Below the pieces are notes generated by a model. The model was not told the origin of the DNA. It searched no databases and saw nothing but the letters and a program-made list of their open reading frames with translations. From positions 431,810 through 495,809 of the forward strand of contig NZ_KK073876.1 of the NCBI RefSeq assembly GCF_000585415.1: DNA of 64,000 nt, written 5' to 3'. Shown here one piece after another: positions 1-64,000 of the stretch. The stretch's first letter is position 1, and each line of letters starts with the position of its first letter. The position numbers and the translations under genes were made by a program. The DNA comes from Sphingomonas jaspsi DSM 18422. GTDB lineage: Bacteria; Pseudomonadota; Alphaproteobacteria; Sphingomonadales; Sphingomonadaceae.

Positions 1-1443
1 CTTGCCCCAGGTCGGATGGCGATCGAGCGGGTTGCCGGGGATGTCGAAGCTGACGTCGTCGGGCAGCACGACCGGCAACTGGTCCTTCGGCACGCCGACC
101 GGGCCGCAGCCCTCGCAGTGGATGACCGGGATCGGAGTGCCCCAATAGCGCTGGCGGCTGACGCCCCAGTCGCGCAGGCGGTACTGGGTCTTGCCCTGGC
201 CCCAGCCTGCCGTCTCGGCGCGGTTGATAACCTCGGCCTTGGCGGCCTCGCTGGTCATGCCGTCGAGGAACTGCGAATTGACGGCGACGCCATAGTCAGT
301 TTCGGCTTCGACCACCGGGTCCGACTCGCCGGACGGATTGGCAGCGACCACGCGGCGGATCGGCAGGCCATATTTTGTCGCGAATTCGAAATCGCGCACA
401 TCGTGGGCGGGCACGCCGTAGAGCGCGCCGGTACCGTAATCCATCAGCACGAAATTGGCGATCCAGACGGGCAGGCGCCAATCGGGATCGAACGGGTGGA
501 CGACTTCCAGCCCGGTATCGAAGCCCAGCTTCTCGGCCGTCTCGATCTCCGCCGCGCTGGTGCCGCCGGCGCGTGCCTTGGCGATGAAATCGGCGACCTC
601 GGGCCGTTCGGCGGCAAGCGCTTCGGCGATCGGATGGCCGGGCGATATGGCGACGAAGCTGGCACCGAAAATGGTATCCGGCCGGGTGGTGAAGACTTCG
701 ATATCGCACGCCCCGCCGCCCGGCGGCGTATCGGCCAGGCGGAAACAGAACTGCATCCCGCGGCTTTTGCCGATCCAGTTTTCCTGCATTAGCCGGACCT
801 TGTCAGGCCACTGGTCGAGCGTGCCGAGGCCGTCGAGCAGTTCCTCCGCGAAGTCGGTGATCTTGAGGAACCACTGACTCAATTTCTTGCGCTCGACGGT
901 GGCGCCGGACCGCCAGCCCTTTCCGTCGATCACCTGCTCATTGGCCAGCACGGTCATGTCGACCGGGTCCCAGTTGACCTCGCTTTCCTTGCGATAGACG
1001 AGGCCGGCTTCCATCAGGTCGAGGAACAGCGCCTGCTCCTGACCGTAATAGTCGGGTTCGCAGGTGGCGAGCTCGCGGCTCCAGTCCAGCGCGAAGCCGA
1101 TCCGCTTCAGCTGCTGGCGCATGGTGGCGATATTGTCGCGCGTCCAGCTGCCGGGATGAACCTTCTGTTCCATCGCCGCATTTTCGGCCGGCATGCCGAA
1201 TGCGTCCCATCCCATCGGGTGGAGCACCTCGAACCCCTGCATACGCCTATAACGGGCGAGCACGTCGCCCATGGTGTAGTTGCGGACATGGCCCATGTGG
1301 ATGCGTCCCGAGGGATAGGGAAACATCTCGAGCACGTAAGACTTGGGCTTGGGGCTCGACGAATCGGCCTCAAAAGTCTTGGCGTCCGCCCAACGCTGCT
1401 GCCAGCGCCGGTCGGCAACCGCCGGATCGAAGCGGTCGGTCAT
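1..1443 (-). CDS. leuS: Leucyl-tRNA synthetase, N-terminal part (runs off left edge)
   Basis: Charges tRNA-Leu with leucine in the cytoplasm. The reverse-strand reading frame starts at an ATG (1443-1441), opens with [18 protein letters not shown] and carries the class I signature [12 protein letters not shown] at about residue 41-52, where HMGH is the HIGH motif. About 481 residues lie in the window, covering the N-terminal catalytic half and most of the CP1 editing insertion; the KMSKS loop and anticodon domain lie beyond the edge. It begins 11 nt after the DUF3576 lipoprotein gene. In alphaproteobacteria this pair is usually followed by lptE and holA, which would lie to the left. Confidence 0.97.
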
Positions 1444-1454
1444 TTGATCAAGCC

Positions 1455-1889
1455 TTAGCCGCCGACAGTGGTGCGGCGCAGGTCGCGGGCGCGGGTGAGG
1501 ATGATGTCCTCAAGCTTTTGCACCGTCGCAGCCGATACGGGCGCGTCGACCCACTGTCCGCCTTGGTTGACCTGGCGGCTGGCGGCAACCTTGAGCGCAT
1601 CGGCGCGCAGGTCCTGGTCGGTGATCGACACGGTCAGCTTGACCCGTTCGCCGGGGGTGCGCGGATTGGTGTACCAGTCGGTGACAAGGACGCCGCCGTT
1701 GCTGTCGGCCGTCACCAGCGGGGCAAAGCCGAGCGTGTCGACGGCCGCGCGCCACAGATAGCTGTTGACGCCGATCATCGTCATTTTCGACGGGGCCAGC
1801 TCGGTCGGGATATTCTTGTCCTTCGAACAGCCGGTGAGCGCGGTGCCCATGGCGGCCATCGCGGCAATGGTAAGGGTCAGACGGGACAT
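1455..1889 (-). CDS. DUF3576 family lipoprotein
   Basis: A 144-residue exported lipoprotein. It has a short hydrophobic signal ([21 protein letters not shown]) with a lipobox ending at Cys21, then a compact domain containing [12 protein letters not shown], typical of DUF3576. The family is found almost only in alphaproteobacteria, directly upstream of leuS, as here, and its function is unknown. It is presumably anchored to the inner or outer membrane. The 11-nt gap suggests co-transcription with leuS. Confidence 0.88.
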
Positions 1890-2082
1890 GGTTGCTCTCG
1901 TTACAAGAAGTGTGGTCGACAGGCGTTATAGATGCTGCACGCGCCTCGGCAAGCGTCGCAATGCCTGTCGTCGAATGTTTCATTTGTGGACTTCGGGCAA
2001 CAGGGCGGTGGCGAATCGCGCAGAGTCATGGAACTGTCAGCCTCGTCGAACTATGTAAGGTCAGGAACAGGAGTGTTTTTGC

Positions 2083-2793
2083 GTGCGTAGCAGGGACGAC
2101 ATGATAGCTCGGAAGACGGCGTTCGCGCTGGCGGCCGCTGCGCTCGTCCTCGTTCCGTCGATCGGCCTGGCGGCTGCCGGGCAGGATCGTCCGGCCGCTA
2201 TCTCCTTGAATTTCGACAAGGTTTCGAGCTTCACGCCGGCGATGGCAGATCCCCGGCTGGCGGCGATGTTCGCCAATCGCTCGCTCAACGAATTCCGCTT
2301 CACCCCGGCTGCGGCCAAGGGTCGGCCGTCGCAGGTGCGAGTCGCGGTCCGCGGCGGAACGGGCATGCCGACCCCGGCACGTCCGGTCGAAGTTGCGGTG
2401 GCAAGTGCGCCGACGGCGCTGGCCCCGACCAATTACAATCTCGGCGCGTCGGTCGGCTGGCGCCGACTCGCGGTGGCTGGCGATGTCAGCCGCACGCGCA
2501 GCATCGATCCGACGATCGGCACGCGCGAAACTGCGGTGGTGGGTGTCAGCTACGATCTCAAGAAGCTGACCGGTCGCGTCGCCTTCTCCGGCGAACGCAA
2601 CGACAGCCAGATCGCTCGCCTGTCGCGGCCGGACAGCGTGGCCGTCGATGTCGGCGCCAGCTACAACATCAGCCGCAATATCGCGGTGAACGGCGGCGTT
2701 CGCTACAAGATCGAACGCGACCAGATTCCGGCGCTGGCCGAAGACCGGCGCGACGACAAGGCCGTTTACGTCGGCACTGCCGTCAAGTTCTGA
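2083..2793 (+). CDS. Exported beta-strand-rich protein, porin-like, unknown function
   Basis: A 236-residue protein with a signal peptide (hydrophobic stretch AFALAAAALVLVPSIGLAAAG). The C-terminal half has alternating strands such as VGWRRLAVAGDVSRT, VVGVSYDLKKLTGRVAFSG, VDVGASYNI and GGVRYKI, and ends in a terminal Phe (YVGTAVKF), as outer-membrane barrel proteins do. I infer an outer-membrane or periplasmic location. The start is a GTG with an AGGAG ribosome site 9 nt upstream (2069-2073); an in-frame ATG at 2101 is the alternative. It overlaps the ThiE-like gene tail to tail by 11 nt. Confidence 0.7.
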   Translation: MRSRDDMIARKTAFALAAAALVLVPSIGLAAAGQDRPAAISLNFDKVSSFTPAMADPRLAAMFANRSLNEFRFTPAAAKGRPSQVRVAVRGGTGMPTPARPVEVAVASAPTALAPTNYNLGASVGWRRLAVAGDVSRTRSIDPTIGTRETAVVGVSYDLKKLTGRVAFSGERNDSQIARLSRPDSVAVDVGASYNISRNIAVNGGVRYKIERDQIPALAEDRRDDKAVYVGTAVKF

Positions 2794-3331
2794 TCCAGCA
2801 ATCGATACCGGCGTAGCCGTGGAAGGGGCGTCCTAGGGCGTGCCACCGCCACTCGTTCATCCCGCCGAGCGCGATCGCAGTCGTTCCTGCGATGCGCGCC
2901 AACCGCTTCGCCTCGGCTGAGCCAAGCGCCTGCCCGTCGGGATGCGACGAGGTCGGAAAGATGGGAGATACCAACACAAGGTCTGCGCTGATCCGGCGAG
3001 CGAGTCGCGCTTCGCTTTCGTCATGCACCGGAAAACTTCGCGGCATGAGGCCGCAAGCCCCCGCTGGCCGGTGGACAAGCTCTGCGCCGATCAGCCGTGC
3101 CAAACCGACGTCTCCCGCGACGCCAAGTACAAGACCGCGCCGCTTGGCGATCGACCCCACCTTCAGCGCCAGTCTCAGGCGTGCCGCGCGATCCAGCGTG
3201 TCGTGACGAACGATCACCCCGCTACCGCGCGGCAGCGCGCGCAATGCGGACCATAGGGCAGCACCCATTCTCTCGTCGGTCATCAGCCAACGTTTGGGCC
3301 ACGTTCGGACAGGGGGTTGGCGGCGGGGCAT
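2783..3331 (-). CDS. Thiamine-phosphate synthase-like (ThiE/TenI family) protein
   Basis: A 182-residue protein resembling ThiE, which joins the thiazole and pyrimidine moieties of thiamine. Visible family features are the early strand SGVIVRHDTL, the central SADLVLVSPIFPTSSHP segment (ThiE: GPIFPT) and the late ALGGMN strand (ThiE: IGGI). It is shorter and more diverged than canonical ThiE, so it could be a TenI-like or accessory paralogue. I chose the ATG at 3331 because the longer frame would run into the divergent YggS gene; the two starts are then 22 nt apart. A later ATG at 3283 is possible. Confidence 0.75.
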   Translation of the reverse strand: MPRRQPPVRTWPKRWLMTDERMGAALWSALRALPRGSGVIVRHDTLDRAARLRLALKVGSIAKRRGLVLGVAGDVGLARLIGAELVHRPAGACGLMPRSFPVHDESEARLARRISADLVLVSPIFPTSSHPDGQALGSAEAKRLARIAGTTAIALGGMNEWRWHALGRPFHGYAGIDCWIRT

Positions 3332-3353
3332 CGCCTTTCCTATAGCGCGGCGA

Positions 3354-4007
3354 ATGACCGATGCCGCAACCCGCCTCGACGACGTCCGCGACGACATGGT
3401 CCGCGCCTGCAAGGCCAGCCGGCGCCGAATCGACGACGTGACCCTGATCGCAGTGTCCAAGCGGCGAAGCGCGGACGAGATCGCCGCGCTCGCGGATGCT
3501 GGCGTTCTGCACTTCGGCGAGAATCGCGTGGCGGAAGTCGAGGAGAAATGGCCCGCGATCCGCCAGGCGCGGCCCGGCCTGATCCTTCACATGGTCGGCC
3601 AGTTGCAGTCGAACAAGGCCGCCGATGCGGTGCGGCTGTTCGACGTGATCCATTCGCTCGACCGCCCTTCGCTGCTCGATGCGCTGGTGCGTGAAAGCGC
3701 CAGGGCCGGCCGCGCGCCGTCGGTCTACGTTCAGGTCAATATCGGGGACGAAGAGCAGAAAGGCGGCGTGGCGATCGACGATTTGCCTGATTTCCTGGCC
3801 AAGGTTCGCACCTCCGGCCTGCCCCTCGCCGGCTTGATGGGCATGCCTCCGCGCGGCGTTCAGGCGGGACCTTATTTTGCATTGCTCGCCGATCTGGCGC
3901 GACGTCATGGCGTCAATGGTCTCAGCATGGGGATGTCCGACGACTTTGCGACCGCAATCATGATGGGCGCGACGGCGATCCGCGTCGGGACCGCGCTGTT
4001 CGAATAA
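3354..4007 (+). CDS. YggS family pyridoxal-phosphate homeostasis protein
   Basis: A 217-residue TIM-barrel PLP-binding protein of the YggS/PROSC family, which buffers cellular PLP and amino-acid balance and has no known catalytic activity. Lys36 in LIAVSKRR is the PLP Schiff-base lysine. FGENRVAEV, HMVGQLQSNK and GLSMGMSDDF are the other family hallmarks. The ATG at 3354 gives the standard N-terminus. The stop (TAA, 4005-4007) abuts the convergent ribA gene with no gap. Confidence 0.95.
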   Translation: MTDAATRLDDVRDDMVRACKASRRRIDDVTLIAVSKRRSADEIAALADAGVLHFGENRVAEVEEKWPAIRQARPGLILHMVGQLQSNKAADAVRLFDVIHSLDRPSLLDALVRESARAGRAPSVYVQVNIGDEEQKGGVAIDDLPDFLAKVRTSGLPLAGLMGMPPRGVQAGPYFALLADLARRHGVNGLSMGMSDDFATAIMMGATAIRVGTALFE

Positions 4008-5042
4008 TTAGTCGAAGTGGCCGCTGCGCGCCTTCTTGGTCGCGATATAGTCGGCGTTATGGGGATTGGTCGGCATATGGTGCCCGACCCGTTCGAAAAC
4101 GCTGATCCCTTCCCGCTCAAGCCCCGCAACCTTGTTGGGATTGTTGGTCAGCAAGCGCACGGCGTCGATGTGCAGCGCGCGCAGCATGGCCGCCGCCATG
4201 GCATAGTCGCGTTCATCGTCCGCAAAGCCCAGCCGCCGGTTGGCATCGACCGTATCGAGACCCCGATCCTGCAGTGCATAAGCGCGCAGCTTGTTGGCAA
4301 GGCCGATCCCACGCCCTTCCTGGCGCAGGTACAGCAGGACGCCGCCGCCTTCCTGGCCGATGATGCGCAGCGCTTCCTTCAGCTGGGGACCGCAATCGCA
4401 CTTGAGGCTGCCGAATACGTCTCCGGTCAGGCACTCGCTGTGCAGCCGCACCAGGGGCGGCTTGCCCCCAAACGCGCCGACCACCAGCGCGACATGATCT
4501 TCGCCTGACGAAGGGTCGCGGAACGAAACCATCTGGCTGGGAGGCAGGTCGTCCAATGGCAGCTTTGCCCGCGCCACGATGTCAGCCACGACGGGCGCAT
4601 CGATGAGCGCCGGATCGAGGTCGACGACGGCAATGTCGGTCGCGACGGTGGCCCACACCGCCGGCAGAAGTCCCGCGAGGCGGGCGAGTTCGATCGCGTG
4701 GGCCGCTTCGTCGAGAAGTCGGCATGCTTTGGCCGGACCGATGGGCGCGCGTTCCATGTCCCGCGCCGGATCGGCCAAGGCCAGCGCCTCGGCCTGCCCC
4801 ATCCAATCGCAACGCGCCACCGACACCGGGCCATCGGTCGCGGCATCTTTCTGATTGCCAAGGCCCAGCGTCGCCGCTCGCGGGCCACTGAGGATAAGGC
4901 AGCCCTTCGCGCCCGGCGCGAACAGGTCGAGCATCGCCTGGCTGGCGGTTTCGAGGGCGAGAAAGTCGGTCCGGCCGATCCGCACCGCGCGGCCGGCCCG
5001 GAAGGCGGCGATCGCATGACTGAGCGCCGCGCCCTGCGTCAC
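4008..5042 (-). CDS. ribA: GTP cyclohydrolase II with degenerate N-terminal domain
   Basis: Catalyses the first step of riboflavin synthesis: GTP to 2,5-diamino-6-ribosylamino-pyrimidinone 5'-phosphate. The C-terminal half is canonical, with zinc cysteines in SECLTGDVFGSLKCDCG, then YLRQEGRGIGL and LTNNPNKV. The N-terminal ~150 residues resemble the start of RibB (AIAAFRAGRAVRIG) but lack the acidic DDEDREN-type active-site loop, so this half is probably not a DHBP synthase. The start is GTG (5042-5040), overlapping the xth stop as GTGA, giving 344 residues. The coupling suggests co-translation with xth. Confidence 0.93.
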   Translation of the reverse strand: MTQGAALSHAIAAFRAGRAVRIGRTDFLALETASQAMLDLFAPGAKGCLILSGPRAATLGLGNQKDAATDGPVSVARCDWMGQAEALALADPARDMERAPIGPAKACRLLDEAAHAIELARLAGLLPAVWATVATDIAVVDLDPALIDAPVVADIVARAKLPLDDLPPSQMVSFRDPSSGEDHVALVVGAFGGKPPLVRLHSECLTGDVFGSLKCDCGPQLKEALRIIGQEGGGVLLYLRQEGRGIGLANKLRAYALQDRGLDTVDANRRLGFADDERDYAMAAAMLRALHIDAVRLLTNNPNKVAGLEREGISVFERVGHHMPTNPHNADYIATKKARSGHFD

Positions 5043-5830
5043 AACTCCAGCTCTACGATCAGCGGCACATGGTCGGACGGCTTGTCCCAACCACGCGCGG
5101 GTTCCAGCACACGGTGCCCGGTCGCCTGCTTGGCTAGCGCAGGGCTGGCCCACATATGGTCCAGGCGGCGACCGCGATCGCTCGTCTTCCAGTCTTGCGA
5201 GCGATAGCTCCACCAGGTGTAGTTGCGCTCGGGCGCCGGGATGAACTGGCGGCCGAGGTCGACCCAGTCATGGCTTTGCTGCAATCGGCCAAGGGTCTCG
5301 ACCTCGATTGGTGTGTGGCTGACGACGTCGAGCAGCGCCTTGTGGTTCCAGACGTCGCTTTCCAGCGGCGCGATGTTGAAGTCGCCGACGATTAAAGTCG
5401 GCTGAGCCAACTTTTCCGACCAGCGGGTCATCCGGTCCAGAAAGTCCAGTTTCTGGCCGAACTTGGGGTTCTGATTGCGGTCGGGAATGTCGCCGCCCGC
5501 CGGGATGTAGACATTTTCCAGACGGATACCGTGCGGCAGCATTGCGCCGACATGGCGCGCTTCGCCATTGTCCTGCCAATCGTGCCGGCCGGCATCCATC
5601 AACGGCACGCGGCTGAGGATGGCGACGCCATGGTGCATCTTCTGACCGTTGAGTTCGTGATGGATGTAGCCGCGGTCAAGGAACGGCTTGCCCGGGAAGA
5701 CATCGTTCATCGCCTTGGTTTCCTGTAGGCAAAGGATGTCCGGCTGCTCCTCGTCGAGGAACTTCTCGACGATATGGCTGCGCGCGCGGACGCTGTTGAT
5801 GTTCCAGGAGGCGATCTTGAGTTTGGTCAC
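5039..5830 (-). CDS. xth: Exodeoxyribonuclease III
   Basis: AP endonuclease and 3'-5' exonuclease of base-excision repair. The 263-residue protein has the full exonuclease III fold: KIASWNINSVRAR at the start, CLQETKA with the metal-binding Glu, VYIPAGG, LIVGDFNIAP, a DRGRRLDHMW segment and a C-terminal PSDHVPL with the catalytic Asp-His. The GTG start (5830-5828) gives the standard N-terminus VTKLKIASWN, with AGAGG a few nt upstream. It lies in the ftsK-lolA-xth-ribA order common in alphaproteobacteria. Confidence 0.95.
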   Translation of the reverse strand: MTKLKIASWNINSVRARSHIVEKFLDEEQPDILCLQETKAMNDVFPGKPFLDRGYIHHELNGQKMHHGVAILSRVPLMDAGRHDWQDNGEARHVGAMLPHGIRLENVYIPAGGDIPDRNQNPKFGQKLDFLDRMTRWSEKLAQPTLIVGDFNIAPLESDVWNHKALLDVVSHTPIEVETLGRLQQSHDWVDLGRQFIPAPERNYTWWSYRSQDWKTSDRGRRLDHMWASPALAKQATGHRVLEPARGWDKPSDHVPLIVELEL

Positions 5831-5860
5831 GCAGCCTCTGTAGCGTCCCTGATGAAAACG

Positions 5861-5975
5861 AAAAGGAGGGCGTTTCTGTACCAATCCCACGGAGGCGCAA
5901 AAGGAGGCCCGTTTCGATTGGGTCCCCCGGACCCAATCGAAAAGGCCCTTGCTCCGGGGGCATGGAGCAAGGGCC
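5861..5975. repeat. Two adjacent perfect hairpins preceded by an imperfect direct repeat
   Basis: The lolA-xth gap (5831-6111, 281 bp) has no credible gene but is rich in structure. Hairpin 1 has 14-bp arms at 5912-5925 and 5929-5942 with a CCC loop. Hairpin 2 has 12-bp arms at 5944-5955 and 5964-5975 with an 8-nt loop. Both stems are perfect and only one base separates them. Just to the left, AAAAGGAGGGCGTTTC (5861-5876) recurs as AAAAGGAGGCCCGTTTC (5899-5915). They may end or stabilise the lolA transcript on the minus strand, but no T-tract follows, or they may be a dispersed palindromic repeat. Confidence 0.6.
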
Positions 5976-6111
5976 GACCAAGCGTTCGTCACGCAAGGCG
6001 ATCGGGACATCCCGGGTAACAGGGGGGAAACCCCGGCGGCACCGATCTAGAGTGCCTTGTACAATTCCCAAGCTGTCCGCAGCCTTAACCGTTTTCAATC
6101 ACTACGCTTTT

Positions 6112-6735
6112 TTACGCGCGCTTCTTTCCCGGTTCGGCGAAGGTGAATGCGCTGTCGGGGACGGCGACATTGTAGCGCACGTTGGACAGTCGGACCGTGG
6201 TGCGCTTGTTCTGCGCGTCGATTGCGGTCCAGCCTTCCAGCTTCAGGCCGCCCGGGGCCCCGCCGCTGCGGGTAAACGCCAGCACGATCGTCCCGAATTC
6301 GGGACGGCGCGCGTCGCGGGCGCGAACGACGACCACGTTGGGATTGTCGCTCTTCTGCACCCGGGCGATGCGGGCGAGGTCGGGGTTGGGCGACAGCAGC
6401 ACGGCCATCGGCGACTTGCCGATCGGCCAGCTCGACTTCTGCCCGACGTCATAGTCGATGAAGTTGAGCGTCTTGCCGTTGGCGACCAGCAGCATGTTGG
6501 CACCCGCGCCATAGGCGAAGCGGATCTTGCCCGGACGCTTAAGGCTCAGCGTGCCGCTCAACTGGCGCCCGCGACCGTCGGTCTGAACGAAGTCCGCGGT
6601 CATCGACGTGGTGGCGGCAAGGCTCGATTGGACGGCCTTAAGGTCGTTCGCGCTTTGCGCGAATGCCGGCGCCACGACACTCGCGACCAGCGCCGCAGGA
6701 ATCAGGGCACGCGCGATAGGGGTGGCAAAACTCAT
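6112..6735 (-). CDS. lolA: LolA-type outer-membrane lipoprotein carrier protein
   Basis: Periplasmic chaperone that carries lipoproteins from LolCDE to the outer membrane. The 207-residue protein has a signal peptide ending near APAFAQ (residue 26). It then shows the LolA half-barrel pattern: SMTADFVQTDGRGRQLSGTL, KRPGKIRFAYG, LLVANGKTLNFID and a late LSNVRYN strand. It is 94 nt downstream of ftsK, its usual neighbour in this group. The 281-bp hairpin region follows its stop. Confidence 0.9.
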   Translation of the reverse strand: MSFATPIARALIPAALVASVVAPAFAQSANDLKAVQSSLAATTSMTADFVQTDGRGRQLSGTLSLKRPGKIRFAYGAGANMLLVANGKTLNFIDYDVGQKSSWPIGKSPMAVLLSPNPDLARIARVQKSDNPNVVVVRARDARRPEFGTIVLAFTRSGGAPGGLKLEGWTAIDAQNKRTTVRLSNVRYNVAVPDSAFTFAEPGKKRA

Positions 6736-6829
6736 GGAAATCTCCCGATATTGATTGACGCCGCATTTGGCGGTTTCGGGTTGAATGCGTCCTGAACCCG
6801 CTTGTTCCGTCCGGTTCAGATCGCCGACC

Positions 6830-9178
6830 TCAAATGGGATGCCCGTCGGTGTCGATCAATACTTCGCGCCGACCGACATGGTCCGGCTGGCCGACAAGGC
6901 CGTCCTTCTCCATGCGTTCGATCAGTCGCGCCGCGCTGTTGTAGCCGACGCGCAGCTGGCGCTGCAGGTAGCTGGTCGACGCCTTCTGGCTCTCGGCGAC
7001 GATCTGGATCGCCTTGCGGTAAAGCTGGGTTTCGGGATCGTCGTCGCCGACCGGCGCACCGTCGAGCAGGTAGCCGCCGTCTTCCGGTTCTTCGGTCACT
7101 GCCTGAATATAGTCGGGCACGCCCTGCTTTCGCCAATGGTCGGCGATGGCGCGGACTTCTTCGTCGCTGACGAACGGGCCGTGGACGCGCAGGATTTGCT
7201 TGCCGCCGGGCATGTACAACATGTCGCCCTTGCCCAGCAGCTGTTCGGCGCCCTGTTCGCCCAGAATGGTGCGCGAATCGATCTTGCTGGTGACCTGGAA
7301 GCTGATGCGGGTCGGCAGGTTGGCCTTGATGACGCCGGTGATGACGTCGACCGACGGGCGTTGCGTCGCCATGATCAGGTGGATGCCTGCCGCGCGCGCC
7401 TTCTGGGCCAGTCGCTGGATCAGGAATTCGACTTCCTTGCCGGCCGTCATCATGAGGTCGGCCAACTCGTCGACCACCACCACGATCTGCGGCAGGGTTT
7501 CATATTCCAGCTCTTCGGTTTCATAGACCGGCTGGCCGGTGTCGGCGTCGTAGCCGGTCTGGACCTTGCGGCCCAGCGTCGAGCCCTTGGCCTTGGCGTC
7601 GCGCACCTTCTGGTTGAAGCTGGCAAGCTGGCGAACGCCGAGGCTGGCCATCATCCGGTAGCGCTCCTCCATCTGCTCGACCGTCCACTTGAGCGCGCGG
7701 ATCGCCTTGCCGGGCTCGGTCACGACCGGCGCCAACAGGTGCGGGATGTCGTCATAGATGCTGAGCTCCAGCATCTTGGGGTCGATCATGATCATCCGGC
7801 ACTCGTCCGGCGACAGGCGGTAGAGCAGCGACAGGATCATGCAGTTCAAACCGACCGACTTGCCCGACCCGGTCGTCCCCGCGACCAGCAGGTGCGGCAT
7901 CGGTGCCAAGTCGGCGATGACCGGATCGCCGCTGATGTTCTTCCCCAGGATCAACGGCAGCGACATGTTCTGGTCCTCGAACGCCTGGCTGGCGATCAGC
8001 TCGGTCAGGCTCACCATGTCGCGCTTGGCGTTGGGAAGTTCGATGCCGATGACCGTGCGGCCGGGGATGGTCGCGACGCGTGCCGACAGCGCCGACATGT
8101 TGCGCGCGATATCGTCGGCCAGGGCGATCACGCGGCTGGCCTTGATGCCGCTCGCCGGTTCCAGTTCGTACATGGTGACCACCGGTCCCGGGCGGACTTC
8201 GATGATGTCGCCGCGGACGTTGAAGTCTTCCAGCACGCTTTCCAGCAGGCGTGCGTTGCGTTCGAGGCCGGCGCGGTCGATCTGCTTCTTGTCGGCCGGG
8301 GGCGCGGGATTGAGCAGGTCGATCGGCGGCAATTGGTAATTGTCGCCCAGCGCCAGGCTGGCCTGTCCGGCCTGCGCCGCGGCCACTTTCGCCTTTTTAC
8401 CGGTCAGCTTGGCGGCGGCTGCGGCCACGATCGGCTTGGCGGGATCTGCAACGGCGACGACCGGACGCGGACGCGGCGGCGCGGCGACATCGTCGTCGTT
8501 GTCGACCGCGATCTTGGTCCGCCGCGGCGGCTTTACGGGTGCGGACGGGTCACGGCGAAGCCGTTCGGCCGCCCATTCCTTTTCCTCGTCGCGAAGGCCC
8601 AGGGAAAGATAACCAACCACCAGCCCGCCCACTCCGCACAGCAGCATCGTCGCCAGCCGCACCGGCCCCTCGACCGCCGGATTGCCGATTGCCGCGATCA
8701 GCGCGTCGATGCCGTAACTGACGGCAAGCCCAAGCGCGCCGCCGTAAGCGGCGGGCAGTCCGGGCACGGCCGATCCGGCATAAAGGCCCATCGCCACCCC
8801 GATCAGCAGCACCCCGAGGCTGGCCAGCAACAGCGATCGGCCAAACCGTGGATTTTCCGCCCCGCGCATGAATCGCAGGCCGCGCAGCGCGATCAGCGGC
8901 AGGAACAGCACTGCGCCGATCCCGAACAGGAACAGCAGCGCGTCGCTGGCATAGGCACCGAAGCTGCCCAGCCAGTTGGTCGGCGGGCCGCCCGCGGCCG
9001 TCGTCAGGCTGGGGTCGACGCTATTGTGGGTGATCAGCGCAACGCCAAGTGCCACCGACAGCGCGATCAGCGCCGCACCGAAGCTCTTGCGAAGGAAGTT
9101 GCGAATGCCGACCGCCAGCGTCTCGCGCCAGTCGGGTCCCAAATCCTTCTTCTGCGCGCGCTGCGCGGCCGTCGCCAT
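6830..9178 (-). CDS. ftsK: DNA translocase FtsK
   Basis: Septal ATP-driven DNA pump that clears and aligns chromosome termini during division. The 782-residue protein has about four or five membrane segments in residues 35-200 and a short Pro/Ala-rich linker (about 205-275). The RecA-like motor follows, with Walker A GTTGSGKS at 434-441 and a Walker B strand IVVVVDELADLMM. The C-terminal winged-helix gamma domain (STSYLQRQLRVGYNSAARLI) reads KOPS sites. The linker is much shorter than in E. coli, as is usual outside the gammaproteobacteria. Upstream, 93 bp separate it from the divergent UbiH-type gene. Confidence 0.97.
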   Translation of the reverse strand: MATAAQRAQKKDLGPDWRETLAVGIRNFLRKSFGAALIALSVALGVALITHNSVDPSLTTAAGGPPTNWLGSFGAYASDALLFLFGIGAVLFLPLIALRGLRFMRGAENPRFGRSLLLASLGVLLIGVAMGLYAGSAVPGLPAAYGGALGLAVSYGIDALIAAIGNPAVEGPVRLATMLLCGVGGLVVGYLSLGLRDEEKEWAAERLRRDPSAPVKPPRRTKIAVDNDDDVAAPPRPRPVVAVADPAKPIVAAAAAKLTGKKAKVAAAQAGQASLALGDNYQLPPIDLLNPAPPADKKQIDRAGLERNARLLESVLEDFNVRGDIIEVRPGPVVTMYELEPASGIKASRVIALADDIARNMSALSARVATIPGRTVIGIELPNAKRDMVSLTELIASQAFEDQNMSLPLILGKNISGDPVIADLAPMPHLLVAGTTGSGKSVGLNCMILSLLYRLSPDECRMIMIDPKMLELSIYDDIPHLLAPVVTEPGKAIRALKWTVEQMEERYRMMASLGVRQLASFNQKVRDAKAKGSTLGRKVQTGYDADTGQPVYETEELEYETLPQIVVVVDELADLMMTAGKEVEFLIQRLAQKARAAGIHLIMATQRPSVDVITGVIKANLPTRISFQVTSKIDSRTILGEQGAEQLLGKGDMLYMPGGKQILRVHGPFVSDEEVRAIADHWRKQGVPDYIQAVTEEPEDGGYLLDGAPVGDDDPETQLYRKAIQIVAESQKASTSYLQRQLRVGYNSAARLIERMEKDGLVGQPDHVGRREVLIDTDGHPI

Positions 9179-9271
9179 GACGTCATATCCCCCGGGAAAT
9201 CATCTTCGGCCATATTGTGCCTGTCGGCGGACTCCGGGGCAAGGCTTCCCAGCGCGCCCAAGCCAGACTAG

Positions 9272-10501
9272 ATGAAATCCATGCAACGCAGCGATGTGAT
9301 CATCCTTGGCGGCGGACTGGTCGGGCTGGCGCTCGCCGCCGCACTCGACGCCAGTGGCCTTACCGCCGTCGTCATCGACCCCGCCGACCCGTCGACCCGG
9401 ATTGACGCCGCATTCGACGGCCGCACCAGTGCGGTCAGCTCATCTTCAATGCGGATGTTCGATACGATCGGGATCAGCGACCATTTTCCCGCGCCCGGCT
9501 GCCCCATCCGGCGCATCGAGGTCGCGGATGGGCTCGAGCCCGGCGGCCTTGCCTTCGATCCGGCAGATGATGACGAGCCGCTCGGCTGGATGCACGAAAA
9601 CCGAAACTTGCGCGCCGCCCTGCTCGCGCGCGCCGAGGCAGCAAAACATGTCACGCTGCTGTGGAAGAGCCGCGCCGCCGCCATCGATCGGTCCGACGTC
9701 GGGGTGACGGCCACGCTCGAAGACGGGCGGGTCATCAAGGCGGCGTTGCTGGTTGTCGCGGAAGGTCGCAACAGCCCGACGCGCCAGCAGGTCGGGATTC
9801 GCGTCGCCAACTGGAAATATGACCATGCGGCGATCGTGTCGGTGCTGCGCCATGAACAGCCGCACGACAATGTCGCATGGGAAATCTTCTACCCGGCTGG
9901 GCCATTCGCGCTGCTGCCGATGAATGACGACGCCGATGGCCGGCACCGGTCGGCGATCGTCTGGTCGGTCCGTCAGGCCGACGCGACCGGAATGCTGGCC
10001 CTCAGCGACGACGATTTCGCGGCCGAGGCCAAGGCGGCGATGGGCGGCTTCCTCGGCGCCATCCAAACCGCGGCGCCTCGGTCCAGCTATCCGCTGGGCT
10101 TCCATCATGCGGCGCGCATCACCGATACGCGCCTCGTACTGGTGGGCGATGCCGCGCATGGCATGCACCCGATCGCCGGACAGGGCGTCAACGTCGGTTA
10201 TCGCGATGCCGCCGCGCTGGTGCAGGTGCTGGTCGAAGGCGCTCGGCTGGGCCTCGACCTGGGCGACCGGCAGTTGCTCGACCGCTACCAGCGGTGGCGC
10301 AGCCTCGACACCTTCATGGTCAGCCTGGCGACCGACGGGCTCGCCCGCATCTACGGCATACCGGGGAAAACCGCGTCGCGCGTCCGGCGCTTCGGCATGG
10401 GCCTGATCGACCGCATCGGCCCGGTGAAGGACCGGTTGATGGCCGAAGCGCGCGGTACCAGCGGCGATCTGCCACTGCTGCTGCGCGGCCTGCCGATCTA
10501 G
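9272..10501 (+). CDS. UbiH/UbiF/Coq6-family FAD-dependent hydroxylase
   Basis: Flavoprotein monooxygenase of ubiquinone ring hydroxylation; the exact carbon cannot be told from sequence. The 409-residue protein has the N-terminal FAD dinucleotide fold IILGGGLVGLALAAAL and the second FAD motif GDAAHGMHPIAGQGVN, followed by GYRDAAAL, the UbiH/COQ6 signature. The start is ATG 9272, with an in-frame ATG at 9281 almost as likely. It overlaps the next convergent gene by 4 nt at its stop. Confidence 0.92.
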   Translation: MKSMQRSDVIILGGGLVGLALAAALDASGLTAVVIDPADPSTRIDAAFDGRTSAVSSSSMRMFDTIGISDHFPAPGCPIRRIEVADGLEPGGLAFDPADDDEPLGWMHENRNLRAALLARAEAAKHVTLLWKSRAAAIDRSDVGVTATLEDGRVIKAALLVVAEGRNSPTRQQVGIRVANWKYDHAAIVSVLRHEQPHDNVAWEIFYPAGPFALLPMNDDADGRHRSAIVWSVRQADATGMLALSDDDFAAEAKAAMGGFLGAIQTAAPRSSYPLGFHHAARITDTRLVLVGDAAHGMHPIAGQGVNVGYRDAAALVQVLVEGARLGLDLGDRQLLDRYQRWRSLDTFMVSLATDGLARIYGIPGKTASRVRRFGMGLIDRIGPVKDRLMAEARGTSGDLPLLLRGLPI

Positions 10502-10881
10502 ATCGTCGCGCCCGCTTCGGCGCGCTGCTTGGCGCCATGTTCTCGGGGGCGGGTCATGACGAACGGCCCCGACCAGTCGCCTGCGATGGCCCAAGTGCCG
10601 CCGACCTCATGCCCTTCATCGCCGATCAGGCCCTCATATTGCACCGGCGCGATCACCTCGTCGTGCGCATCGTAGATTTTGGTGAAGGTCAGCAGCGTGC
10701 CGTCATGCCGGCCTGCCAGCGTCGAATGCATTCGACCGCTCCGCCCGAACCCTGCGCCATCTTCGTCGATCAGCCCGCTGACGAAGCCGCCTTCGTCGCG
10801 CAGGTCGGCGACGAACGCTACCGGCTCAAGGCTCCCCGGATAGCAATAACTGCCGGACCAGCGCCCCGACAGGTCGGTCAT
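10498..10881 (-). CDS. Conserved small protein, unknown function
   Basis: A 127-residue soluble protein without signal or membrane segment. The pattern of WSGSYCYPG near the start, paired short strands and GGTWAIAGDWSGPFVMTRP near the end suggests a small beta-barrel. I do not recognise a named family. Its ATG overlaps the stop of the Lon-N-domain gene as ATGA, so it is the last gene of the thioredoxin / Lon-N / unknown operon. Confidence 0.72.
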   Translation of the reverse strand: MTDLSGRWSGSYCYPGSLEPVAFVADLRDEGGFVSGLIDEDGAGFGRSGRMHSTLAGRHDGTLLTFTKIYDAHDEVIAPVQYEGLIGDEGHEVGGTWAIAGDWSGPFVMTRPREHGAKQRAEAGATI

Positions 10882-11510
10882 TGCAGCGTCTGGTCGTTGT
10901 CCGCACCGCCCGGCGCGAGTCGCTGGAACTGCATCAGCTGGACGACCAGGTCGGCGCGCTCCATCAGCGTCGGTGCTTCCAGCAGGGCCTGTTTGGCGCC
11001 GACGTCGAACGGCGACACTTGGGCGATGGCGTTGACCAGCATCTCATCGTCCAGTCGACCGACCATGTCCCAGTCGATCGCGACCCCCAACGCATCGCCG
11101 AACCGCCTCGCCTCGCGCTCGACGTCGGCGCGGATCGCCATCGGCAGCGCATCGGGCTCCGCATCGTCATAGGCGGCAAGATCGACATCGGCCTGGCGAT
11201 AGGTTGTGCCAAGGTCGCGTTCGGCAATCAGGCGGAACCGGCTGACCCCCTGCAGCACGATGTTGTAACGGCCGTCGTCCATCTCCTCGACCCCGACGAT
11301 GTCGCCGACGCAGCCGCTGCGGAACAGGGGCGGCGGATCGCCTGCGCCGCTCGGCTGGATCATGCCGATTCGTGCGGTGCCGGCCAATGCGTCGCGCACC
11401 ATGTCGCGATATCGCGGCTCGAAAATATGCAGCGGCAATTGGCTGCGCGGAAACAGGATTGCACCGGCCAGCGGGAACAGCGGGATCCGCGCAGGGTCAG
11501 CACCCATCAT
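10878..11510 (-). CDS. Lon N-terminal (substrate-binding) domain protein
   Basis: A 210-residue stand-alone version of the LAN/Lon substrate-binding domain, without ATPase or protease parts. Hallmarks are ARIPLFPLAGAILFP at residue 6-20, LPLHIFEPRYRDM, a GVSRFRL strand and the helical tail. Such proteins are common in alphaproteobacteria next to a thioredoxin-TPR gene, and their role is not established. I chose ATG 11510 because it overlaps the upstream stop as ATGA; the longer frame reads back into the upstream gene. Confidence 0.9.
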   Translation of the reverse strand: MMGADPARIPLFPLAGAILFPRSQLPLHIFEPRYRDMVRDALAGTARIGMIQPSGAGDPPPLFRSGCVGDIVGVEEMDDGRYNIVLQGVSRFRLIAERDLGTTYRQADVDLAAYDDAEPDALPMAIRADVEREARRFGDALGVAIDWDMVGRLDDEMLVNAIAQVSPFDVGAKQALLEAPTLMERADLVVQLMQFQRLAPGGADNDQTLQ

Positions 11511-12412
11511 GTGAACAGCAGCGCCGACAGGCGTCGCCGCACGCCGCGACCCCAGGGATCGTCGAATCCGGCGGCTTCGAGGATTTGCAGCAGCTTGGCC
11601 TTGGCCGCGCCCTCGTTCCACGCCGAATCGCGGGCGATAATCTCCAGCAGGGCGTCGGCCGCGCCGTCGCGGTCGCCGGCCGCCATCTTCGCCTTCGCAA
11701 TCGCAAAGCGCGCGTCGTGATCGTCCGGGTCGTTCGCCAGTCGCGCCTCGTCGGCCGACGTGTCGGCCACCGGGGTCGCCGCCACTTCCAGCGCCGAGCG
11801 CGCCCGCGCGATTGCCGGATGCGCAGCGTTGGCGGGGTCCAGGCCCTCCAGCAGCGCGCGGACCTCATCAATCTTGCCGCCCGCCAGCATGGCCCGCGCC
11901 AGCCCGCCGATCACGACCGGATTGTCGGGATCCATGTCGCGGATTTGTGTGAAAATCGATTCGGCGCGGGCCGCATCGCCGCTCTCGAGAAGCTCTTCGC
12001 CCATGGCGATCAGCGGCTCGACCTGCGCCGCAAGATCCTGTACCGCACCTTTGACCGGAAGCTGGGCCAGCAGCTGGTCGAGCACCTTGGTCAGCTGGCC
12101 TTCGGTGCGATAGTTGGTGATGTCGGCAACGGGCTGGCCTTGGAAAAAGGCGTAGACGGTCGGGATCGACTGGATCTGGAACTGCGCGGCGATGAATTTT
12201 TCCGCGTCGACGTCGATCTTGGCCAACACCACGCCGCGGTCGGCATAGTCGGCGGCGACCTTTTCCAGCACCGGGCCCAGCTGCTTGCACGGACCGCACC
12301 ATGTCGCCCAGAAGTCGAGGATGACGAGACTGGTCATCGACGGCTCGATCACGGCCTTCTGAAACCTTTCGACGGCCGCGCGTTCGCTTTCGGTCATGCC
12401 AAGGGTCGCCAC
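11507..12412 (-). CDS. Thioredoxin-TPR protein (CnoX/YbbN-like)
   Basis: A 301-residue protein with an N-terminal thioredoxin domain carrying the intact active site FWATWCGPCKQ, the cis-Pro region QSIPTVYAFFQG, and then helical tetratricopeptide-like repeats to the C-terminus. This is the architecture of CnoX/YbbN, a redox-holdase partner of GroEL. The WCGPC motif implies reductase activity, which E. coli CnoX lacks. The start is GTG 12412 with GAAGGAG 6-7 nt upstream; ATG 12397 is less likely. It leads a three-gene overlapping operon. Confidence 0.9.
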   Translation of the reverse strand: MATLGMTESERAAVERFQKAVIEPSMTSLVILDFWATWCGPCKQLGPVLEKVAADYADRGVVLAKIDVDAEKFIAAQFQIQSIPTVYAFFQGQPVADITNYRTEGQLTKVLDQLLAQLPVKGAVQDLAAQVEPLIAMGEELLESGDAARAESIFTQIRDMDPDNPVVIGGLARAMLAGGKIDEVRALLEGLDPANAAHPAIARARSALEVAATPVADTSADEARLANDPDDHDARFAIAKAKMAAGDRDGAADALLEIIARDSAWNEGAAKAKLLQILEAAGFDDPWGRGVRRRLSALLFT

Positions 12413-12560
12413 GCTACACTCCTTCCTGCCGGGCACCGCATATGGGCGCGACACCGCTTTCCGGCAAGCTTTGCGAAACAGGGGTTGCGCGGTTCGACAG
12501 TCGCTGCTAGCTGCCCGCCCACCCGACCGGACGACGCTGTTTTCCGGTCCGCCAGATCGA

Positions 12561-12635
12561 GCGGGCGTAGCTCAGGGGTAGAGCACAACCTTGCCAAGGT
12601 TGGGGTCGAGGGTTCGAATCCCTTCGCCCGCTCCA
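12561..12635 (+). tRNA. tRNA-Gly (anticodon GCC)
   Basis: A 75-nt cloverleaf with the 3' CCA encoded. The acceptor stem is GCGGGCG/CGCCCGC, the D-arm GCTCAGGGGTAGAGC, and the anticodon stem-loop CAACC-TTGCCAA-GGTTG with GCC at the centre. The T-arm is GAGGGTTCGAATCCCTT, with discriminator T then CCA. It stands alone between the thioredoxin-TPR and msrA genes. Confidence 0.98.
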
Positions 12636-12709
12636 TTTCCTTCCATCGACGATGCCGGACTGCCGAAAGTCGGCTGTAACCGTTTGCCGTTGCGGTTAGA
12701 ATATCGGGC

Positions 12710-13369
12710 ATGAGACTCGCCCTTGCCGCCGTCGGCCTTTGCGCCGTCGCTACCGTCATGGCCTACAGCGAAAGCCAGGCCGAATCGCCCGTCCGCGTGC
12801 CTGCCCCGGCACTGGTCATCGCGAACAAGGCGCCGACGGAGACCGCCTATTTCGCCGGTGGCTGCTTCTGGGGCGTCGAAGCGGTGTTCGACCGGGTCAA
12901 AGGCGTGCGCATGGCGCAGTCGGGCTACGCGGGGGGAGCGCTGAAGAACCCCGATTACGAAGCGGTGTCGACCGGCGCCACAGGGCATGCCGAAACGGTT
13001 AAGGTCGTCTTCGACCCCCGCCAGGTCAGCTATGCCACGCTGATGCAGATCTATTTCTCGGTCGCGACCGATCCGACCCAGCTCAACCGCCAGGGTCCCG
13101 ACACGGGCACGCAATATCGCGGCGCGATGTTCCCGACGTCGCCGGCACAGGCCCAGCAGGCGCGCGCCTACATCGCGCAGCTGACCAAGGCCAGAACCTA
13201 TCCGCGGCGCATCGTCACCCGGATCGAACCCTTCAACGGCTTCACGGTCGCAGAGGCCTATCATCAGGACTATCTCGTCCGGCATCCTGCGCAGCCCTAT
13301 ATCGTCATCAACGATCAGCCCAAGGTCGCAGCCTTGAAACGCTATTTCCCGCAATATTGGAAGGCCTGA
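12710..13369 (+). CDS. msrA: Exported peptide-methionine (S)-S-oxide reductase
   Basis: Repairs methionine S-sulfoxide in oxidised proteins. The 219-residue protein has the catalytic GCFWGVEAVF motif with the nucleophilic Cys52, plus SGYAGG, TGHAETVKV, DPTQLNRQG and the C-terminal HQDYLVRHP. An N-terminal hydrophobic segment (residues 1-15, LALAAVGLCAVATVMA) indicates export, so this copy acts in the periplasm. I see no MsrB partner nearby. It ends head-to-head with the convergent oxygenase gene with no gap. Confidence 0.94.
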   Translation: MRLALAAVGLCAVATVMAYSESQAESPVRVPAPALVIANKAPTETAYFAGGCFWGVEAVFDRVKGVRMAQSGYAGGALKNPDYEAVSTGATGHAETVKVVFDPRQVSYATLMQIYFSVATDPTQLNRQGPDTGTQYRGAMFPTSPAQAQQARAYIAQLTKARTYPRRIVTRIEPFNGFTVAEAYHQDYLVRHPAQPYIVINDQPKVAALKRYFPQYWKA

Positions 13370-14002
13370 TCAGCCCAGCGGCCGCTCACGAAACCATTGG
13401 GTGACAATATATTTGACGCCCTTGCGAACCTTCATCCCCTGGTGAAGCGTCGCATTGTTGGGCATCCCGTCGGGCAGCAGGTTGTTCCACAGCAGCAGCT
13501 TGCCGGTTTCGGGCCGCACGGTCTTGCCGATGGTTTTGAATCGGGTCGCCCCGCCTTCGTCCGGCTCGTTCAGGTACAGCATCGCCGTCCAAGTCCGCTG
13601 GCCGGCGTCGGCGCAGTGAAGGAAATAGTCCGCGCTGCCGGGATTGAAGGTGTCGGTATGCGGGCGGAATTCCTGCCCTGGGGTGTAGCGCTGCCCCTGC
13701 GCCGGCTCGGCCTGCGACAATTCCGCGCCGACGATCTGCGCCAGCGACAGCTGAAGCGCCGCAACCAGCGGGTGACCGGGGTCGAGGTCGCACGTCTCGC
13801 TGGTGCGGAAGCCTTCCTCGCCCTGATCGTCCGCCAGGGTGGACGGGCGACGGCGCTCATCGATCAAGGCGCATAGCCGCGCGCAGTCGCTAGCCGGGAG
13901 GAAATGGCGCACTATGAACAGGTCCAGCCGCGGGTCCGGTACACGCTGCACACCTTCGCGACGCCGCAGGGGCCAGCGACCGGCCCCGTCAGCGCCGGGC
14001 AT
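13370..14002 (-). CDS. 2OG-Fe(II) oxygenase, prolyl 4-hydroxylase type
   Basis: A 210-residue non-haem iron dioxygenase. The iron ligands are visible as HTD in FRPHTDTFNPG and a distal His in ATLHQGMKV, and the 2-oxoglutarate-binding Lys lies in VRKGVKYIVTQWFRE. The layout is that of bacterial prolyl 4-hydroxylases; the substrate is unknown. The ATG at 14002 overlaps the end of the upstream beta-lactamase-like gene by 14 nt, suggesting coupling. Confidence 0.88.
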   Translation of the reverse strand: MPGADGAGRWPLRRREGVQRVPDPRLDLFIVRHFLPASDCARLCALIDERRRPSTLADDQGEEGFRTSETCDLDPGHPLVAALQLSLAQIVGAELSQAEPAQGQRYTPGQEFRPHTDTFNPGSADYFLHCADAGQRTWTAMLYLNEPDEGGATRFKTIGKTVRPETGKLLLWNNLLPDGMPNNATLHQGMKVRKGVKYIVTQWFRERPLG

Positions 14003-15059
14003 TATGGTAGGCGACCAGCTCGCGCGTCACGGCCTGCATCAGGTCCTGGCTGTTGCCGTCGCTGCGGTTCGTCACGGTCATGATCGCCATCGCGTAGACC
14101 GTGCCGTCGGGTGCGGTCAGCAGGCCGATGTCGTTGATCCCGGCGATTCGCTTCTCGAAATTCTGGCCCGTCCCGGTCTTGTGGCTCCAGCTCCATCCCG
14201 CAGGTAGAGCGGCGCGTACACGCAGCTTGCCGGTGCGAGTCTGCGACATGATCGACAGCAGGCGGTTGGTCGATTCGGCCGACAACAGTTCGCCGCGCTT
14301 CAACCGCGCCAGCGCGCGGGCGACCGATTGCGGTGCAGCCCCGTCGTAGGGGTCTGCGACGTAACGGTCGAACGCAGCCCTCCGCACCGCTGCCGGCAGC
14401 GCGTTGCGCGCTTTATAAAAGGCGTCGCCGATCGAATAGCTCTGGCTCCAGATCAGGCCCGCAATCTTGGACTGTAGCGCCCGCTCTCCTTCATAAAAAC
14501 GGATCGAGCCCAACCCCTTGGCGGCGATCATCGTACGCACGGCCGAAGGTCCCCCGATCGACCGCATCAACTTGTCGTTGGCGGTGTTGTCGCTCTCAGT
14601 GATCGCGGTGAACAGAAGCGCCCCCAGCGTCGTGGTGTGGCCGCCCGCCAATATCTTGTCCGCAAGCGGCTGGTGGAACAGCGTCAGGTCGTCGCGCCCC
14701 AGCGTTACCTTGTCGGACAACGACACCCGGCCTCGGTCGACCGCGTCCATCGCGGTGATGGCGACCCACAGTTTCGAACAGCTCTGCTGCGGATAAAGCG
14801 CCGTCGCGCCATAGCCGATTTCCCACCCGTCTTTCAGCGACACGATCGCGATACCCGCCTTGCCGTCGAACGCGCGGCCCATCTCGGCAATCCGCGCGTT
14901 GAGCGCCGCAGGCCCGGGACGTGCCGGTCGCAGGGTCGACGGGGTCGGCGCGCCGCCGCCGGGCAAGGGGGCCAAGGGATCCGAGGTCTGGGCGGGTGCC
15001 GACGATGCGCCGGCGATCAGCAGCGCGGTCGAAATCAACTTGCGCAAAAGAGGCGTCAT
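13989..15059 (-). CDS. Class A beta-lactamase-like serine hydrolase
   Basis: A 356-residue exported protein with a signal peptide (residues 1-24, ending APAQ) and a Pro/Gly-rich linker. All three class A motifs are present: S93-C-S-K96 (SxxK), S156-D-N158 and K294-T-G296. The omega-loop Glu appears to be E192 in GERALQ, with Gln where class A enzymes have Asn170, and about 35 extra residues follow before the AAPQSVARAL helix. It may be a true beta-lactamase of a divergent subgroup or a penicillin-interactive hydrolase. The start is ATG 15059; earlier frame extension lacks a signal peptide. Confidence 0.85.
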   Translation of the reverse strand: MTPLLRKLISTALLIAGASSAPAQTSDPLAPLPGGGAPTPSTLRPARPGPAALNARIAEMGRAFDGKAGIAIVSLKDGWEIGYGATALYPQQSCSKLWVAITAMDAVDRGRVSLSDKVTLGRDDLTLFHQPLADKILAGGHTTTLGALLFTAITESDNTANDKLMRSIGGPSAVRTMIAAKGLGSIRFYEGERALQSKIAGLIWSQSYSIGDAFYKARNALPAAVRRAAFDRYVADPYDGAAPQSVARALARLKRGELLSAESTNRLLSIMSQTRTGKLRVRAALPAGWSWSHKTGTGQNFEKRIAGINDIGLLTAPDGTVYAMAIMTVTNRSDGNSQDLMQAVTRELVAYHNARR

Positions 15060-15172
15060 GACGTCGGTTTCCCCCGGTGAACTCGGTCGTAGCGACCCTA
15101 TCGCAGGCGGGATGAACCGCCGATGGCCCTTCCGTCGCAAGGTCGCAAAATCGCTCGACCTTGCCAAGACGG

Positions 15173-16003
15173 TCAGAGCGGGGGTGCGCTCGGCGCGGTA
15201 CCGCCTCCCAGCAGGGCGGCGGATTCCAGTTCGTCTAGCGCGCGGTGGGCGGCAATGTAGCGCCGGGCCGACACCACCCACTGGCTCGCGTTTCCGGCGC
15301 CGGGGAGCCGCATCGTCTCGGCCAGTGCTGCGTCGACTTCGCCTCCCCGCAAGCGGGCGATTGCGCGGTCGTAACGGGCCTGCGGCTGGGGCGATGGCGT
15401 GTCGGTACGATGGATGGCCATGATCGATCCTAGCTCGCGCTTTACCCCGTCCCACCAACCTTCATCGGGAGCGCCGCTGCGAAGCGAGGGTCCAAGCGCT
15501 TCATACTGCTGGACGAGCGCGTCGAGGCGCACTGGTTCGCGCGAAGCGGTGATGACGGTCGCGACGGCAGCTTGGTGACGATCGCCGAACCGCTGGACCA
15601 GCAACGGCTCGAGATAGCCAAGCGCCACGCCGCGATCGATCGCGCGGCGGGCGGCGAAGGCGATCAGCAGCGCGTCGGCACGGCCGGCAGATCCGGCTGC
15701 GGCTTTGGCCTGGCCTTCGATCGCCGCCAGCCGGCTTTCAAGGGTCGAAATCCGTGCCGCATCGACCGCTGTCAGCGTGGGGCTGGCCGCCACGGCAGGC
15801 TGCGGCTGGGCGCTTGCCGGTGCTGGCGCCAGGGCGGCGGCCACGGGCGGCGCGGCCTTGGGCTCGACCCCGAAAAATCGCGCGCCCGCGTCCCAGCGCG
15901 ACAGGCCCCAAGTCGCCATTCCGGCGCCTGCGAACAGCAGCAGGATCGTCCAGGCGATCCGCGCTCCCCATCCGGATCGTTGTGGTTGATATGTCACGCT
16001 CAT
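15173..16003 (-). CDS. HemD-linked membrane protein (mitofilin/HemX-like)
   Basis: A 276-residue protein with one N-terminal membrane anchor (IAWTILLLFAGAGMATWGL, about residue 17-35), an Ala/Pro-rich stretch and a helical domain beginning ARISTLESRLAAIEGQ. It matches the single-pass protein found after hemC-hemD in alphaproteobacteria, annotated as mitofilin-like or HemX-like, with role unknown. The ATG 16003 overlaps the hemD stop as ATGA. Confidence 0.78.
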   Translation of the reverse strand: MSVTYQPQRSGWGARIAWTILLLFAGAGMATWGLSRWDAGARFFGVEPKAAPPVAAALAPAPASAQPQPAVAASPTLTAVDAARISTLESRLAAIEGQAKAAAGSAGRADALLIAFAARRAIDRGVALGYLEPLLVQRFGDRHQAAVATVITASREPVRLDALVQQYEALGPSLRSGAPDEGWWDGVKRELGSIMAIHRTDTPSPQPQARYDRAIARLRGGEVDAALAETMRLPGAGNASQWVVSARRYIAAHRALDELESAALLGGGTAPSAPPL

Positions 16004-16662
16004 CGGCCGCCTGTCTGGCACAGCTTGGCAGCAAGGGCCAGCAACTGCGCATCGCCCGGCTGGTCCGCGACGGCGATGACCCGCCATCCGCCCCCGCAGG
16101 CAATGGCCGCGGCGGAGCTGATCGCCACGATGTCGATCCCGCCGCGGTCGGTTACCAGCTCGGCCAGCCGTTTACCCGCGCGCGGACTGTGGATCGCGAC
16201 GACTTGGTCCGTCATCGGCGGCAGCGCGGGCGCTGGAATGGCGCGCGCTTCATACACGGCGACCGCGGTGATGTTGGCGCGCCCTGGCGGTGCCGTCCGA
16301 TGCCGACCGCCCGGGTGTAGCAGACGTAAATCTGCGGGCAGGGCATGCAACAGGTCGTCGACCCCGCCCTCGCCCGTTTCTTGCACGGAAAAGCCGGCTG
16401 CGCGTGCCGCATCGGCCGTGACCGCTCCAACCGCGAACACCGGCAGGTCGCGATACAGTGCCAGCTGCCGGTTGCCGTACCGAACTGCATTGGCGCTGGT
16501 CAGCAGCAGGCCGTCGAATTGGGACGCGGCCGGCGCGCTCCAGTCCAGCGGAACGACTTCGAACAGGGGGCAGCCGACGACGGTCAGTCCCAACGCTCTC
16601 GCACGGGCGATGCTGGCCGACAGCCCCGGTTCAGGGCGCACCAGCAGCAGGGTCCGCATCAC
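16000..16662 (-). CDS. hemD: Uroporphyrinogen-III synthase
   Basis: Closes hydroxymethylbilane to uroporphyrinogen III with D-ring inversion. The 220-residue sequence is poorly conserved, as in all HemD. It starts TLLLVRPEPGLSASIARA, has GLLLTSANAVR in the first domain and IVAISSAAAIACGG near the end, the recurring LTSxNAV-type motifs. It overlaps hemC upstream by 4 nt (ATGA) and the mitofilin-like gene downstream; this position supports the assignment. Confidence 0.9.
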   Translation of the reverse strand: MMRTLLLVRPEPGLSASIARARALGLTVVGCPLFEVVPLDWSAPAASQFDGLLLTSANAVRYGNRQLALYRDLPVFAVGAVTADAARAAGFSVQETGEGGVDDLLHALPADLRLLHPGGRHRTAPPGRANITAVAVYEARAIPAPALPPMTDQVVAIHSPRAGKRLAELVTDRGGIDIVAISSAAAIACGGGWRVIAVADQPGDAQLLALAAKLCQTGGR

Positions 16663-17579
16663 GCCTCGAACAGCAGGCGGATACTTGCCGGCGCGTCGGC
16701 CAGCATTTCGCGCGCCAGCGCAGCGGGGCCGTCGACATCGCCTACCGCAAAGCGAGCCCGGCCATCAATCCGTTCCGCCCCGTCCTCGCTCAGCAACTCG
16801 CAGCGAAAGTCGACACGATCGCCATCGACGATAGCAAGCGCCGCGACGGGCGAATGGCATGTGCCGCCTAGCGCGCGGGTGTAGGCGCGCTCGGCCATGA
16901 CGGCAGCGTGCGTGTCGCGATGGTCGATCGCCTTCAGAAGTTCCACCACGCGCTTATCGTCACCGCGACACTCGATCCCGACCGCGCCCTGCGCCGGTGC
17001 CGGCAGCATCTCGTCGACCCCGATCGTGCTGCCGACGTCCTTGCGGCCCAGCCGGTCGAGTCCGGCTGCCGCGAGCAGGGTCGCATCGACTTCCCCGCTT
17101 TCGCGCTTGGCAAGCCGCGTGTCGACGTTGCCCCGAAGGGTGACGATGTTGAGATCGGGTCGCTTGCCCCTGAGCTGAGCGGCGCGGCGCGGACTGCTCG
17201 TGCCGACGGTCGCCCCGGCGGCGAGTGCTGCAATCGATTCCGCGCCGATCAACCGGTCGCGCACATCGGCGCGCGGCAGCATCGCGGCGATGACCAGGAT
17301 GTCGGGTCGTTCGCTTTCCACGTCCTTCATCGAATGCACCGAAATGTCGGTGTCGCCGGCTAAAAGGGCGACGTCCAGCTCCTTGGTCCACAGCGCCTTG
17401 CCGCCGACATCGGCCAGCGGCCGATCCTGGATCCGGTCGCCGCTGGTCTTGACGGTGTGGATCGCCACCGCCCCCTTTTTCCAGCCGTGCGCGGCTTCCA
17501 GCGCGGCCGCCACCATATGCGCTTGGGCCAGCGCCAGCGGGCTGCCCCGCGTTCCCAACCGGATCTGAATCTCGCTCAT
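16659..17579 (-). CDS. hemC: Porphobilinogen deaminase (hydroxymethylbilane synthase)
   Basis: Condenses four porphobilinogens into hydroxymethylbilane. The 306-residue protein shows RLGTRGSPLALAQ, the loop KTSGDRIQDRPLADVGGKALW, HSMKDV, GTSSPRRAAQL, LRGNVDTRL and APAQGAVGIE. Cys241 in LGGTCHSPVAA binds the dipyrromethane cofactor. It is divergent from tsaD, with 49 bp between the two starts. Confidence 0.97.
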   Translation of the reverse strand: MSEIQIRLGTRGSPLALAQAHMVAAALEAAHGWKKGAVAIHTVKTSGDRIQDRPLADVGGKALWTKELDVALLAGDTDISVHSMKDVESERPDILVIAAMLPRADVRDRLIGAESIAALAAGATVGTSSPRRAAQLRGKRPDLNIVTLRGNVDTRLAKRESGEVDATLLAAAGLDRLGRKDVGSTIGVDEMLPAPAQGAVGIECRGDDKRVVELLKAIDHRDTHAAVMAERAYTRALGGTCHSPVAALAIVDGDRVDFRCELLSEDGAERIDGRARFAVGDVDGPAALAREMLADAPASIRLLFEA

Positions 17580-17628
17580 CCTTGCTAGCGCTAGCCTAAG
17601 CGGGGCTTTTTAGGCAAAGGCCTTTGTC

Positions 17629-18660
17629 ATGGCGCTGATCCTCGCCCTCGAATCCTCCTGCGACGACAGCGCCGCCGCGCTTGTCACGTCCGACCGCCAG
17701 ATCCTGGCGCAAGCGGTCGTCGGCCAGAATGACGCGCACCGTCCGTTCGGCGGCGTGGTCCCCGAAATCGCTGCGCGCGCTCATGTCGAAATTTTGCCTG
17801 GGCTCGTCCGGCAGGTGCTCCACGATGCCGACGTTTCGGTGGGCGACGTTGACGCGATCGCTGCCACCGCCGGCCCGGGCCTTATCGGCGGGGTGATGGT
17901 CGGGCTCCTCGCAGGCAAGGGTCTTGCGCTGGCATCGGGCAAGCCGCTGGTCGCGGTCAATCACCTCGAAGGCCATGCGCTCAGCCCGCGGCTGGTCGAC
18001 CGGGCGCTCGACTTTCCCTACTTATTGCTGCTCGCCAGCGGCGGCCATTGCCAGCTGTTGGAAGTGCGCGGGGTCGGTGATTACCGCCGCCTCGCCACCA
18101 CCATCGACGATGCGGCGGGCGAAGCGTTCGACAAGGCGGCCAAACTGCTCGACCTCGGTTATCCCGGCGGACCGGCGATCGAGGCGTTGGCCAAGGACGG
18201 CGACCCGAATGCCGTAGCGCTCCCGCGCCCGCTGGTCGGCAGCGGCGAACCCCATTTCAGTTTCGCGGGCCTGAAGGGCGCAGTGCAGCGCGCGGTGCAA
18301 GCGGGCACTCACCGGCCCGAGGATATTGCCGCCAGCTTCCAGCAGGCGGTGGTCGACTGTTTCGTCGACCGCACCCGGATCGCGTTGGAAAAGAGCGATG
18401 CGCCGTCGCTGGTCGTCGCGGGCGGCGTCGCCGCCAACGCCAGCGTGCGGGACGCGCTGCGACAGTTGGCCGAGAGAAATGGCCGTCGCTTCTCGGTCCC
18501 GCCCGGCTGGCTGTGCACCGACAATGCGGCGATGATCGGCTGGGCCGGGGCGGAGCGTTTCGCGGCGGGATTGATCGACGGGCTCGACGCCCCGGCACGG
18601 GCGCGCTGGCCGCTCGATCCCGACGGCGAAAAGGTCAGGGGGGCAGGGGTTAAGGCATGA
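17629..18660 (+). CDS. tsaD: tRNA N6-adenosine threonylcarbamoyltransferase TsaD
   Basis: Transfers threonylcarbamoyl to A37 of ANN-decoding tRNAs, working with TsaB/TsaE. The 343-residue ASKHA protein starts ALILALESSCDDSAAALV and has the metal-binding NHLEGH motif, LLLASGGHCQLL, and a late VVAGGVAANASVRDAL phosphate loop. Its stop overlaps the gpsA start (ATGA, 18657-18660). Confidence 0.97.
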   Translation: MALILALESSCDDSAAALVTSDRQILAQAVVGQNDAHRPFGGVVPEIAARAHVEILPGLVRQVLHDADVSVGDVDAIAATAGPGLIGGVMVGLLAGKGLALASGKPLVAVNHLEGHALSPRLVDRALDFPYLLLLASGGHCQLLEVRGVGDYRRLATTIDDAAGEAFDKAAKLLDLGYPGGPAIEALAKDGDPNAVALPRPLVGSGEPHFSFAGLKGAVQRAVQAGTHRPEDIAASFQQAVVDCFVDRTRIALEKSDAPSLVVAGGVAANASVRDALRQLAERNGRRFSVPPGWLCTDNAAMIGWAGAERFAAGLIDGLDAPARARWPLDPDGEKVRGAGVKA

Positions 18661-19646
18661 CGATCCAGAAACTGGCGGTGATCGGCGGCGGCGCCTGGGG
18701 CACGGCGCTTGCGCAAGTCGCGGCGACCGGCGGCCGCGAAACACTGCTCTGGGCGCTGGAAGATGACGTCGTGGCGGCGGTCAACAAGATCCACGAAAAC
18801 CCGGTCTATCTGAAGGGCCAGAAGCTCGACCCTGCCATCCGTGCCACCAGCAATTTCACCGAGTTGAAAGACGTCGACGCCTGGCTGGTCGTCACCCCAG
18901 CCCAGCACATGCGCGCCGTTCTCTCGCGCTCGCCCTGTCCCAACATGCCGCTGATCCTTTGTTCGAAGGGGATCGAGGAAGGCTCAGGCAAGATGCTCCA
19001 CGACGTTGCGCACGAAGTGTGCCCGTCTTCTCCGGTGGCGGTACTGTCGGGCCCGACCTTCGCGCATGAAGTGGCGGCGGGCCTGCCCACGGCGGTCACG
19101 CTGGCCTGCAACGACGCCGCGCTTGGCGAAGCGCTGCGCGACCGCATCGCGCTGCCGACTTTTCGCACCTATTTGACCGACGACGTTGCGGGTGCCGAAG
19201 TCGGCGGCGCGGTCAAGAACGTCCTCGCCATCGCCTGCGGCGTGGTCGAAGGGCGCGGGCTCGGCCAGAATGCCCGTGCTGCACTCATCGCGCGCGGCTT
19301 CGCCGAAATGACCCGCTTCGGCCTTGCCATGGGAGCAAAGCGCGAAACGCTCGCCGGCCTGTCGGGGCTGGGCGACCTTGTGCTAACCTGCTCATCGACC
19401 AGCAGTCGCAACTTCTCGCTCGGCAAGGCGATCGGCGAGGGCAGGAACGCGGCCGAGCTGATGACCGACCGCCGTACCGTGGCTGAAGGCGCCCACACCG
19501 CGCCGGTCCTCCACCGCATCGCGCAGGAACGGGGCATCGACATGCCGATCGTCGCCGCGGTCGACGCGCTGCTGAAGGGAAAGATGGGGATCGACGAAGT
19601 GCTCGAAGCGCTGATGAGCAGGCCGCCCCGCCCGGAAGCGCATTAG
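18657..19646 (+). CDS. gpsA: NAD(P)-dependent glycerol-3-phosphate dehydrogenase
   Basis: Reduces dihydroxyacetone phosphate to sn-glycerol-3-phosphate for phospholipid synthesis. The 329-residue protein has the nucleotide fold LAVIGGGAWGTALAQ, ILCSKGIEEGSG, VLSGPTFAHEVAAGLPT, the catalytic Lys in GGAVKNVLAIACG and GLSGLGDLVLTC. It is translationally coupled to tsaD. Confidence 0.97.
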   Translation: MTIQKLAVIGGGAWGTALAQVAATGGRETLLWALEDDVVAAVNKIHENPVYLKGQKLDPAIRATSNFTELKDVDAWLVVTPAQHMRAVLSRSPCPNMPLILCSKGIEEGSGKMLHDVAHEVCPSSPVAVLSGPTFAHEVAAGLPTAVTLACNDAALGEALRDRIALPTFRTYLTDDVAGAEVGGAVKNVLAIACGVVEGRGLGQNARAALIARGFAEMTRFGLAMGAKRETLAGLSGLGDLVLTCSSTSSRNFSLGKAIGEGRNAAELMTDRRTVAEGAHTAPVLHRIAQERGIDMPIVAAVDALLKGKMGIDEVLEALMSRPPRPEAH

Positions 19647-19660
19647 GGCCCCGAAGCGCA

Positions 19661-19825
19661 CTAGAAATCGATGGCTATGCCCTTCTTCTCCCAGTCGCCA
19701 TAGCGGGTGGGGTCGAGCTTATGTTCTTCGCCCGCGGGCGGACCGGCATCGCCCTTGCCCGGTTCGGGAACCGGAGGCGATTTGCTGAGGTAATCCGGGG
19801 CTTTGACGTGCGCGGGGCGTTTCAT
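19661..19825 (-). CDS. DUF1674 / succinate dehydrogenase assembly factor 4-like protein
   Basis: A 54-residue protein ending in DPTRYGDWEKKGIAIDF, the diagnostic C-terminus of the SDHAF4 (DUF1674) family, which assists flavinylated SdhA during complex II assembly. I chose ATG 19825 (MKRPAHVKAPDYL), as the longer frame has no family resemblance and runs towards the divergent rsmB start. No succinate dehydrogenase genes are in the window. Confidence 0.85.
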   Translation of the reverse strand: MKRPAHVKAPDYLSKSPPVPEPGKGDAGPPAGEEHKLDPTRYGDWEKKGIAIDF

Positions 19826-19853
19826 ATCCGTCAAATGATGCCTAAAGGGCGCG

Positions 19854-21101
19854 ATGCCAAGTCCCGAAGGCCTTCCCGCCCGCGCCGCCGCGCTCAAGAT
19901 ACTCGATGCCGTGCTGCGTCGCGGTCATACGATGGATGCAGCCGCGCAGGTCGCCAGGTCGCTGCCGCCCGCTGACGCAGCCCTGGCGTCGGCGATCGCT
20001 GGCGAAGCGTTGCGCCGCTTGCCCGACCTTGACGCCCTGATCGACAGCGCAACCCGTCAACAGCTTCCTGACGACAGCAAGGCGCGGATGGTGCTGCGCC
20101 TGGCTCTCGCGCAGAAGGCGGGCCTCGGCACGCCCGACCATGCCTTGGTCGCGACCGCCTTACCGCTGGTCGACGGCGGACCGCGCCGCCTCGTCCACGG
20201 CGTGCTCGGGACGCTGCTGCGCAAAGGCGTGACGCTGCCCGATGCGCCGACCCTTCCCGCCGAAGTCGAGGACCGCTGGCGCAAGGCGTGGGGCGATGAC
20301 ATGGTAGAGGCCGCCCGCCGCGCCATCGCCCACCGACCGCCGCTCGACCTCAGCTTCGCGTCGGAAGTCGTCTCGGCCGACTTTCCTCAGGGTATTTCGC
20401 TCGCCCCGCGCCATCGCCGGCTGACTGACGCTGGCGCCGTGGCGTCACTGCCCGGCTTCGGCGAAGGCGGCTGGTGGGTGCAGGACCTTGCCTCGTCGCT
20501 CCCCGCCCGCCTCATTCCCTCGCCGGCGAAGCGCGTTCTCGACGCCTGCGCCGCACCCGGGGGCAAGACCATGCAGCTCGTTGCGGCAGGCCATGCGGTG
20601 ACCGCGCTCGACAAGTCGCAAAGTCGTCTGGCCCGACTTTCCGAAAACCTCGCTCGCACCGGCCTGAAGGCGGATACCGTCACCGCCGACGCGCTCGATT
20701 GGGCGCCGTCCGAGCCATTCGACTCTGTGCTGCTCGACGCGCCCTGCTCGGCCACCGGCACCTTTCGCCGTCATCCCGAAGTCCTTTACCGGGCCCGCCC
20801 GCGCATCATCGCAGATTGCGCCGACCTCCAGTCGCGCCTGCTCGATCGGGCAGCGGGCTGGGTCGGGCCGGGCGGAAGCCTGGTCTATGCCGTCTGCTCG
20901 CTCGAACCCGAAGAGGGCGAGGCGCAGATCGACGCCTTCCTCTCGCGCCACCCCGATTTCCGGATACAGCCTGCCGACCCGCAAGTTCCCGGAATCGCGC
21001 CCCATCCGCGCGGCTGGCTCCGCATCCTCCCCGGCACGCTCGAAAAAGACGGCGGCCTCGACGGTTTCTTTACGGCGCACCTTGTCCGGGCAGGCGTTTA
21101 A
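19854..21101 (+). CDS. rsmB: 16S rRNA m5C967-type methyltransferase (RsmB/NOL1 family)
   Basis: A 415-residue RNA cytosine-C5 methyltransferase. The N-terminal NusB-like helical domain (about 1-130) is followed by the SAM-binding motif LDACAAPGGKTMQL, the catalytic Cys in DAPCSATGTFRRHPE and the second conserved Cys in VYAVCSLEPEEGE. The NusB domain points to RsmB rather than RsmF. It heads the conserved rsmB-rpe-heparinase-purH cluster, with rpe 15 nt downstream. Confidence 0.92.
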   Translation: MPSPEGLPARAAALKILDAVLRRGHTMDAAAQVARSLPPADAALASAIAGEALRRLPDLDALIDSATRQQLPDDSKARMVLRLALAQKAGLGTPDHALVATALPLVDGGPRRLVHGVLGTLLRKGVTLPDAPTLPAEVEDRWRKAWGDDMVEAARRAIAHRPPLDLSFASEVVSADFPQGISLAPRHRRLTDAGAVASLPGFGEGGWWVQDLASSLPARLIPSPAKRVLDACAAPGGKTMQLVAAGHAVTALDKSQSRLARLSENLARTGLKADTVTADALDWAPSEPFDSVLLDAPCSATGTFRRHPEVLYRARPRIIADCADLQSRLLDRAAGWVGPGGSLVYAVCSLEPEEGEAQIDAFLSRHPDFRIQPADPQVPGIAPHPRGWLRILPGTLEKDGGLDGFFTAHLVRAGV

Positions 21102-21116
21102 CGTCTAATCGGGCCC

Positions 21117-21779
21117 ATGGCCCGACCGATCATTTCGCCCTCCATCCTCAGCGCCGATTTCGCCAAGCTCGGCGAGGAAGTGCGCGCGATCGACGCCGCC
21201 GGCGCGGACTGGATCCATGTTGACGTCATGGACGGCCATTTCGTGCCCAACCTCACCATCGGCCCGGCGGTGATCAAGGCGCTGCGGCCCCACTCGGCCA
21301 AGCCATTCGACGTCCATCTGATGATCGAGCCGGTCGACCCGCTGCTCGACGCCTTCATCGACGCTGGCTGCGACCACATCATCTTCCATCCCGAAGCCGG
21401 TCCGCACGCGCACCGCACCGTCCAGCGGATCCGCGCGGCGGGCAGGAAGGCGGGCATTGCGCTCAACCCCGCGACCCCGGCCAAGATGCTCGATTATCTG
21501 CTGGAGGAAATCGACCTCGTTCTGGTCATGAGCGTCAATCCCGGCTTCGGCGGCCAGAAATTCATCGCCAGCCAGCTGCGCAAGATTGAAGCGATCGCAA
21601 ACCAGGTCGCCAAGAAGGACCTCGTCGTCGACATAGAAGTCGACGGCGGCATCGACCCGGTCACCGCGCCTGCCGTGATCGACTCCGGGGCGACCGCGCT
21701 GGTCGCAGGAACCGCCGCTTTCCGTGGCGGGCCGAGCGAATATGCCGCCAACATCGCGGCTTTGCGAGGAGAGGAATGA
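21117..21779 (+). CDS. rpe: Ribulose-phosphate 3-epimerase
   Basis: Interconverts ribulose-5-phosphate and xylulose-5-phosphate. The 220-residue TIM barrel shows [25 protein letters not shown] with metal and catalytic residues, [16 protein letters not shown] and the late DGGI strand. The stop overlaps the start of the heparinase gene (ATGA, 21776-21779). Confidence 0.97.
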
Positions 21780-23413
21780 GCGACACCGACATCGTCGGAA
21801 AGCTCGCCAAAGGCTCGCTCCTGTCCCGCCTGTTCGGGTCGGGGAAACAACCGCTGCGCCTCGTCGCCGTCCCGCGCGACCATGTCGTCGGCGACCGCGC
21901 GCGGGGCGATGCCCTGCTTGGCGGTCGCCTGATGCTGGGCAGCGACATGGTGTCGCTTGCGGAAATCGATTTCAACGCGGTCGGCACCGAAGGTCCGCTG
22001 GCCCGCGAAGTGCAGAGCTTCGCCTGGCTGCGAGACCTCGCCGCCTCCGCCAGCCGCGAAAAGGGCGCGCGCCTTGCCGAAGCGATCGCGGGCCGCTGGT
22101 TGATCGCCCATGGCGCGCGCGTCGACGCCGCCTGGGCGCCGCATTTATGGGGCGAGCGCATCCTCTACTGGACCGCCTACGCCCCCTACATCTTGTCGAG
22201 CCGCGACGCGGGGTACCGCAGCGCCTTGCTCAACACGTTGGCGCGTGGGGCACGGCACCTCGACGCCAACGCCGACAAGGCCGCACCGGGCATCGACCGC
22301 ATCACCGCGTGGAGCGGCGCATTGGTGTCGGCGCTGACCCTGCAAGGCGGCCAATCGCGCCTGACGCGAAGCGAATCCGGCCTGATGCGCGCGCTCGCCT
22401 CGGCGCAGTTCGAAGATGGCGGTTTGATAAGCCGCAGCCCGGCCGAACAGATGCTGCTGGTTGATCGCCTCGGCCTCGTCCGCGCGGCCTATTTCGCGGC
22501 CAAGCAGACCATGGCTGACGGTTTGGAATCCGCCGCCGCCGCCGCGCTCGCCGCGCTTCATGGCGTCACCATGGGCGACCAGGCGCTGGGCAGCTGGCAG
22601 GGCGGCAACCCCGGTGACCCGGCGCGCCTCGCGGCGCTGATCGAAGGCTGCGGCCTGCGTGCCCGCCCGCTCCGCGCCGCCAAGGGCTGGGGCTACCACC
22701 GCCTCAGCGCACTGGGCACGATCCTGGTCATCGATGCTGCCCCGCCGCCGTCGCCGAAAATGGCGGCTATGGGCTGCGCTTCGACGCTGGCGCTTGAAAT
22801 CAGCGACGGGGCACAGCGGCTGGTGGTCAATTGCGGCGGACCCGGCCCGGTCCCGACCGCGTTGCCGGGCGAGCTGGTACAGGCACTGCGGACGACCGCC
22901 GCCCATTCGACGCTGGTGCTCGACGACACCAATTCGACCGCGATCCTCGACGACGGCAGCTTGGGCAAGGGCGTGACCGACGTCGTCATCAACCGGCAGG
23001 AAGACGACGACTGCTCGCGGCTCGAGGCCAGCCACGACGGCTATCTGAAGGGCTTCGGCCTGGTGCACGAACGGCGCATCAGCCTCGGCAACGACGGCAA
23101 GGAAATCCGCGGCGAGGACAAGCTCACCGCCCGCGGCCGCCGCAAGATCAAGGAAGCTGCGCCCTACGCGATCCGCTTCCACCTCGCGCCCGGGGTCGAA
23201 GCGACCGTCACCGCCGACGGCATGGGCGCCATCCTGCGCTCGCCCGGTGCGCCGCCGTGGAACTTCAAGTGCCGCGGCGCGATGCTGCGCGTCGAAGAAA
23301 GCCTGTTCATCGATTCAACGGGCATGCCGGTCGGCACGCTCCAGCTCGTCGTCGTCGGGGAAATATCCGGCGTCGGCGGCGACATCGCCTGGCAATTCAG
23401 GCGCTCCAGCTAA
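21776..23413 (+). CDS. Heparinase II/III family protein
   Basis: A 545-residue protein with an N-terminal alpha-barrel region ([19 protein letters not shown]) and a C-terminal beta-rich lyase-like domain, as in the heparinase II/III family of uronate lyases. This type sits between rpe and purH in many alphaproteobacteria. No signal peptide is visible, which is unusual for a polysaccharide lyase, so the substrate and even the activity are open. Translationally coupled to rpe. Confidence 0.85.
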
Positions 23414-23440
23414 ACCCCCAAAGCCTCAAGGACCTGACCC

Positions 23441-25030
23441 ATGACTGATATCGTGCCCATTCGTCGGGCTCTCATCTCGCTCTCCGACAAGTCGGGGCTG
23501 GAGGAGCTGGCCGCGGGGCTGGTCAAGGCGGGGGTCGAGCTGGTGTCGACCGGCGGGACGGCGGCGAAACTGCGCGAGCTCGGGCATCGGGTGCGCGACG
23601 TCAGCGACCTCACCGGCTTTCCGGAAATGATGGACGGGCGGGTGAAGACGTTGCACCCGATGGTCCATGGCGGCCTGCTCGCGGTGCGCGACAATGCCGA
23701 CCATCGCGCGGCGATGAACGAGCATGGCATCGGCGCGATCGACCTCGTCGTCGTAAACCTCTACCCGTTCGAAGCGACGGTCGCGAAGGGTGCCGATCGC
23801 GACACGATCATCGAAAATATCGACATCGGCGGCCCGTCGATGGTTCGCTCGGCGGCCAAGAACCACGAATTCGTCGCGATCCTCACCGACCCGGCCGACT
23901 ATTCGACGCTGCTCGACCAGGTCGAAGGACAGGGTGGCACCACCCTCGCCTTCCGCCGCCAGCTCGCCGCCAAGGCCTATGCGCGTACCGCTGCCTATGA
24001 TTCGATGATCGCCAGCTGGTTCGCTTTTGCCGACCAGGGGCAAGCCTATCCCGACACCCGCTTCATCGTCGGCACCAAGTCGACCGAACTGCGCTACGGC
24101 GAAAACCCGCACCAGAAGGCAGCGCTGTACCTGCCGATGGGCCCTGCGACCCCCGGCGTTGCGCAGGCGACGCAGGTGCAGGGCAAGGAGCTGAGCTACA
24201 ACAATCTGAACGACGCCAACGCCGCGCTCGAACTGGTCGCCGAATTCCGCGACGGTCCGCCGACCGTGGTCATCGTCAAGCACGCCAACCCGTGCGGCGT
24301 CGCCACCGGTGACACGTTGCTCGACGCGTGGAAGCAGGCGCTGGCATGCGACAGCGTTTCGGCGTTCGGCGGGATCGTCGCGGTCAACCGCCCGCTCGAC
24401 GGTGCCACTGCCGAAGCGATCTGTGACATCTTCACCGAAGTCGTCGTGGCCCCGGATGCCAGCGATGACGCCAAGGCGGCGTTCGCGCGCAAGAAAAATT
24501 TGCGCCTGCTGCTGACCGGCGGCCTGCCCGACCCGGAGCGCGGCGGGCAGACGGTGGCGGTGATCGCCGGCGGCTTGCTGCTACAGGACCGCGACAACGG
24601 CTGCGTCACCCGCGACATGCTGAAAGTCGTGACCAAGCGCGCGCCGACCGAACAGGAACTGAAGGACTGCCTGTTCGCCTGGACGGTTGCCAAGCACGTC
24701 AAGTCCAACGCCATCGTTTATGCCAAGGACGGCGTCACGGCCGGCATCGGCGCGGGCCAGATGAACCGCCGAGACAGCGCCCGCATCGCCGCGATCAAGG
24801 CGCGCGAAGCGGCCGAGCTTTACGGCTGGGCGCAGCCGCATACCGTGGGTAGCGCCGTGGCCTCCGACGCCTTCTTCCCCTTCGCCGACGGCTTGCTGGC
24901 GGCGGTAGAGGCAGGCGCCACCGCAGTGATCCAGCCTGGCGGTTCGATGCGCGATCACGAAGTGATCGCGGCGGCCGACGAAGCGGGCCTGGCGATGGTG
25001 TTCACCGGAATGCGCCACTTCCGCCACTAG
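23441..25030 (+). CDS. purH: Bifunctional AICAR transformylase / IMP cyclohydrolase
   Basis: Catalyses the last two steps of IMP synthesis. The 529-residue protein has the N-terminal MGS-like cyclohydrolase domain ([32 protein letters not shown]) and the C-terminal transformylase domain with [10 protein letters not shown] and the catalytic KHANPCGVA. It ends cleanly at TRMHFRH-type residues (GMRHFRH), as the family does. It is the last gene of the rsmB cluster. Confidence 0.97.
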
Positions 25031-25077
25031 GTTGCGGACGCCGCGGCGCGACCCGTCTAGGCGCTACGCGAGGTCGC

Positions 25078-26634
25078 TCAAACGGGCGCGTCTCCGGCCG
25101 ATCCGGGCGGGGGCAGCTGCATCTCGGCAATGTCGCTCTTGCGCATCTTGAACAGTTCCCGGTCCTCGGGGCCGAAGCCCTTGAACCACAGCACTGCACA
25201 GAATGCGCCGAGGATCACCGGAATGCCGACGACGAGCTGGTAGAACTCGGGCAGGTACAGCCGCACTGGTATGCCGACCGCAATTGCTGCCGCCGCCGAC
25301 CACAGCAGCGTCCAGCGCCAGCCGGTTACGGCCTCCTTCAGCTTTCGATGCAGAAGGTTGGATTTCATGATCGATGCAAAGCCCAGCGATATGGCGAGGG
25401 CCGCCGCCGGGCCGGTCGCCACCCAGGCGGTGGGCCAGCCGGCATCGCGCATCAGGACGATCAGCAGCGCGCTCAGCGCCGCTTCGATGGCCAGCATGGT
25501 CAGGCTAATGATCATGTTCTTGTGCCGCGCGAGGTAGATCAGCGCTGCCTCGCTCACCACTGCGGTCGCGGCCGCGACCTCGGCTGCCAGCAGGAACGCC
25601 AGGGTCGCCGTACCGCCGGTGAATTTGTCGCCGACCAGCGCCATCACCGCGCGGCCGGGAATGCCCAGCGCCAGCGCGATCCCGGCCTGCGCACCCAGGA
25701 TCCAGAAGCCGACCTGGCGCACCTGCTTGGCGACGGTGGAATAGTCTTTCGCCGCGACGCCGCGCGCGATCGCCGGTCCCAACACCGGCTCGAAGCTGGT
25801 CTTCAGCTTGGCGGGCAGCGTCGCCACCTGCTGCGCGACGTAGTAAATCCCGACGTAGGCGGGCGACAGGAACAGGCCCAGCACCGCAATGTCGACGCGG
25901 CGCGACCCCCATTCGACCGCATCGGCCGCCGCCAGCGGCAGGTAGCGGCGCGTGGTTTTCCACGCCAGGCCCCAGTCGGGCGACCAGCCGTGCGGGATGC
26001 CGTAACTGCGGACCAGCGGGATCAACGCCGCGACCAGCGCCGCAAGCATCGACACGACATAGGAAATGATCAGCCCGTCGCGCAGCGAGATGTAGGACCA
26101 GATGAACGCGACGATGCTGATCGCCCAAGGCTCGACCACGCTGCGCGCACGAACCGTCGCGCCGACATCGTGGCGATAGGCGAGGGCGGCGAGCGCAATG
26201 TCCGTCCACGCGACCGCCAGCACGGTGACCGGCAGCGCCCAGTCGAGACCATGGACCTGGCTGTTGGGGAACATGGCGACGGGGAAGCTCATCAGCACCG
26301 CCATCGACACGGCCGACCCGATCAGCGTGACCAGCATGGCGTCGGCGACGACGCAGGCGTGCGGCTTGTCGGTCGTCGCCAGCAGCTGCGCCAAGCCGCG
26401 CTTCAGGCCGAGGGTCGACAATTGCGCTGCCAGTTCGACCACCAGCACCGCATAGGCGAAGCGGCCCAACGCCTCCGGGCCGTAGCTGCGGCCGGCGATG
26501 AACAGGAAGGGTAGGCGGGCGATCAGCCGGATGACGAAGCCGAGGAAATTCAGCCGACCGCCGCGCGCCAGTGCCGCCATGTCGGCGTTGGACTGGTTGC
26601 TGGCGTTGCCGTTAGTGGTAGCCGCCTCGCTCAA
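25078..26634 (-). CDS. Polysaccharide/O-antigen flippase-like membrane protein (Wzx/MATE-like)
   Basis: A 518-residue integral membrane protein with about 12-14 hydrophobic segments and the pattern FAYAVLVVELAAQLSTLGLKRG early on, typical of oligosaccharide flippases of the MOP superfamily. It would move lipid-linked sugars across the inner membrane; the cargo is unknown. No glycosyltransferases adjoin it. Its ATG overlaps the polA stop (ATGA), so it is probably co-expressed with polA. Confidence 0.86.
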   Translation of the reverse strand: MSEAATTNGNASNQSNADMAALARGGRLNFLGFVIRLIARLPFLFIAGRSYGPEALGRFAYAVLVVELAAQLSTLGLKRGLAQLLATTDKPHACVVADAMLVTLIGSAVSMAVLMSFPVAMFPNSQVHGLDWALPVTVLAVAWTDIALAALAYRHDVGATVRARSVVEPWAISIVAFIWSYISLRDGLIISYVVSMLAALVAALIPLVRSYGIPHGWSPDWGLAWKTTRRYLPLAAADAVEWGSRRVDIAVLGLFLSPAYVGIYYVAQQVATLPAKLKTSFEPVLGPAIARGVAAKDYSTVAKQVRQVGFWILGAQAGIALALGIPGRAVMALVGDKFTGGTATLAFLLAAEVAAATAVVSEAALIYLARHKNMIISLTMLAIEAALSALLIVLMRDAGWPTAWVATGPAAALAISLGFASIMKSNLLHRKLKEAVTGWRWTLLWSAAAAIAVGIPVRLYLPEFYQLVVGIPVILGAFCAVLWFKGFGPEDRELFKMRKSDIAEMQLPPPGSAGDAPV

Positions 26635-29414
26635 TGCGCGGCGCCCCAGTTTGCGCCCCAGCCCACTTCCACGTCGAGCGGCACGTCCAGCGACAGCGCG
26701 GGCGTTGCGGCCTCGGCCATCACCTTGCGCACCACCGCTGCGGCCGCCTCCTCTTTGCCTTCGGGAACTTCGAATACCAGTTCGTCGTGAACCTGCAGCA
26801 GCATCCGGACGTCACTCAGGCCCGCGCCCGCCAGCGCCGCGTCCATCCGGTTCATCGCCCGCTTGATGAGGTCGGCGCTGGTGCCCTGGATCGGGGCGTT
26901 GATCGCGGCGCGCTCGGCACCGGCGCGGTGCATCGGGTTCGACGCGCGGATGTTGGGGAAGTGCGTCTTGCGGCCGAACAGGGTGCGCGAAAAACCGTTC
27001 TCCCGCACGAAGGCCAGCGTTTCGTCGATGTACGTGCGGATGCCCGGGAAGCGCGCGAAATAGCGTTCGATGATCGCCTTGCCCTCGTCGCGTTCGACCC
27101 CCAGTCGGCCCGCCAGGCCCCATGCCGAAATGCCGTAGAGGATTGCGAAATTGACCGTCTTGGCCTTGCCGCGCGTGTCGCGGTCGACATGGCCGAACAG
27201 TTCCTCGGCGGTCATCGCGTGGATGTCCTGCCCCTTCTGGAAGGCTTCCTTCAGCTGCGGAACATCAGCCATCTGCGCCGCAAGGCGAAGCTCGATCTGG
27301 CTATAATCAGCACTCATCAGCACATGGCCAGGCTCGGCGACGAAGGCGTCGCGGATCTGGCGGCCGAGTTCGGTGCGGATCGGGATGTTCTGCAAATTGG
27401 GTTCGGTCGACGACAGCCGCCCGGTCTGCGCGCCCGATAGCGAGTAACTGGTGTGGACCCGGCCCGTGGTCGGATTGATCTGCGCCTGCAGTGCGTCGGT
27501 GTAGGTGTTTTTCAGCTTGGTCAGCTGGCGCCATTCCAGCACCCGCGTTGCGACCTCGACCCCTTCGCCCGCGAGCCGTTCCAGCTCGTTGACGTCGGTC
27601 GAATATTGCCCGCTTTTGCCCTTGCGCCCGCCCTTGAGGCCGAGCCGGTCGTAGAGCACCGCGCCCAGCTGCGCCGGCGACCCGATCGTGAACGGTCCTT
27701 GCGCCGCTTCGTAGATCGTCTCTTCCAGCTTCGCGATTTCGGTGGAGAAGGTCGTCGACAGCTTGGCCAAATAATCGCGGTCTACCTTGATCCCGCGCTG
27801 CTCCATCTTGCCGACCGTCGCGACCAGCGGACGGTCGACCATCTCGTACACGGTCGTCGCGCTTTCCGCCGCGATGCGCGGCTTCAGCCGCTGCCACAGG
27901 CGCAGCGTGATGTCGGCATCTTCGGCGGCATATTCGGTGGCTTGGGGCAACGGCACCTTGTCGAAGGTGATCTGCTTCTGCCCGGTCCCGCACACCGATT
28001 TGAAGCTGATGCACTCATGGTCGAAATGCTGCTTGGCAAGCTCGTCCATGCCATGGCTCGACCGACCGGCGTCGAGGTCGAAGCTCATTACCAGCGTGTC
28101 GTCATAGGGACCGACGTCGATCCCCTCCTTGGCGAAGATCACCCAGTCATATTTAAAGTTGTGCCCGATCTTGAGCACCGCCGGGTCTTCCAGCAGCCCT
28201 TTCAGCTTTTCAAGCACCAGCGCCTTGGGCAGCTGCGAGGGCGCATCACTGAGCAGGTCGGCACCGACGTGCGCTACCGGGATGTAGCATGCGACGTTGG
28301 GCTCGACCGCCAGGCTGACCCCCACCAGCTTGGCGACGATGCAATCGATGCAGTCGGTTTCGGTATCGACCGCGACAAAGCCTTTTTGCCGCGCCGCACC
28401 GATCCACAGGTCGAGCTGCTCTTCGGTGTCGACCGTCTGGTATTTGGTGCGGTCGACGCTGATCTTCTCCGGCTCCGCGGGTGCGGCCGGCGCCGACGTT
28501 GACGTCATGGCGGCAGCATTCCCCGCGCTCGCCGAGGCGTGGCCGCCGACACGGTTCAGCAGCGACTTGAAGCCCATGTCTTCGAGGAAGGCGCGCAGCG
28601 GCTCGGGCGGAATGCCCTTCAGCTCCAGCCCCTCGATCGGTTCGGGCAGCGGGGCGTCGCATTTCAGCGTCACCAATTCCTTCGACAACCGTGCATTGTC
28701 GGCATGCTCGGTCAAATTCTGCTTCAGCTTGGGCTTGGTGATTTCATGGACCGAGGCCAGCACGGTCTCGACGTCGCCATATTGCTGGATCAGCTGGCTG
28801 GCGGTCTTGGGACCGACCCCCGGCACGCCCGGCACATTGTCGACGCTGTCGCCCATCAGCGCCAGGACGTCGCCGACCTTTTCCGGCCCGACGCCGAACT
28901 TCTCCTTCACTTCGGCGATGCCGATGCGCCGGTCGTTCATCGTGTCGAGCATGTCGACCTTGCCGTCGTCGACCAGCTGCATCAAATCCTTGTCGCTGCT
29001 GACGATGGTGACCTTCCACCCCGCCGCCTTCGCCGCCAGCGTGTAGCAGGCGATGATGTCGTCAGCCTCCAACCCTTCCTCCTCGATGCAGGGGATCGAA
29101 AAGGCGCGCGTTGCGGTACGTATGAGCGGGAATTGCGGGACCAGGTCCTCGGGCGGCGGCGGCCGGTTGGCCTTGTACTGGTCGTACAGCTCGTTGCGGT
29201 GCGTATGGCTCGACGCGTCGAGGATCACCGCCATGTGGGTCGGCCCGTCGGCCTTGTGGAGGCCATCGGCCAGCTTCCACAGCATCGCGGTATAGCCATA
29301 GACCGCGCCCGCCGGCACCCCGTGCCGGTTGGTCAGCGGCGGCAGCCGGTGATAGGCGCGGAAGATGTAGCTGGACCCGTCGACGAGGTAGAGGTGGTTC
29401 TGCTGATCGGCCAT
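26631..29414 (-). CDS. polA: DNA polymerase I
   Basis: Repair and Okazaki-fragment polymerase of 927 residues. It has an N-terminal 5' nuclease (LYLVDGSSYIFRAYH, GDSVDNVPGVPGVGPKTA). The middle 3'-5' exonuclease keeps its acidic residues (AVDTETD, YAAEDADITL), so proofreading is probably active. The family A polymerase domain has SADYSQIELRL, NFAILYGISAWGLA and LLQVHDELVFEVP. I chose ATG 29414, the usual MADQ.. N-terminus, over an extension to 29486. Confidence 0.97.
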   Translation of the reverse strand: MADQQNHLYLVDGSSYIFRAYHRLPPLTNRHGVPAGAVYGYTAMLWKLADGLHKADGPTHMAVILDASSHTHRNELYDQYKANRPPPPEDLVPQFPLIRTATRAFSIPCIEEEGLEADDIIACYTLAAKAAGWKVTIVSSDKDLMQLVDDGKVDMLDTMNDRRIGIAEVKEKFGVGPEKVGDVLALMGDSVDNVPGVPGVGPKTASQLIQQYGDVETVLASVHEITKPKLKQNLTEHADNARLSKELVTLKCDAPLPEPIEGLELKGIPPEPLRAFLEDMGFKSLLNRVGGHASASAGNAAAMTSTSAPAAPAEPEKISVDRTKYQTVDTEEQLDLWIGAARQKGFVAVDTETDCIDCIVAKLVGVSLAVEPNVACYIPVAHVGADLLSDAPSQLPKALVLEKLKGLLEDPAVLKIGHNFKYDWVIFAKEGIDVGPYDDTLVMSFDLDAGRSSHGMDELAKQHFDHECISFKSVCGTGQKQITFDKVPLPQATEYAAEDADITLRLWQRLKPRIAAESATTVYEMVDRPLVATVGKMEQRGIKVDRDYLAKLSTTFSTEIAKLEETIYEAAQGPFTIGSPAQLGAVLYDRLGLKGGRKGKSGQYSTDVNELERLAGEGVEVATRVLEWRQLTKLKNTYTDALQAQINPTTGRVHTSYSLSGAQTGRLSSTEPNLQNIPIRTELGRQIRDAFVAEPGHVLMSADYSQIELRLAAQMADVPQLKEAFQKGQDIHAMTAEELFGHVDRDTRGKAKTVNFAILYGISAWGLAGRLGVERDEGKAIIERYFARFPGIRTYIDETLAFVRENGFSRTLFGRKTHFPNIRASNPMHRAGAERAAINAPIQGTSADLIKRAMNRMDAALAGAGLSDVRMLLQVHDELVFEVPEGKEEAAAAVVRKVMAEAATPALSLDVPLDVEVGWGANWGAAH

Positions 29415-29524
29415 GAAGCGCACGGCTTTAGCAGCATGGTTCGGCATTTCCAGCTTTTGACAACGGTCAAGGTGCAAGGCGCCCACGCATCATAGCGTGC
29501 GGGCAACAAGCAAGGAGTTGCCCC

Positions 29525-29950
29525 ATGTCCGTCCGTATTGACCCCAGGTTGCTCGCCGATGCCCGTGAAATCGTCATCGCGCCCGACGCGCCGCGCGCCG
29601 TCACCGAGCGCGACTTCAACCTTCCCGTCGCGCTTCACGCCGGATTCTTCGGCCTGTTCATCGCCTATCTCGGCGTGATGTGGATCGGCTTCGGCAACCC
29701 CGACCTCGCGATCCCGATGGCGATCTTCCTCTTCTTCACTGCCGCCTTCTACGTCGTCCCGGCGCTGTGGGCGACGATGGCGGGGCCGAGCGAAACCCGC
29801 GCCATGCCGCTCGACAAATTGCTGGGCAGCGGCATCGACACCCTGACCGGTCGCACCGGCGGCGGCGCGGCGGTCGCGCAGGTGCTGGTCCTGCCGGTGC
29901 TGATCTTCCTGTGGGGTGTCGCCGTCGCGGTCATCGCCGCGCTGGTCTAA
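29525..29950 (+). CDS. Small inner-membrane protein, unknown function
   Basis: A 141-residue protein with three predicted membrane helices (FFGLFIAYLGVMWIGFG, PMAIFLFFTAAFYVVPALWA and VLVLPVLIFLWGVAVAVIAAL) and a cytoplasmic N-terminal tail. AAGGAG lies 8 nt before the ATG. I do not recognise a named family. It converges on the FNR-type regulator with a 4-nt overlap. Confidence 0.75.
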   Translation: MSVRIDPRLLADAREIVIAPDAPRAVTERDFNLPVALHAGFFGLFIAYLGVMWIGFGNPDLAIPMAIFLFFTAAFYVVPALWATMAGPSETRAMPLDKLLGSGIDTLTGRTGGGAAVAQVLVLPVLIFLWGVAVAVIAALV

Positions 29951-30639
29951 GCCGCCAGCTGCTCCAGCCGCACCGGGTCGCGCAGGCGAATGCCGCGCGG
30001 CCCGTCGCGCGCCACGATCCCGTCACGTTCCAGGGCCGTGACTTGGCGGCTTACCGTTTCGATCGTGGTGCCGAGCAGCGCGGCCATCTCGCCCCTGCTG
30101 ATCGGCAGGTCGAACCGGTCGGCCGGATGGCACGGCGAATGGCTCGCCGCGCGCGCCATCGCCAGCAGGAAGCCAGCGACCCGGCCCTTGGCGTCGCGCC
30201 GCGCCTGCAGCTCGACCAGCGACCGCGCCTCGAACAACTCCTCCGCCGACCGCCGCAGCAGCGCCTTGGCCAGCGCTGGGAAACGGTCGATCGCCCGTTC
30301 GTAATCCTTGCGCTCGAACAGGCACAGCTGGCTGTCGGTCAGCGCGACCACGTCGTGACGCGCGACCGGCGCGAACATTTCGCCGACGAATCCGGCCGGG
30401 TGGATCAGGCTCAACACCCGCTCGGTCCCGTCCTCGCCGTGGCTGGCGATCTTCAACGCGCCGCTGACCAGCGTCGCGCACAAATCCTGGTCGTCGCCCG
30501 CCGCGAACAGCGTCTCGCCCTTCTTCAGCGTCCGGCGCCGCCCGATCCGCTCCAATTCGTCACGCTCTTCGGGACGCAGCGAAGCGCAGGCCGCCCGTTC
30601 GCGAACGGGGCAGGTGGAACATTGCAGGCGGCTGGTCAT
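29947..30639 (-). CDS. FNR-type Crp-family oxygen-sensing regulator
   Basis: A 230-residue transcription factor with a cyclic-nucleotide-binding-like domain and a C-terminal helix-turn-helix (ISRGEMAALLGTTIETVSRQ). The N-terminal cluster C7-x2-C10-x7-C18 plus Cys106 in DSQLCLFERKDY matches the four cysteines that hold the oxygen-labile [4Fe-4S] cluster of FNR/FnrN proteins. The E..SR recognition helix predicts a TTGAT-N4-ATCAA-like site. It probably controls microaerobic genes elsewhere. Confidence 0.88.
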   Translation of the reverse strand: MTSRLQCSTCPVRERAACASLRPEERDELERIGRRRTLKKGETLFAAGDDQDLCATLVSGALKIASHGEDGTERVLSLIHPAGFVGEMFAPVARHDVVALTDSQLCLFERKDYERAIDRFPALAKALLRRSAEELFEARSLVELQARRDAKGRVAGFLLAMARAASHSPCHPADRFDLPISRGEMAALLGTTIETVSRQVTALERDGIVARDGPRGIRLRDPVRLEQLAA

Positions 30640-30718
30640 GCCTCTTCGTAACCCTGTCTTGGCCGGAATTCGGCGGCATCGCTTGCCCGTCCCGGTCGCT
30701 TCTGTCTAACCCTACGCC

Positions 30719-31954
30719 ATGCATCATTCACCTGTCGACTTCCCCTACCTCGGCTTGCTCCTGTTCGTGGCGTCGCTGGTGGCGATGCTGACACGACGCG
30801 TTGGCATGCCTTACAGCGTGGGCCTGGTCATCGCCGGTTTCCTGCTCGCGCTGACTCCGTTGGGCGCGGATTTGCAGTTGACGCCGGAACTCATCATGCA
30901 GGTCTTTCTTCCGCCCTTGGTTTTCGAAGCCGCAATCCAGATCCGCTGGCGGCCGTTCAAACGGGAATTGCCGCTGCTCCTCGTCCTGGTGACGGTGGGG
31001 GTGGTCTTGGCGGCCGGGCTGGTGGCGGCGGGCATGCACGCATTCGCCGGATGGGGCTGGCTCGGCGCGGCATTCTTCGGCGTGCTCATCGCCGCGACCG
31101 ATCCGGTTTCGGTGATTGCGGCATTCAAGGAAATGAAGGTCGACCATCGCCTTCACCTGCTGGTCGAATCCGAAAGCCTGCTCAATGACGGCGTTGCGGC
31201 GCTCGGCTTTTCGTTGCTGCTGGGCATTGCGGCCGGAGCGGAGCTTGGCGCGGGCGCGATCAGCTTCAGCCTCGTGTGGATCGCGATCGGCGGCATTCTG
31301 TGCGGCCTTGCCGTCGCCGGCTTCCTGCTGCTCATCGCCGGGCGCACCGATGACAAGCTGGTCGAGGTTAGCCTGACTATGCTCGCGGCCTATGGCAGTT
31401 TCCTGCTTGCCGAACATTTCCACATGTCCGGCGTGCTGGCGACGCTCTCAGCGGGCATCCTCGTCGGCAACTATGGGTGGATGGGTTCGATCAGCGACCG
31501 CGGACGTCCGGCGGTGTTGCACTTCTGGGACTATGCCGCCTTTCTGGCCAACAGCTTCGTCTTCATCCTGATCGGCAGCGGCGAGGCTTCGCCGACCCTT
31601 CTCGCGGCCATTCCCGTCGCCGCGATCGCGACCCTGTTGTCACTCGCCGGCCGCGCGGTGGCGGTCTATCCCCTCAGCCTCGCGTTCGGGAAAAGCGCCT
31701 TGGCCGTGCCGTGGAAGTATAAACATGTGCTGTTCTGGGGCGGGCTGCGCGGCGCGCTGGCCTTGGCGCTGGCGCTGGCTATCCCGTCCAGCGTGCCGGA
31801 ACGCAGCGAGATCATCGCCGCCAGTTTCCTCGTCGTCGCCTTCTCGATTTTCGTGCAGGGCCTGACCATGCCGCTGCTGATCCGTCGCCTCGGCCTTATC
31901 CGCGACGAAGAAGACCCGGCGTGCGAAGCCCACCACGCCGCCGACGGCGCTTGA
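30719..31954 (+). CDS. Na+/H+ (cation:proton) antiporter, CPA1 family
   Basis: A 411-residue integral membrane protein with about 12 helices. The ion-site motifs FGVLIAATDPVSVIA and VESESLLNDGVAAL are those of CPA1 NhaP/NHE exchangers. It exports Na+ or another monovalent cation for protons. There is no C-terminal TrkA domain. The next small gene starts 14 nt downstream. Confidence 0.92.
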   Translation: MHHSPVDFPYLGLLLFVASLVAMLTRRVGMPYSVGLVIAGFLLALTPLGADLQLTPELIMQVFLPPLVFEAAIQIRWRPFKRELPLLLVLVTVGVVLAAGLVAAGMHAFAGWGWLGAAFFGVLIAATDPVSVIAAFKEMKVDHRLHLLVESESLLNDGVAALGFSLLLGIAAGAELGAGAISFSLVWIAIGGILCGLAVAGFLLLIAGRTDDKLVEVSLTMLAAYGSFLLAEHFHMSGVLATLSAGILVGNYGWMGSISDRGRPAVLHFWDYAAFLANSFVFILIGSGEASPTLLAAIPVAAIATLLSLAGRAVAVYPLSLAFGKSALAVPWKYKHVLFWGGLRGALALALALAIPSSVPERSEIIAASFLVVAFSIFVQGLTMPLLIRRLGLIRDEEDPACEAHHAADGA

Positions 31955-31968
31955 ACGGAGCATATTCG

Positions 31969-32148
31969 ATGAGCGACAAATTCCTCCGCCACAAACAGCC
32001 CTGGACCAGCGACGAAATCCAGAAACTCCACCGCCTTGCGGGCAAGGGCATGAGCCTCAAGGCGCTAAGCAAAGCCCTCACCCGGAGCGAGGAAAGCATC
32101 CAGGCGCGGGCGAAGCAGGATGGGTTGAAGGTGTCGAAGCTGCGCTAG
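31969..32148 (+). CDS. Small SANT/Myb-like helical protein
   Basis: A 59-residue basic protein. QPWTSDEIQKLHRLAGKGMS followed by LKALSKALTRSEESIQAR has the Trp and helical spacing of a SANT/Myb-type or GcrA-like DNA-binding unit. The ATG at 31969 lies 14 nt after the antiporter stop, with CGGAG upstream. It may bind DNA; the partner gene is unknown. Confidence 0.72.
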   Translation: MSDKFLRHKQPWTSDEIQKLHRLAGKGMSLKALSKALTRSEESIQARAKQDGLKVSKLR

Positions 32149-32227
32149 AGCCGCCATCAATCGGTAACATAGCTGTTCCAGCGTCTTCTGCTGGCAGGAT
32201 TTGCCCGAGCGGCTTTGGAGGGAAAAG

Positions 32228-32998
32228 ATGAGCTTGATGGACAGCAACGCGGTTGATCCCAACCGCCCCAAGCGCATCGCCCTCGTGATCGCCAACCCCG
32301 CCGTATCGTCCACGACTGGCTGGCCAGTCGGATTTTGGTGGTCGGAACTCAGTCATCCCTACCATGCGTTCACCGAACGTGGGTACGAGGTCGAAATCTA
32401 CTCGCCCGCCGGTGGCGCCTGCCAAGCCGACGCGATGAGCGATCCGAGAGACCCCTCAGGATATTCGGAAGCCGACATCCTCTCGATGGGGTTTCTTTCG
32501 ACGCCCAAGCTTGCTGCGCTGGTCGAATCGACCCGTCCGGTCTCTGAACTCGACGTCGACCACTTCGACGCGATCGTCGTCGCTGGCGGCCAATCGCCAA
32601 TGTTCTCGTTCGAACAGGCGACGGACTTGCATCGAAAATTCGTGGACTTCTACGAAGCCGGCAAAGTGGCTGCCGCCTTATGTCATGGGACCGCTGTGTT
32701 GCGTTACGCGCGGCTTTCCAACGGCGAAGCGTTGGTGAAGGGGCGGACGGTAACGGGGTTTGCGAATGTCGAAGAAGATTTCGCCGACAACGCCGTCTGG
32801 TCGATGAACCTGTTGTCGCGCGACGAACATGTCATGCCTTGGCGGATCGAGGATGAACTGAAGGCGCTCGGCGCCAACTATATTCAGGCGGGCCTGTGGC
32901 GTTCATTCGCCGTCCGCGACGGCAATCTCGTCACAGGTCAGCAAAATTTTTCGGGTGCGGAAACCGCGCGGAAAGTCATCGAAGCGCTGGGTGGCTGA
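32228..32998 (+). CDS. DJ-1/PfpI (class I glutamine amidotransferase-like) family protein
   Basis: A 256-residue protein of the Hsp31/DJ-1 superfamily. The nucleophile elbow is AALCHGTAVL, preceded by DAIVVAGGQSP; a Glu or Asp partner lies near SYSEAD-like ESTRPV. Relatives act as glyoxalase III-type or chaperone proteins. The start is ATG 32228 with GGAGGG 7 nt upstream. Its GC content looks lower than that of its neighbours, which may signal transfer. Confidence 0.85.
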   Translation: MSLMDSNAVDPNRPKRIALVIANPAVSSTTGWPVGFWWSELSHPYHAFTERGYEVEIYSPAGGACQADAMSDPRDPSGYSEADILSMGFLSTPKLAALVESTRPVSELDVDHFDAIVVAGGQSPMFSFEQATDLHRKFVDFYEAGKVAAALCHGTAVLRYARLSNGEALVKGRTVTGFANVEEDFADNAVWSMNLLSRDEHVMPWRIEDELKALGANYIQAGLWRSFAVRDGNLVTGQQNFSGAETARKVIEALGG

Positions 32999-33017
32999 CA
33001 TCGCGCCAGCCGTCGAC

Positions 33018-34601
33018 CTACGGCACTAATATAGTATCCACCGCCTCTTCCGCCGTCTCTGGATAATCCAGCGTGTAATGAAGCCCGCGGCTTTCGTGGC
33101 GGCTCAGCGCGCTGCGAATGATGAGGTCGGCGACCTCGACCAGGTTGCGCAGTTCGATGAGGTCGGTCGTCACGGTGAAATTCTTGTAATAGTCGGTCAC
33201 TTCCTGCCGCAGCAGGTCGATGCGGTGTTTGGCCCGTTCCAGCCGCTTGGTGGTGCGGACGATGCCGACGAAGTTCCACATGAAGCGGCGGATTTCGCCC
33301 CAGCATTGCTGGATGACGACTTCCTCGTCGCTGTCGGCGACGCGACTTTCGTCCCATGGCCGGATCGCGGGCGGCTCGGCCAGTTCGTCCCAGCACTTCA
33401 GGATGTGCCGCGCCGCGCTGTCGCCGAACACGAAACATTCCAGCAGGCTGTTGCTGGCCAGGCGATTGGCACCGTGCAGCCCCGACTGGGTTACTTCACC
33501 CGCCGCATAGAGGCCCGGCGCATCGGTCTTGCCGTCAATGTCGACCAGCACGCCGCCGCAGGTGTAATGCTGCGCGGGGACGACCGGGATCGGCTCCTTG
33601 GTGATGTCGATGCCAAGGCCAATCAGCTTTTCATAGATGTTGGGGAAATGCTCCTTCACGAAGTCGGCGGGCTTGTGGCTGATGTCGAGCCAGACATAGT
33701 CGAGGCCGTCGCGCTTGATTTCATTGTCGTTGGCCCGGGCCACGATGTCGCGCGGCGCCAACTCGGCCCGCTCGTCATAATCGGGCATATAGCGGTGGCC
33801 GGTCTTGGGGTTCTTCAATATCCCGCCTTCGCCGCGCACCGCCTCGGTGATCAAGAAATTCTTGACCTCAAGGTTGTAGAGGCAGGTCGGGTGGAACTGC
33901 ATGAATTCCATGTTGCTGACCCGGCACCCCGCGCGCCACGCCATGGCGATGCCATCGCCGGTCGCCCCGCGCGGCGCGGTCGAATAAAGATAGGTGCGGC
34001 CCGCCCCGCCGGTGGCGAGGATGGTGGCCCGCGCGGTCAGCGTTTCGACCTTCCCGCTCTTGCGGTTGTAAGCATAAAGACCGTGCACCGCGCCGCTCGT
34101 TGAAAACTCCTCGGCATGGCGGCCGGTGGCGAAATCGATCGCGACATGGTCGGGCAGGACGGTGATGTTGGGCTGCTTGACCGCCGCCTTCTCCAGCGCT
34201 TCCTGCACGGCCCAGCCAGTCGCGTCGGCGACGTGGACGATGCGGCGGTGGCTATGCCCACCCTCGCGCGTAAGGTGCCAGCCTTCCCCGTCGTCGTCGA
34301 TGTTGAACGGCACGCCAAGGTCGGCCAGCCGCTTGATCGCGGCAGGCGCCTCACTGACGACATGTTCGACGACCTTAAGGTTGTTGAGCCCCGCACCCGC
34401 GATCATCGTGTCGCGGACATGGTTTTCGAAACTGTCGCCGGGCTCCAGCACCGCGGCGATCCCGCCCTGCGCCCATTCGGTCGCCCCGCCGCCCAGCTCG
34501 CCTTTGGCCAGCACCGCGACCTTCTTGGTCTCGGCCAGCGTCAGCGCCGCGGTCAGCCCCGCCGCGCCCGACCCGATGATGATGACGTCGAACTGGCTCA
34601 T
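33018..34601 (-). CDS. nadB: L-aspartate oxidase
   Basis: Oxidises L-aspartate to iminoaspartate, the first step of de novo NAD synthesis, using FAD. The 527-residue protein starts FDVIIIGSGAAGLTAAL and has GGGATEWAQGGIAA, the catalytic-region segment AVRGEGGIL, HYTCGGVLVD and GLHGANRLASNSLLE, typical of NadB over succinate dehydrogenase. nadA and nadC are not in the window. Its ATG overlaps the upstream ABC ATPase stop. Confidence 0.95.
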   Translation of the reverse strand: MSQFDVIIIGSGAAGLTAALTLAETKKVAVLAKGELGGGATEWAQGGIAAVLEPGDSFENHVRDTMIAGAGLNNLKVVEHVVSEAPAAIKRLADLGVPFNIDDDGEGWHLTREGGHSHRRIVHVADATGWAVQEALEKAAVKQPNITVLPDHVAIDFATGRHAEEFSTSGAVHGLYAYNRKSGKVETLTARATILATGGAGRTYLYSTAPRGATGDGIAMAWRAGCRVSNMEFMQFHPTCLYNLEVKNFLITEAVRGEGGILKNPKTGHRYMPDYDERAELAPRDIVARANDNEIKRDGLDYVWLDISHKPADFVKEHFPNIYEKLIGLGIDITKEPIPVVPAQHYTCGGVLVDIDGKTDAPGLYAAGEVTQSGLHGANRLASNSLLECFVFGDSAARHILKCWDELAEPPAIRPWDESRVADSDEEVVIQQCWGEIRRFMWNFVGIVRTTKRLERAKHRIDLLRQEVTDYYKNFTVTTDLIELRNLVEVADLIIRSALSRHESRGLHYTLDYPETAEEAVDTILVP

Positions 34602-35524
34602 GCGTCTTCGCGATCGCTGGTCAGCGCCAGGAACACATCTTCAAGGTCCGGATCGCGGGTTGAAACGTCGACCACCTCGATCCCGCTTTTCTGCAGCGCG
34701 CCAAGCACTTCGCCCGCATTGACCTTGTCCTTGCGGTACTGAATTTCCAGCGTCGTCGGCCCCAGCCGCTCGACCCGGTCGAAACAGGCGTTGTCGGGCA
34801 TGGTCGTAAGGTCGCCCGCCACTTCGACCCGCACGACCTTGTCCTGCGCCTTGGCGATCAGCTCGCGCGTCGGTTCGTTGGCGATCAGCTGGCCATGGTT
34901 GATGATGGCGATGCGGTCGCACAGCTCTTCGGCTTCTTCGAGATAGTGGGTGGTGAGCACCACCGTCACCCCTTGGCGGTTGAGCTGGCGGACATAGTCC
35001 CACAGCTGCTGGCGCAGTTCGATGTCGACGCCGGCGGTCGGCTCGTCGAGCACCAGGATCGGCGGCGAATGGACCATCGCCTTGGCCACCAGCAGGCGTC
35101 GTTTCATGCCGCCCGACAGCGTGCGGGCATAGGCGTCGGCCTTGTCGGTCAGGCGTACTGCGGCCAGAAGTTCGTCGGTCTTCCGCTCCCCTTTGGGAAT
35201 GCCATAAAGCCCCGCCTGAATTTCCAGCGCTTCTTTCGGCGTGAAAAAGGGGTCGAACAAGATTTCCTGCGGCACGATGCCGATCGCACGCTTGGCGTTG
35301 CGTGGATGCTCGTTGATGTCGAAGCCCCAGATGCGGGCGCTTCCGCCGGTCTTCATCACCAGGCCGGCCAAGATGTTGATCAGCGTCGACTTGCCCGCGC
35401 CGTTTGGGCCCAGCAGCCCGAAAATCTGCCCGCGCGGAACATCGAAGGTGACGCCGTCCAGCGCCCGCTTTCCGCCTGCATAGGTTTTCGCCAGGTCGCG
35501 GATTTCGATCGCAGCATCGCTCAT
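34598..35524 (-). CDS. ABC transporter ATP-binding subunit (ABC-2 type), without adjacent permease
   Basis: A 308-residue ATPase with Walker A GLLGPNGAGKST, signature LSGGMKRRLLVAKAM, Walker B ILVLDEPTAGVD and the H-loop TTHYLEEAEE. The ~80-residue C-terminal extension is typical of the drug/polysaccharide ABC-2 group (CcmA/NodI-like). No permease gene adjoins it; the next gene is nadB, overlapping by 4 nt. The ATG at 35524 was preferred over upstream starts. Confidence 0.9.
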   Translation of the reverse strand: MSDAAIEIRDLAKTYAGGKRALDGVTFDVPRGQIFGLLGPNGAGKSTLINILAGLVMKTGGSARIWGFDINEHPRNAKRAIGIVPQEILFDPFFTPKEALEIQAGLYGIPKGERKTDELLAAVRLTDKADAYARTLSGGMKRRLLVAKAMVHSPPILVLDEPTAGVDIELRQQLWDYVRQLNRQGVTVVLTTHYLEEAEELCDRIAIINHGQLIANEPTRELIAKAQDKVVRVEVAGDLTTMPDNACFDRVERLGPTTLEIQYRKDKVNAGEVLGALQKSGIEVVDVSTRDPDLEDVFLALTSDREDA

Positions 35525-35566
35525 GGCGATTCGCATAGCCCCGTCGGCCAATCCTTGGAAGGCGCG

Positions 35567-35595
35567 AAGGTAAATGAGTAATTTACCTTACTCAT
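35567..35595. promoter_or_regulatory. Nested palindromes between ABC ATPase and DUF4402 genes
   Basis: Two perfect inverted repeats share bases and cannot form together. One has 9-bp arms 35567-35575 and 35581-35589 around GAGTA; the other has 8-bp arms 35574-35581 (ATGAGTAA) and 35588-35595 (TTACTCAT) around TTTACC. They lie in the 109-bp gap between divergent genes, in an AT-rich patch followed by a T6 run. An operator for a dimeric regulator is the simplest reading; alternative RNA hairpins are possible. Confidence 0.45.
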
Positions 35596-35633
35596 CATCC
35601 TCTTTTTTCCATTAACCAGGTTAAGTCGATCGC

Positions 35634-36152
35634 GTGGACATACGCCACGCCTCGAAGGTGCTTGCCGCCTGCTTCGCCATGTCGCTTTCCGCGGCAGGGC
35701 AGGCTGCGCCCAAGTCGGCGGTCCCCGCCGCAAAGGGGGCCGCGCAGATCGTCCGGCCGCTCACCCTGACGCGCATCGCCGACATGGACTTCGCCATGCT
35801 AGGGGTCACGACCGGCGGGACGGCGACGATCAACCCGGTCAACGGTGCGATGACGGTCAGCGGCGGCCTGGTGCAGCTAGGGGGAGTGCCGTCACCGGCG
35901 CGCTATGTCGGGGCTGCATCCAAGCAGACCGTCGTGAACATTCGCGTACCCAACCAGCCGGTTCTCATCACCCGCGTCGGCGGAACCCAGACGCTCCGCG
36001 TCAGCGCCTTCACGCTCGACGGCCAGGACAAGCGCGCGCTCGCTGCGGCGACCAGCTTCTCCTTTGCCGTGGGGGCGACGATCACCGTCCCGGCGGGGAC
36101 CGTGGAAGGGCTCTATCAAGGCACGATCGACGTCACCGTCCAATATCCCTGA
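35634..36152 (+). CDS. DUF4402 protein, copy 1
   Basis: A 172-residue exported protein with a signal peptide (ASKVLAACFAMSLSAAGQAAP). It then shows the DUF4402 pattern: LTLTRIADMDFAML, repeated Gly/Thr strands and a closing GLYQGTIDVTVQY. DUF4402 proteins resemble spore-coat-U/pilin-like beta sandwiches and are thought to be surface or periplasmic. The start is GTG 35634. It is the most diverged of three tandem paralogues and is separated from the second by 128 bp. Confidence 0.82.
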   Translation: MDIRHASKVLAACFAMSLSAAGQAAPKSAVPAAKGAAQIVRPLTLTRIADMDFAMLGVTTGGTATINPVNGAMTVSGGLVQLGGVPSPARYVGAASKQTVVNIRVPNQPVLITRVGGTQTLRVSAFTLDGQDKRALAAATSFSFAVGATITVPAGTVEGLYQGTIDVTVQYP

Positions 36153-36280
36153 CCGTCCAAAAGCTTAATTTGACGGGTTAATTTATCCCTCACCCGATCT
36201 CTTGAATCGCTGGTGAGTTGTCGCGGCCTATCCTGCCGTCGCGGACCGATGGGTCCCGTGTGGACAGGATTGGATTTGTC

Positions 36281-36790
36281 GTGACCAGATTGACGTGCCT
36301 CCTCGCGGCCGCCGCGTTCGGCCTTGCCATGCCGGCTGAAGCCGCGCCCGTCGCCCCGCCGACGCCGGCGAGCGGCAAGGCGTTGCTGCTGAAGCCGTTG
36401 ACGCTGACCAAGCTCGGCGACCTGTCGTTCGGGACCATCGTCACTTCCAACCTGCCGGGCACCGTCGCCATTCCCGCCGACGGTAGCGCGTCGATCGTCA
36501 CCGGCGGCGTGGCCCATGTCCCGTCGGACACGGGCAGCCGCGCGCGGTTCGCTGGGGCGGGGACGGCGGGCCAGCAGATCATCGTCGTCGCCGACAATCC
36601 GCTGACGCTCAGCAACGGGCTGGGCGATACCGTCAGCGTCCTTGCCATCACGCTGGACGGCCCGAACGTCCGCACGATCGATGCCAGCCGCGCCTTTTTC
36701 GTCAACGTCGGCGGCATCCTCTACGTCGCCGCCAACCAGCCCGAAGGCATCTACCAGGCGACCCTCAACGTCACCGCTTGGTACCTCTGA
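36281..36790 (+). CDS. DUF4402 protein, copy 2
   Basis: A 169-residue exported protein. The signal peptide is TRLTCLLAAAAFGLAMPAEAAP; the mature part starts with KPLTLTKLGDLSFGTIVTS and ends EGIYQATLNVTAWY. The GTG at 36281 gives a normal signal peptide; a TTG at 36218 would add 21 residues. It is closely related to copy 3 across the whole length (both have LTLTKL.DL.FGTI, FAGAG..GQ, DASHAFF-type blocks). Confidence 0.83.
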   Translation: MTRLTCLLAAAAFGLAMPAEAAPVAPPTPASGKALLLKPLTLTKLGDLSFGTIVTSNLPGTVAIPADGSASIVTGGVAHVPSDTGSRARFAGAGTAGQQIIVVADNPLTLSNGLGDTVSVLAITLDGPNVRTIDASRAFFVNVGGILYVAANQPEGIYQATLNVTAWYL

Positions 36791-36828
36791 CGCCAATAAC
36801 AAACCATCTGCTCGGAAAGACCCTCACT

Positions 36829-37335
36829 GTGAAAAAGCTGATTGCGTTCGCCGCAGCGTCGCTGCTTGTCCCGGCTGCAGCCGCCGCCGCGCCGGTTGCC
36901 GCCAATCCCCCGGCCAAGGGCAAGGTGCTGCTGCTGACGCCGCTGACGCTGACCAAACTCAGCGACCTCCACTTCGGCACGATCATCACGTCGCCGACCG
37001 CCGGGACGGTGACCGTTCCGGCCGACGGCAGCGCACCGTCTGCGTCCGGCGGCGTGACGATGGTGGCGTCCGATCCGCCCGTCCTCGCCTACTTCGCCGG
37101 CGCCGGTTCGGTCGGCCAGGACGTGATTATCGCAGTCACCAATCCGGGCACGCTCAGCGACGGTCTGGGCAACACGGTGACGGTCGTGTCGCTCGATATC
37201 GAAGGGTCGACGACCAAGACGATCGACGCCAGCCATGCCTTTTTCTTCCATGTCGGCGGCACGATCCAGGTCGGCGCCGACCAGGCTGACGGCCTTTACC
37301 AGTCCAACTTCGACGTCACCGCCGACTACCAGTAA
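36829..37335 (+). CDS. DUF4402 protein, copy 3
   Basis: A 168-residue exported protein beginning VKKLIAFAAASLLVPAAAAAAP (signal peptide), then LTPLTLTKLSDLHFGTIITS and ending GLYQSNFDVTADYQ. The start is GTG 36829 with GGAAAG upstream; 38 bp separate it from copy 2, so the pair is probably one transcript. The similarity to copy 2 suggests a fairly recent tandem duplication. Confidence 0.85.
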   Translation: MKKLIAFAAASLLVPAAAAAAPVAANPPAKGKVLLLTPLTLTKLSDLHFGTIITSPTAGTVTVPADGSAPSASGGVTMVASDPPVLAYFAGAGSVGQDVIIAVTNPGTLSDGLGNTVTVVSLDIEGSTTKTIDASHAFFFHVGGTIQVGADQADGLYQSNFDVTADYQ

Positions 37336-37391
37336 GGTTATTGGCAGTAAGCCGATTGAAGCGCGCTCGCTGCGTTGCTAGGGCGACGGAC

Positions 37392-37604
37392 ATGAGCGCG
37401 CTTCCTCCGCCCGAAACCATCCGCACCAAGCATCACCGCGTCGCCTGCGACGGCAGCGGCCAGGTCGACGCCGCGCTGGGTCACCCGCGCGTCTATTACC
37501 AGATCGACGATGAAACGGGGTTCGTCGATTGCGGCTATTGCGATCGTCGCTTCATCCTCGAGGGCGGACCGGCCGACGTCGCCGAACCGCCGCAAGCCTC
37601 GTGA
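37392..37604 (+). CDS. zf-CHCC zinc-finger domain protein
   Basis: A 70-residue protein with the zf-CHCC arrangement: a Cys in RVACDGSG, a His in LGHPRVYYQI and the pair CGYC in FVDCGYCDRRFIL. The same domain occurs in the mitochondrial complex I subunit NDUFS6, and bacterial versions are often annotated as uncharacterised zinc fingers. The stop overlaps the tldD start (GTGA). Confidence 0.9.
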   Translation: MSALPPPETIRTKHHRVACDGSGQVDAALGHPRVYYQIDDETGFVDCGYCDRRFILEGGPADVAEPPQAS

Positions 37605-39019
37605 GCGGCGACCCACGCAATTTCCTCTATCGCGGCGATCTCGATCCTGACGCCGCCGAGGCGCTTGCCGCCAAGCATCTTGCCGCCCACGACGACGGCG
37701 AACTTTACCTCCAATATCGCGTGTCCGAAGCGTTCGGGTTCGACGATGGCCGGCTGAAGACCGCCGATTATCATGTCGGCTCGGGCTTCGGCCTGCGCGG
37801 TGTCACGGGCGAAACGACCGCCTTCGCCCACGCCAACGAAATCAGCGCCGCCGCGATCGACCGCGCCGCCCAGACGCTGAAGCTGCTCGATCCCGCCACA
37901 GGCCCGCACGCCGCGCCGCCGCCGCGCACCAACCGTGCGATGTACGGCACCGACGATCCGCTGACGCTGATCCCCTTCGCGAAAAAGGTCGAGCTGTGCC
38001 AGACGATCGACGCCGCCGCCCGCGCCCGCGATCCGCGCGTCGCGCAGGTCAGCGTCAGCCTGTCGGGCAATTGGTCGGTGGTCGAAATCGTGCGCGCCGA
38101 CGGCTTTGTCGCCACCGACGTCCGTCCCTTGGTGCGCCTCAACGTGTCGATCGTCGCCAAGCAGGGCGACCGCCGCGAAACCGGCAGTTTCGGCATCGGC
38201 GGCCGCTATCTCTACGACAGCCTGTTCGAGCCTGCGACCTGGAACCGCGCGATCGACGAGGCGCTGGCCCAGGCGCTGGTCAACCTTGAAAGCGTCGCGG
38301 CCCCGGCGGGCGAAATGCCGGTGGTGCTCGGTCCCGGCTGGTGCGGCGTGCTGCTGCACGAAGCGGTCGGCCATGGGCTGGAAGGCGATTTCAACCGCAA
38401 GGGCACATCGGCCTTTTCCGGCCGGATCGGCGAACGCGTCGCCGCGCCGGGCGTCACCGTCATCGACGAGGGCGCGATCGAAAACCGGCGCGGATCGCTC
38501 AGCATCGACGATGAAGGCACGCCCACGGGGCGCACCGTGCTGATCGAGGACGGCATCCTCAAGGGCTATATGCAGGACCGGATGAACGCCCGGCTGATGG
38601 GGATGGAGCCGACCGGCAACGGCCGACGCGAAAGCTTCGCCCATGCGCCGATGCCGCGCATGACCAACACCTTCATGCTGGGCGGCAAGGACGATCCGGC
38701 CGAGCTGATTACCCGGGTGCCCAACGGCATTTATTGCAAGAGCTTCGGCGGTGGGCAGGTCGACATCACCAGCGGCAAGTTCGTCTTCAGCTGCACCGAA
38801 GCCTACAAGATCGAAGGCGGCAAGATCGGCGCGCCGATCAAGGGCGCGACGCTGATCGGCGACGGCCCGACCGTGCTGACCCGGGTCAAGGGCATCGGCA
38901 ACGACATGGCGCTCGACGAAGGCGTCGGCATTTGCGGGAAGGGCGGCCAGTCGGTCCCGGCCGGTGTCGGTCAGCCGTCGCTGCTGATCGACGGGATCAC
39001 GGTCGGAGGCACGGCCTGA
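37601..39019 (+). CDS. tldD: Metalloprotease TldD
   Basis: Large subunit of the TldD/TldE zinc protease that trims peptides such as microcin B17 precursors and CcdA. The 472-residue protein has the metal motif H253-E-A-V-G-H258 in LLHEAVGHGLEGD and the late FSCTEAYKIEGGKI strand region. The start is GTG 37601, coupled to the zinc-finger gene. A tldE partner is not in the window. Confidence 0.95.
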   Translation: MSGDPRNFLYRGDLDPDAAEALAAKHLAAHDDGELYLQYRVSEAFGFDDGRLKTADYHVGSGFGLRGVTGETTAFAHANEISAAAIDRAAQTLKLLDPATGPHAAPPPRTNRAMYGTDDPLTLIPFAKKVELCQTIDAAARARDPRVAQVSVSLSGNWSVVEIVRADGFVATDVRPLVRLNVSIVAKQGDRRETGSFGIGGRYLYDSLFEPATWNRAIDEALAQALVNLESVAAPAGEMPVVLGPGWCGVLLHEAVGHGLEGDFNRKGTSAFSGRIGERVAAPGVTVIDEGAIENRRGSLSIDDEGTPTGRTVLIEDGILKGYMQDRMNARLMGMEPTGNGRRESFAHAPMPRMTNTFMLGGKDDPAELITRVPNGIYCKSFGGGQVDITSGKFVFSCTEAYKIEGGKIGAPIKGATLIGDGPTVLTRVKGIGNDMALDEGVGICGKGGQSVPAGVGQPSLLIDGITVGGTA

Positions 39020-39219
39020 GCCTCGTCGAGCTGGCGCGCTTCGGGACGCGGGTCGAAGCCGACCTGGCGCGACTGGCGCTTGAGGCGGAGGGCATCGGCG
39101 CCGTGCTGATGGATACCGAAGCGAACAGCTTCTTCGGCGGCGGCGGTCTCATCGGTGTGCGGCTGATGGTCCTCGACGACGATGTCGACGAAGCGCGGAG
39201 GATCCTCGCCGAAAATTAG
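39016..39219 (+). CDS. DUF2007 (putative signal-transducing) protein with apparent CTG start
   Basis: A 67-residue protein with the DUF2007 pattern: VELARFGTRVEADLARLALE, a short strand AVLMDTEAN and VRLMVLDDDVDEARRIL. No ATG, GTG or TTG exists near the domain start. A CTG at 39016-39018 overlaps the tldD stop as CTGA and has GGAGG at 39005-39009, 6 nt upstream, so I take CTG as the start. Starting at the only internal ATG (about 39106) would cut the domain in half. Confidence 0.8.
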   Translation: MSLVELARFGTRVEADLARLALEAEGIGAVLMDTEANSFFGGGGLIGVRLMVLDDDVDEARRILAEN

Positions 39220-39635
39220 GTGCGGATAAGGTGCGCGACCGGCGCGAGGCTGAAGCCCGCGCTTTCGGCGCAGCGTTCCAGCTCCTCGCGCGGGGTGCCG
39301 TCCTCGCTCTTCGCGACCGCCCAGGCCAGGGTCGACCGATTGCCGGAACGGCAGAAGGCGAACAGTTTGCCGCCCGCCGCTTCCGCCTCGTTGATCGCTT
39401 CGCGCATCGCCTCCACATCGCTCGGCCCCATGCCGCGCGCGATGGGAATGTGGCGATAGGCGAGACCCGCGGCCTCAGCGGCCGCCTCGATCTCGTCGCT
39501 CGGCGGCTGGCCTTCGTCTTCGTCGTCCGGGCGGTTGTTGACGATGTGCGTCACGCCCATCGCTTTCAGGCGCTCAACGTCCTCGGCTGTAATCTGGCCG
39601 TTGACCAGCGTCCGTTCATCCAGCTGCTTCTGCAT
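39216..39635 (-). CDS. DUF442 / TIGR01244 family phosphatase or sulfurtransferase
   Basis: A 139-residue protein with the Cys loop FCRSGNRS at about residue 94-101, which resembles dual-specificity phosphatase or rhodanese active sites, and the family-wide VTHIVNNRPDDEDEGQP. Related domains occur fused to Blh beta-lactamase-like sulfide enzymes, so a link to sulfur handling is possible. It partly overlaps recQ: its start at 39635 lies 20 nt inside the recQ 3' end. Confidence 0.87.
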   Translation of the reverse strand: MQKQLDERTLVNGQITAEDVERLKAMGVTHIVNNRPDDEDEGQPPSDEIEAAAEAAGLAYRHIPIARGMGPSDVEAMREAINEAEAAGGKLFAFCRSGNRSTLAWAVAKSEDGTPREELERCAESAGFSLAPVAHLIRT

Positions 39636-41454
39636 GTCCCGTCTCCATCGCCTCGGCCAGCGCCGCGAGCAGCGACTCGCCGTGCCGCTCCAGCTTGGTA
39701 TCGCCGATCCCTTCGATGGCGGAAAGCTCGGAAAGGGACTTCGGTTTCATCGCGGCGACCGCGCGCAACGTCGAATCGTGGAAAATGACATAAGGCGGGA
39801 CGCCCTGCTCCTTGGCCCTATCGCGGCGCCACGCCCGCAATGCCTCGAATAACGGGTCGTGCGGATACTCCTCGCCGCCCTTCCGCCGTGCCTTCGACCG
39901 CTTCGGCGGAACGGCGATGACCAGCGTCTCTTCGCCCTTCAGGACCGCTTTCGCGCCCGGCCCGAAACTGAGGCCCCCATAATCGTCGGCGCGCAGTGCG
40001 TCGCGGGCGAGCAGGCTGCGCGCCACGGGGCGGACCAGCGCCAGCTCCTCGGCGTTCATGATGCCGAACACGCTCAACCGGTCATGGCCGAACTGTCGCA
40101 CCTTTTCACTGTCGTCCCCGCCCAGCACGGCGGCAAGGTGCGCGACGCCGAAGCGCATTTCGGTGCGGAAGGCGGCGCTGAGCAGCTTCTGCGCGACCGT
40201 GGTCACGTCGATCGTCGCGGGCGGGTCGAGGCAATTGTCGCAATTGCCACAGGTCGCGGGCGGTTCTTCGCCGAAGTGGCGCAGCAGGATCGCACGGCGG
40301 CACGTCGCGGCCTCGACGAAAGCGGCCAGTGCATTCAGCCGGTCGCGTTCCCCCGCACGTCGGTCGGGCTCGACCTCTGTCTCGATGCGGCGGCGGGCGC
40401 GGGCGAAATCCTCCGCGCCCCAGAACAGCCAGGCTTCGGCCGGGTCGCCGTCGCGGCCCGCGCGGCCGGTTTCCTGATAATAGGCTTCGATCGATTTGGG
40501 GATACCGGCATGCGCCACGAAGCGAACGTCGGGCTTGTCGATCCCCATGCCGAAGGCGACGGTCGCGGCCATCACCATCTCTTCGCTGTCGACGAAAGCG
40601 CGCTGATTGCGCTGGCGGACGCCGCCGTCCAGCCCGGCATGATAGGCGCGCACCTCGCGTCCGTTCGACAATTGCTCGGCCAGCTTCTCGGTACCGTTGC
40701 GGCTCGGCGCATAGACGATGCCCGGTCCGGGCTGGGCCTTCATCAGCGACTTGAGCTGGCTCGGCAGGCCGTCGCGCGGGCGGACATGGTAGCGGATGTT
40801 GGGCCGGTCGAACCCGGCGACGATGAGGCCGTCGTGCGGTATGCCAAGCTGGACGAGGATATCCTCGCGCGTCCGCCGGTCGGCGGTCGCGGTCAGCGCG
40901 AGGCGCGGCACGTCGCGGTGCTGGTCGAGCAACGGCAACAGCCCGCGATAATCGGGGCGGAAATCATGCCCCCATTCGCTGACGCAATGCGCCTCGTCGA
41001 TGGCGAACAGCGCGATGTGCGCTTCCTCCATCAGCCGCGCGAAGCCCTCGGTCGTCGCCCGCTCGGGCGCGACGTAGAGCAGGTCGAGCTGCCCGTCGCG
41101 CAGCGCATCGCGGATGGCGCGGGGGTCTGCGCTTAAGGACGTCAGCGCGGCGGCGCGAATGCCGAACCCCTCAGCCGATCGCACCTGATCTTCCATCAGC
41201 GCGATCAGCGGGGAGATGACGATGCCGGTCCCGTGTCGGGCGAGTGCGCCGATCTGGTAGGTCAGCGACTTGCCCGCCCCGGTCGGCATCACCGCCAGCG
41301 TGTGGCTGCCCGCGACCGCGCGATCGACGACCTCCTCCTGCACCCCGCGAAAGGCGGAAAATCCGAAGCGGTCGTGGAGGAGTTGATGCACGCGTGACAC
41401 GCCCCGCCTATCGAGTGTGCGGCCATGCGATGCAAGGGTTGCGTGGGGAGTCAT
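39616..41454 (-). CDS. recQ: ATP-dependent DNA helicase RecQ
   Basis: 3'-5' helicase of recombination and fork repair, 612 residues. Walker A is VMPTGAGKSL, the DExH box is AIDEAHCVSEWGHDFRPDY, followed by helicase motifs V-VI (QETGRAGRDG). The zinc cluster is in ATCRR...CGNCDNC, then a winged helix and a C-terminal HRDC domain (LRAWRRDRAKEQGVPPYVIF). The start is uncertain: ATG 41454 or GTG 41400, where the family similarity begins. Confidence 0.95.
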   Translation of the reverse strand: MTPHATLASHGRTLDRRGVSRVHQLLHDRFGFSAFRGVQEEVVDRAVAGSHTLAVMPTGAGKSLTYQIGALARHGTGIVISPLIALMEDQVRSAEGFGIRAAALTSLSADPRAIRDALRDGQLDLLYVAPERATTEGFARLMEEAHIALFAIDEAHCVSEWGHDFRPDYRGLLPLLDQHRDVPRLALTATADRRTREDILVQLGIPHDGLIVAGFDRPNIRYHVRPRDGLPSQLKSLMKAQPGPGIVYAPSRNGTEKLAEQLSNGREVRAYHAGLDGGVRQRNQRAFVDSEEMVMAATVAFGMGIDKPDVRFVAHAGIPKSIEAYYQETGRAGRDGDPAEAWLFWGAEDFARARRRIETEVEPDRRAGERDRLNALAAFVEAATCRRAILLRHFGEEPPATCGNCDNCLDPPATIDVTTVAQKLLSAAFRTEMRFGVAHLAAVLGGDDSEKVRQFGHDRLSVFGIMNAEELALVRPVARSLLARDALRADDYGGLSFGPGAKAVLKGEETLVIAVPPKRSKARRKGGEEYPHDPLFEALRAWRRDRAKEQGVPPYVIFHDSTLRAVAAMKPKSLSELSAIEGIGDTKLERHGESLLAALAEAMETGHAEAAG

Positions 41455-41475
41455 CGACCTGCCAAGGGTAGGCCA

Positions 41476-42924
41476 ATGACTGTCAGCGTAGATATGGGCA
41501 CCGGCCCCAATGGCCAGCCCGTTTCAATGGACCTGGAAGAATTGCTCGCCACCCGTTTGCTCGTCCAGGGCAATTCGGGCAGCGGCAAGTCGCACCTGCT
41601 GCGCCGCCTGCTCGAAAAAAGCGCGGGCGAGGTGCAGCAGATCGTCATTGATCCCGAAGGCGACTTCGTCACGCTCGCCGACAAATATGGCCATGTCCCA
41701 GTCGAGGCCGCCGATCATAGCGAAAAGGATATCGCCCGCCTCGCGGCCCGCATCCGCGAGCATCGTGCGAGCGTAGTGCTGAGCCTCGAAGGGCTGGAGG
41801 CGGAAGGGCAGATGCGCTGCGCGGCCGCCTTCCTGATGGGGCTGTTCGATGCCCCGCGCGACCATTGGTACCCGGCGCTGGTGGTGGTCGACGAGGCCCA
41901 ACTATTCGCGCCTTCGGGCGGCGGCGAAGTGGCGGAGGAAGTCCGCCGCGCATCGTTGTCGGCCATGACCAACCTGATGTGCCGTGGCCGCAAGCGTGGG
42001 CTGGCCGGTGTCATCGCCACCCAGCGGCTCGCCAAGCTGGCCAAGAATGTCGCCGCCGAAGCGTCCAACTTCCTGATGGGCCGCACCTTCCTCGACATCG
42101 ACATGGCCCGCGCCGCCGACCTGCTCGGCATGGAGCGGCGCCAGGCCGAGGCCATCCGCGACCTTCCGCGCGGCACCTTCCTCGCGCTCGGCCCCGCCGT
42201 CGCGCGGCGTCCGGTGGCCGTGGCGATCGGGCCGGTGGAAACGCAGGCGCGATCGATGAGCCCCAAGCTGGTGCCATTACCCACCGCGCCCGCCGAGGAT
42301 CTGCAGGGATTGCTGTTCGCCAAGTCCGACGTGCCCGAACCGGTCGCGCTTGCCGCCCCGCCGCCGCCGCGCGCATTGCCGTCCGAAGCGCTGCTCAATG
42401 CGATGGCCAGCGCCATGCCCAAGCGCGCCGAGGCGATGCCCGCCAAGTCGGACCAGGAAACCGCGACCATCGTCGCCGACGTGCTGCGCGCCATCGTCGA
42501 GGACCCGGACAGCGGTGCGCGCTCGGGATCGGTGCTGTTCCAGGATTTCACCGTGCGCTGCCGAATGGGCGGGCTTGCCAGGCCGCCGCTCGACCTCGCG
42601 GGGTTCACCCGCCGCCTGTCGATGGCGCGGGCGGGGATTTTCGACGAGGCCGACGATAGCTGGGCGTCGGCGCTGGAGGCCGCCTCGCTGCTCCCCGACG
42701 ACATGCTCGGCCCCTTCCTGCTGGTCGCCCGCGCCGCGCGCGAAGGCGCGCCCTGTCCCAGCGACGAAGCCATCGCGGCGAGCTATGGCACCGCCAGCCT
42801 AGGCCGCGCCCGCCGCCTTCTCCAATATATCGAAACCCGCGAACTCATCGTGACGCGAGTGGACCTGGCGGGGAAGCGGAGTATTGCGATTCCGCGATTG
42901 GGGTGGTCGACGGCGGCGGCTTAG
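41476..42924 (+). CDS. HerA/DUF87-like ATP-binding protein
   Basis: A 482-residue FtsK/HerA superfamily ATPase. Walker A is QGNSGSGKSHLLRRLL at about residue 31-46 and Walker B is VVVDEAQLFAP, with a late GVIATQRLAKL motif. The C-terminal ~200 residues are helical and Ala-rich. Such ATPases may move DNA. It lies divergent to recQ with only 21 bp between starts. Confidence 0.86.
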   Translation: MTVSVDMGTGPNGQPVSMDLEELLATRLLVQGNSGSGKSHLLRRLLEKSAGEVQQIVIDPEGDFVTLADKYGHVPVEAADHSEKDIARLAARIREHRASVVLSLEGLEAEGQMRCAAAFLMGLFDAPRDHWYPALVVVDEAQLFAPSGGGEVAEEVRRASLSAMTNLMCRGRKRGLAGVIATQRLAKLAKNVAAEASNFLMGRTFLDIDMARAADLLGMERRQAEAIRDLPRGTFLALGPAVARRPVAVAIGPVETQARSMSPKLVPLPTAPAEDLQGLLFAKSDVPEPVALAAPPPPRALPSEALLNAMASAMPKRAEAMPAKSDQETATIVADVLRAIVEDPDSGARSGSVLFQDFTVRCRMGGLARPPLDLAGFTRRLSMARAGIFDEADDSWASALEAASLLPDDMLGPFLLVARAAREGAPCPSDEAIAASYGTASLGRARRLLQYIETRELIVTRVDLAGKRSIAIPRLGWSTAAA

Positions 42925-43454
42925 TTCTGATCTCTAGGGCCGGCCGCATATTTAGCGGCCGCGGCAGTTTTTACTCTGTAACCGTCGGGCGTCCGGACCA
43001 AATCTTCAACCAATGGAATACCGCCGTTTGGCATAATTGGTAGCGAGGCGGTGGCAGGCCACTGACGTTTCATGTCAGCCACTAGATTGTCCCGAAGCCG
43101 ATTAGAAAGCGCTTGATCTTGGCCAAGCGAGAACGTGACCCAAACGCGCCCAATATTGTCCCGAAAATCCATGGCAGAAACGAGCGCCTCTTCATCGTTC
43201 TTGCCACGCCATATCGCTGCATTGAACGTAATCGGAGAAACCTCAGACAGGGATCTAAGTTCGTCGGCCGTAGCTGAATCGACGTGCAGACCTTCCTTCT
43301 CAGCCGCCGCCGACATTACATCAACAAAGCGCGCCTTATCGTCCGGGGTTGGCAACGGAACCTCATATGCCGCGACGGTTCTTGCCCAGTCGGGCTGCTC
43401 CGCGACCCCGCAGGCGGCTAATACGACAAACAACAAATGGAAAGGTCGGCGCAT
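42921..43454 (-). CDS. Putative lipoprotein, unknown function, lower GC
   Basis: A 177-residue protein with a hydrophobic start and lipobox LLFVVLAACG (Cys15), then a soluble domain (TPDDKARFVDVMSAAAEKEG, DFRDNIGRVWVTFSLGQD). I do not recognise a family. The DNA here is clearly poorer in GC and its codons less biased than in both neighbours, suggesting acquisition. It converges on the HerA-like gene with a 4-nt overlap. Confidence 0.7.
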   Translation of the reverse strand: MRRPFHLLFVVLAACGVAEQPDWARTVAAYEVPLPTPDDKARFVDVMSAAAEKEGLHVDSATADELRSLSEVSPITFNAAIWRGKNDEEALVSAMDFRDNIGRVWVTFSLGQDQALSNRLRDNLVADMKRQWPATASLPIMPNGGIPLVEDLVRTPDGYRVKTAAAAKYAAGPRDQN

Positions 43455-43516
43455 CGTTGGTTGGATTGGACATTATCGGGTGAGGGTCAATTGCAATGAG
43501 GACTGACCTCGTTGAA

Positions 43517-45328
43517 TTACCCTTCCGCCACCTCCTCCATCTCCCGCTCCGCGGCCTGCCGCGTCCATAGGTCGGCGTAGAGCCCGCCCTTCGCCAGCAG
43601 TTCGGCGTGGGTGCCGCGTTCCGCGACCTTGCCGGCGTCGAGGACGACGATCTGGTCGGCGTCAGCGATGGTCGACAGGCGGTGGGCGATGATGATGGTG
43701 GTGCGGCCGCGCGATGCGGCGCTGAGGGTCGACTGGATCGCTTCCTCGGTGCGGCTGTCGAGCGCGGATGTGGCCTCGTCGAGGATCAGGATCGGCGGGT
43801 CCTTCAGCAGGGTGCGGGCGATGGCGACGCGCTGCTTCTCGCCGCCCGACAGCTTCAGCCCGCGCTCGCCGACCATCGAATCATAGCCGGACGGCAAGGC
43901 GGCGATGAAGCCGTCGATCGCCGCGCCCTTGGCCGCTTCCTCGACCTCCGCCTGGCCCGCGCCCTCGCGGCCATAGGCGATGTTGTAGCCGATGGTATCG
44001 TTGAACAGCACCGTATCCTGCGGTACGATGCCGATCGCCGCGCGCAGGCTCGCCTGCTTCACCGCGGCGATGTCCTGCCCGTCGATGGTGATCCGCCCCG
44101 CGGTGGGGTCGTAGAACCGGTAGAGCAGCCGCGCCAGCGTCGACTTGCCCGCGCCCGACGGCCCGACCACCGCAAGGCTGGTCCCCGCCGGCACGTCGAG
44201 CGTCACGCCCTTCAGGATGATCCGCTCGGGCTCATAACCGAATGCCACATCCTCGAACCGCACATGCCCCGCCGCGACCTGCAAGTAGGGCGCGCCCGGC
44301 GCATCGACCACCTCGGCTTCGGTGTCGGTGAGGTTGAACATCGATTCCATGTCGATCAGCCCCTGGCGGATCGAACGATAGACCCAGCCGAGCATGTCGA
44401 GCGGGCGGAACAGCTGCATCAACATGGTGTTGATGAACACCACGTCGCCCGGCGTGAACTGGCCCGTCGACCAGCCCCAGACGGTGTAGGCCATCGCGCC
44501 CAGCATCATCAGGTTGGTGATCAAGCTCTGGCCGATGTTGAGCCAGGCCAGGCTCACTTCATTCTTGACCGACGCGGCGGTGAATTTCCCGACCGCCTCG
44601 TCGTAGCGCCTGGCTTCGCGCTCCTCTGCGCCGAAATATTTGACCGTCTCGTAATTCAGCAGGCTGTCGACCGCGCGGCCGATGGCGCGGTTGTCGTCCT
44701 CGTTCATTTCGCGCTGCAGCTTGGCGCGCCATTCGGTCACCCGGCGGGTGTAGGTGATGTAGACGACCACCATCGCCAGCGTCGCCGCGACCAGCCCCGC
44801 ACCGAATTTGTAGAAGAAGATGACGCAGGCGCCGACCAGCTCGATCAGCGTCGGGGCGATGTTGAAGAGGAGGAAATAGAGCATCATGTCGATGCTCTTG
44901 GTCCCGCGCTCGACGATCTTGGTCAGGCTGCCCGTCCGCCGCTCGAGGTGGAAGCGAAGGCTGAGCGAATGGACATGGCGGAACACCCGCGCCGACAAAC
45001 GCCGCGCCGCATGCTGCCCGACCTTTTCGAACAGGGCGTTGCGGAGGTTGTCGGCCAGCACCCCGCCGAACCGCGCCGCGACATAGGCGGCGACCATCGT
45101 CACCGCCGCACCCCACAGCGCCCTGTCGCCGCTCATCGCATCCACCACCGCCTTGTAGGCGAAGGGCATGGCCAGCGAGATCGCCTTGCCCGCCAGCACC
45201 AGCGTCAGTGCGACGATCACCCGCGCCTTCAGCTCGCTCTCGCCCTTCGGCCACAGCAGCGGCAGGAAGCGCCACAGCACCTTGAAGCTGCCGCTCGGGC
45301 TTTCGGGACTGGCGGCAGGGGGGCTCAT
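43517..45328 (-). CDS. Atm1/ABCB7-type ABC exporter
   Basis: A 603-residue half-transporter with six membrane helices then an ATPase domain: Walker A GPSGAGKST, signature LSGGEKQRVAI and Walker B ILILDEATSALD. The loop LLNYETVKYFGAEEREARRYDEA is the hallmark of the Atm1 group (glutathione persulfide/metal conjugate exporters such as that of Novosphingobium). It probably protects against heavy metals or exports sulfur for iron-sulfur enzymes. Confidence 0.9.
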   Translation of the reverse strand: MSPPAASPESPSGSFKVLWRFLPLLWPKGESELKARVIVALTLVLAGKAISLAMPFAYKAVVDAMSGDRALWGAAVTMVAAYVAARFGGVLADNLRNALFEKVGQHAARRLSARVFRHVHSLSLRFHLERRTGSLTKIVERGTKSIDMMLYFLLFNIAPTLIELVGACVIFFYKFGAGLVAATLAMVVVYITYTRRVTEWRAKLQREMNEDDNRAIGRAVDSLLNYETVKYFGAEEREARRYDEAVGKFTAASVKNEVSLAWLNIGQSLITNLMMLGAMAYTVWGWSTGQFTPGDVVFINTMLMQLFRPLDMLGWVYRSIRQGLIDMESMFNLTDTEAEVVDAPGAPYLQVAAGHVRFEDVAFGYEPERIILKGVTLDVPAGTSLAVVGPSGAGKSTLARLLYRFYDPTAGRITIDGQDIAAVKQASLRAAIGIVPQDTVLFNDTIGYNIAYGREGAGQAEVEEAAKGAAIDGFIAALPSGYDSMVGERGLKLSGGEKQRVAIARTLLKDPPILILDEATSALDSRTEEAIQSTLSAASRGRTTIIIAHRLSTIADADQIVVLDAGKVAERGTHAELLAKGGLYADLWTRQAAEREMEEVAEG

Positions 45329-45383
45329 CGCCTCTTAGCTAGGGCGGCATCCCGAAATCCGCAACGGATGCGACGAACCGTTT

Positions 45384-45409
45384 GGAACCAATGCGATTTT
45401 TTGGCCGTT
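45384..45409 (+). promoter_or_regulatory. EcfG-like (general stress sigma) promoter
   Basis: GGAAC (45384-45388), a 17-nt spacer and CGTT (45406-45409) match the promoter consensus of the alphaproteobacterial general-stress sigma factor EcfG. A transcript start near 45416 would leave a leader of about 20 nt before the ATG at 45439. It suggests stress control of the small exported protein. Confidence 0.6.
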
Positions 45410-45438
45410 ATCGCGGTCAGTCCAACGGGGAATGAACA

Positions 45439-45687
45439 ATGGGTCCGGGTTTCTTCATGATCGCCATCCTGGGTTGCGCAGACGGCAGTGCCGCCTGCAC
45501 GCCGGTGGCGACCATGCCGACCCGCTATGAAAGCCGCGCGGCTTGCGAAGCCGCCACGGTCGCCGCGCTTGACCAAGCCGGCGATTTCGATTTCCCGACC
45601 GTGACTGCCCAGTGCCGTCCGGCCCAGGCTCCTGCCGCCCAGCGCTCGACCGCCAAGCCGCTCCCCGCCGCCACCGCGCAAGGCTAA
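45439..45687 (+). CDS. Small exported Cys-containing protein
   Basis: An 82-residue protein. It has a weak hydrophobic start (GPGFFMIAILGCADGSAAC), conserved-looking cysteines (C13, C20, C36, C59) and an Ala/Pro-rich tail. It resembles short sphingomonad proteins of unknown function. An EcfG-like promoter lies 30 bp upstream, and the leader contains GGGGAA before the ATG. Confidence 0.7.
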   Translation: MGPGFFMIAILGCADGSAACTPVATMPTRYESRAACEAATVAALDQAGDFDFPTVTAQCRPAQAPAAQRSTAKPLPAATAQG

Positions 45688-45779
45688 GCGCGGGAAATTT
45701 TCCCAAAGCTTCGGAATATTTCACCAGCCTCGGCGGGCATAAATCTGCGCGAACACTGAAATACAACGACTTTTTCAAA

Positions 45780-45797
45780 TTGGCACGGTCCCTGCAA
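45780..45797 (+). promoter_or_regulatory. Sigma-54 (-24/-12) promoter of the psp-like operon
   Basis: TTGGCACGGTCCCTGCAA matches TGGCACG-N4-TTGC with a single difference. The invariant GG (45782-45783) and GC (45794-45795) are exactly 10 nt apart. The predicted start near 45807 lies about 38 nt before the 36-residue peptide gene. Phage-shock operons are classically sigma-54 dependent, which fits the pspC-like gene downstream. Confidence 0.8.
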
Positions 45798-45844
45798 TAG
45801 ACATGGCAAGCCCGATGTCGGGCCCATGAAAAGGGAGAATGACA

Positions 45845-45955
45845 ATGTTGGTTTCGCTCAATCCGCTTCGCCAGGTCGCCGTCAGCGCCTCGGCCGCGTT
45901 CATCGTTTCGCTGCTCTTCGTCAGCGCCGCCATCGGCCCGCTGCCGATCGCCTAA
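45845..45955 (+). CDS. 36-residue membrane peptide, psp-like operon
   Basis: A very short gene: ATG at 45845, TAA at 45953-45955, product MLVSLNPLRQVAVSASAA.. with one hydrophobic helix (about residue 12-31) ending GPLPIA. AAAGGGAG lies 8 nt upstream. It lies directly between the sigma-54 promoter and pspC, so it is probably made under envelope stress. The sequence does not resemble PspB; its function is unknown. Confidence 0.68.
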   Translation: MLVSLNPLRQVAVSASAAFIVSLLFVSAAIGPLPIA

Positions 45956-45991
45956 CAATCGCATCTTCGTCTTCAATCGGGAGTCAAAGAC

Positions 45992-46180
45992 ATGAACGGA
46001 CGTTTCGCGCTCAATCCGGCCAAGGCCAAGGTGATGGGCGTTTGCGCAGGCATCGCCGACTATTTCAACGTCGACGTCCTGCTGGTTCGCCTGGCGATGG
46101 TCGGCATCACGCTGATCACCGGTCCGGTTGCGATCCTGCTCTATATCCTGACCGGATGGCTCGCCACCGAGGACCGGTAA
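45992..46180 (+). CDS. PspC domain envelope-stress protein
   Basis: A 62-residue protein made almost entirely of a PspC domain. KVMGVCAGIADYFNVDVLLVR is followed by a membrane helix (MVGITLITGPVAILLYILTGWLA). In enterobacteria PspC senses membrane damage and binds PspA. The gene follows the 36-residue peptide gene by 36 bp with GGGAG before the ATG. No pspA or pspF lies in the window. Confidence 0.92.
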   Translation: MNGRFALNPAKAKVMGVCAGIADYFNVDVLLVRLAMVGITLITGPVAILLYILTGWLATEDR

Positions 46181-46190
46181 GTCCGGTCCC

Positions 46191-46224
46191 GGTGCGCCGC
46201 CGGCAGTCGGCCGGGCGGCGCGCC
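46191..46224 (+). terminator. GC-rich hairpin after pspC
   Basis: Arms 46191-46201 and 46214-46224 form an 11-bp stem with one G-T pair and a 12-nt loop. No T-run follows, so it may be a weak or Rho-assisted terminator or a stability hairpin. It separates pspC from the ion-channel gene. Confidence 0.4.
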
Positions 46225-46284
46225 GGTTGAACTTCACGGCCGATCGGGCATTGTCCGCCAGTACGCTGGCCAAGGAGACAGGCC

Positions 46285-46716
46285 CTGCTTCTGCAATTGT
46301 TCGTCGCCACCATGATGGTGATCGTCACGGTCCTGATCCACGGTAGCGGTCTGTTCGGACTGTCGCGCGCCCTTAGGGTCGAAGCGAGCGAGAAGCATCG
46401 CTTCCAGATCGACCTCGTCAGCGTCCGCGGCCTGGGCTTCACGCTCTTGCTGGTGCTCAGCCTTTTCGCGCTGCACGGCATCGAAATCTGGGCCTACGGC
46501 GTTTTCTACCTCACCGTCGGCGCGCTTCCGAACATCCTCGACGCGGTCTATTTCTCAACTATTACCTACGGCACCATCGGCTATGATGACGAAGGCCTCG
46601 CGCATGGCTGGAAGATGGTCGCGGCGATCGAGGGCATCAACGGTATCATCCTGCTCGGCTGGTCCACCGCCTTTTTCGTCACCGTCGTGCAACGGATTGG
46701 CACAACGAGCCGTTGA
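46285..46716 (+). CDS. Two-helix potassium-channel-like (Ion_trans_2) protein, apparent CTG start
   Basis: A 143-residue protein with three or so hydrophobic segments. It has a channel-like pore region STITYGTIGYDDEG followed by a last helix GINGIILLGWSTAFFVTVV. This matches the Ion_trans_2 arrangement, although the pore lacks a strict TVGYG filter (TIGYD). AAGGAG at 46272-46277 sits 7 nt before a CTG at 46285, while the first TTG (46297) is too far for that site, so I place the start at CTG. Confidence 0.75.
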   Translation: MLLQLFVATMMVIVTVLIHGSGLFGLSRALRVEASEKHRFQIDLVSVRGLGFTLLLVLSLFALHGIEIWAYGVFYLTVGALPNILDAVYFSTITYGTIGYDDEGLAHGWKMVAAIEGINGIILLGWSTAFFVTVVQRIGTTSR

Positions 46717-46770
46717 ATGCGGTCAAAGGCTGGGCGATAAGCATTGCGGTCGTCCAGGAACGAGGAGACG

Positions 46771-46926
46771 ATGATGGAACGGCAAGGCGAAGAAGTTCAT
46801 CTGGACGAGGTCGAGGCGACCGGCGGGGTCAAGCGTCAGGGCGTGCGTTACGTTCTCGGGTTTTCGCTGCTGCTCGTCGTGGTGGCCATGTCCGCCATCT
46901 GGATTTTCGGTTCGGTTTTCAAATAG
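46771..46926 (+). CDS. 51-residue single-pass membrane protein
   Basis: A short protein with an acidic N-terminus (MMERQGEEVHLDEVEATGG) and one C-terminal helix (VLGFSLLLVVVAMSAIWIFGSVF). GAGGAG lies 4-9 nt before the ATG at 46771. Unknown function; it sits between the channel and the acyltransferase. Confidence 0.7.
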   Translation: MMERQGEEVHLDEVEATGGVKRQGVRYVLGFSLLLVVVAMSAIWIFGSVFK

Positions 46927-46981
46927 CCCTGCCGGTTACCACGCTGGACAGTCGCGGCGGCGCCGACCATGAAGGACGGCA

Positions 46982-47581
46982 ATGACGCAGCCCGCTGACC
47001 TGCCCCGGCTCAACCCGCTCGCCCGGCTGGTCTACTGGCTCATCATCCAATGGTACGATCGGACCAGCTGGACAGCCGTCGGTACGCTTCCGCCGGAACG
47101 GAAATTCGTGATCGTCGGCGCGTCGCATACCTCGAACTGGGACTTCCTGGTCTTCCTCGGGACGATCCGCGCGCTTGGCCGGCGGGTTCGATTCATCGGC
47201 AAGCACAGCCTGTTCCGCTGGCCGATGGAGGGCTTCATGCGCGGGCTTGGCGGGGTGCCTGTCAATCGCACGACCAGCAAGGACCTTGTCCGCCAAGTGG
47301 TCGACCAATTCGATCGGCACGACGACTTCGCGCTCATCGTCGCCGCCGAAGGCACGCGATCCTACACCGAAAAATGGCGCTCTGGATTTTACCAGATCGC
47401 GCTGCAGGCGGGCGTCCCGATCGTTTGCGCCGGACCCGATTACCCGACCAAGCGCGGTATCATCGGCCCGGTCATCCGGCCGACTGGCGATTATGCCCGA
47501 GATATGAAGCCCGCGTTCGACTTTTTTCGATCCCTACGGCCCAAGCACCCCGAACGGGCCGGCTTTCCGCCCGACAGCTGA
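46982..47581 (+). CDS. Lysophospholipid acyltransferase family protein
   Basis: A 199-residue PlsC-superfamily acyltransferase with the HX4D motif in ASHTSNWDFL and the glycerolipid-binding AAEGTRSYTEKW. It probably acylates a lysophospholipid or related lipid at the inner membrane. It lacks the usual long N-terminal membrane anchor. Confidence 0.88.
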   Translation: MTQPADLPRLNPLARLVYWLIIQWYDRTSWTAVGTLPPERKFVIVGASHTSNWDFLVFLGTIRALGRRVRFIGKHSLFRWPMEGFMRGLGGVPVNRTTSKDLVRQVVDQFDRHDDFALIVAAEGTRSYTEKWRSGFYQIALQAGVPIVCAGPDYPTKRGIIGPVIRPTGDYARDMKPAFDFFRSLRPKHPERAGFPPDS

Positions 47582-47631
47582 ACCTTGCCATTATCACGCT
47601 GCGCCTTAGGGTCTGGCACGACAGGAGAAAT

Positions 47632-48195
47632 ATGATGCGCGTTCATCGCACTGCCTTCGCTTTAACCGTCGCGATCGGCCTGGCCGGTGCCGCCATGTTC
47701 GCTGCGAGTGCCGACGCCGCGTTGCCGGTCGGGGCAAAGGCACCCGATTTCCGGACCGTGGGCGCGCTTGGCGGCAAGCCGTTCCGGCTGCACCTGGCCG
47801 ACCAGCTGAAGCACGGGCCGGTGGTGCTCTATTTCTATCCCAAGGCGTTCACCAAGGGATGCACCCTGGAAGCCAAGGCCTTTGCAGATGCCATGCCCGA
47901 ATTCCGCAAGGCGGGCGCCCGGGTCGTCGGCATGAGCGCCGACGACCTTGAAACGCTGAAGAAATTCTCGGTCGAACATTGTCGCAGCGTTTTCCCGGTC
48001 GCCACCGCTTCGGCTGCCACGATCAAGGATTACGACGTGGCGATGCCGATGGTGAATAACGTCACGGCGATGACCAATCGTACCAGCTATGTAATCTCGA
48101 AGAGCGGCCGGATCGTCATGGTTCATTCCGATCTCGACTGGAAAGATCATGTCGCCAAGACCCTGGCCGCGGTGCGCGCGCTCAAGGCGCAATAA
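47632..48195 (+). CDS. Exported peroxiredoxin (AhpC/TSA, Bcp-like)
   Basis: A 187-residue thiol peroxidase with a signal peptide (ALTVAIGLAGAAMFAASADA, residues 9-28). The active loop is YFYPKAFTKGCT with the peroxidatic Cys77; no Cys occurs five residues later, unlike E. coli Bcp. It likely removes peroxides in the periplasm. ATG 47632 has AGGAG just upstream. Confidence 0.88.
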   Translation: MMRVHRTAFALTVAIGLAGAAMFAASADAALPVGAKAPDFRTVGALGGKPFRLHLADQLKHGPVVLYFYPKAFTKGCTLEAKAFADAMPEFRKAGARVVGMSADDLETLKKFSVEHCRSVFPVATASAATIKDYDVAMPMVNNVTAMTNRTSYVISKSGRIVMVHSDLDWKDHVAKTLAAVRALKAQ

Positions 48196-48322
48196 CCCAT
48201 TTTAAGATTGTGTCGTTTGCGCAACGGCTTACCGCACAAATTCTGGTAAATGACGTTAACCGCTTCCATTAACGAAACTGGAGGCACAGCCTCGCGTTCA
48301 AACTGGCTTGGAGAGGCCACTT

Positions 48323-49006
48323 ATGAAGTTTGCAACGCGCATGGTGGGGGTGCTGCTGGGTGTGGCGACCGCATCGATCGCCTCCGCAGAGTCCGCGTCT
48401 GTCCCAAACAACGACCCGCTTCGTCCGTTGCCGACGTCCATCCGGACTACGGCCTACGCGGCAGCGGCCCCCAATATTTTCGGTACCGCCGCACTGAATG
48501 CGGGCGTGACCATTTACGACGCCCGTTTTCGACGCGTCGCGGCCGCGGACAGGACCGACGGCCGCGTTCTCGCTCTCGCTGAAAGCCTGAAAGGCCTAAG
48601 CGCTGTCGATCAGCTTCGCACCGTCAAGGCCGAAGTCGAACGTCGTGTACGCTTCGCCACCGATCTCGACGCCATGGGCGTATTCGACCTGTGGGCCAAT
48701 GCCGGCGAGACGCTGGCGCGCGGCGTCGGCGATGACGAAGATATCGCCATCGCCGAAATGCAGGTCCTGAAGGCGGCGGGCTATGACCCGGCCGATCTTT
48801 ACCTCAGTATCGGTCGCCACAAGGTGCGCGGCGCCCACGTGGTGCTGGTCGCGCGGACCCCGGAGGGCTTTTACATGCTCGACCAGTCTGAGCCGACCAT
48901 CGTGGCCGCATCGTCGGGCCGCGGACGGTTCGTCCCGCAACTGACCGTGGGCCAAGGCCGCAGCTGGATCCACGGCTACCGCCGCGCTTCGCTGGCCGCG
49001 CGTTAA
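48323..49006 (+). CDS. Transglutaminase-like (LapG/BTLCP) protein lacking the catalytic Cys
   Basis: A 227-residue exported protein with signal MKFATRMVGVLLGVATASIASA. It has the bacterial transglutaminase-like cysteine-protease fold: GVGDDEDIAIAEMQVLKAAG at 134-153, then His172 in GAHVVLVA and Asp187 in YMLDQ. Active members read GDCEDYA; here position 138 is Asp, so protease activity is unlikely. It may bind a target without cutting. ATG 48323 has GGAGAGG upstream. Confidence 0.78.
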   Translation: MKFATRMVGVLLGVATASIASAESASVPNNDPLRPLPTSIRTTAYAAAAPNIFGTAALNAGVTIYDARFRRVAAADRTDGRVLALAESLKGLSAVDQLRTVKAEVERRVRFATDLDAMGVFDLWANAGETLARGVGDDEDIAIAEMQVLKAAGYDPADLYLSIGRHKVRGAHVVLVARTPEGFYMLDQSEPTIVAASSGRGRFVPQLTVGQGRSWIHGYRRASLAAR

Positions 49007-49150
49007 GTTTCGGTACACCGGCTGGCAGCGTTAACGGCTGCGACCGCACGGAATTGGTCCCACTCGGAAGGCCGGTAACCGGTCCCTGCAAACGGTTCGA
49101 CTCACCGGAAACGACGGATAGGTTTGCATCCGGCCTGCGTTTCTAAGCCC

Positions 49151-50011
49151 ATGATGTACAAGCAAAAAACGACCCGCTTTGGCGCGACCGCGATAGCCGC
49201 GGTGCTTGCCCTTCAATCCACCACTGCCCTGGCGCAGGTAGCCGACCCGGCCGCGACGGTTCCTACCGTCGAACCGTCGAACGACCCGGTTGCGACCAGC
49301 CCCTCGGCCGTCGAACCTGAAACGACCGTTTCCGACACGCCAGTCCAGCCTGCGACTGAAACGGCAACTCCTGCCGTCGTCACGCCGAAGGTTGCGAGCA
49401 AGCGCCAGGTTGCAGCCAAGAACGCGCCCGCGCCGCGCGCTCGACCGGTGGCGGCCAACACACCCGCCAAGCCCGTTGAAGCACCGGTCGCGGTGGCCGT
49501 CCCAACCCCGCCGACGGCGGCGCCTGCGGAACAGCAGCAGGCTGCTCCCGTGGTGGTCCCGACGGCCGATCAGGCCGCGAATTCTGACCTTCCTCTGATT
49601 GCGGGTGGGGCCGGCGCGGCAGCACTTGCGTTGCTGGGGACGGGCCTGCTCGTCACCCGCCGCCGTCGTCGAGACAACGTTTTGGCTGAAGAAGCGATGG
49701 CGGTCGCCCAAGCGCCAGAGCCGGTGGTTGACCGTGAGCCGGTACCGGAGCGCTCGGCTTTTGCCTGGGGCAAGCCTGCCGCTGCGAGCGCAGTCGCGAC
49801 CTCTGCGCAGCCCTTGCCGCGTGGATTCGATACGTCGCGTTTCGGTCGCCACGTTCAGGCGGCCTATCGCGGTCCGACCCCTGACAACCCGTCGCTGTCG
49901 CTGAAGAAGCGCATCAAGCGCGCGTCCTTTTTCGATCTGCGGGAGAGGCAGGCCGCGGCCGCCCGGGGCAGTGGGCCGATCGGCATAAACCCCGCGCTTG
50001 TGCCCGCCTAA
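49151..50011 (+). CDS. Exported Pro/Ala-rich protein with internal membrane anchor
   Basis: A 286-residue protein. A signal peptide (ATAIAAVLALQSTTALAQ) is followed by a Pro/Ala/Thr-rich region to about residue 145, one membrane helix LPLIAGGAGAAALALLGTGLLV and a basic RRRRR stop. A ~110-residue cytoplasmic tail ends in INPALVPA. It looks like a membrane-spanning cell-wall-facing protein of unknown role. The LPLIAGG start of the helix is not a proven sorting signal. Confidence 0.66.
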   Translation: MMYKQKTTRFGATAIAAVLALQSTTALAQVADPAATVPTVEPSNDPVATSPSAVEPETTVSDTPVQPATETATPAVVTPKVASKRQVAAKNAPAPRARPVAANTPAKPVEAPVAVAVPTPPTAAPAEQQQAAPVVVPTADQAANSDLPLIAGGAGAAALALLGTGLLVTRRRRRDNVLAEEAMAVAQAPEPVVDREPVPERSAFAWGKPAAASAVATSAQPLPRGFDTSRFGRHVQAAYRGPTPDNPSLSLKKRIKRASFFDLRERQAAAARGSGPIGINPALVPA

Positions 50012-50123
50012 AACCTCCACCCCATGCCTTGGCGGTGTATGACCAAGGTGGCGCCGTCGTCCGCACAAGCGGGCGGCGGCGTCGTTCATTGACCACGCCG
50101 CGCGCATCGCGCAGCATTGCGAG

Positions 50124-50477
50124 ATGGACCCGCGCTTCGGCAGCTTTAGGGAATTCTGGCCGCATTACCTGCGCGAACATTCGCGTCCGGCAACCCGCGC
50201 GCTCCATTACGTCGGCACGACATTGGTCGCGTTGCTGGCGGTGATGCTGGTGTGGAGCGGGAACTGGCGCTGGCTGGCCGCGATGCCGGTCGCCGGATAT
50301 GCCTTTGCATGGGCCGCACATTTCGCGATCGAACGGAACCGGCCGGCGACCTTCACTTATCCGCTGTGGTCGCTGCTGGCGGATTTCCGTATGTGGGCAC
50401 TGGCGCTGACGGGCCGGCTCGGCCCGGAACTCGACCGGGCAGGCGTCGCGGTCACGGCGACAAGGAAGGATCGATGA
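50124..50477 (+). CDS. DUF962 / Mpo1-like membrane protein
   Basis: A 117-residue protein with [25 protein letters not shown] and two or three membrane helices, the DUF962 pattern of the yeast Mpo1 2-hydroxy fatty-acid dioxygenase family. The conserved histidines (His14, His19, His28 area) suit metal binding. It overlaps the next gene start by 4 nt (ATGA). Confidence 0.85.
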
Positions 50478-50968
50478 TGGTTCGCAATATGCTTCTGCCG
50501 TTGGCCGGGTGCCTGTCGATCATGGGTTGTTCGTCATCGGAGCCTGCACCGCAAGTGCAAGCGAACAACGCCACCGAGGTGGAGGCCGCCAATGTCGTCG
50601 ACAACGAGGTCAACCAGCTCGCGCCGCCCGCGAGCGACGAAGGCATCGATGCTAAGGTCGCGGGCACCGACTTCAATGCCGTTGCCGACATTCCGTGCGG
50701 CATCGACGGCAAGCTCGACGACAATTGCAGTGCGGGGGTGAAGCGCGACCGTGCCGCGGGCGGGACAAGCTTCGTCGAAGTCACCAAGCCCGACAAGAGC
50801 AAGCGCGTGCTGTTCTTCCAGGGGACCGCGGCAAGTGGCGCCGACAGCAGCCAGGCCGACGGCTCGGCGAGCTACCGCTTCCTGTGGCATCGCGAAGGCG
50901 ACTGGACCGTGATCAAATATGGTCCTGAGCGCTATCGCGTTCCGGACGCATTGGTCGTGGGCAGCTAA
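50474..50968 (+). CDS. Putative lipoprotein, unknown function
   Basis: A 164-residue lipoprotein with lipobox CLSIMGC (Cys19), an Asn/Ala-rich linker and a soluble C-terminal domain that ends in strands such as [18 protein letters not shown] do not recognise a family. It is translationally coupled to the DUF962 gene and converges on the next gene by 4 nt. Confidence 0.7.
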
Positions 50969-52026
50969 GCCCGGCGCAGGCGGCGGAACAGCCGGGCGAT
51001 CAGGCCGGGCTTGGGTTCCGCAGTTGCTTCGGACGGCTCGGCGATCTCCGTAACTGCTTGGGCAGGCGGCGCAGCGACGACCGGCTCGCCTTCGTCCACC
51101 ACCACGCGCTTTCTTAACGAACTGCCGCTGTCGCTGCTGCCCGGCGAATAAAGGTCGGCGAGCGGGTCGTGCTTGGGCTCCCATTTCTTCATGGTCAGCG
51201 TCGCGACCGGCGCGATGTCGGCTGCGGGCTGCGCATTGAGGGGAGCCTCGCCTTCACGCATCAGGCTGGCGAAATCGGTGTGGAGGCCGAAGGTGCCGGC
51301 GACCAGGCGGGCGCCTTCGGGGAGGCCATGTGCGTCGGCTGCGCGCTCGAGCGCCTGAAGGAAGCGCAGCGCGCGTACCCATGTGCCAAGCACATATTCG
51401 CAATAGCCGCCCGGCGCCCGGCCCTCGACCCCGTCGCGCCCGTCACGCAGGTAGTAGCGGTGCTTGGACTGGATGAGGGCCGTGTTGAGCGCGGCGAGGC
51501 CGGTGAGGACGGAATAGAATTCGACGTCTTCTTCTTCGCCGGCGAAGGCGGGATTGTCCGACAGGCATTCGGCCAGCAAGGCGTCGCGGCTGGCGCTGCT
51601 GAAGGCGAAGCTGTCATCCGAATAAAGCGCGATGACCAGCGTCGGCTCATGCTCGTCGGTGCCGTCGAAGACCAGGTCGGGCTCGTTTGTGAGGCCGACC
51701 GTGATCGCTGTGATCGCCGGGCCCTCATGCTCGGCGAGGATTGGCATGAGGTCTTCCCATCCTTCGAGCGCCACGTCATCGGCCGACGCGATCTTGGCGA
51801 GCTTGGCGATACGGCCTTCGAACGGTGCCAGCGCCTCCGCAATCATACGATCGGCGGCGTCGAGGCGGGCGGCGACGATGTGACCGCGCAATCGATCGAC
51901 CCATTGCCGCTCACCTTCTTCGGTGAGGAAGGTCAGCTGGAGCGGGTGCGGCGTTGCCGGCTCGCAATAGCTGCGCACGCCTTCGGTGCGCGAATCCGGA
52001 ATATGCACGAAGGCCGGATGGTTCAT
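50965..52026 (-). CDS. Conserved protein of unknown function
   Basis: A 353-residue soluble protein. Blocks such as ALEGWEDLMPILAEHEGPAI, TNEPDLVFDGTDEHEPTLV, HRYYLRDGRDGVEGRAPGGY and a basic C-terminal [12 protein letters not shown] stand out. I recognise no family. The ATG (52026) has GGAGAGG upstream. The C-terminal ~90 residues are probably unstructured. Confidence 0.7.
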   Translation of the reverse strand: MNHPAFVHIPDSRTEGVRSYCEPATPHPLQLTFLTEEGERQWVDRLRGHIVAARLDAADRMIAEALAPFEGRIAKLAKIASADDVALEGWEDLMPILAEHEGPAITAITVGLTNEPDLVFDGTDEHEPTLVIALYSDDSFAFSSASRDALLAECLSDNPAFAGEEEDVEFYSVLTGLAALNTALIQSKHRYYLRDGRDGVEGRAPGGYCEYVLGTWVRALRFLQALERAADAHGLPEGARLVAGTFGLHTDFASLMREGEAPLNAQPAADIAPVATLTMKKWEPKHDPLADLYSPGSSDSGSSLRKRVVVDEGEPVVAAPPAQAVTEIAEPSEATAEPKPGLIARLFRRLRRA

Positions 52027-52115
52027 GCCTGGTCCTCTCCTTCGACCGGGGGTCCAGGCCGGTCGTTTGTCCGGGACTTAAAGGAAAGGGGTTAAGGCTT
52101 GATGGACGATGCCTG

Positions 52116-52655
52116 TTAGACGCTCGCCGCCTCCCGCGCGGGCAGGGCGCACATCTGGTCGTAGCCGAGGACGTGGGCGGCGCGGCCGAAGCCGATCCAT
52201 CCTGCCGCGCAGTAGGTGAGGTCGACGATTTCGGCATCGCTGAGCTGCGACTTCAGTTCCGCCCACAGCGCGTCGTCGCGGGCGAGGCCTTGCGGATCGA
52301 GGCTCATCGCCTGGACGTAGCGAACCGCGATCCGCTCCCGATCGTCGAGGCCGGACAGGTCGCCTTCGAGCACCGCGCGGTAAAAGCCCTCGTCGGGCAC
52401 CGTTCCCTTGATGCCTTCGTCCTTGCCGATCCCGAGCAAGACGCTGTGGTCGGCGGTACGGAAGGCGCGGCAGACGGTGCAGCCGTTGATCGCGGCGATG
52501 GCGATGCGCGCGGCCTCGAACAGGCGCATCGGCAGGATCGAATGACGGTAGGTGGCGACCGAAAAGGCGCCGGCCGCGCCGATCAGTTCCGGGGCGTAGG
52601 CGTCGGCCAGGTTGGGCATGGCGGTGCCCGGCGGCACATCAAGGGCGACTCGCAT
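52116..52655 (-). CDS. Carboxymuconolactone decarboxylase / AhpD-like protein
   Basis: A 179-residue helical protein with the redox-type CxxC motif in INGCTVCRAFRTADH, the AhpD-like signature, preceded by ALDVPPG and RLFEAARIAIAAINGC. AhpD relatives reduce peroxides or carry disulfide reducing power. The neighbouring gene lies 62 nt upstream on the same strand. Confidence 0.84.
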   Translation of the reverse strand: MRVALDVPPGTAMPNLADAYAPELIGAAGAFSVATYRHSILPMRLFEAARIAIAAINGCTVCRAFRTADHSVLLGIGKDEGIKGTVPDEGFYRAVLEGDLSGLDDRERIAVRYVQAMSLDPQGLARDDALWAELKSQLSDAEIVDLTYCAAGWIGFGRAAHVLGYDQMCALPAREAASV

Positions 52656-52717
52656 CGGCGCTTCTCCTCAAGGGACGGAGGTAGCGTAGGCCAGCAGGTC
52701 CCGGCGCGCCAGAGCGC

Positions 52718-53020
52718 CTAGGCCAGCCGCCTGCGATTGGCGCGGACCCGCTTGCCGTAGACGCTGACTGCCTTGCGGGCAGCGGCTTCCGGGGTTTTGA
52801 CGCGGCCGGAAGCGATCGCGCCGGCGAGTTCATAGCCTGCCTCGACCTTCTCCCCAACCATCCGCTGCGCTTCCCGCGTCGCGGCGGGGCCGCCGTGCAT
52901 CAGGCGCAAAGTGCGCAAGCCGATGACCATGGCGGCGTCGGCCATCATGAAGCCGGTCTGCATCCACAGGCGGGTCCAGCGAGCGGTGTCGGCGGTGCTT
53001 AGGGTAGGGGTGCGGGTCAT
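52718..53020 (-). CDS. Small helical protein, unknown function
   Basis: A 100-residue protein starting MTRTPTLSTADTARWTRLWM with a helical stretch LWMQTGFMMADAAMVIGLRTLRLMHGG and a basic C-terminus. Similar short proteins recur in sphingomonads. I chose ATG 53020 because the upstream reading frame is out of family. Confidence 0.65.
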   Translation of the reverse strand: MTRTPTLSTADTARWTRLWMQTGFMMADAAMVIGLRTLRLMHGGPAATREAQRMVGEKVEAGYELAGAIASGRVKTPEAAARKAVSVYGKRVRANRRRLA

Positions 53021-53190
53021 GGCGTGGTCCTTCAACAAGGCGACGCGAACGTCCGCGCAGGGGATCAACGTGCTGCACCGCAACAAAGGTCCACTCGTCG
53101 CCCGGAACTTCTCATTGTGAAGTGGTTCGGCGGAAAGCGAATTGGGGTCGCCGATGCCCAAGGCTGACGCGCCTTCCTTGTTCGGCTGCT

Positions 53191-53514
53191 TCAGCCGCGC
53201 TGGTAGGCGGCGAGGATCGCGGTGACGAGGCCGGGGAAGCGCGCCTCCACTTCGGCGCAGCGGGAAGAGTTGCGCATGTCCACGCCGACCCGTTCGGACC
53301 GGATCAGCCCCGCGTCGCGAAGGATCTTGAAATGCTGCGACAGCGACGATTTGGGGATCACCCGCTCGCCCGTATCGGCCAGCGCCGAACAGCGCTGGAC
53401 GCAGTCCACGCCCGCAATCCCGGCGAACAGGCGCGCCCTTTCGGGATCCGCCAGCGCGTGCAGAATCGCCTCGGGCCGGAAGTCGTCGGGGGAAGGGTGA
53501 ACGAGGGGTCGCAT
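53191..53514 (-). CDS. ArsR-family transcription regulator
   Basis: A 107-residue winged-helix repressor. The DNA-binding helix region is KSSLSQHFKILRDAGLIRSE; the ALADPERARLF start is typical of the family. It is divergent from the short-chain dehydrogenase gene with the palindromic operator between, so it probably represses it and itself. Confidence 0.88.
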   Translation of the reverse strand: MRPLVHPSPDDFRPEAILHALADPERARLFAGIAGVDCVQRCSALADTGERVIPKSSLSQHFKILRDAGLIRSERVGVDMRNSSRCAEVEARFPGLVTAILAAYQRG

Positions 53515-53552
53515 GACATTTTTTCAGATAGTCGCCCTTGAAGGGCGGTTCA

Positions 53553-53575
53553 ATAGTTCCATATTTCCGAACTAT
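53553..53575. promoter_or_regulatory. Palindromic operator between arsR-family gene and dehydrogenase gene
   Basis: ATAGTTC (53553-53559) and GAACTAT (53569-53575) form a perfect 7-bp inverted repeat with a 9-nt spacer. Together with the divergent ArsR and SDR genes this is a likely operator. A second small palindrome, CGCCCTT-G-AAGGGCG, lies at 53533-53547. Confidence 0.65.
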
Positions 53576-53630
53576 CGGACCAAGCATGCCATGGTGGCGT
53601 CGCGGCCCGCCACGAAAAAGGAATGAAGTC

Positions 53631-54377
53631 ATGGCCAAGCTCAACGGAAAAGTCGCGCTGGTAACCGGTGCGTCGAAGGGTATCGGCGCTGGAATCGCCA
53701 AAGCGCTGGGCGCCGAAGGGGCATCGGTGGTCGTCAATTACGCGTCGAGCAAAGACGGCGCCGAAGTGGTCGTCGACGCCATCAATGCGGCAGGCGGCAA
53801 GGCTATCGCGGTCCAAGGTAATGTCGCCGACGAAGCGGAGGCTAAAGGCCTGGTCGACGCCGCGATTGCCGAATTCGGCCGGCTGGACGTGCTGGTCAAC
53901 AACAGCGGCGTCTACGCCTTCGGCGCGATCGAGGACGTCAGCGTCGACGAATACCGCCGCCAGTTCGACACCAACGTGCTCGGGCCGCTGCTGGTCACCA
54001 AGGCCGCCAGCCCGCACCTGAAGGAGGGCGCCAGCGTGATCAACATTTCGTCGGTCGTGACCAGCGCACTGATGCCGGAATCGGCGATCTACACCGGCAC
54101 CAAGGGCGCGCTTGACGCGATTACGGGCGTGCTGGCCAACGAGCTGGGTGCGCGCAAAATTCGCGTCAACGCGATCCTGCCCGGCATGGTCGAAACTGAA
54201 GGCACCAAGGACGCCGGCATCACCGCGTCCGACATGGCGACCGGCATCGTCGCCCAGACCCCGCTCGGCCGCCTGGGCCAGCCCGACGACATCGCCAAGG
54301 TCGCGGTGTTCCTGGCCAGCGACGACGCCCAGTGGCTGACGGGCGAAAAGCTTTTCGCCAGCGGCGGCCTGCGCTAG
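53631..54377 (+). CDS. Short-chain dehydrogenase/reductase
   Basis: A 248-residue NAD(P)-dependent oxidoreductase. The dinucleotide motif is VTGASKGIGAGIA, followed by VNNSGVYAFG and the catalytic YTGTKGAL (YxxxK), with the FabG-like end VFLASDDAQWLTGE. The substrate is unknown. ATG 53631 has AAGGAATG just upstream. It is probably controlled by the divergent ArsR regulator. Confidence 0.92.
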   Translation: MAKLNGKVALVTGASKGIGAGIAKALGAEGASVVVNYASSKDGAEVVVDAINAAGGKAIAVQGNVADEAEAKGLVDAAIAEFGRLDVLVNNSGVYAFGAIEDVSVDEYRRQFDTNVLGPLLVTKAASPHLKEGASVINISSVVTSALMPESAIYTGTKGALDAITGVLANELGARKIRVNAILPGMVETEGTKDAGITASDMATGIVAQTPLGRLGQPDDIAKVAVFLASDDAQWLTGEKLFASGGLR

Positions 54378-54626
54378 CAGGCACGTCCGACGCGCGCGCA
54401 TCCTGCCAACCACCCCTCGGGGTGCGCGCTCGTCACTGCTGGTCGAGGATCAAGCCCGAAACGCGACTCCAGAAGACCGGCCGAACCTGCCGATCCTAGT
54501 CCCTATCATGGGTCGCGGATAGCAAGCCTAGCCCTTACCGGTTCGCCCCCGCGACTTTTCACAGTTTTCACGGTCGTGAGCGAGGCCGGGCGGGGTCGTG
54601 CCGACGGCCTGCCTATTCTCCAAACT

Positions 54627-56980
<2,354 letters not shown>

Positions 56981-57021
56981 TTACTCCATGTCGTGGAGGG
57001 ATGGCGGAACGACCGTCATCC

Positions 57022-57137
57022 GCTCCCTACGCCCGCATCAACGGGATCAGGTTCGACGGGTCGCAGTCTCGAACTGCCTCTCAGCCGCTTCGATTGCCCG
57101 CCGTCGAAGAATCTCGGGCGGGGCGGCTCCCCGGGGA
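57022..57137 (-). ncRNA. TPP (thi-box) riboswitch
   Basis: On the minus strand the region reads GGGGAGCC..., then CGGCTGAGAGG, ACCCGTCGAACCTGATC and TGATGCGGGCGTAGGGA, the conserved core of the thi-box. It ends about 45 nt before the thiC ATG. Excess thiamine pyrophosphate would reduce thiC expression, probably by blocking its ribosome site. Confidence 0.93.
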
Positions 57138-57182
57138 TGAACGCTCTTTAAGGCCGCTTGGCGCGGCGCGCAACGTCGGCGG

Positions 57183-57704
57183 TCAGCGGCCGATCGACGG
57201 CGACTGCTGGGCCTTGGGGCGCGAGGCGGCCTGCTGTTCGGCGACGCTGAGCGTCCCGTCCTTGTTGGCGTCGAGCCGGTCGAAATTGGACAGGGTCGGG
57301 GCGCGGAATTCGTCCTTCGAAATGGCGCCGTCCTTGTTCTTGTCGAATTCGTCGAGGAACGGCTTCGAATTGGCTTCGGGCATCGCCGGCAGCTTGGCCT
57401 GGGCGTTGAATTCGGCCTTGCTGATCGATCCGTTGCCGTCGGTATCGACCCGGGCGAAGGCGGCGTCGCGCTGCGCCGCCATTTCGTCGAGCTGCGCCTT
57501 TGCGGTGCGGATCAGGCGGGCCTTGATCTCCGCATCGTCGGCCTTGCCGTCGTGGTTGGCGTCGAGATCGGCGTAGTCGGCGTCGAGCTCCGCGGTCAAT
57601 TCGGCCTTGGCGACGGGCTTGGGCTGGTCGGCTTCGGGCGCGGCCTGCGCCAGCGCGGCGGTGGAAGCGAAAAGCAGGGTCAGGGCAGTGATCGGTCGAA
57701 GCAT
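57183..57704 (-). CDS. Exported EF-hand protein 1
   Basis: A 173-residue protein with a signal peptide (LRPITALTLLFASTAALAQA). Four EF-hand loops follow: DANHDGKADDAE, DTDGNGSISKAE, DKNKDGAISKDE and DANKDGTLSVAE. Calcium binding is expected outside the cytoplasm. I used ATG 57704 because the longer frame has no signal character. Paralogous to the next gene. Confidence 0.88.
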   Translation of the reverse strand: MLRPITALTLLFASTAALAQAAPEADQPKPVAKAELTAELDADYADLDANHDGKADDAEIKARLIRTAKAQLDEMAAQRDAAFARVDTDGNGSISKAEFNAQAKLPAMPEANSKPFLDEFDKNKDGAISKDEFRAPTLSNFDRLDANKDGTLSVAEQQAASRPKAQQSPSIGR

Positions 57705-57797
57705 GAAAGATGTCCCCGAAATGGGTGTGGTCCAAGTGGGCGCGCTTGTCGCGCCGCGCAGCATGTTGCGCAAGCGGGATTGCAAGAGGATGAACGA

Positions 57798-57828
57798 AAG
57801 GCGGCGGATCGGGTCGATCCGCCGCCTT
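57798..57828 (-). terminator. Intrinsic terminator after EF-hand gene 2
   Basis: A perfect 13-bp stem (57798-57810 with 57816-57828) around a 5-nt loop. Read on the minus strand it is followed by TTTCGTTC and lies 20 nt after the stop of the EF-hand gene at 57848. Confidence 0.65.
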
Positions 57829-57847
57829 CCAGCTTGTCAGAAATCGA

Positions 57848-58354
57848 CTAGCGCTTGGCCGGGCGGGCCGCGGCGCGTTCCTGTACGCTCAGCTTGCCGT
57901 CCTTGTTGGCGTCGAGCTTGTCGAAGTCGGCGAGCGGTCCCGCGCGAAATTCCTGCAGCGTAATCGCCTGGTCCTTGTTGCTGTCCATGCGTGCCAGAAC
58001 CTTGCCGGCATCCGGCTTGGGCGCCGCAGGGACAGGCGCGGCAGCATTGAATTCGGCCAGGCTGAGCTGACCGTCATGGTTGGTGTCGAGCTTCTTGAAT
58101 GCAGCCTCCCGGCGCGCATTGACGACGGTAACGCGCTGCGCTGCCATCCTCGATTCCGCTGCTTCGATCTCCAGCTTGCTGAGCTGGCCGTCCTTGTTCG
58201 TGTCCATGGCAACAAAGCGGGCGTCGATGGCGCTCAGAAAATCGGACTTCGTCATCGGCTGCACGGCCGGTTTTACCGTCGCGGCTGGCGCCTTGTCTGC
58301 GGTTGGGGCGGCACTGGCGGCAAAGGCCGCGATCGTCAGGGCAAAAATACTCAT
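57848..58354 (-). CDS. Exported EF-hand protein 2
   Basis: A 168-residue protein with a signal peptide (MSIFALTIAAFAASAAPTADK) and four EF-hand loops: DTNKDGQLSKLE, DTNHDGQLSLAE, DSNKDQAITLQE (Gly replaced by Gln, so a weaker site) and DANKDGKLSVQE. It is transcribed away from the giant repeat protein and shares its upstream region. Confidence 0.88.
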   Translation of the reverse strand: MSIFALTIAAFAASAAPTADKAPAATVKPAVQPMTKSDFLSAIDARFVAMDTNKDGQLSKLEIEAAESRMAAQRVTVVNARREAAFKKLDTNHDGQLSLAEFNAAAPVPAAPKPDAGKVLARMDSNKDQAITLQEFRAGPLADFDKLDANKDGKLSVQERAAARPAKR

Positions 58355-58659
58355 CTTGCGACGTCCTCCATTAGGTCGTTGGCCGGGAAGCTAGCCTCAC
58401 AAATGCGCGAGCGAAAGCCCCTGCGCGGCAGGCGAATAAGTTTCTTAATTGATATGGATCATATTTTTTTGCTTCTTCGTATTGTCATAAAGCCATGTCA
58501 GGCATAGGGTGCTGAGTAGGAATTGCCGTCGTTTGGGCGGGATGTTCTGTGTTTGCGCGCTTCAGCTGCCGGGCTTCGAGCGTCGCAAGAGCATCCTTTT
58601 CGAGGGCGATTTTTGTGTTCCAAACGCCATCGGCCGGTGGCGAAACAGGGGTGATTGAT
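58355..58659. other. AT-rich intergenic region between EF-hand and giant repeat protein genes
   Basis: 305 bp without a gene. An AT-rich block lies at about 58440-58500 and contains the small palindrome ATATG-GAT-CATAT. It probably holds the two divergent promoters; I cannot assign -35/-10 boxes with confidence. AGGGG (58647-58651) is the ribosome site of the next gene. Confidence 0.4.
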
Positions 58660-61600
58660 ATGACGAATAACACCACGTCGCGGGTAGCTTTGTTTGCCGG
58701 CGTATCCCTTGCCGTCTTCGCATGCCCGGCAGTAGCCGCAGCGGCGACCGTACCGGGACAAGGCAGCCTGGAGATCGCTCCGGACGTCTTCGACATCATC
58801 ACCATCGGTAACCTGCAGCATGGCGTAACCAACAGCGGCTCGGGCACCGTCACCTCGACCGTCGCCTCCGACAACACCGGCAAATATCTGCAGCTCGGGA
58901 TTGCTACCGGCGCCACCCCCGCCGGCAACGTCGAGCTCGGCATCGTCCATCCGGCGGCCGCGACCGGCACCGACAGCGCGTCCATCGTCGCTTATGCGAC
59001 GGCCATCGGCGGCGGTGCCGAGGTCGCAAACGCGGCCATTTCCGGCCCGGCCGTCAACCAGTTCGGGTCCGGCGCCGGATCGGGCGAGATGGCAGTCGCC
59101 AACGGCGGCAGCCTCAATATCCAGGCGGGCGCGGCCGCGCTCGGCTCCACGGCAAACGCTAACGCCTCGGTCGGTACCGGCATCGGACAGACGCTCAGCA
59201 TGGGCAAGGATGCAGTTGCGCTGATCGCCAATGCCGGTGGCGGCACGCTGGAAATCCAGGCGGACGCATTCGCCGAGGGCACCAACGCCAACGCCAACGC
59301 CAACCTGGGCGCCGGACTTTTGCAGGACGTGACGAGCGCAAACGGCACTGCTGGCGCGCGCGTCACCAATAATGGGGACTTGAGCATTGCCGCTGCGGCG
59401 ACTGCCTTCGCATCCGGCGGTACGGCCAGCGCCAATGTCGGCCAGGGTATCGCCCAAGCGGCGTCGGGCCTGGGCGCGAACGTTGAATTGAACAATGGCG
59501 GCGATCTCGAAATCAGCGCCGCAGCACTGGTCAGCGCGTTCACGGCCGATGCAAACGCCACGATCGGCGTTGGCGTCAGTCAGGCCGCTGTAGCCAATTC
59601 GGGCACGGCAAGCGCCGCCATCGGCAACGACGGATCGCTGTCGGTCCTCGCCGATGCTTCGGCCGAGGGCGTATTCGCCAATGCCAATGCGACGGTCGAC
59701 ACGGCTTATCATCAGGCGGCGACCGGGACGAACGTCGACGTCAGCCTCACCAACAGCGGCACGATGGTCGGCGGCGCCATTGCGAATGCATCCGCATCTG
59801 CCTCGGCCTCGGCGAACGCCACGCTTGGTGTGGGCGTATATCAGGAAGGCCTCGGGCAAACGGTCAATCTTGGCATCCAGAATGACGGCCTGATGAATGT
59901 CGGCGCGTCGGCAAATGCGACGGCGCTGGGCGTCGCCAATGCCGGTGCGTTCGCTTCGGTCGGATTCGCCCAAGTGGCGAGTGGCAGCGACGTTACGTTG
60001 GACCTCACCAACAATGGGCTGATGAGCGCGGGCGTCGTTGCAGACGCAAATGGCGCGAGTGCGAACGCTCAGGCCTTGATGCTCGCCGGCTATTATCAAT
60101 CCGCTTCGGCGGGGGCGACGGCGGACCTTAGCATCAACAACGACGGGTCGATGCGTGCCGGCGCGTCGGCAGAGGCTAGCGGTGATGTCGCTAGCGCCCA
60201 AGCGGGCATGCAATATGGCGTCTTCCAACAGGCGGGCGCGAGTGGCACGGCGAACGCGGCAATCAACAACAGCAGCGAAATCAGCGTTGGCGTTGGTGCT
60301 CACGCAGTCGGCGTCACATCGGCCAACGCGCAGGCCAACATGCTGGCGGGCATCGTTCAGGTTGCTTCGGCGGCCAGCGTCGCATCGGCCAACATTTCGA
60401 ACAGCGGCACGATGAGCGTCGTCGCAGGCGCGCAGGCGACCGCCAGCGGCCTCGCAAATGCCTCGGCCGGAATGCAGGTCGGCGTCTATCAGTCGGCGAC
60501 TGCAGGAAGCTCCGCCAGTGCGTCGTTGGTTAACAGTGGGCCGCTGACGGTTGCCGCAGAAGCGTCGGCCAACTCCGCCAGCAGCGCCAATGCCAGTGCC
60601 GGCATCCAGGCCGGCATCGCCCAGCTGGTGTCGGGCGGCACAACCGCTAACGCCGATATCACCAATTCCGGCGACATCGAGGTTAGTGCGGACGCCGAGG
60701 CGACCGGTGCCAATGCTGCGGCCCAGGCCGGCATCGGTGTCGGGATCGTCCAAGACGTCGCGAGTGGCGGGAACGGCAGCGCCAACTTAGCCAATAGCGG
60801 GTCGATTACCATCGCGGCGGACGCCGGTGCCCAGGTCGCTGCGACCGCCGTTGCCACCGCGCAGATCAGCGCGGGTATCTCGCAGTCGGTTGCCGCCTCG
60901 GGCGATGCCCTGGCCGACCTGACCAACGACGGCGCGATCTTCATCAACGTCAACGCCGATGCATTCGCGACAGTTGCGGCCTCGGCCAATGCGGCCCTTG
61001 GGGTCGGCATCGCGCAGACCGCCTCGGCGAGTGGCGATGCAACGGCGTCGATTCTCAATAACGACCAGATCGCGATGAGCGTGAATGCCGTTGCCACTGA
61101 CGCGGCGGCGAACGCGGCTGCCGGTTACGCCATCAGCCAGTCGGCGGTAGCGAGCGGTGCGGCGGTTGCCAGCTACGCGCAGGGCAGCAGTGGCACCTTA
61201 TCGCTGGATGTCGCGGCGACGGCCTCGGGCGTTGCGGCGACGGCCAACGCGGTCGCTTCGGGTCTCGTCAACCAGTTCGCCAGCGGCTCCGCCGCGTCGG
61301 CGCTGGTCGACAATGACGGTTCCATGGACCTTACCATTTCGGCGGTCGCTAACGGCTCAACCGTGGCGGACGCGGTTGCGAGCATGACCAGCCAGGCCGG
61401 CATCTTCCAGTCGGCGATAGCCAATGGGACGAGCCAAGATGCATCTGTGGCAGTCGTCAACGGCGGCACCATCAACATGGCAGCGAATGCCGACGCCATC
61501 GCCACCAACGGCGGAGCGCAGGCCTATGCCTCGGTCTACAGCGGCATCGAACAGAATGTGTCTGCGGCTGACGGCAATGCGACGGCCTCGGTAGACAATA

Positions 61601-64000
61601 GCGGCACGCTGAACATTTCGGGTATCGCCAATGCATCGGGCCAGTTCGCGCAGGCCACGGGTTATGGCTACGGCATCTACCAGTCGGCGACGGCGGGTGG
61701 CGGCTTCGATGCGACGGCATCGATCAACAACAGCGGCACCTACAATGTTGTGGCGGCGGCCAATGCCACCGCGACGTCGGGCCTCGCCGATGCGTCGGCC
61801 AACGCCTTCGACGTAGCGGTGCAAAGCGCTAACGCGACCAGCGGCGGCGACGCCTCGGTCATTTTCGCCAACACCGGCGATGTGACCTTGAACGCCAACG
61901 CGCATGCCTCCGGCTCCAACGCGGTTGCGTCGGCCTTCGTTGGGGCCCTGGTCGACCAGAGCGCCGCCGCCAACAGCGGAACGGATCCGAGCGGCCACGC
62001 GTCGGCCAGTTTCACCAATGGCACGGCCGGTGCGATCAACGTCGGCGCGACGGCGGTTGCCATCGGCACCAACGCCGGGGCCGATGCGCTCGCCAGTGCC
62101 GACACGATGGTGTCGCAGGACGTGACGTCGGATAGCGGCTCGGCCAACGCGTCGATCCAGAACGACGGCTCGCTGGACATCGCCCTGAGCGCGACCGCGC
62201 TCGCTTCGACCACGGCGACAGCGAGTGCGCTGTTCAACCCGACGTCGAATGCGGTGATCTACCAGAATGCATCGGGTGCGACGTCGGCTTCGGTCAGCCT
62301 CGCCAATGCGGGCGACCTTTCGCTGACGGCCGACGCCTCGGCCCAGGCCGGTACGCTGGCCAACGCCCTCGCTAGCATCCAGTCGGCGATCGCGCAGAAT
62401 GCCAGCGCGTCGGGAACCGCTTCGGTCTCGCTCGACAATGGCGGATCGCTCGACATTACCGGTACGGCCAAGGCTTCGGCTGCGACGGCCAATGCCACGG
62501 TCAACCTCGATAGTTCGATCGACCAGAATGCCGTGTCGACTTCGGCTGCGGCTTCGGTGTCGCTCACCAGCGGCGGCGACATGACGATCGGTGGACAGGC
62601 GATGGCCCAAGGCACGATCGCCAATGCCACCCTGAACAACAACGCTGCGATCAACCAGCAGGCAGTCGGCCTGGCCGGTGCCGACGTGACGTTGACCAAC
62701 GGCGGCAACATGCTGATCGGTGGCGCCGCGGTGGCGATGGGTTCGACCGCTAACGCCAACGCGGCGGTGAACAACGTCCTGAACCAGGTCGCTACGGCGA
62801 TCGGCGGCTCTGCCAGCGCGTCGGTCGGCCTTAGCAACGGCGGTACGATCGACATGGTCGCGCTGGCAATTGCGGAAGGTTCAAGTGCCAACGCCAATGC
62901 GAACCTTATCAACGGCATCAACCAGACGGCCAACGGCGGCAACGGCGCGACGGCGTCGCTGACCAACGATGGCGAGCTGAGCATCGCCGCCATCGCCGAT
63001 GCGACCGGCGGCGACGTCGGGGCCAATGCCAACCTCGTCAATGCCATCCGCCAGAGCGCTTCGGCGCCGACGGGCACGGTTTCGGCGTCGCTTGACAGCA
63101 GTGGGTCGCTCGACCTGACGGCCGGCGCGCTCGCCATCGGTGGCACTGCGCAGGCGAATGCCAACAACATCAACGCCATCAACCAGCAAGCCGGTGTCGG
63201 CACCGGACTGGCCGAAGTTGGCTTCAGCAACGGCGGCGAGCTGAACATTCTCGCCCTCGCGACGGCGGTCGCGGACACCGGCGCGGCGAATGCAGCGGCG
63301 GCAGCCATCAATGCCGTCAGCCTCAACGCCGGCGCGACCAGCGGAACGGCGTCGGTCGCCTTTGCCAACAGCGGGACGGCAACGATCTTCGCCGATGCGG
63401 TGGCTTATGCCGGCTCGACGGGCACGCAGGCCAATGCCAATGCGCAGCTGGTCAACGGCATCGCCGGAGCGGCGGACGTGACTTCCGGCCTCGCGACCGT
63501 GGCCTTCGACAATAGCGGATCGCTGGCTATCGGCGCCTCGGCTTCGGCAACTGCCAGTGGGCCGGCTGTGGCGAACGCGCAGGCGGTCAACGGCGTGACA
63601 TTGAACGCCAGTGCGAACAGCGGCACGGCCGTTGTCGATGTGACCAACAGCGGTGAGTTCAGTTTCGAAGCCACTGCGGTCGCGCTCGGCACGGCAGCTG
63701 CCAATGCTGGCGCTGTTGCGGTGAACGGTCTCGTCATGTCGGCTGGTGTTACCACCGGTGCAGCGACGGCGTCCCTGTCGAACAGCGGAAGCATGGCCAA
63801 CGACGCGCACGCGTTTGCGGCGGGCAGCGCGGCCAATGCCAACGCACAGAACGTCAACGCCTACGTCCAGTCGGCGAGCGCGGATGTCGGAACGGCGACC
63901 GCCAACGTCACGAACAGCGGTTCGCTGAGCGCGAGCGCGCAAGCGACGGCCAATGCGTCGAATGCCGCCAACGCGCAGGCCATTCTGTTCGGCGGACTGA
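58660..64000 (+). CDS. Giant exported repeat protein, beta-solenoid-like (runs off right edge)
   Basis: At least 1,780 residues, still open at the window edge. A signal peptide (SRVALFAGVSLAVFACPAVAAAA) leads to an N-terminal cap (SLEIAPDVFDIITIGNLQHG). About 38 degenerate repeats of 41-50 residues follow. Each has a SG/DG/GG-x-L-x-I turn and strand, an Ala-rich strand, an ANA-rich strand with a central GI.Q (Gln almost invariant until near the end), a SA.SG turn and a final A.A.L.N strand. Composition is dominated by Ala, Asn, Ser, Gly and Thr, with only one Cys seen in the signal peptide. I infer a secreted or surface beta-solenoid adhesin or coat protein. ATG 58660 has AGGGG 8 nt upstream. 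Confidence 0.85.
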   Translation, partial: MTNNTTSRVALFAGVSLAVFACPAVAAAATVPGQGSLEIAPDVFDIITIGNLQHGVTNSGSGTVTSTVASDNTGKYLQLGIATGATPAGNVELGIVHPAAATGTDSASIVAYATAIGGGAEVANAAISGPAVNQFGSGAGSGEMAVANGGSLNIQAGAAALGSTANANASVGTGIGQTLSMGKDAVALIANAGGGTLEIQADAFAEGTNANANANLGAGLLQDVTSANGTAGARVTNNGDLSIAAAATAFASGGTASANVGQGIAQAASGLGANVELNNGGDLEISAAALVSAFTADANATIGVGVSQAAVANSGTASAAIGNDGSLSVLADASAEGVFANANATVDTAYHQAATGTNVDVSLTNSGTMVGGAIANASASASASANATLGVGVYQEGLGQTVNLGIQNDGLMNVGASANATALGVANAGAFASVGFAQVASGSDVTLDLTNNGLMSAGVVADANGASANAQALMLAGYYQSASAGATADLSINNDGSMRAGASAEASGDVASAQAGMQYGVFQQAGASGTANAAINNSSEISVGVGAHAVGVTSANAQANMLAGIVQVASAASVASANISNSGTMSVVAGAQATASGLANASAGMQVGVYQSATAGSSASASLVNSGPLTVAAEASANSASSANASAGIQAGIAQLVSGGTTANADITNSGDIEVSADAEATGANAAAQAGIGVGIVQDVASGGNGSANLANSGSITIAADAGAQVAATAVATAQISAGISQSVAASGDALADLTNDGAIFINVNADAFATVAASANAALGVGIAQTASASGDATASILNNDQIAMSVNAVATDAAANAAAGYAISQSAVASGAAVASYAQGSSGTLSLDVAATASGVAATANAVASGLVNQFASGSAASALVDNDGSMDLTISAVANGSTVADAVASMTSQAGIFQSAIANGTSQDASVAVVNGGTINMAANADAIATNGGAQAYASVYSGIEQNVSAADGNATASVDNSGTLNISGIANASGQFAQATGYGYGIYQSATAGGGFDATASINNSGTYNVVAAANATATSGLADASANAFDVAVQSANATSGGDASVIFANTGDVTLNANAHASGSNAVASAFVGALVDQSAAANSGTDPSGHASASFTNGTAGAINVGATAVAIGTNAGADALASADTMVSQDVTSDSGSANASIQNDGSLDIALSATALASTTATASALFNPTSNAVIYQNASGATSASVSLANAGDLSLTADASAQAGTLANALASIQSAIAQNASASGTASVSLDNGGSLDITGTAKASAATANATVNLDSSIDQNAVSTSAAASVSLTSGGDMTIGGQAMAQGTIANATLNNNAAINQQAVGLAGADVTLTNGGNMLIGGAAVAMGSTANANAAVNNVLNQVATAIGGSASASVGLSNGGTIDMVALAIAEGSSANANANLINGINQTANGGNGATASLTNDGELSIAAIADATGGDVGANANLVNAIRQSASAPTGTVSASLDSSGSLDLTAGALAIGGTAQANANNINAINQQAGVGTGLAEVGFSNGGELNILALATAVADTGAANAAAAAINAVSLNAGATSGTASVAFANSGTATIFADAVAYAGSTGTQANANAQLVNGIAGAADVTSGLATVAFDNSGSLAIGASASATASGPAVANAQAVNGVTLNASANSGTAVVDVTNSGEFSFEATAVALGTAAANAGAVAVNGLVMSAGVTTGAATASLSNSGSMANDAHAFAAGSAANANAQNVNAYVQSASADVGTATANVTNSGSLSASAQATANASNAANAQAILFGGL

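Follow-up and report, generated by a model that had tools for sequence, protein, structure and literature searches.

A giant autotransporter gene at the edge of the window

The window, i.e., the whole stretch of 64,000 nucleotides of Sphingomonas jaspsi DSM 18422 that was analysed, corresponds to C1 431810-495809 of a genome consisting of one contig of 2.55 Mb. Near its right end, a frame opens with an ATG at window position 58660, continues uninterrupted to the window edge and reaches its stop at L002 12270, outside the window. The first-pass annotation of this DNA had described the frame as open to the edge, which proved correct, and had proposed that the gene be completed in search of an anchoring or secretion domain; a C-terminal autotransporter domain (PF03797) was indeed found outside the window. 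The features of the locus are as follows.

55094..56977, minus strand: thiC (Pfam), which marks the syntenic site; the locus has this flank in G014, G031 and G315 as well
57183..57785, minus strand: second divergent EF-hand protein (Pfam; synteny)
57848..58354, minus strand: divergent small EF-hand protein (Pfam), beside the autotransporter in several relatives
58660..64000, plus strand: giant classical autotransporter gene, the first 1,780 of 3,266 amino acids, running on to genome position C1 500269 (whole gene, L002 2470-12270)
58660..58746, plus strand: probable Sec signal peptide (about residues 1-29; by eye, a hydrophobic stretch ending in Ala)
59098..64000, plus strand: passenger with 37 of the 55 repeats (profile match), the 37th crossing the window edge
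60394..61050, plus strand: five repeats modelled by AlphaFold2 (residues 579-797)
63226..63768, plus strand: four consecutive repeats without a central Gln (residues 1523-1703; by eye)
L002 12403-14721, outside the window: TPR-sulfotransferase gene, next after the autotransporter (TPRs and PF13469, E-value 1.1e-44)

The product of 3,266 amino acids starts with an apparent signal peptide; the repeats span about residues 147 to 2568 and are followed by a linker, the barrel and finally a Pro-rich tail. The barrel, at about residues 2940-3190, matches the full PF03797 model (positions 1-255) with an E-value of 3.3e-48 in a Pfam search of a 652-residue C-terminal fragment, and with 2.8e-49, in the same frame, in a genome-wide search; a Pfam scan of the whole 3,266-residue chain gave one chance match. 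Because of this PF03797 barrel, the giant protein is, judged by its domains, a classical (type Va) autotransporter, and its export is nearly certain. The earlier description of a surface-type repeat protein is supported, and the role of adhesin or fibre proposed with it is plausible. With classical type Va autotransporters the protein has in common an apparent signal peptide, a repetitive passenger predicted to be beta, and a C-terminal 255-position barrel domain. It differs from them in its length and in its repeats, which matched no model in Pfam or NCBIfam, and is a real case of an unusually large autotransporter with a repeat that lacks an existing model.

The terminal barrel strand usually ends an outer-membrane protein, and classical autotransporters end with the barrel. 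The barrel of the giant protein is, in contrast, followed by a Pro-rich tail of ~53 residues with two Cys, which is possibly an anchoring or sorting tag. The tail (at about L002 12103-12267) is composed of poly-Pro, the motif (A/P)TQTC(A/P)DGS(V/T)ILA(T/S)(D/E)(S/A)CP, a second poly-Pro and a PERG end. It is present on nine outer-membrane proteins of the same genome, namely the autotransporter and eight others (L151-L158), which are four TonB receptors, three small OMP barrels and one OMP_b-brl_3 protein. All 37 of 37 genus members match a query containing the tail, mostly via the tail among the matches listed. The whole C-terminus is thus a misleading query, most of the matches listed being to the shared Pro-rich tail, and the tail was omitted in the search of 296 genomes described below. 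In other-genus autotransporters (L055, L140, L141, L143, L144 and L150, from genera g25, g36, g55 and g57), the Pro-rich tail is replaced by an end after the barrel that is, by eye, OmpA-type-like, REL/PQNRRVE(I/V)TYGPGSG. On the other side of the gene, small EF-hand proteins, one or two per locus, are encoded next to the autotransporter in G000 (the genome of the window), G014, G031, G315 and L061.

A 44-residue repeat with a central glutamine

The whole protein contains 55 repeats of about 44 residues (>3 bits, with a profile built from 31 repeats), of which 37 start in the window, in agreement with the first-pass count of about 38; the median spacing is 44. At >10 bits, the passenger has 52 matches, against 0 in 50 residue-shuffled copies; when 23 window repeats alone were used for training, the profile recovered 18 repeats outside the window. 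The repeat consensus, taken from an alignment of 326 rows covering the repeats of ten proteins, is LTNSGTISVSASASATGSGSANASATVGTGIDQSASATGGAASA. The autocorrelation of the passenger peaks at 44 and shows no 22-residue period; a doubled 22-mer was considered as the origin of the repeat and rejected for want of a lag-22 signal. Passenger positions alternate between small or hydrophobic and polar residues, with a lag-2 autocorrelation of 0.20 for AVILMF, 0.32 for Ala and 0.05 for VILMF (shuffle sd 0.02). No model was found on the repeats in Pfam or NCBIfam (NCBIfam with the whole protein at E<=1), which agrees with the first-pass annotation, in which they could not be assigned to a named family. 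At the default threshold, the only tandem repeat that TRF detects in the DNA is formed by the Pro codons of the tail, and the protein repeats are therefore old.

A Gln in the middle of the repeat, as had been read from the window, is present in 50 of the 55 repeats by a loose test that accepts any Gln within positions 21-41. The same annotation had suggested that the Gln fades along the chain toward the right edge; this gradient was not confirmed and is rejected, since the loss is confined to residues 1523-1703. This stretch shows VSLNAG, IAGAAD, VTLNAS and VMSAG in its four repeats, two of which are flagged by the loose count; the Gln then returns at residue 1706 (YVQSAS), and 15 of the 18 repeats outside the window have it by the same loose test. 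Among other passengers, the Gln repeat is matched in the close relatives and also in L061 and L063, and the remaining passengers are of a general NSGTI kind. In L063, a bin titled Rhizomicrobium, which we take to lie outside the sphingomonads, a separate Gln-repeat frame (15378-17771) with 13 repeat matches is located ~5 kb from the sulfotransferase and is cut by the contig end.

AlphaFold2 prediction of consecutive repeats, which had been recommended as a check, gives a regular, all-beta arrangement of five repeats (pLDDT 98.5, pTM 0.92, 85% strand). Three of the five repeats show three separate strand segments; in the remaining two, segments one and two are merged. Every Gln of the five-repeat block is within a strand. 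The strands recur in every modelled repeat, in a manner consistent with a solenoid. The modelled part accounts for 219 of about 2,600 passenger residues, and the input consisted of 45 aligned repeat blocks from this genome and related ones; because the input rows are repeat blocks, the alignment itself teaches the period to AlphaFold2. In our reading, the passenger would form a long beta rod, probably a solenoid, whose 44-residue repeats are centred on Gln.

Curlin (CsgA, PF07012) and FapC likewise have a Gln at regular positions of a beta repeat, and a resemblance to curlin had been noted in the first description of the repeats. This kinship did not hold. PF07012 gave no match in the protein (thresholds of E 10 for the part inside the window and E 1 for the whole), and its best match genome-wide is 12.2 bits, at another place, versus a cut-off of 20.7; curlin membership was rejected on this ground and on the autocorrelation peak at 44 instead of 22. 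A search of the PDB by sequence returned nothing for the repeats (best E 0.94), a profile search none, and Foldseek of the five-repeat model against the PDB gave 0 matches at E<=0.001. First in the Foldseek list is FapC (E 0.012, probability 0.08, TM 0.12), with CsgA at rank 23. Unlike curlin and FapC, then, the giant protein has a 44-residue repeat without a family match or a significant structural match. Curlin is exported through CsgG/E/F; the giant protein carries its own barrel. Repetitive solenoids are hard for Foldseek, and a new fold is therefore not claimed.

The adjacent TPR-sulfotransferase and its linkage to autotransporters

The sulfotransferase part of the adjacent enzyme is closest to protein-tyrosine sulfotransferases (8w5z, 6e-10; 3ap1, 4e-8), the nearest structure scoring just 42 bits. 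The TPR part has human O-GlcNAc transferase (OGT; 1w3b, 9.9e-79) as its nearest natural protein among the matches listed, and the engineered TPR protein 9qhb outscores 1w3b. The nearest natural structures are thus the OGT TPR domain and the tyrosylprotein sulfotransferases (TPSTs), one per enzyme half; unlike OGT and the TPSTs, the present enzyme unites both halves, and no structure joining an OGT-like TPR half to a sulfotransferase half was among the matches listed. The TPR part contains four NNL(G/A) motifs; in OGT, an Asn ladder binds the peptide backbone. In the sulfotransferase part, P495, R496, S497, G498, T500, L501, E517, K574, R599 and S607 are invariant in 9 of 9 family members and align to TPST chains. 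We take these residues to have PAPS-binding and catalytic roles, and, going by the alignment, the PAPS-binding and catalytic residues are kept.

Following the sulfotransferase gene are cysD (PF01507) and then cysNC with an APS-kinase domain (PF01583), both assigned by Pfam, whose products are the enzymes of PAPS synthesis; the pair may serve ordinary sulfate assimilation. Between the autotransporter and the sulfotransferase lies a terminator-like hairpin (11 pairs and T-rich bases), so that the two genes may not share one transcript; the hairpin search gave three hits versus a mean of 3.7 in shuffles, which is not above chance.

In a synteny comparison with ten reference proteins of the locus, the order autotransporter, TPR-sulfotransferase, cysD and cysNC was found in G000 and in four relatives (G014, G034, G031 and G002, the last with about 1.1 kb between the autotransporter and sulfotransferase frames). 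The first two genes are adjacent on one strand also in G025 and, in another genus, in G063 and G135. A member of another family (G054) has a 2,530-residue frame with a barrel-like end (22% identity, E 1e-12), divergent from two TPR-sulfotransferases. The contig ends beside the sulfotransferase in G201, G315, G055 and G078, and in G240 the two genes are on different contigs. G281 and G112 have distant sulfotransferase homologues without an autotransporter neighbour, and G014 has a second autotransporter copy without an adjacent sulfotransferase. The distant TPR-sulfotransferases of G281 and G112 (L058 and L059) lie, by eye, beside TonB-dependent-receptor-like genes, so that such enzymes may have further partners among surface proteins. 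In G315, barrel ends of equal score and equal identity are found at three contig ends (L145, L146 and L147), and the passengers differ on two of these contigs, perhaps by passenger exchange or as an effect of assembly.

The two genes also occur together across genomes. Among 61 relatives, the barrel family is present in seven (E<=1e-60, a cut-off picked after the results were known), and the sulfotransferase (E<=1e-100) in those seven and G054. In 296 genomes of the order, the autotransporter is found in 14 (E<=1e-20) and the sulfotransferase in 10 (E<=1e-200, likewise picked after the results were known), all 10 of which are inside the 14; at a cut-off of 1e-90, the overlap is 10 of 14. The 10 genomes are mutually related and come from four genera; the hypergeometric test gives 2e-5 at the genus level and 8e-16 at the genome level. 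The autotransporter genomes outside the 10 are G228, with a 593-residue frame only, and G064, G248 and G259, whose passengers have 10-18 repeat matches. With a nine-row sulfotransferase profile, distant homologues are detected in G228 (5e-137), G259 (3e-101) and G064 (1e-76), and none in G248 at 1e-20. Barrels without a passenger are present in G006 (a 409-residue frame, directly upstream of cysD-cysNC) and G013 (a 487-residue frame), neither of which has a family sulfotransferase at 1e-100 (8e-61 in G006; none at 1e-20 in G013), and G002 has a passenger-less paralogue alongside the full copy.

Outside the order, we scanned one genome each of 84,980 species and kept the best 79 loci, many of them from metagenome bins. 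At these 79 loci, PF03797 is the commonest family among upstream neighbours (12 of 67 usable) and occurs in 3 of 70 downstream neighbours, versus at most 1 of 94 distal control frames 4-7 kb away (from the 53 loci with long flanks). The bound of 1 for the distal frames comes from the absence of PF03797 from the 25 families listed out of 102. The difference, 15 of 137 versus at most 1 of 94, has a Fisher p of 0.003, and of 0.006 (at most 1 of 87) when seven control frames lying inside a neighbouring gene are removed; the neighbour sets may also contain spurious frames. Counting instead by a barrel profile together with NSGTI-like turns, 21 of the 79 loci have such a gene, and barrel frames number 17 within 2 kb and 3 farther away; this profile was built from 12 of the neighbours it then counts, a circularity from which the Pfam counts are free. 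The other 58 loci, including all 37 of the lowest ranked, showed no barrel or NSGTI neighbour in the flanking DNA searched.

These distant pairs of enzyme and autotransporter belong to other alpha-, beta- and gammaproteobacteria, with examples in Bradyrhizobium sp. CER78, Paraburkholderia sartisoli, Novosphingobium sp. FKTRR1, Sneathiella chinensis and Pseudomonas putida 31800; at L099, the autotransporter is upstream of the sulfotransferase by coordinates. At two Rhodopila loci the nearest neighbour is NSGTI-rich with a PEP-CTERM-like end, and the barrel frames are 5-9 kb off, which hints that the partner of the enzyme is the passenger and not the barrel. On a tree of 88 sulfotransferase domains (6 of 94 rows lacked the motif and were left out), 15 changes are required for the autotransporter label, versus 24.5 in shuffles. 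The autotransporter-linked sulfotransferases are therefore clustered and do not form one clade.

Proposed sulfation of the passenger

The heptosyltransferases (BAHT) that modify AIDA-I and TibA are encoded by genes "often followed by an autotransporter", and this linkage is taken as a sign of modification (PMC4358343). Applying the same logic, and considering the make-up of the enzyme, we propose that the passenger is sulfated in the cytoplasm. Specifically, the giant type Va autotransporter would be encoded together with a sulfating enzyme of its own that acts on the unfolded passenger before export, a reading to which we give a probability of roughly 0.58. In the cytoplasm, the OGT-like TPR groove of the enzyme would grip the passenger while it is still unfolded, and sulfate from PAPS, which CysD and CysNC from the adjoining genes would supply, would be moved onto repeat side chains. 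Sec would next carry the passenger across the inner membrane, and the barrel of the autotransporter would carry it across the outer one; outside, it would fold as a rod bearing sulfate charges, which may work as an adhesin or surface coat. The analysis itself demonstrates the repeats, the barrel, the all-beta fold predicted for five of the repeats, the linkage and co-occurrence of the genes, and the domains of the enzyme; we infer the passenger as substrate, together with the acceptor residue, the timing and the surface role.

With regard to the acceptor, the passenger has 24 Tyr in 2,556 residues, a low number, and abundant Ser, Thr and Asn. Sulfation of Tyr in eukaryotes takes place in an acidic setting, and the passenger Tyr residues are not in such a setting. 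Tyr is present in 28 of the 28 linked frames examined (10-83 each) and so may be the acceptor, but in a setting that is un-TPST-like. Against passenger sulfation stand G064, G248 and G259, which carry a passenger without a close TPR-sulfotransferase, and likewise the weaker homologue in G006, the second autotransporter copy of G014, the separate contigs in G240, the 58 distant loci at which no such neighbour was seen, the hairpin between the two genes and the possible service of cysD-cysNC in ordinary sulfate assimilation.

A broader proposal is that Proteobacteria possess a general, as yet undescribed protein-sulfation system for surface beta-solenoids, in which an enzyme combining OGT-like TPR and TPST-like parts would sulfate autotransporter passengers (at the two Rhodopila loci, an NSGTI-repeat protein with a PEP-CTERM-like end) before export to give a highly charged rod; we advance this tentatively, at somewhat short of an even chance.

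The best of the alternatives, which we nevertheless consider unlikely, is that the giant adhesin is unmodified and that the sulfotransferase acts on a separate surface polysaccharide or lipid, the genes being linked by one surface programme. Linkage and co-occurrence show shared function and not the substrate, and the occurrence of Glyco_transf_41 in 1 of 67 upstream and 2 of 70 downstream neighbours makes a sugar acceptor possible; a polypeptide is, on the other hand, favoured by the OGT-like TPR and by a catalytic part nearest protein-tyrosine sulfotransferases, and G006 has retained the barrel without both passenger and close enzyme. It is still less probable that the protein is an ordinary giant autotransporter adhesin and the adjacent sulfotransferase incidental, acting elsewhere. 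The genome does have more than one gene of the Sulfotransfer_3 kind, with 8 matches spread over 7 frames, and PF03797 in three proteins, and the three passenger-bearing relatives G064, G248 and G259 are without the close enzyme, but incidental adjacency fits badly with the distal-gene control, with adjacency recurring in two genera of the family and the divergent pair in G054, with pairs in other classes and 17 barrel frames within 2 kb versus 3 beyond, and with co-occurrence in 10 of 10 genomes at the strict cut. Finally, a curli- or Fap-like functional amyloid, in which the passenger is released and polymerises via a Gln ladder, is very improbable: a single mid-repeat Gln in most repeats and the functional amyloid FapC at the top of the Foldseek list speak for it, and the lack of a curlin repeat over the cut-off and of a 22-residue period, the 0 Foldseek matches at E<=0.001 with a TM of 0.12 to FapC, and the barrel domain in the same chain speak against it.

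If passenger sulfation is correct, it would parallel the glycosylation of autotransporters, with sulfate as the modification, would provide a natural substrate class for bacterial TPR-sulfotransferases, and would extend bacterial protein sulfation past the RaxX peptide. The pairing of autotransporter and sulfotransferase itself hints at a form of bacterial surface decoration that has yet to be described. In a literature search for a pairing of autotransporters with sulfotransferases or TPR-sulfotransferases we recognised none; subscription papers and preprints were mostly outside the search, which makes it weak evidence of absence.

Two known systems resemble the locus in gene arrangement. In common with AIDA-I/AAH and TibA/TibC, the systems with BAHT enzymes, the locus encodes a putative modifying enzyme beside an autotransporter (PMC4358343). 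The adjacent enzyme is not a heptosyltransferase but a Sulfotransfer_3 protein with TPRs; its gene is located after the autotransporter, and the putative donor is PAPS instead of ADP-heptose. RaxST, also from bacteria, is a sulfotransferase whose substrate is the secreted polypeptide RaxX, a 60-residue precursor with its gene nearby (PMC6637879, PMC4216712). The present locus has in common with RaxST-RaxX a bacterial sulfotransferase near the gene of a secreted polypeptide, here a putative substrate, and differs in pairing the enzyme with a giant autotransporter and in the long TPR domain of the enzyme.
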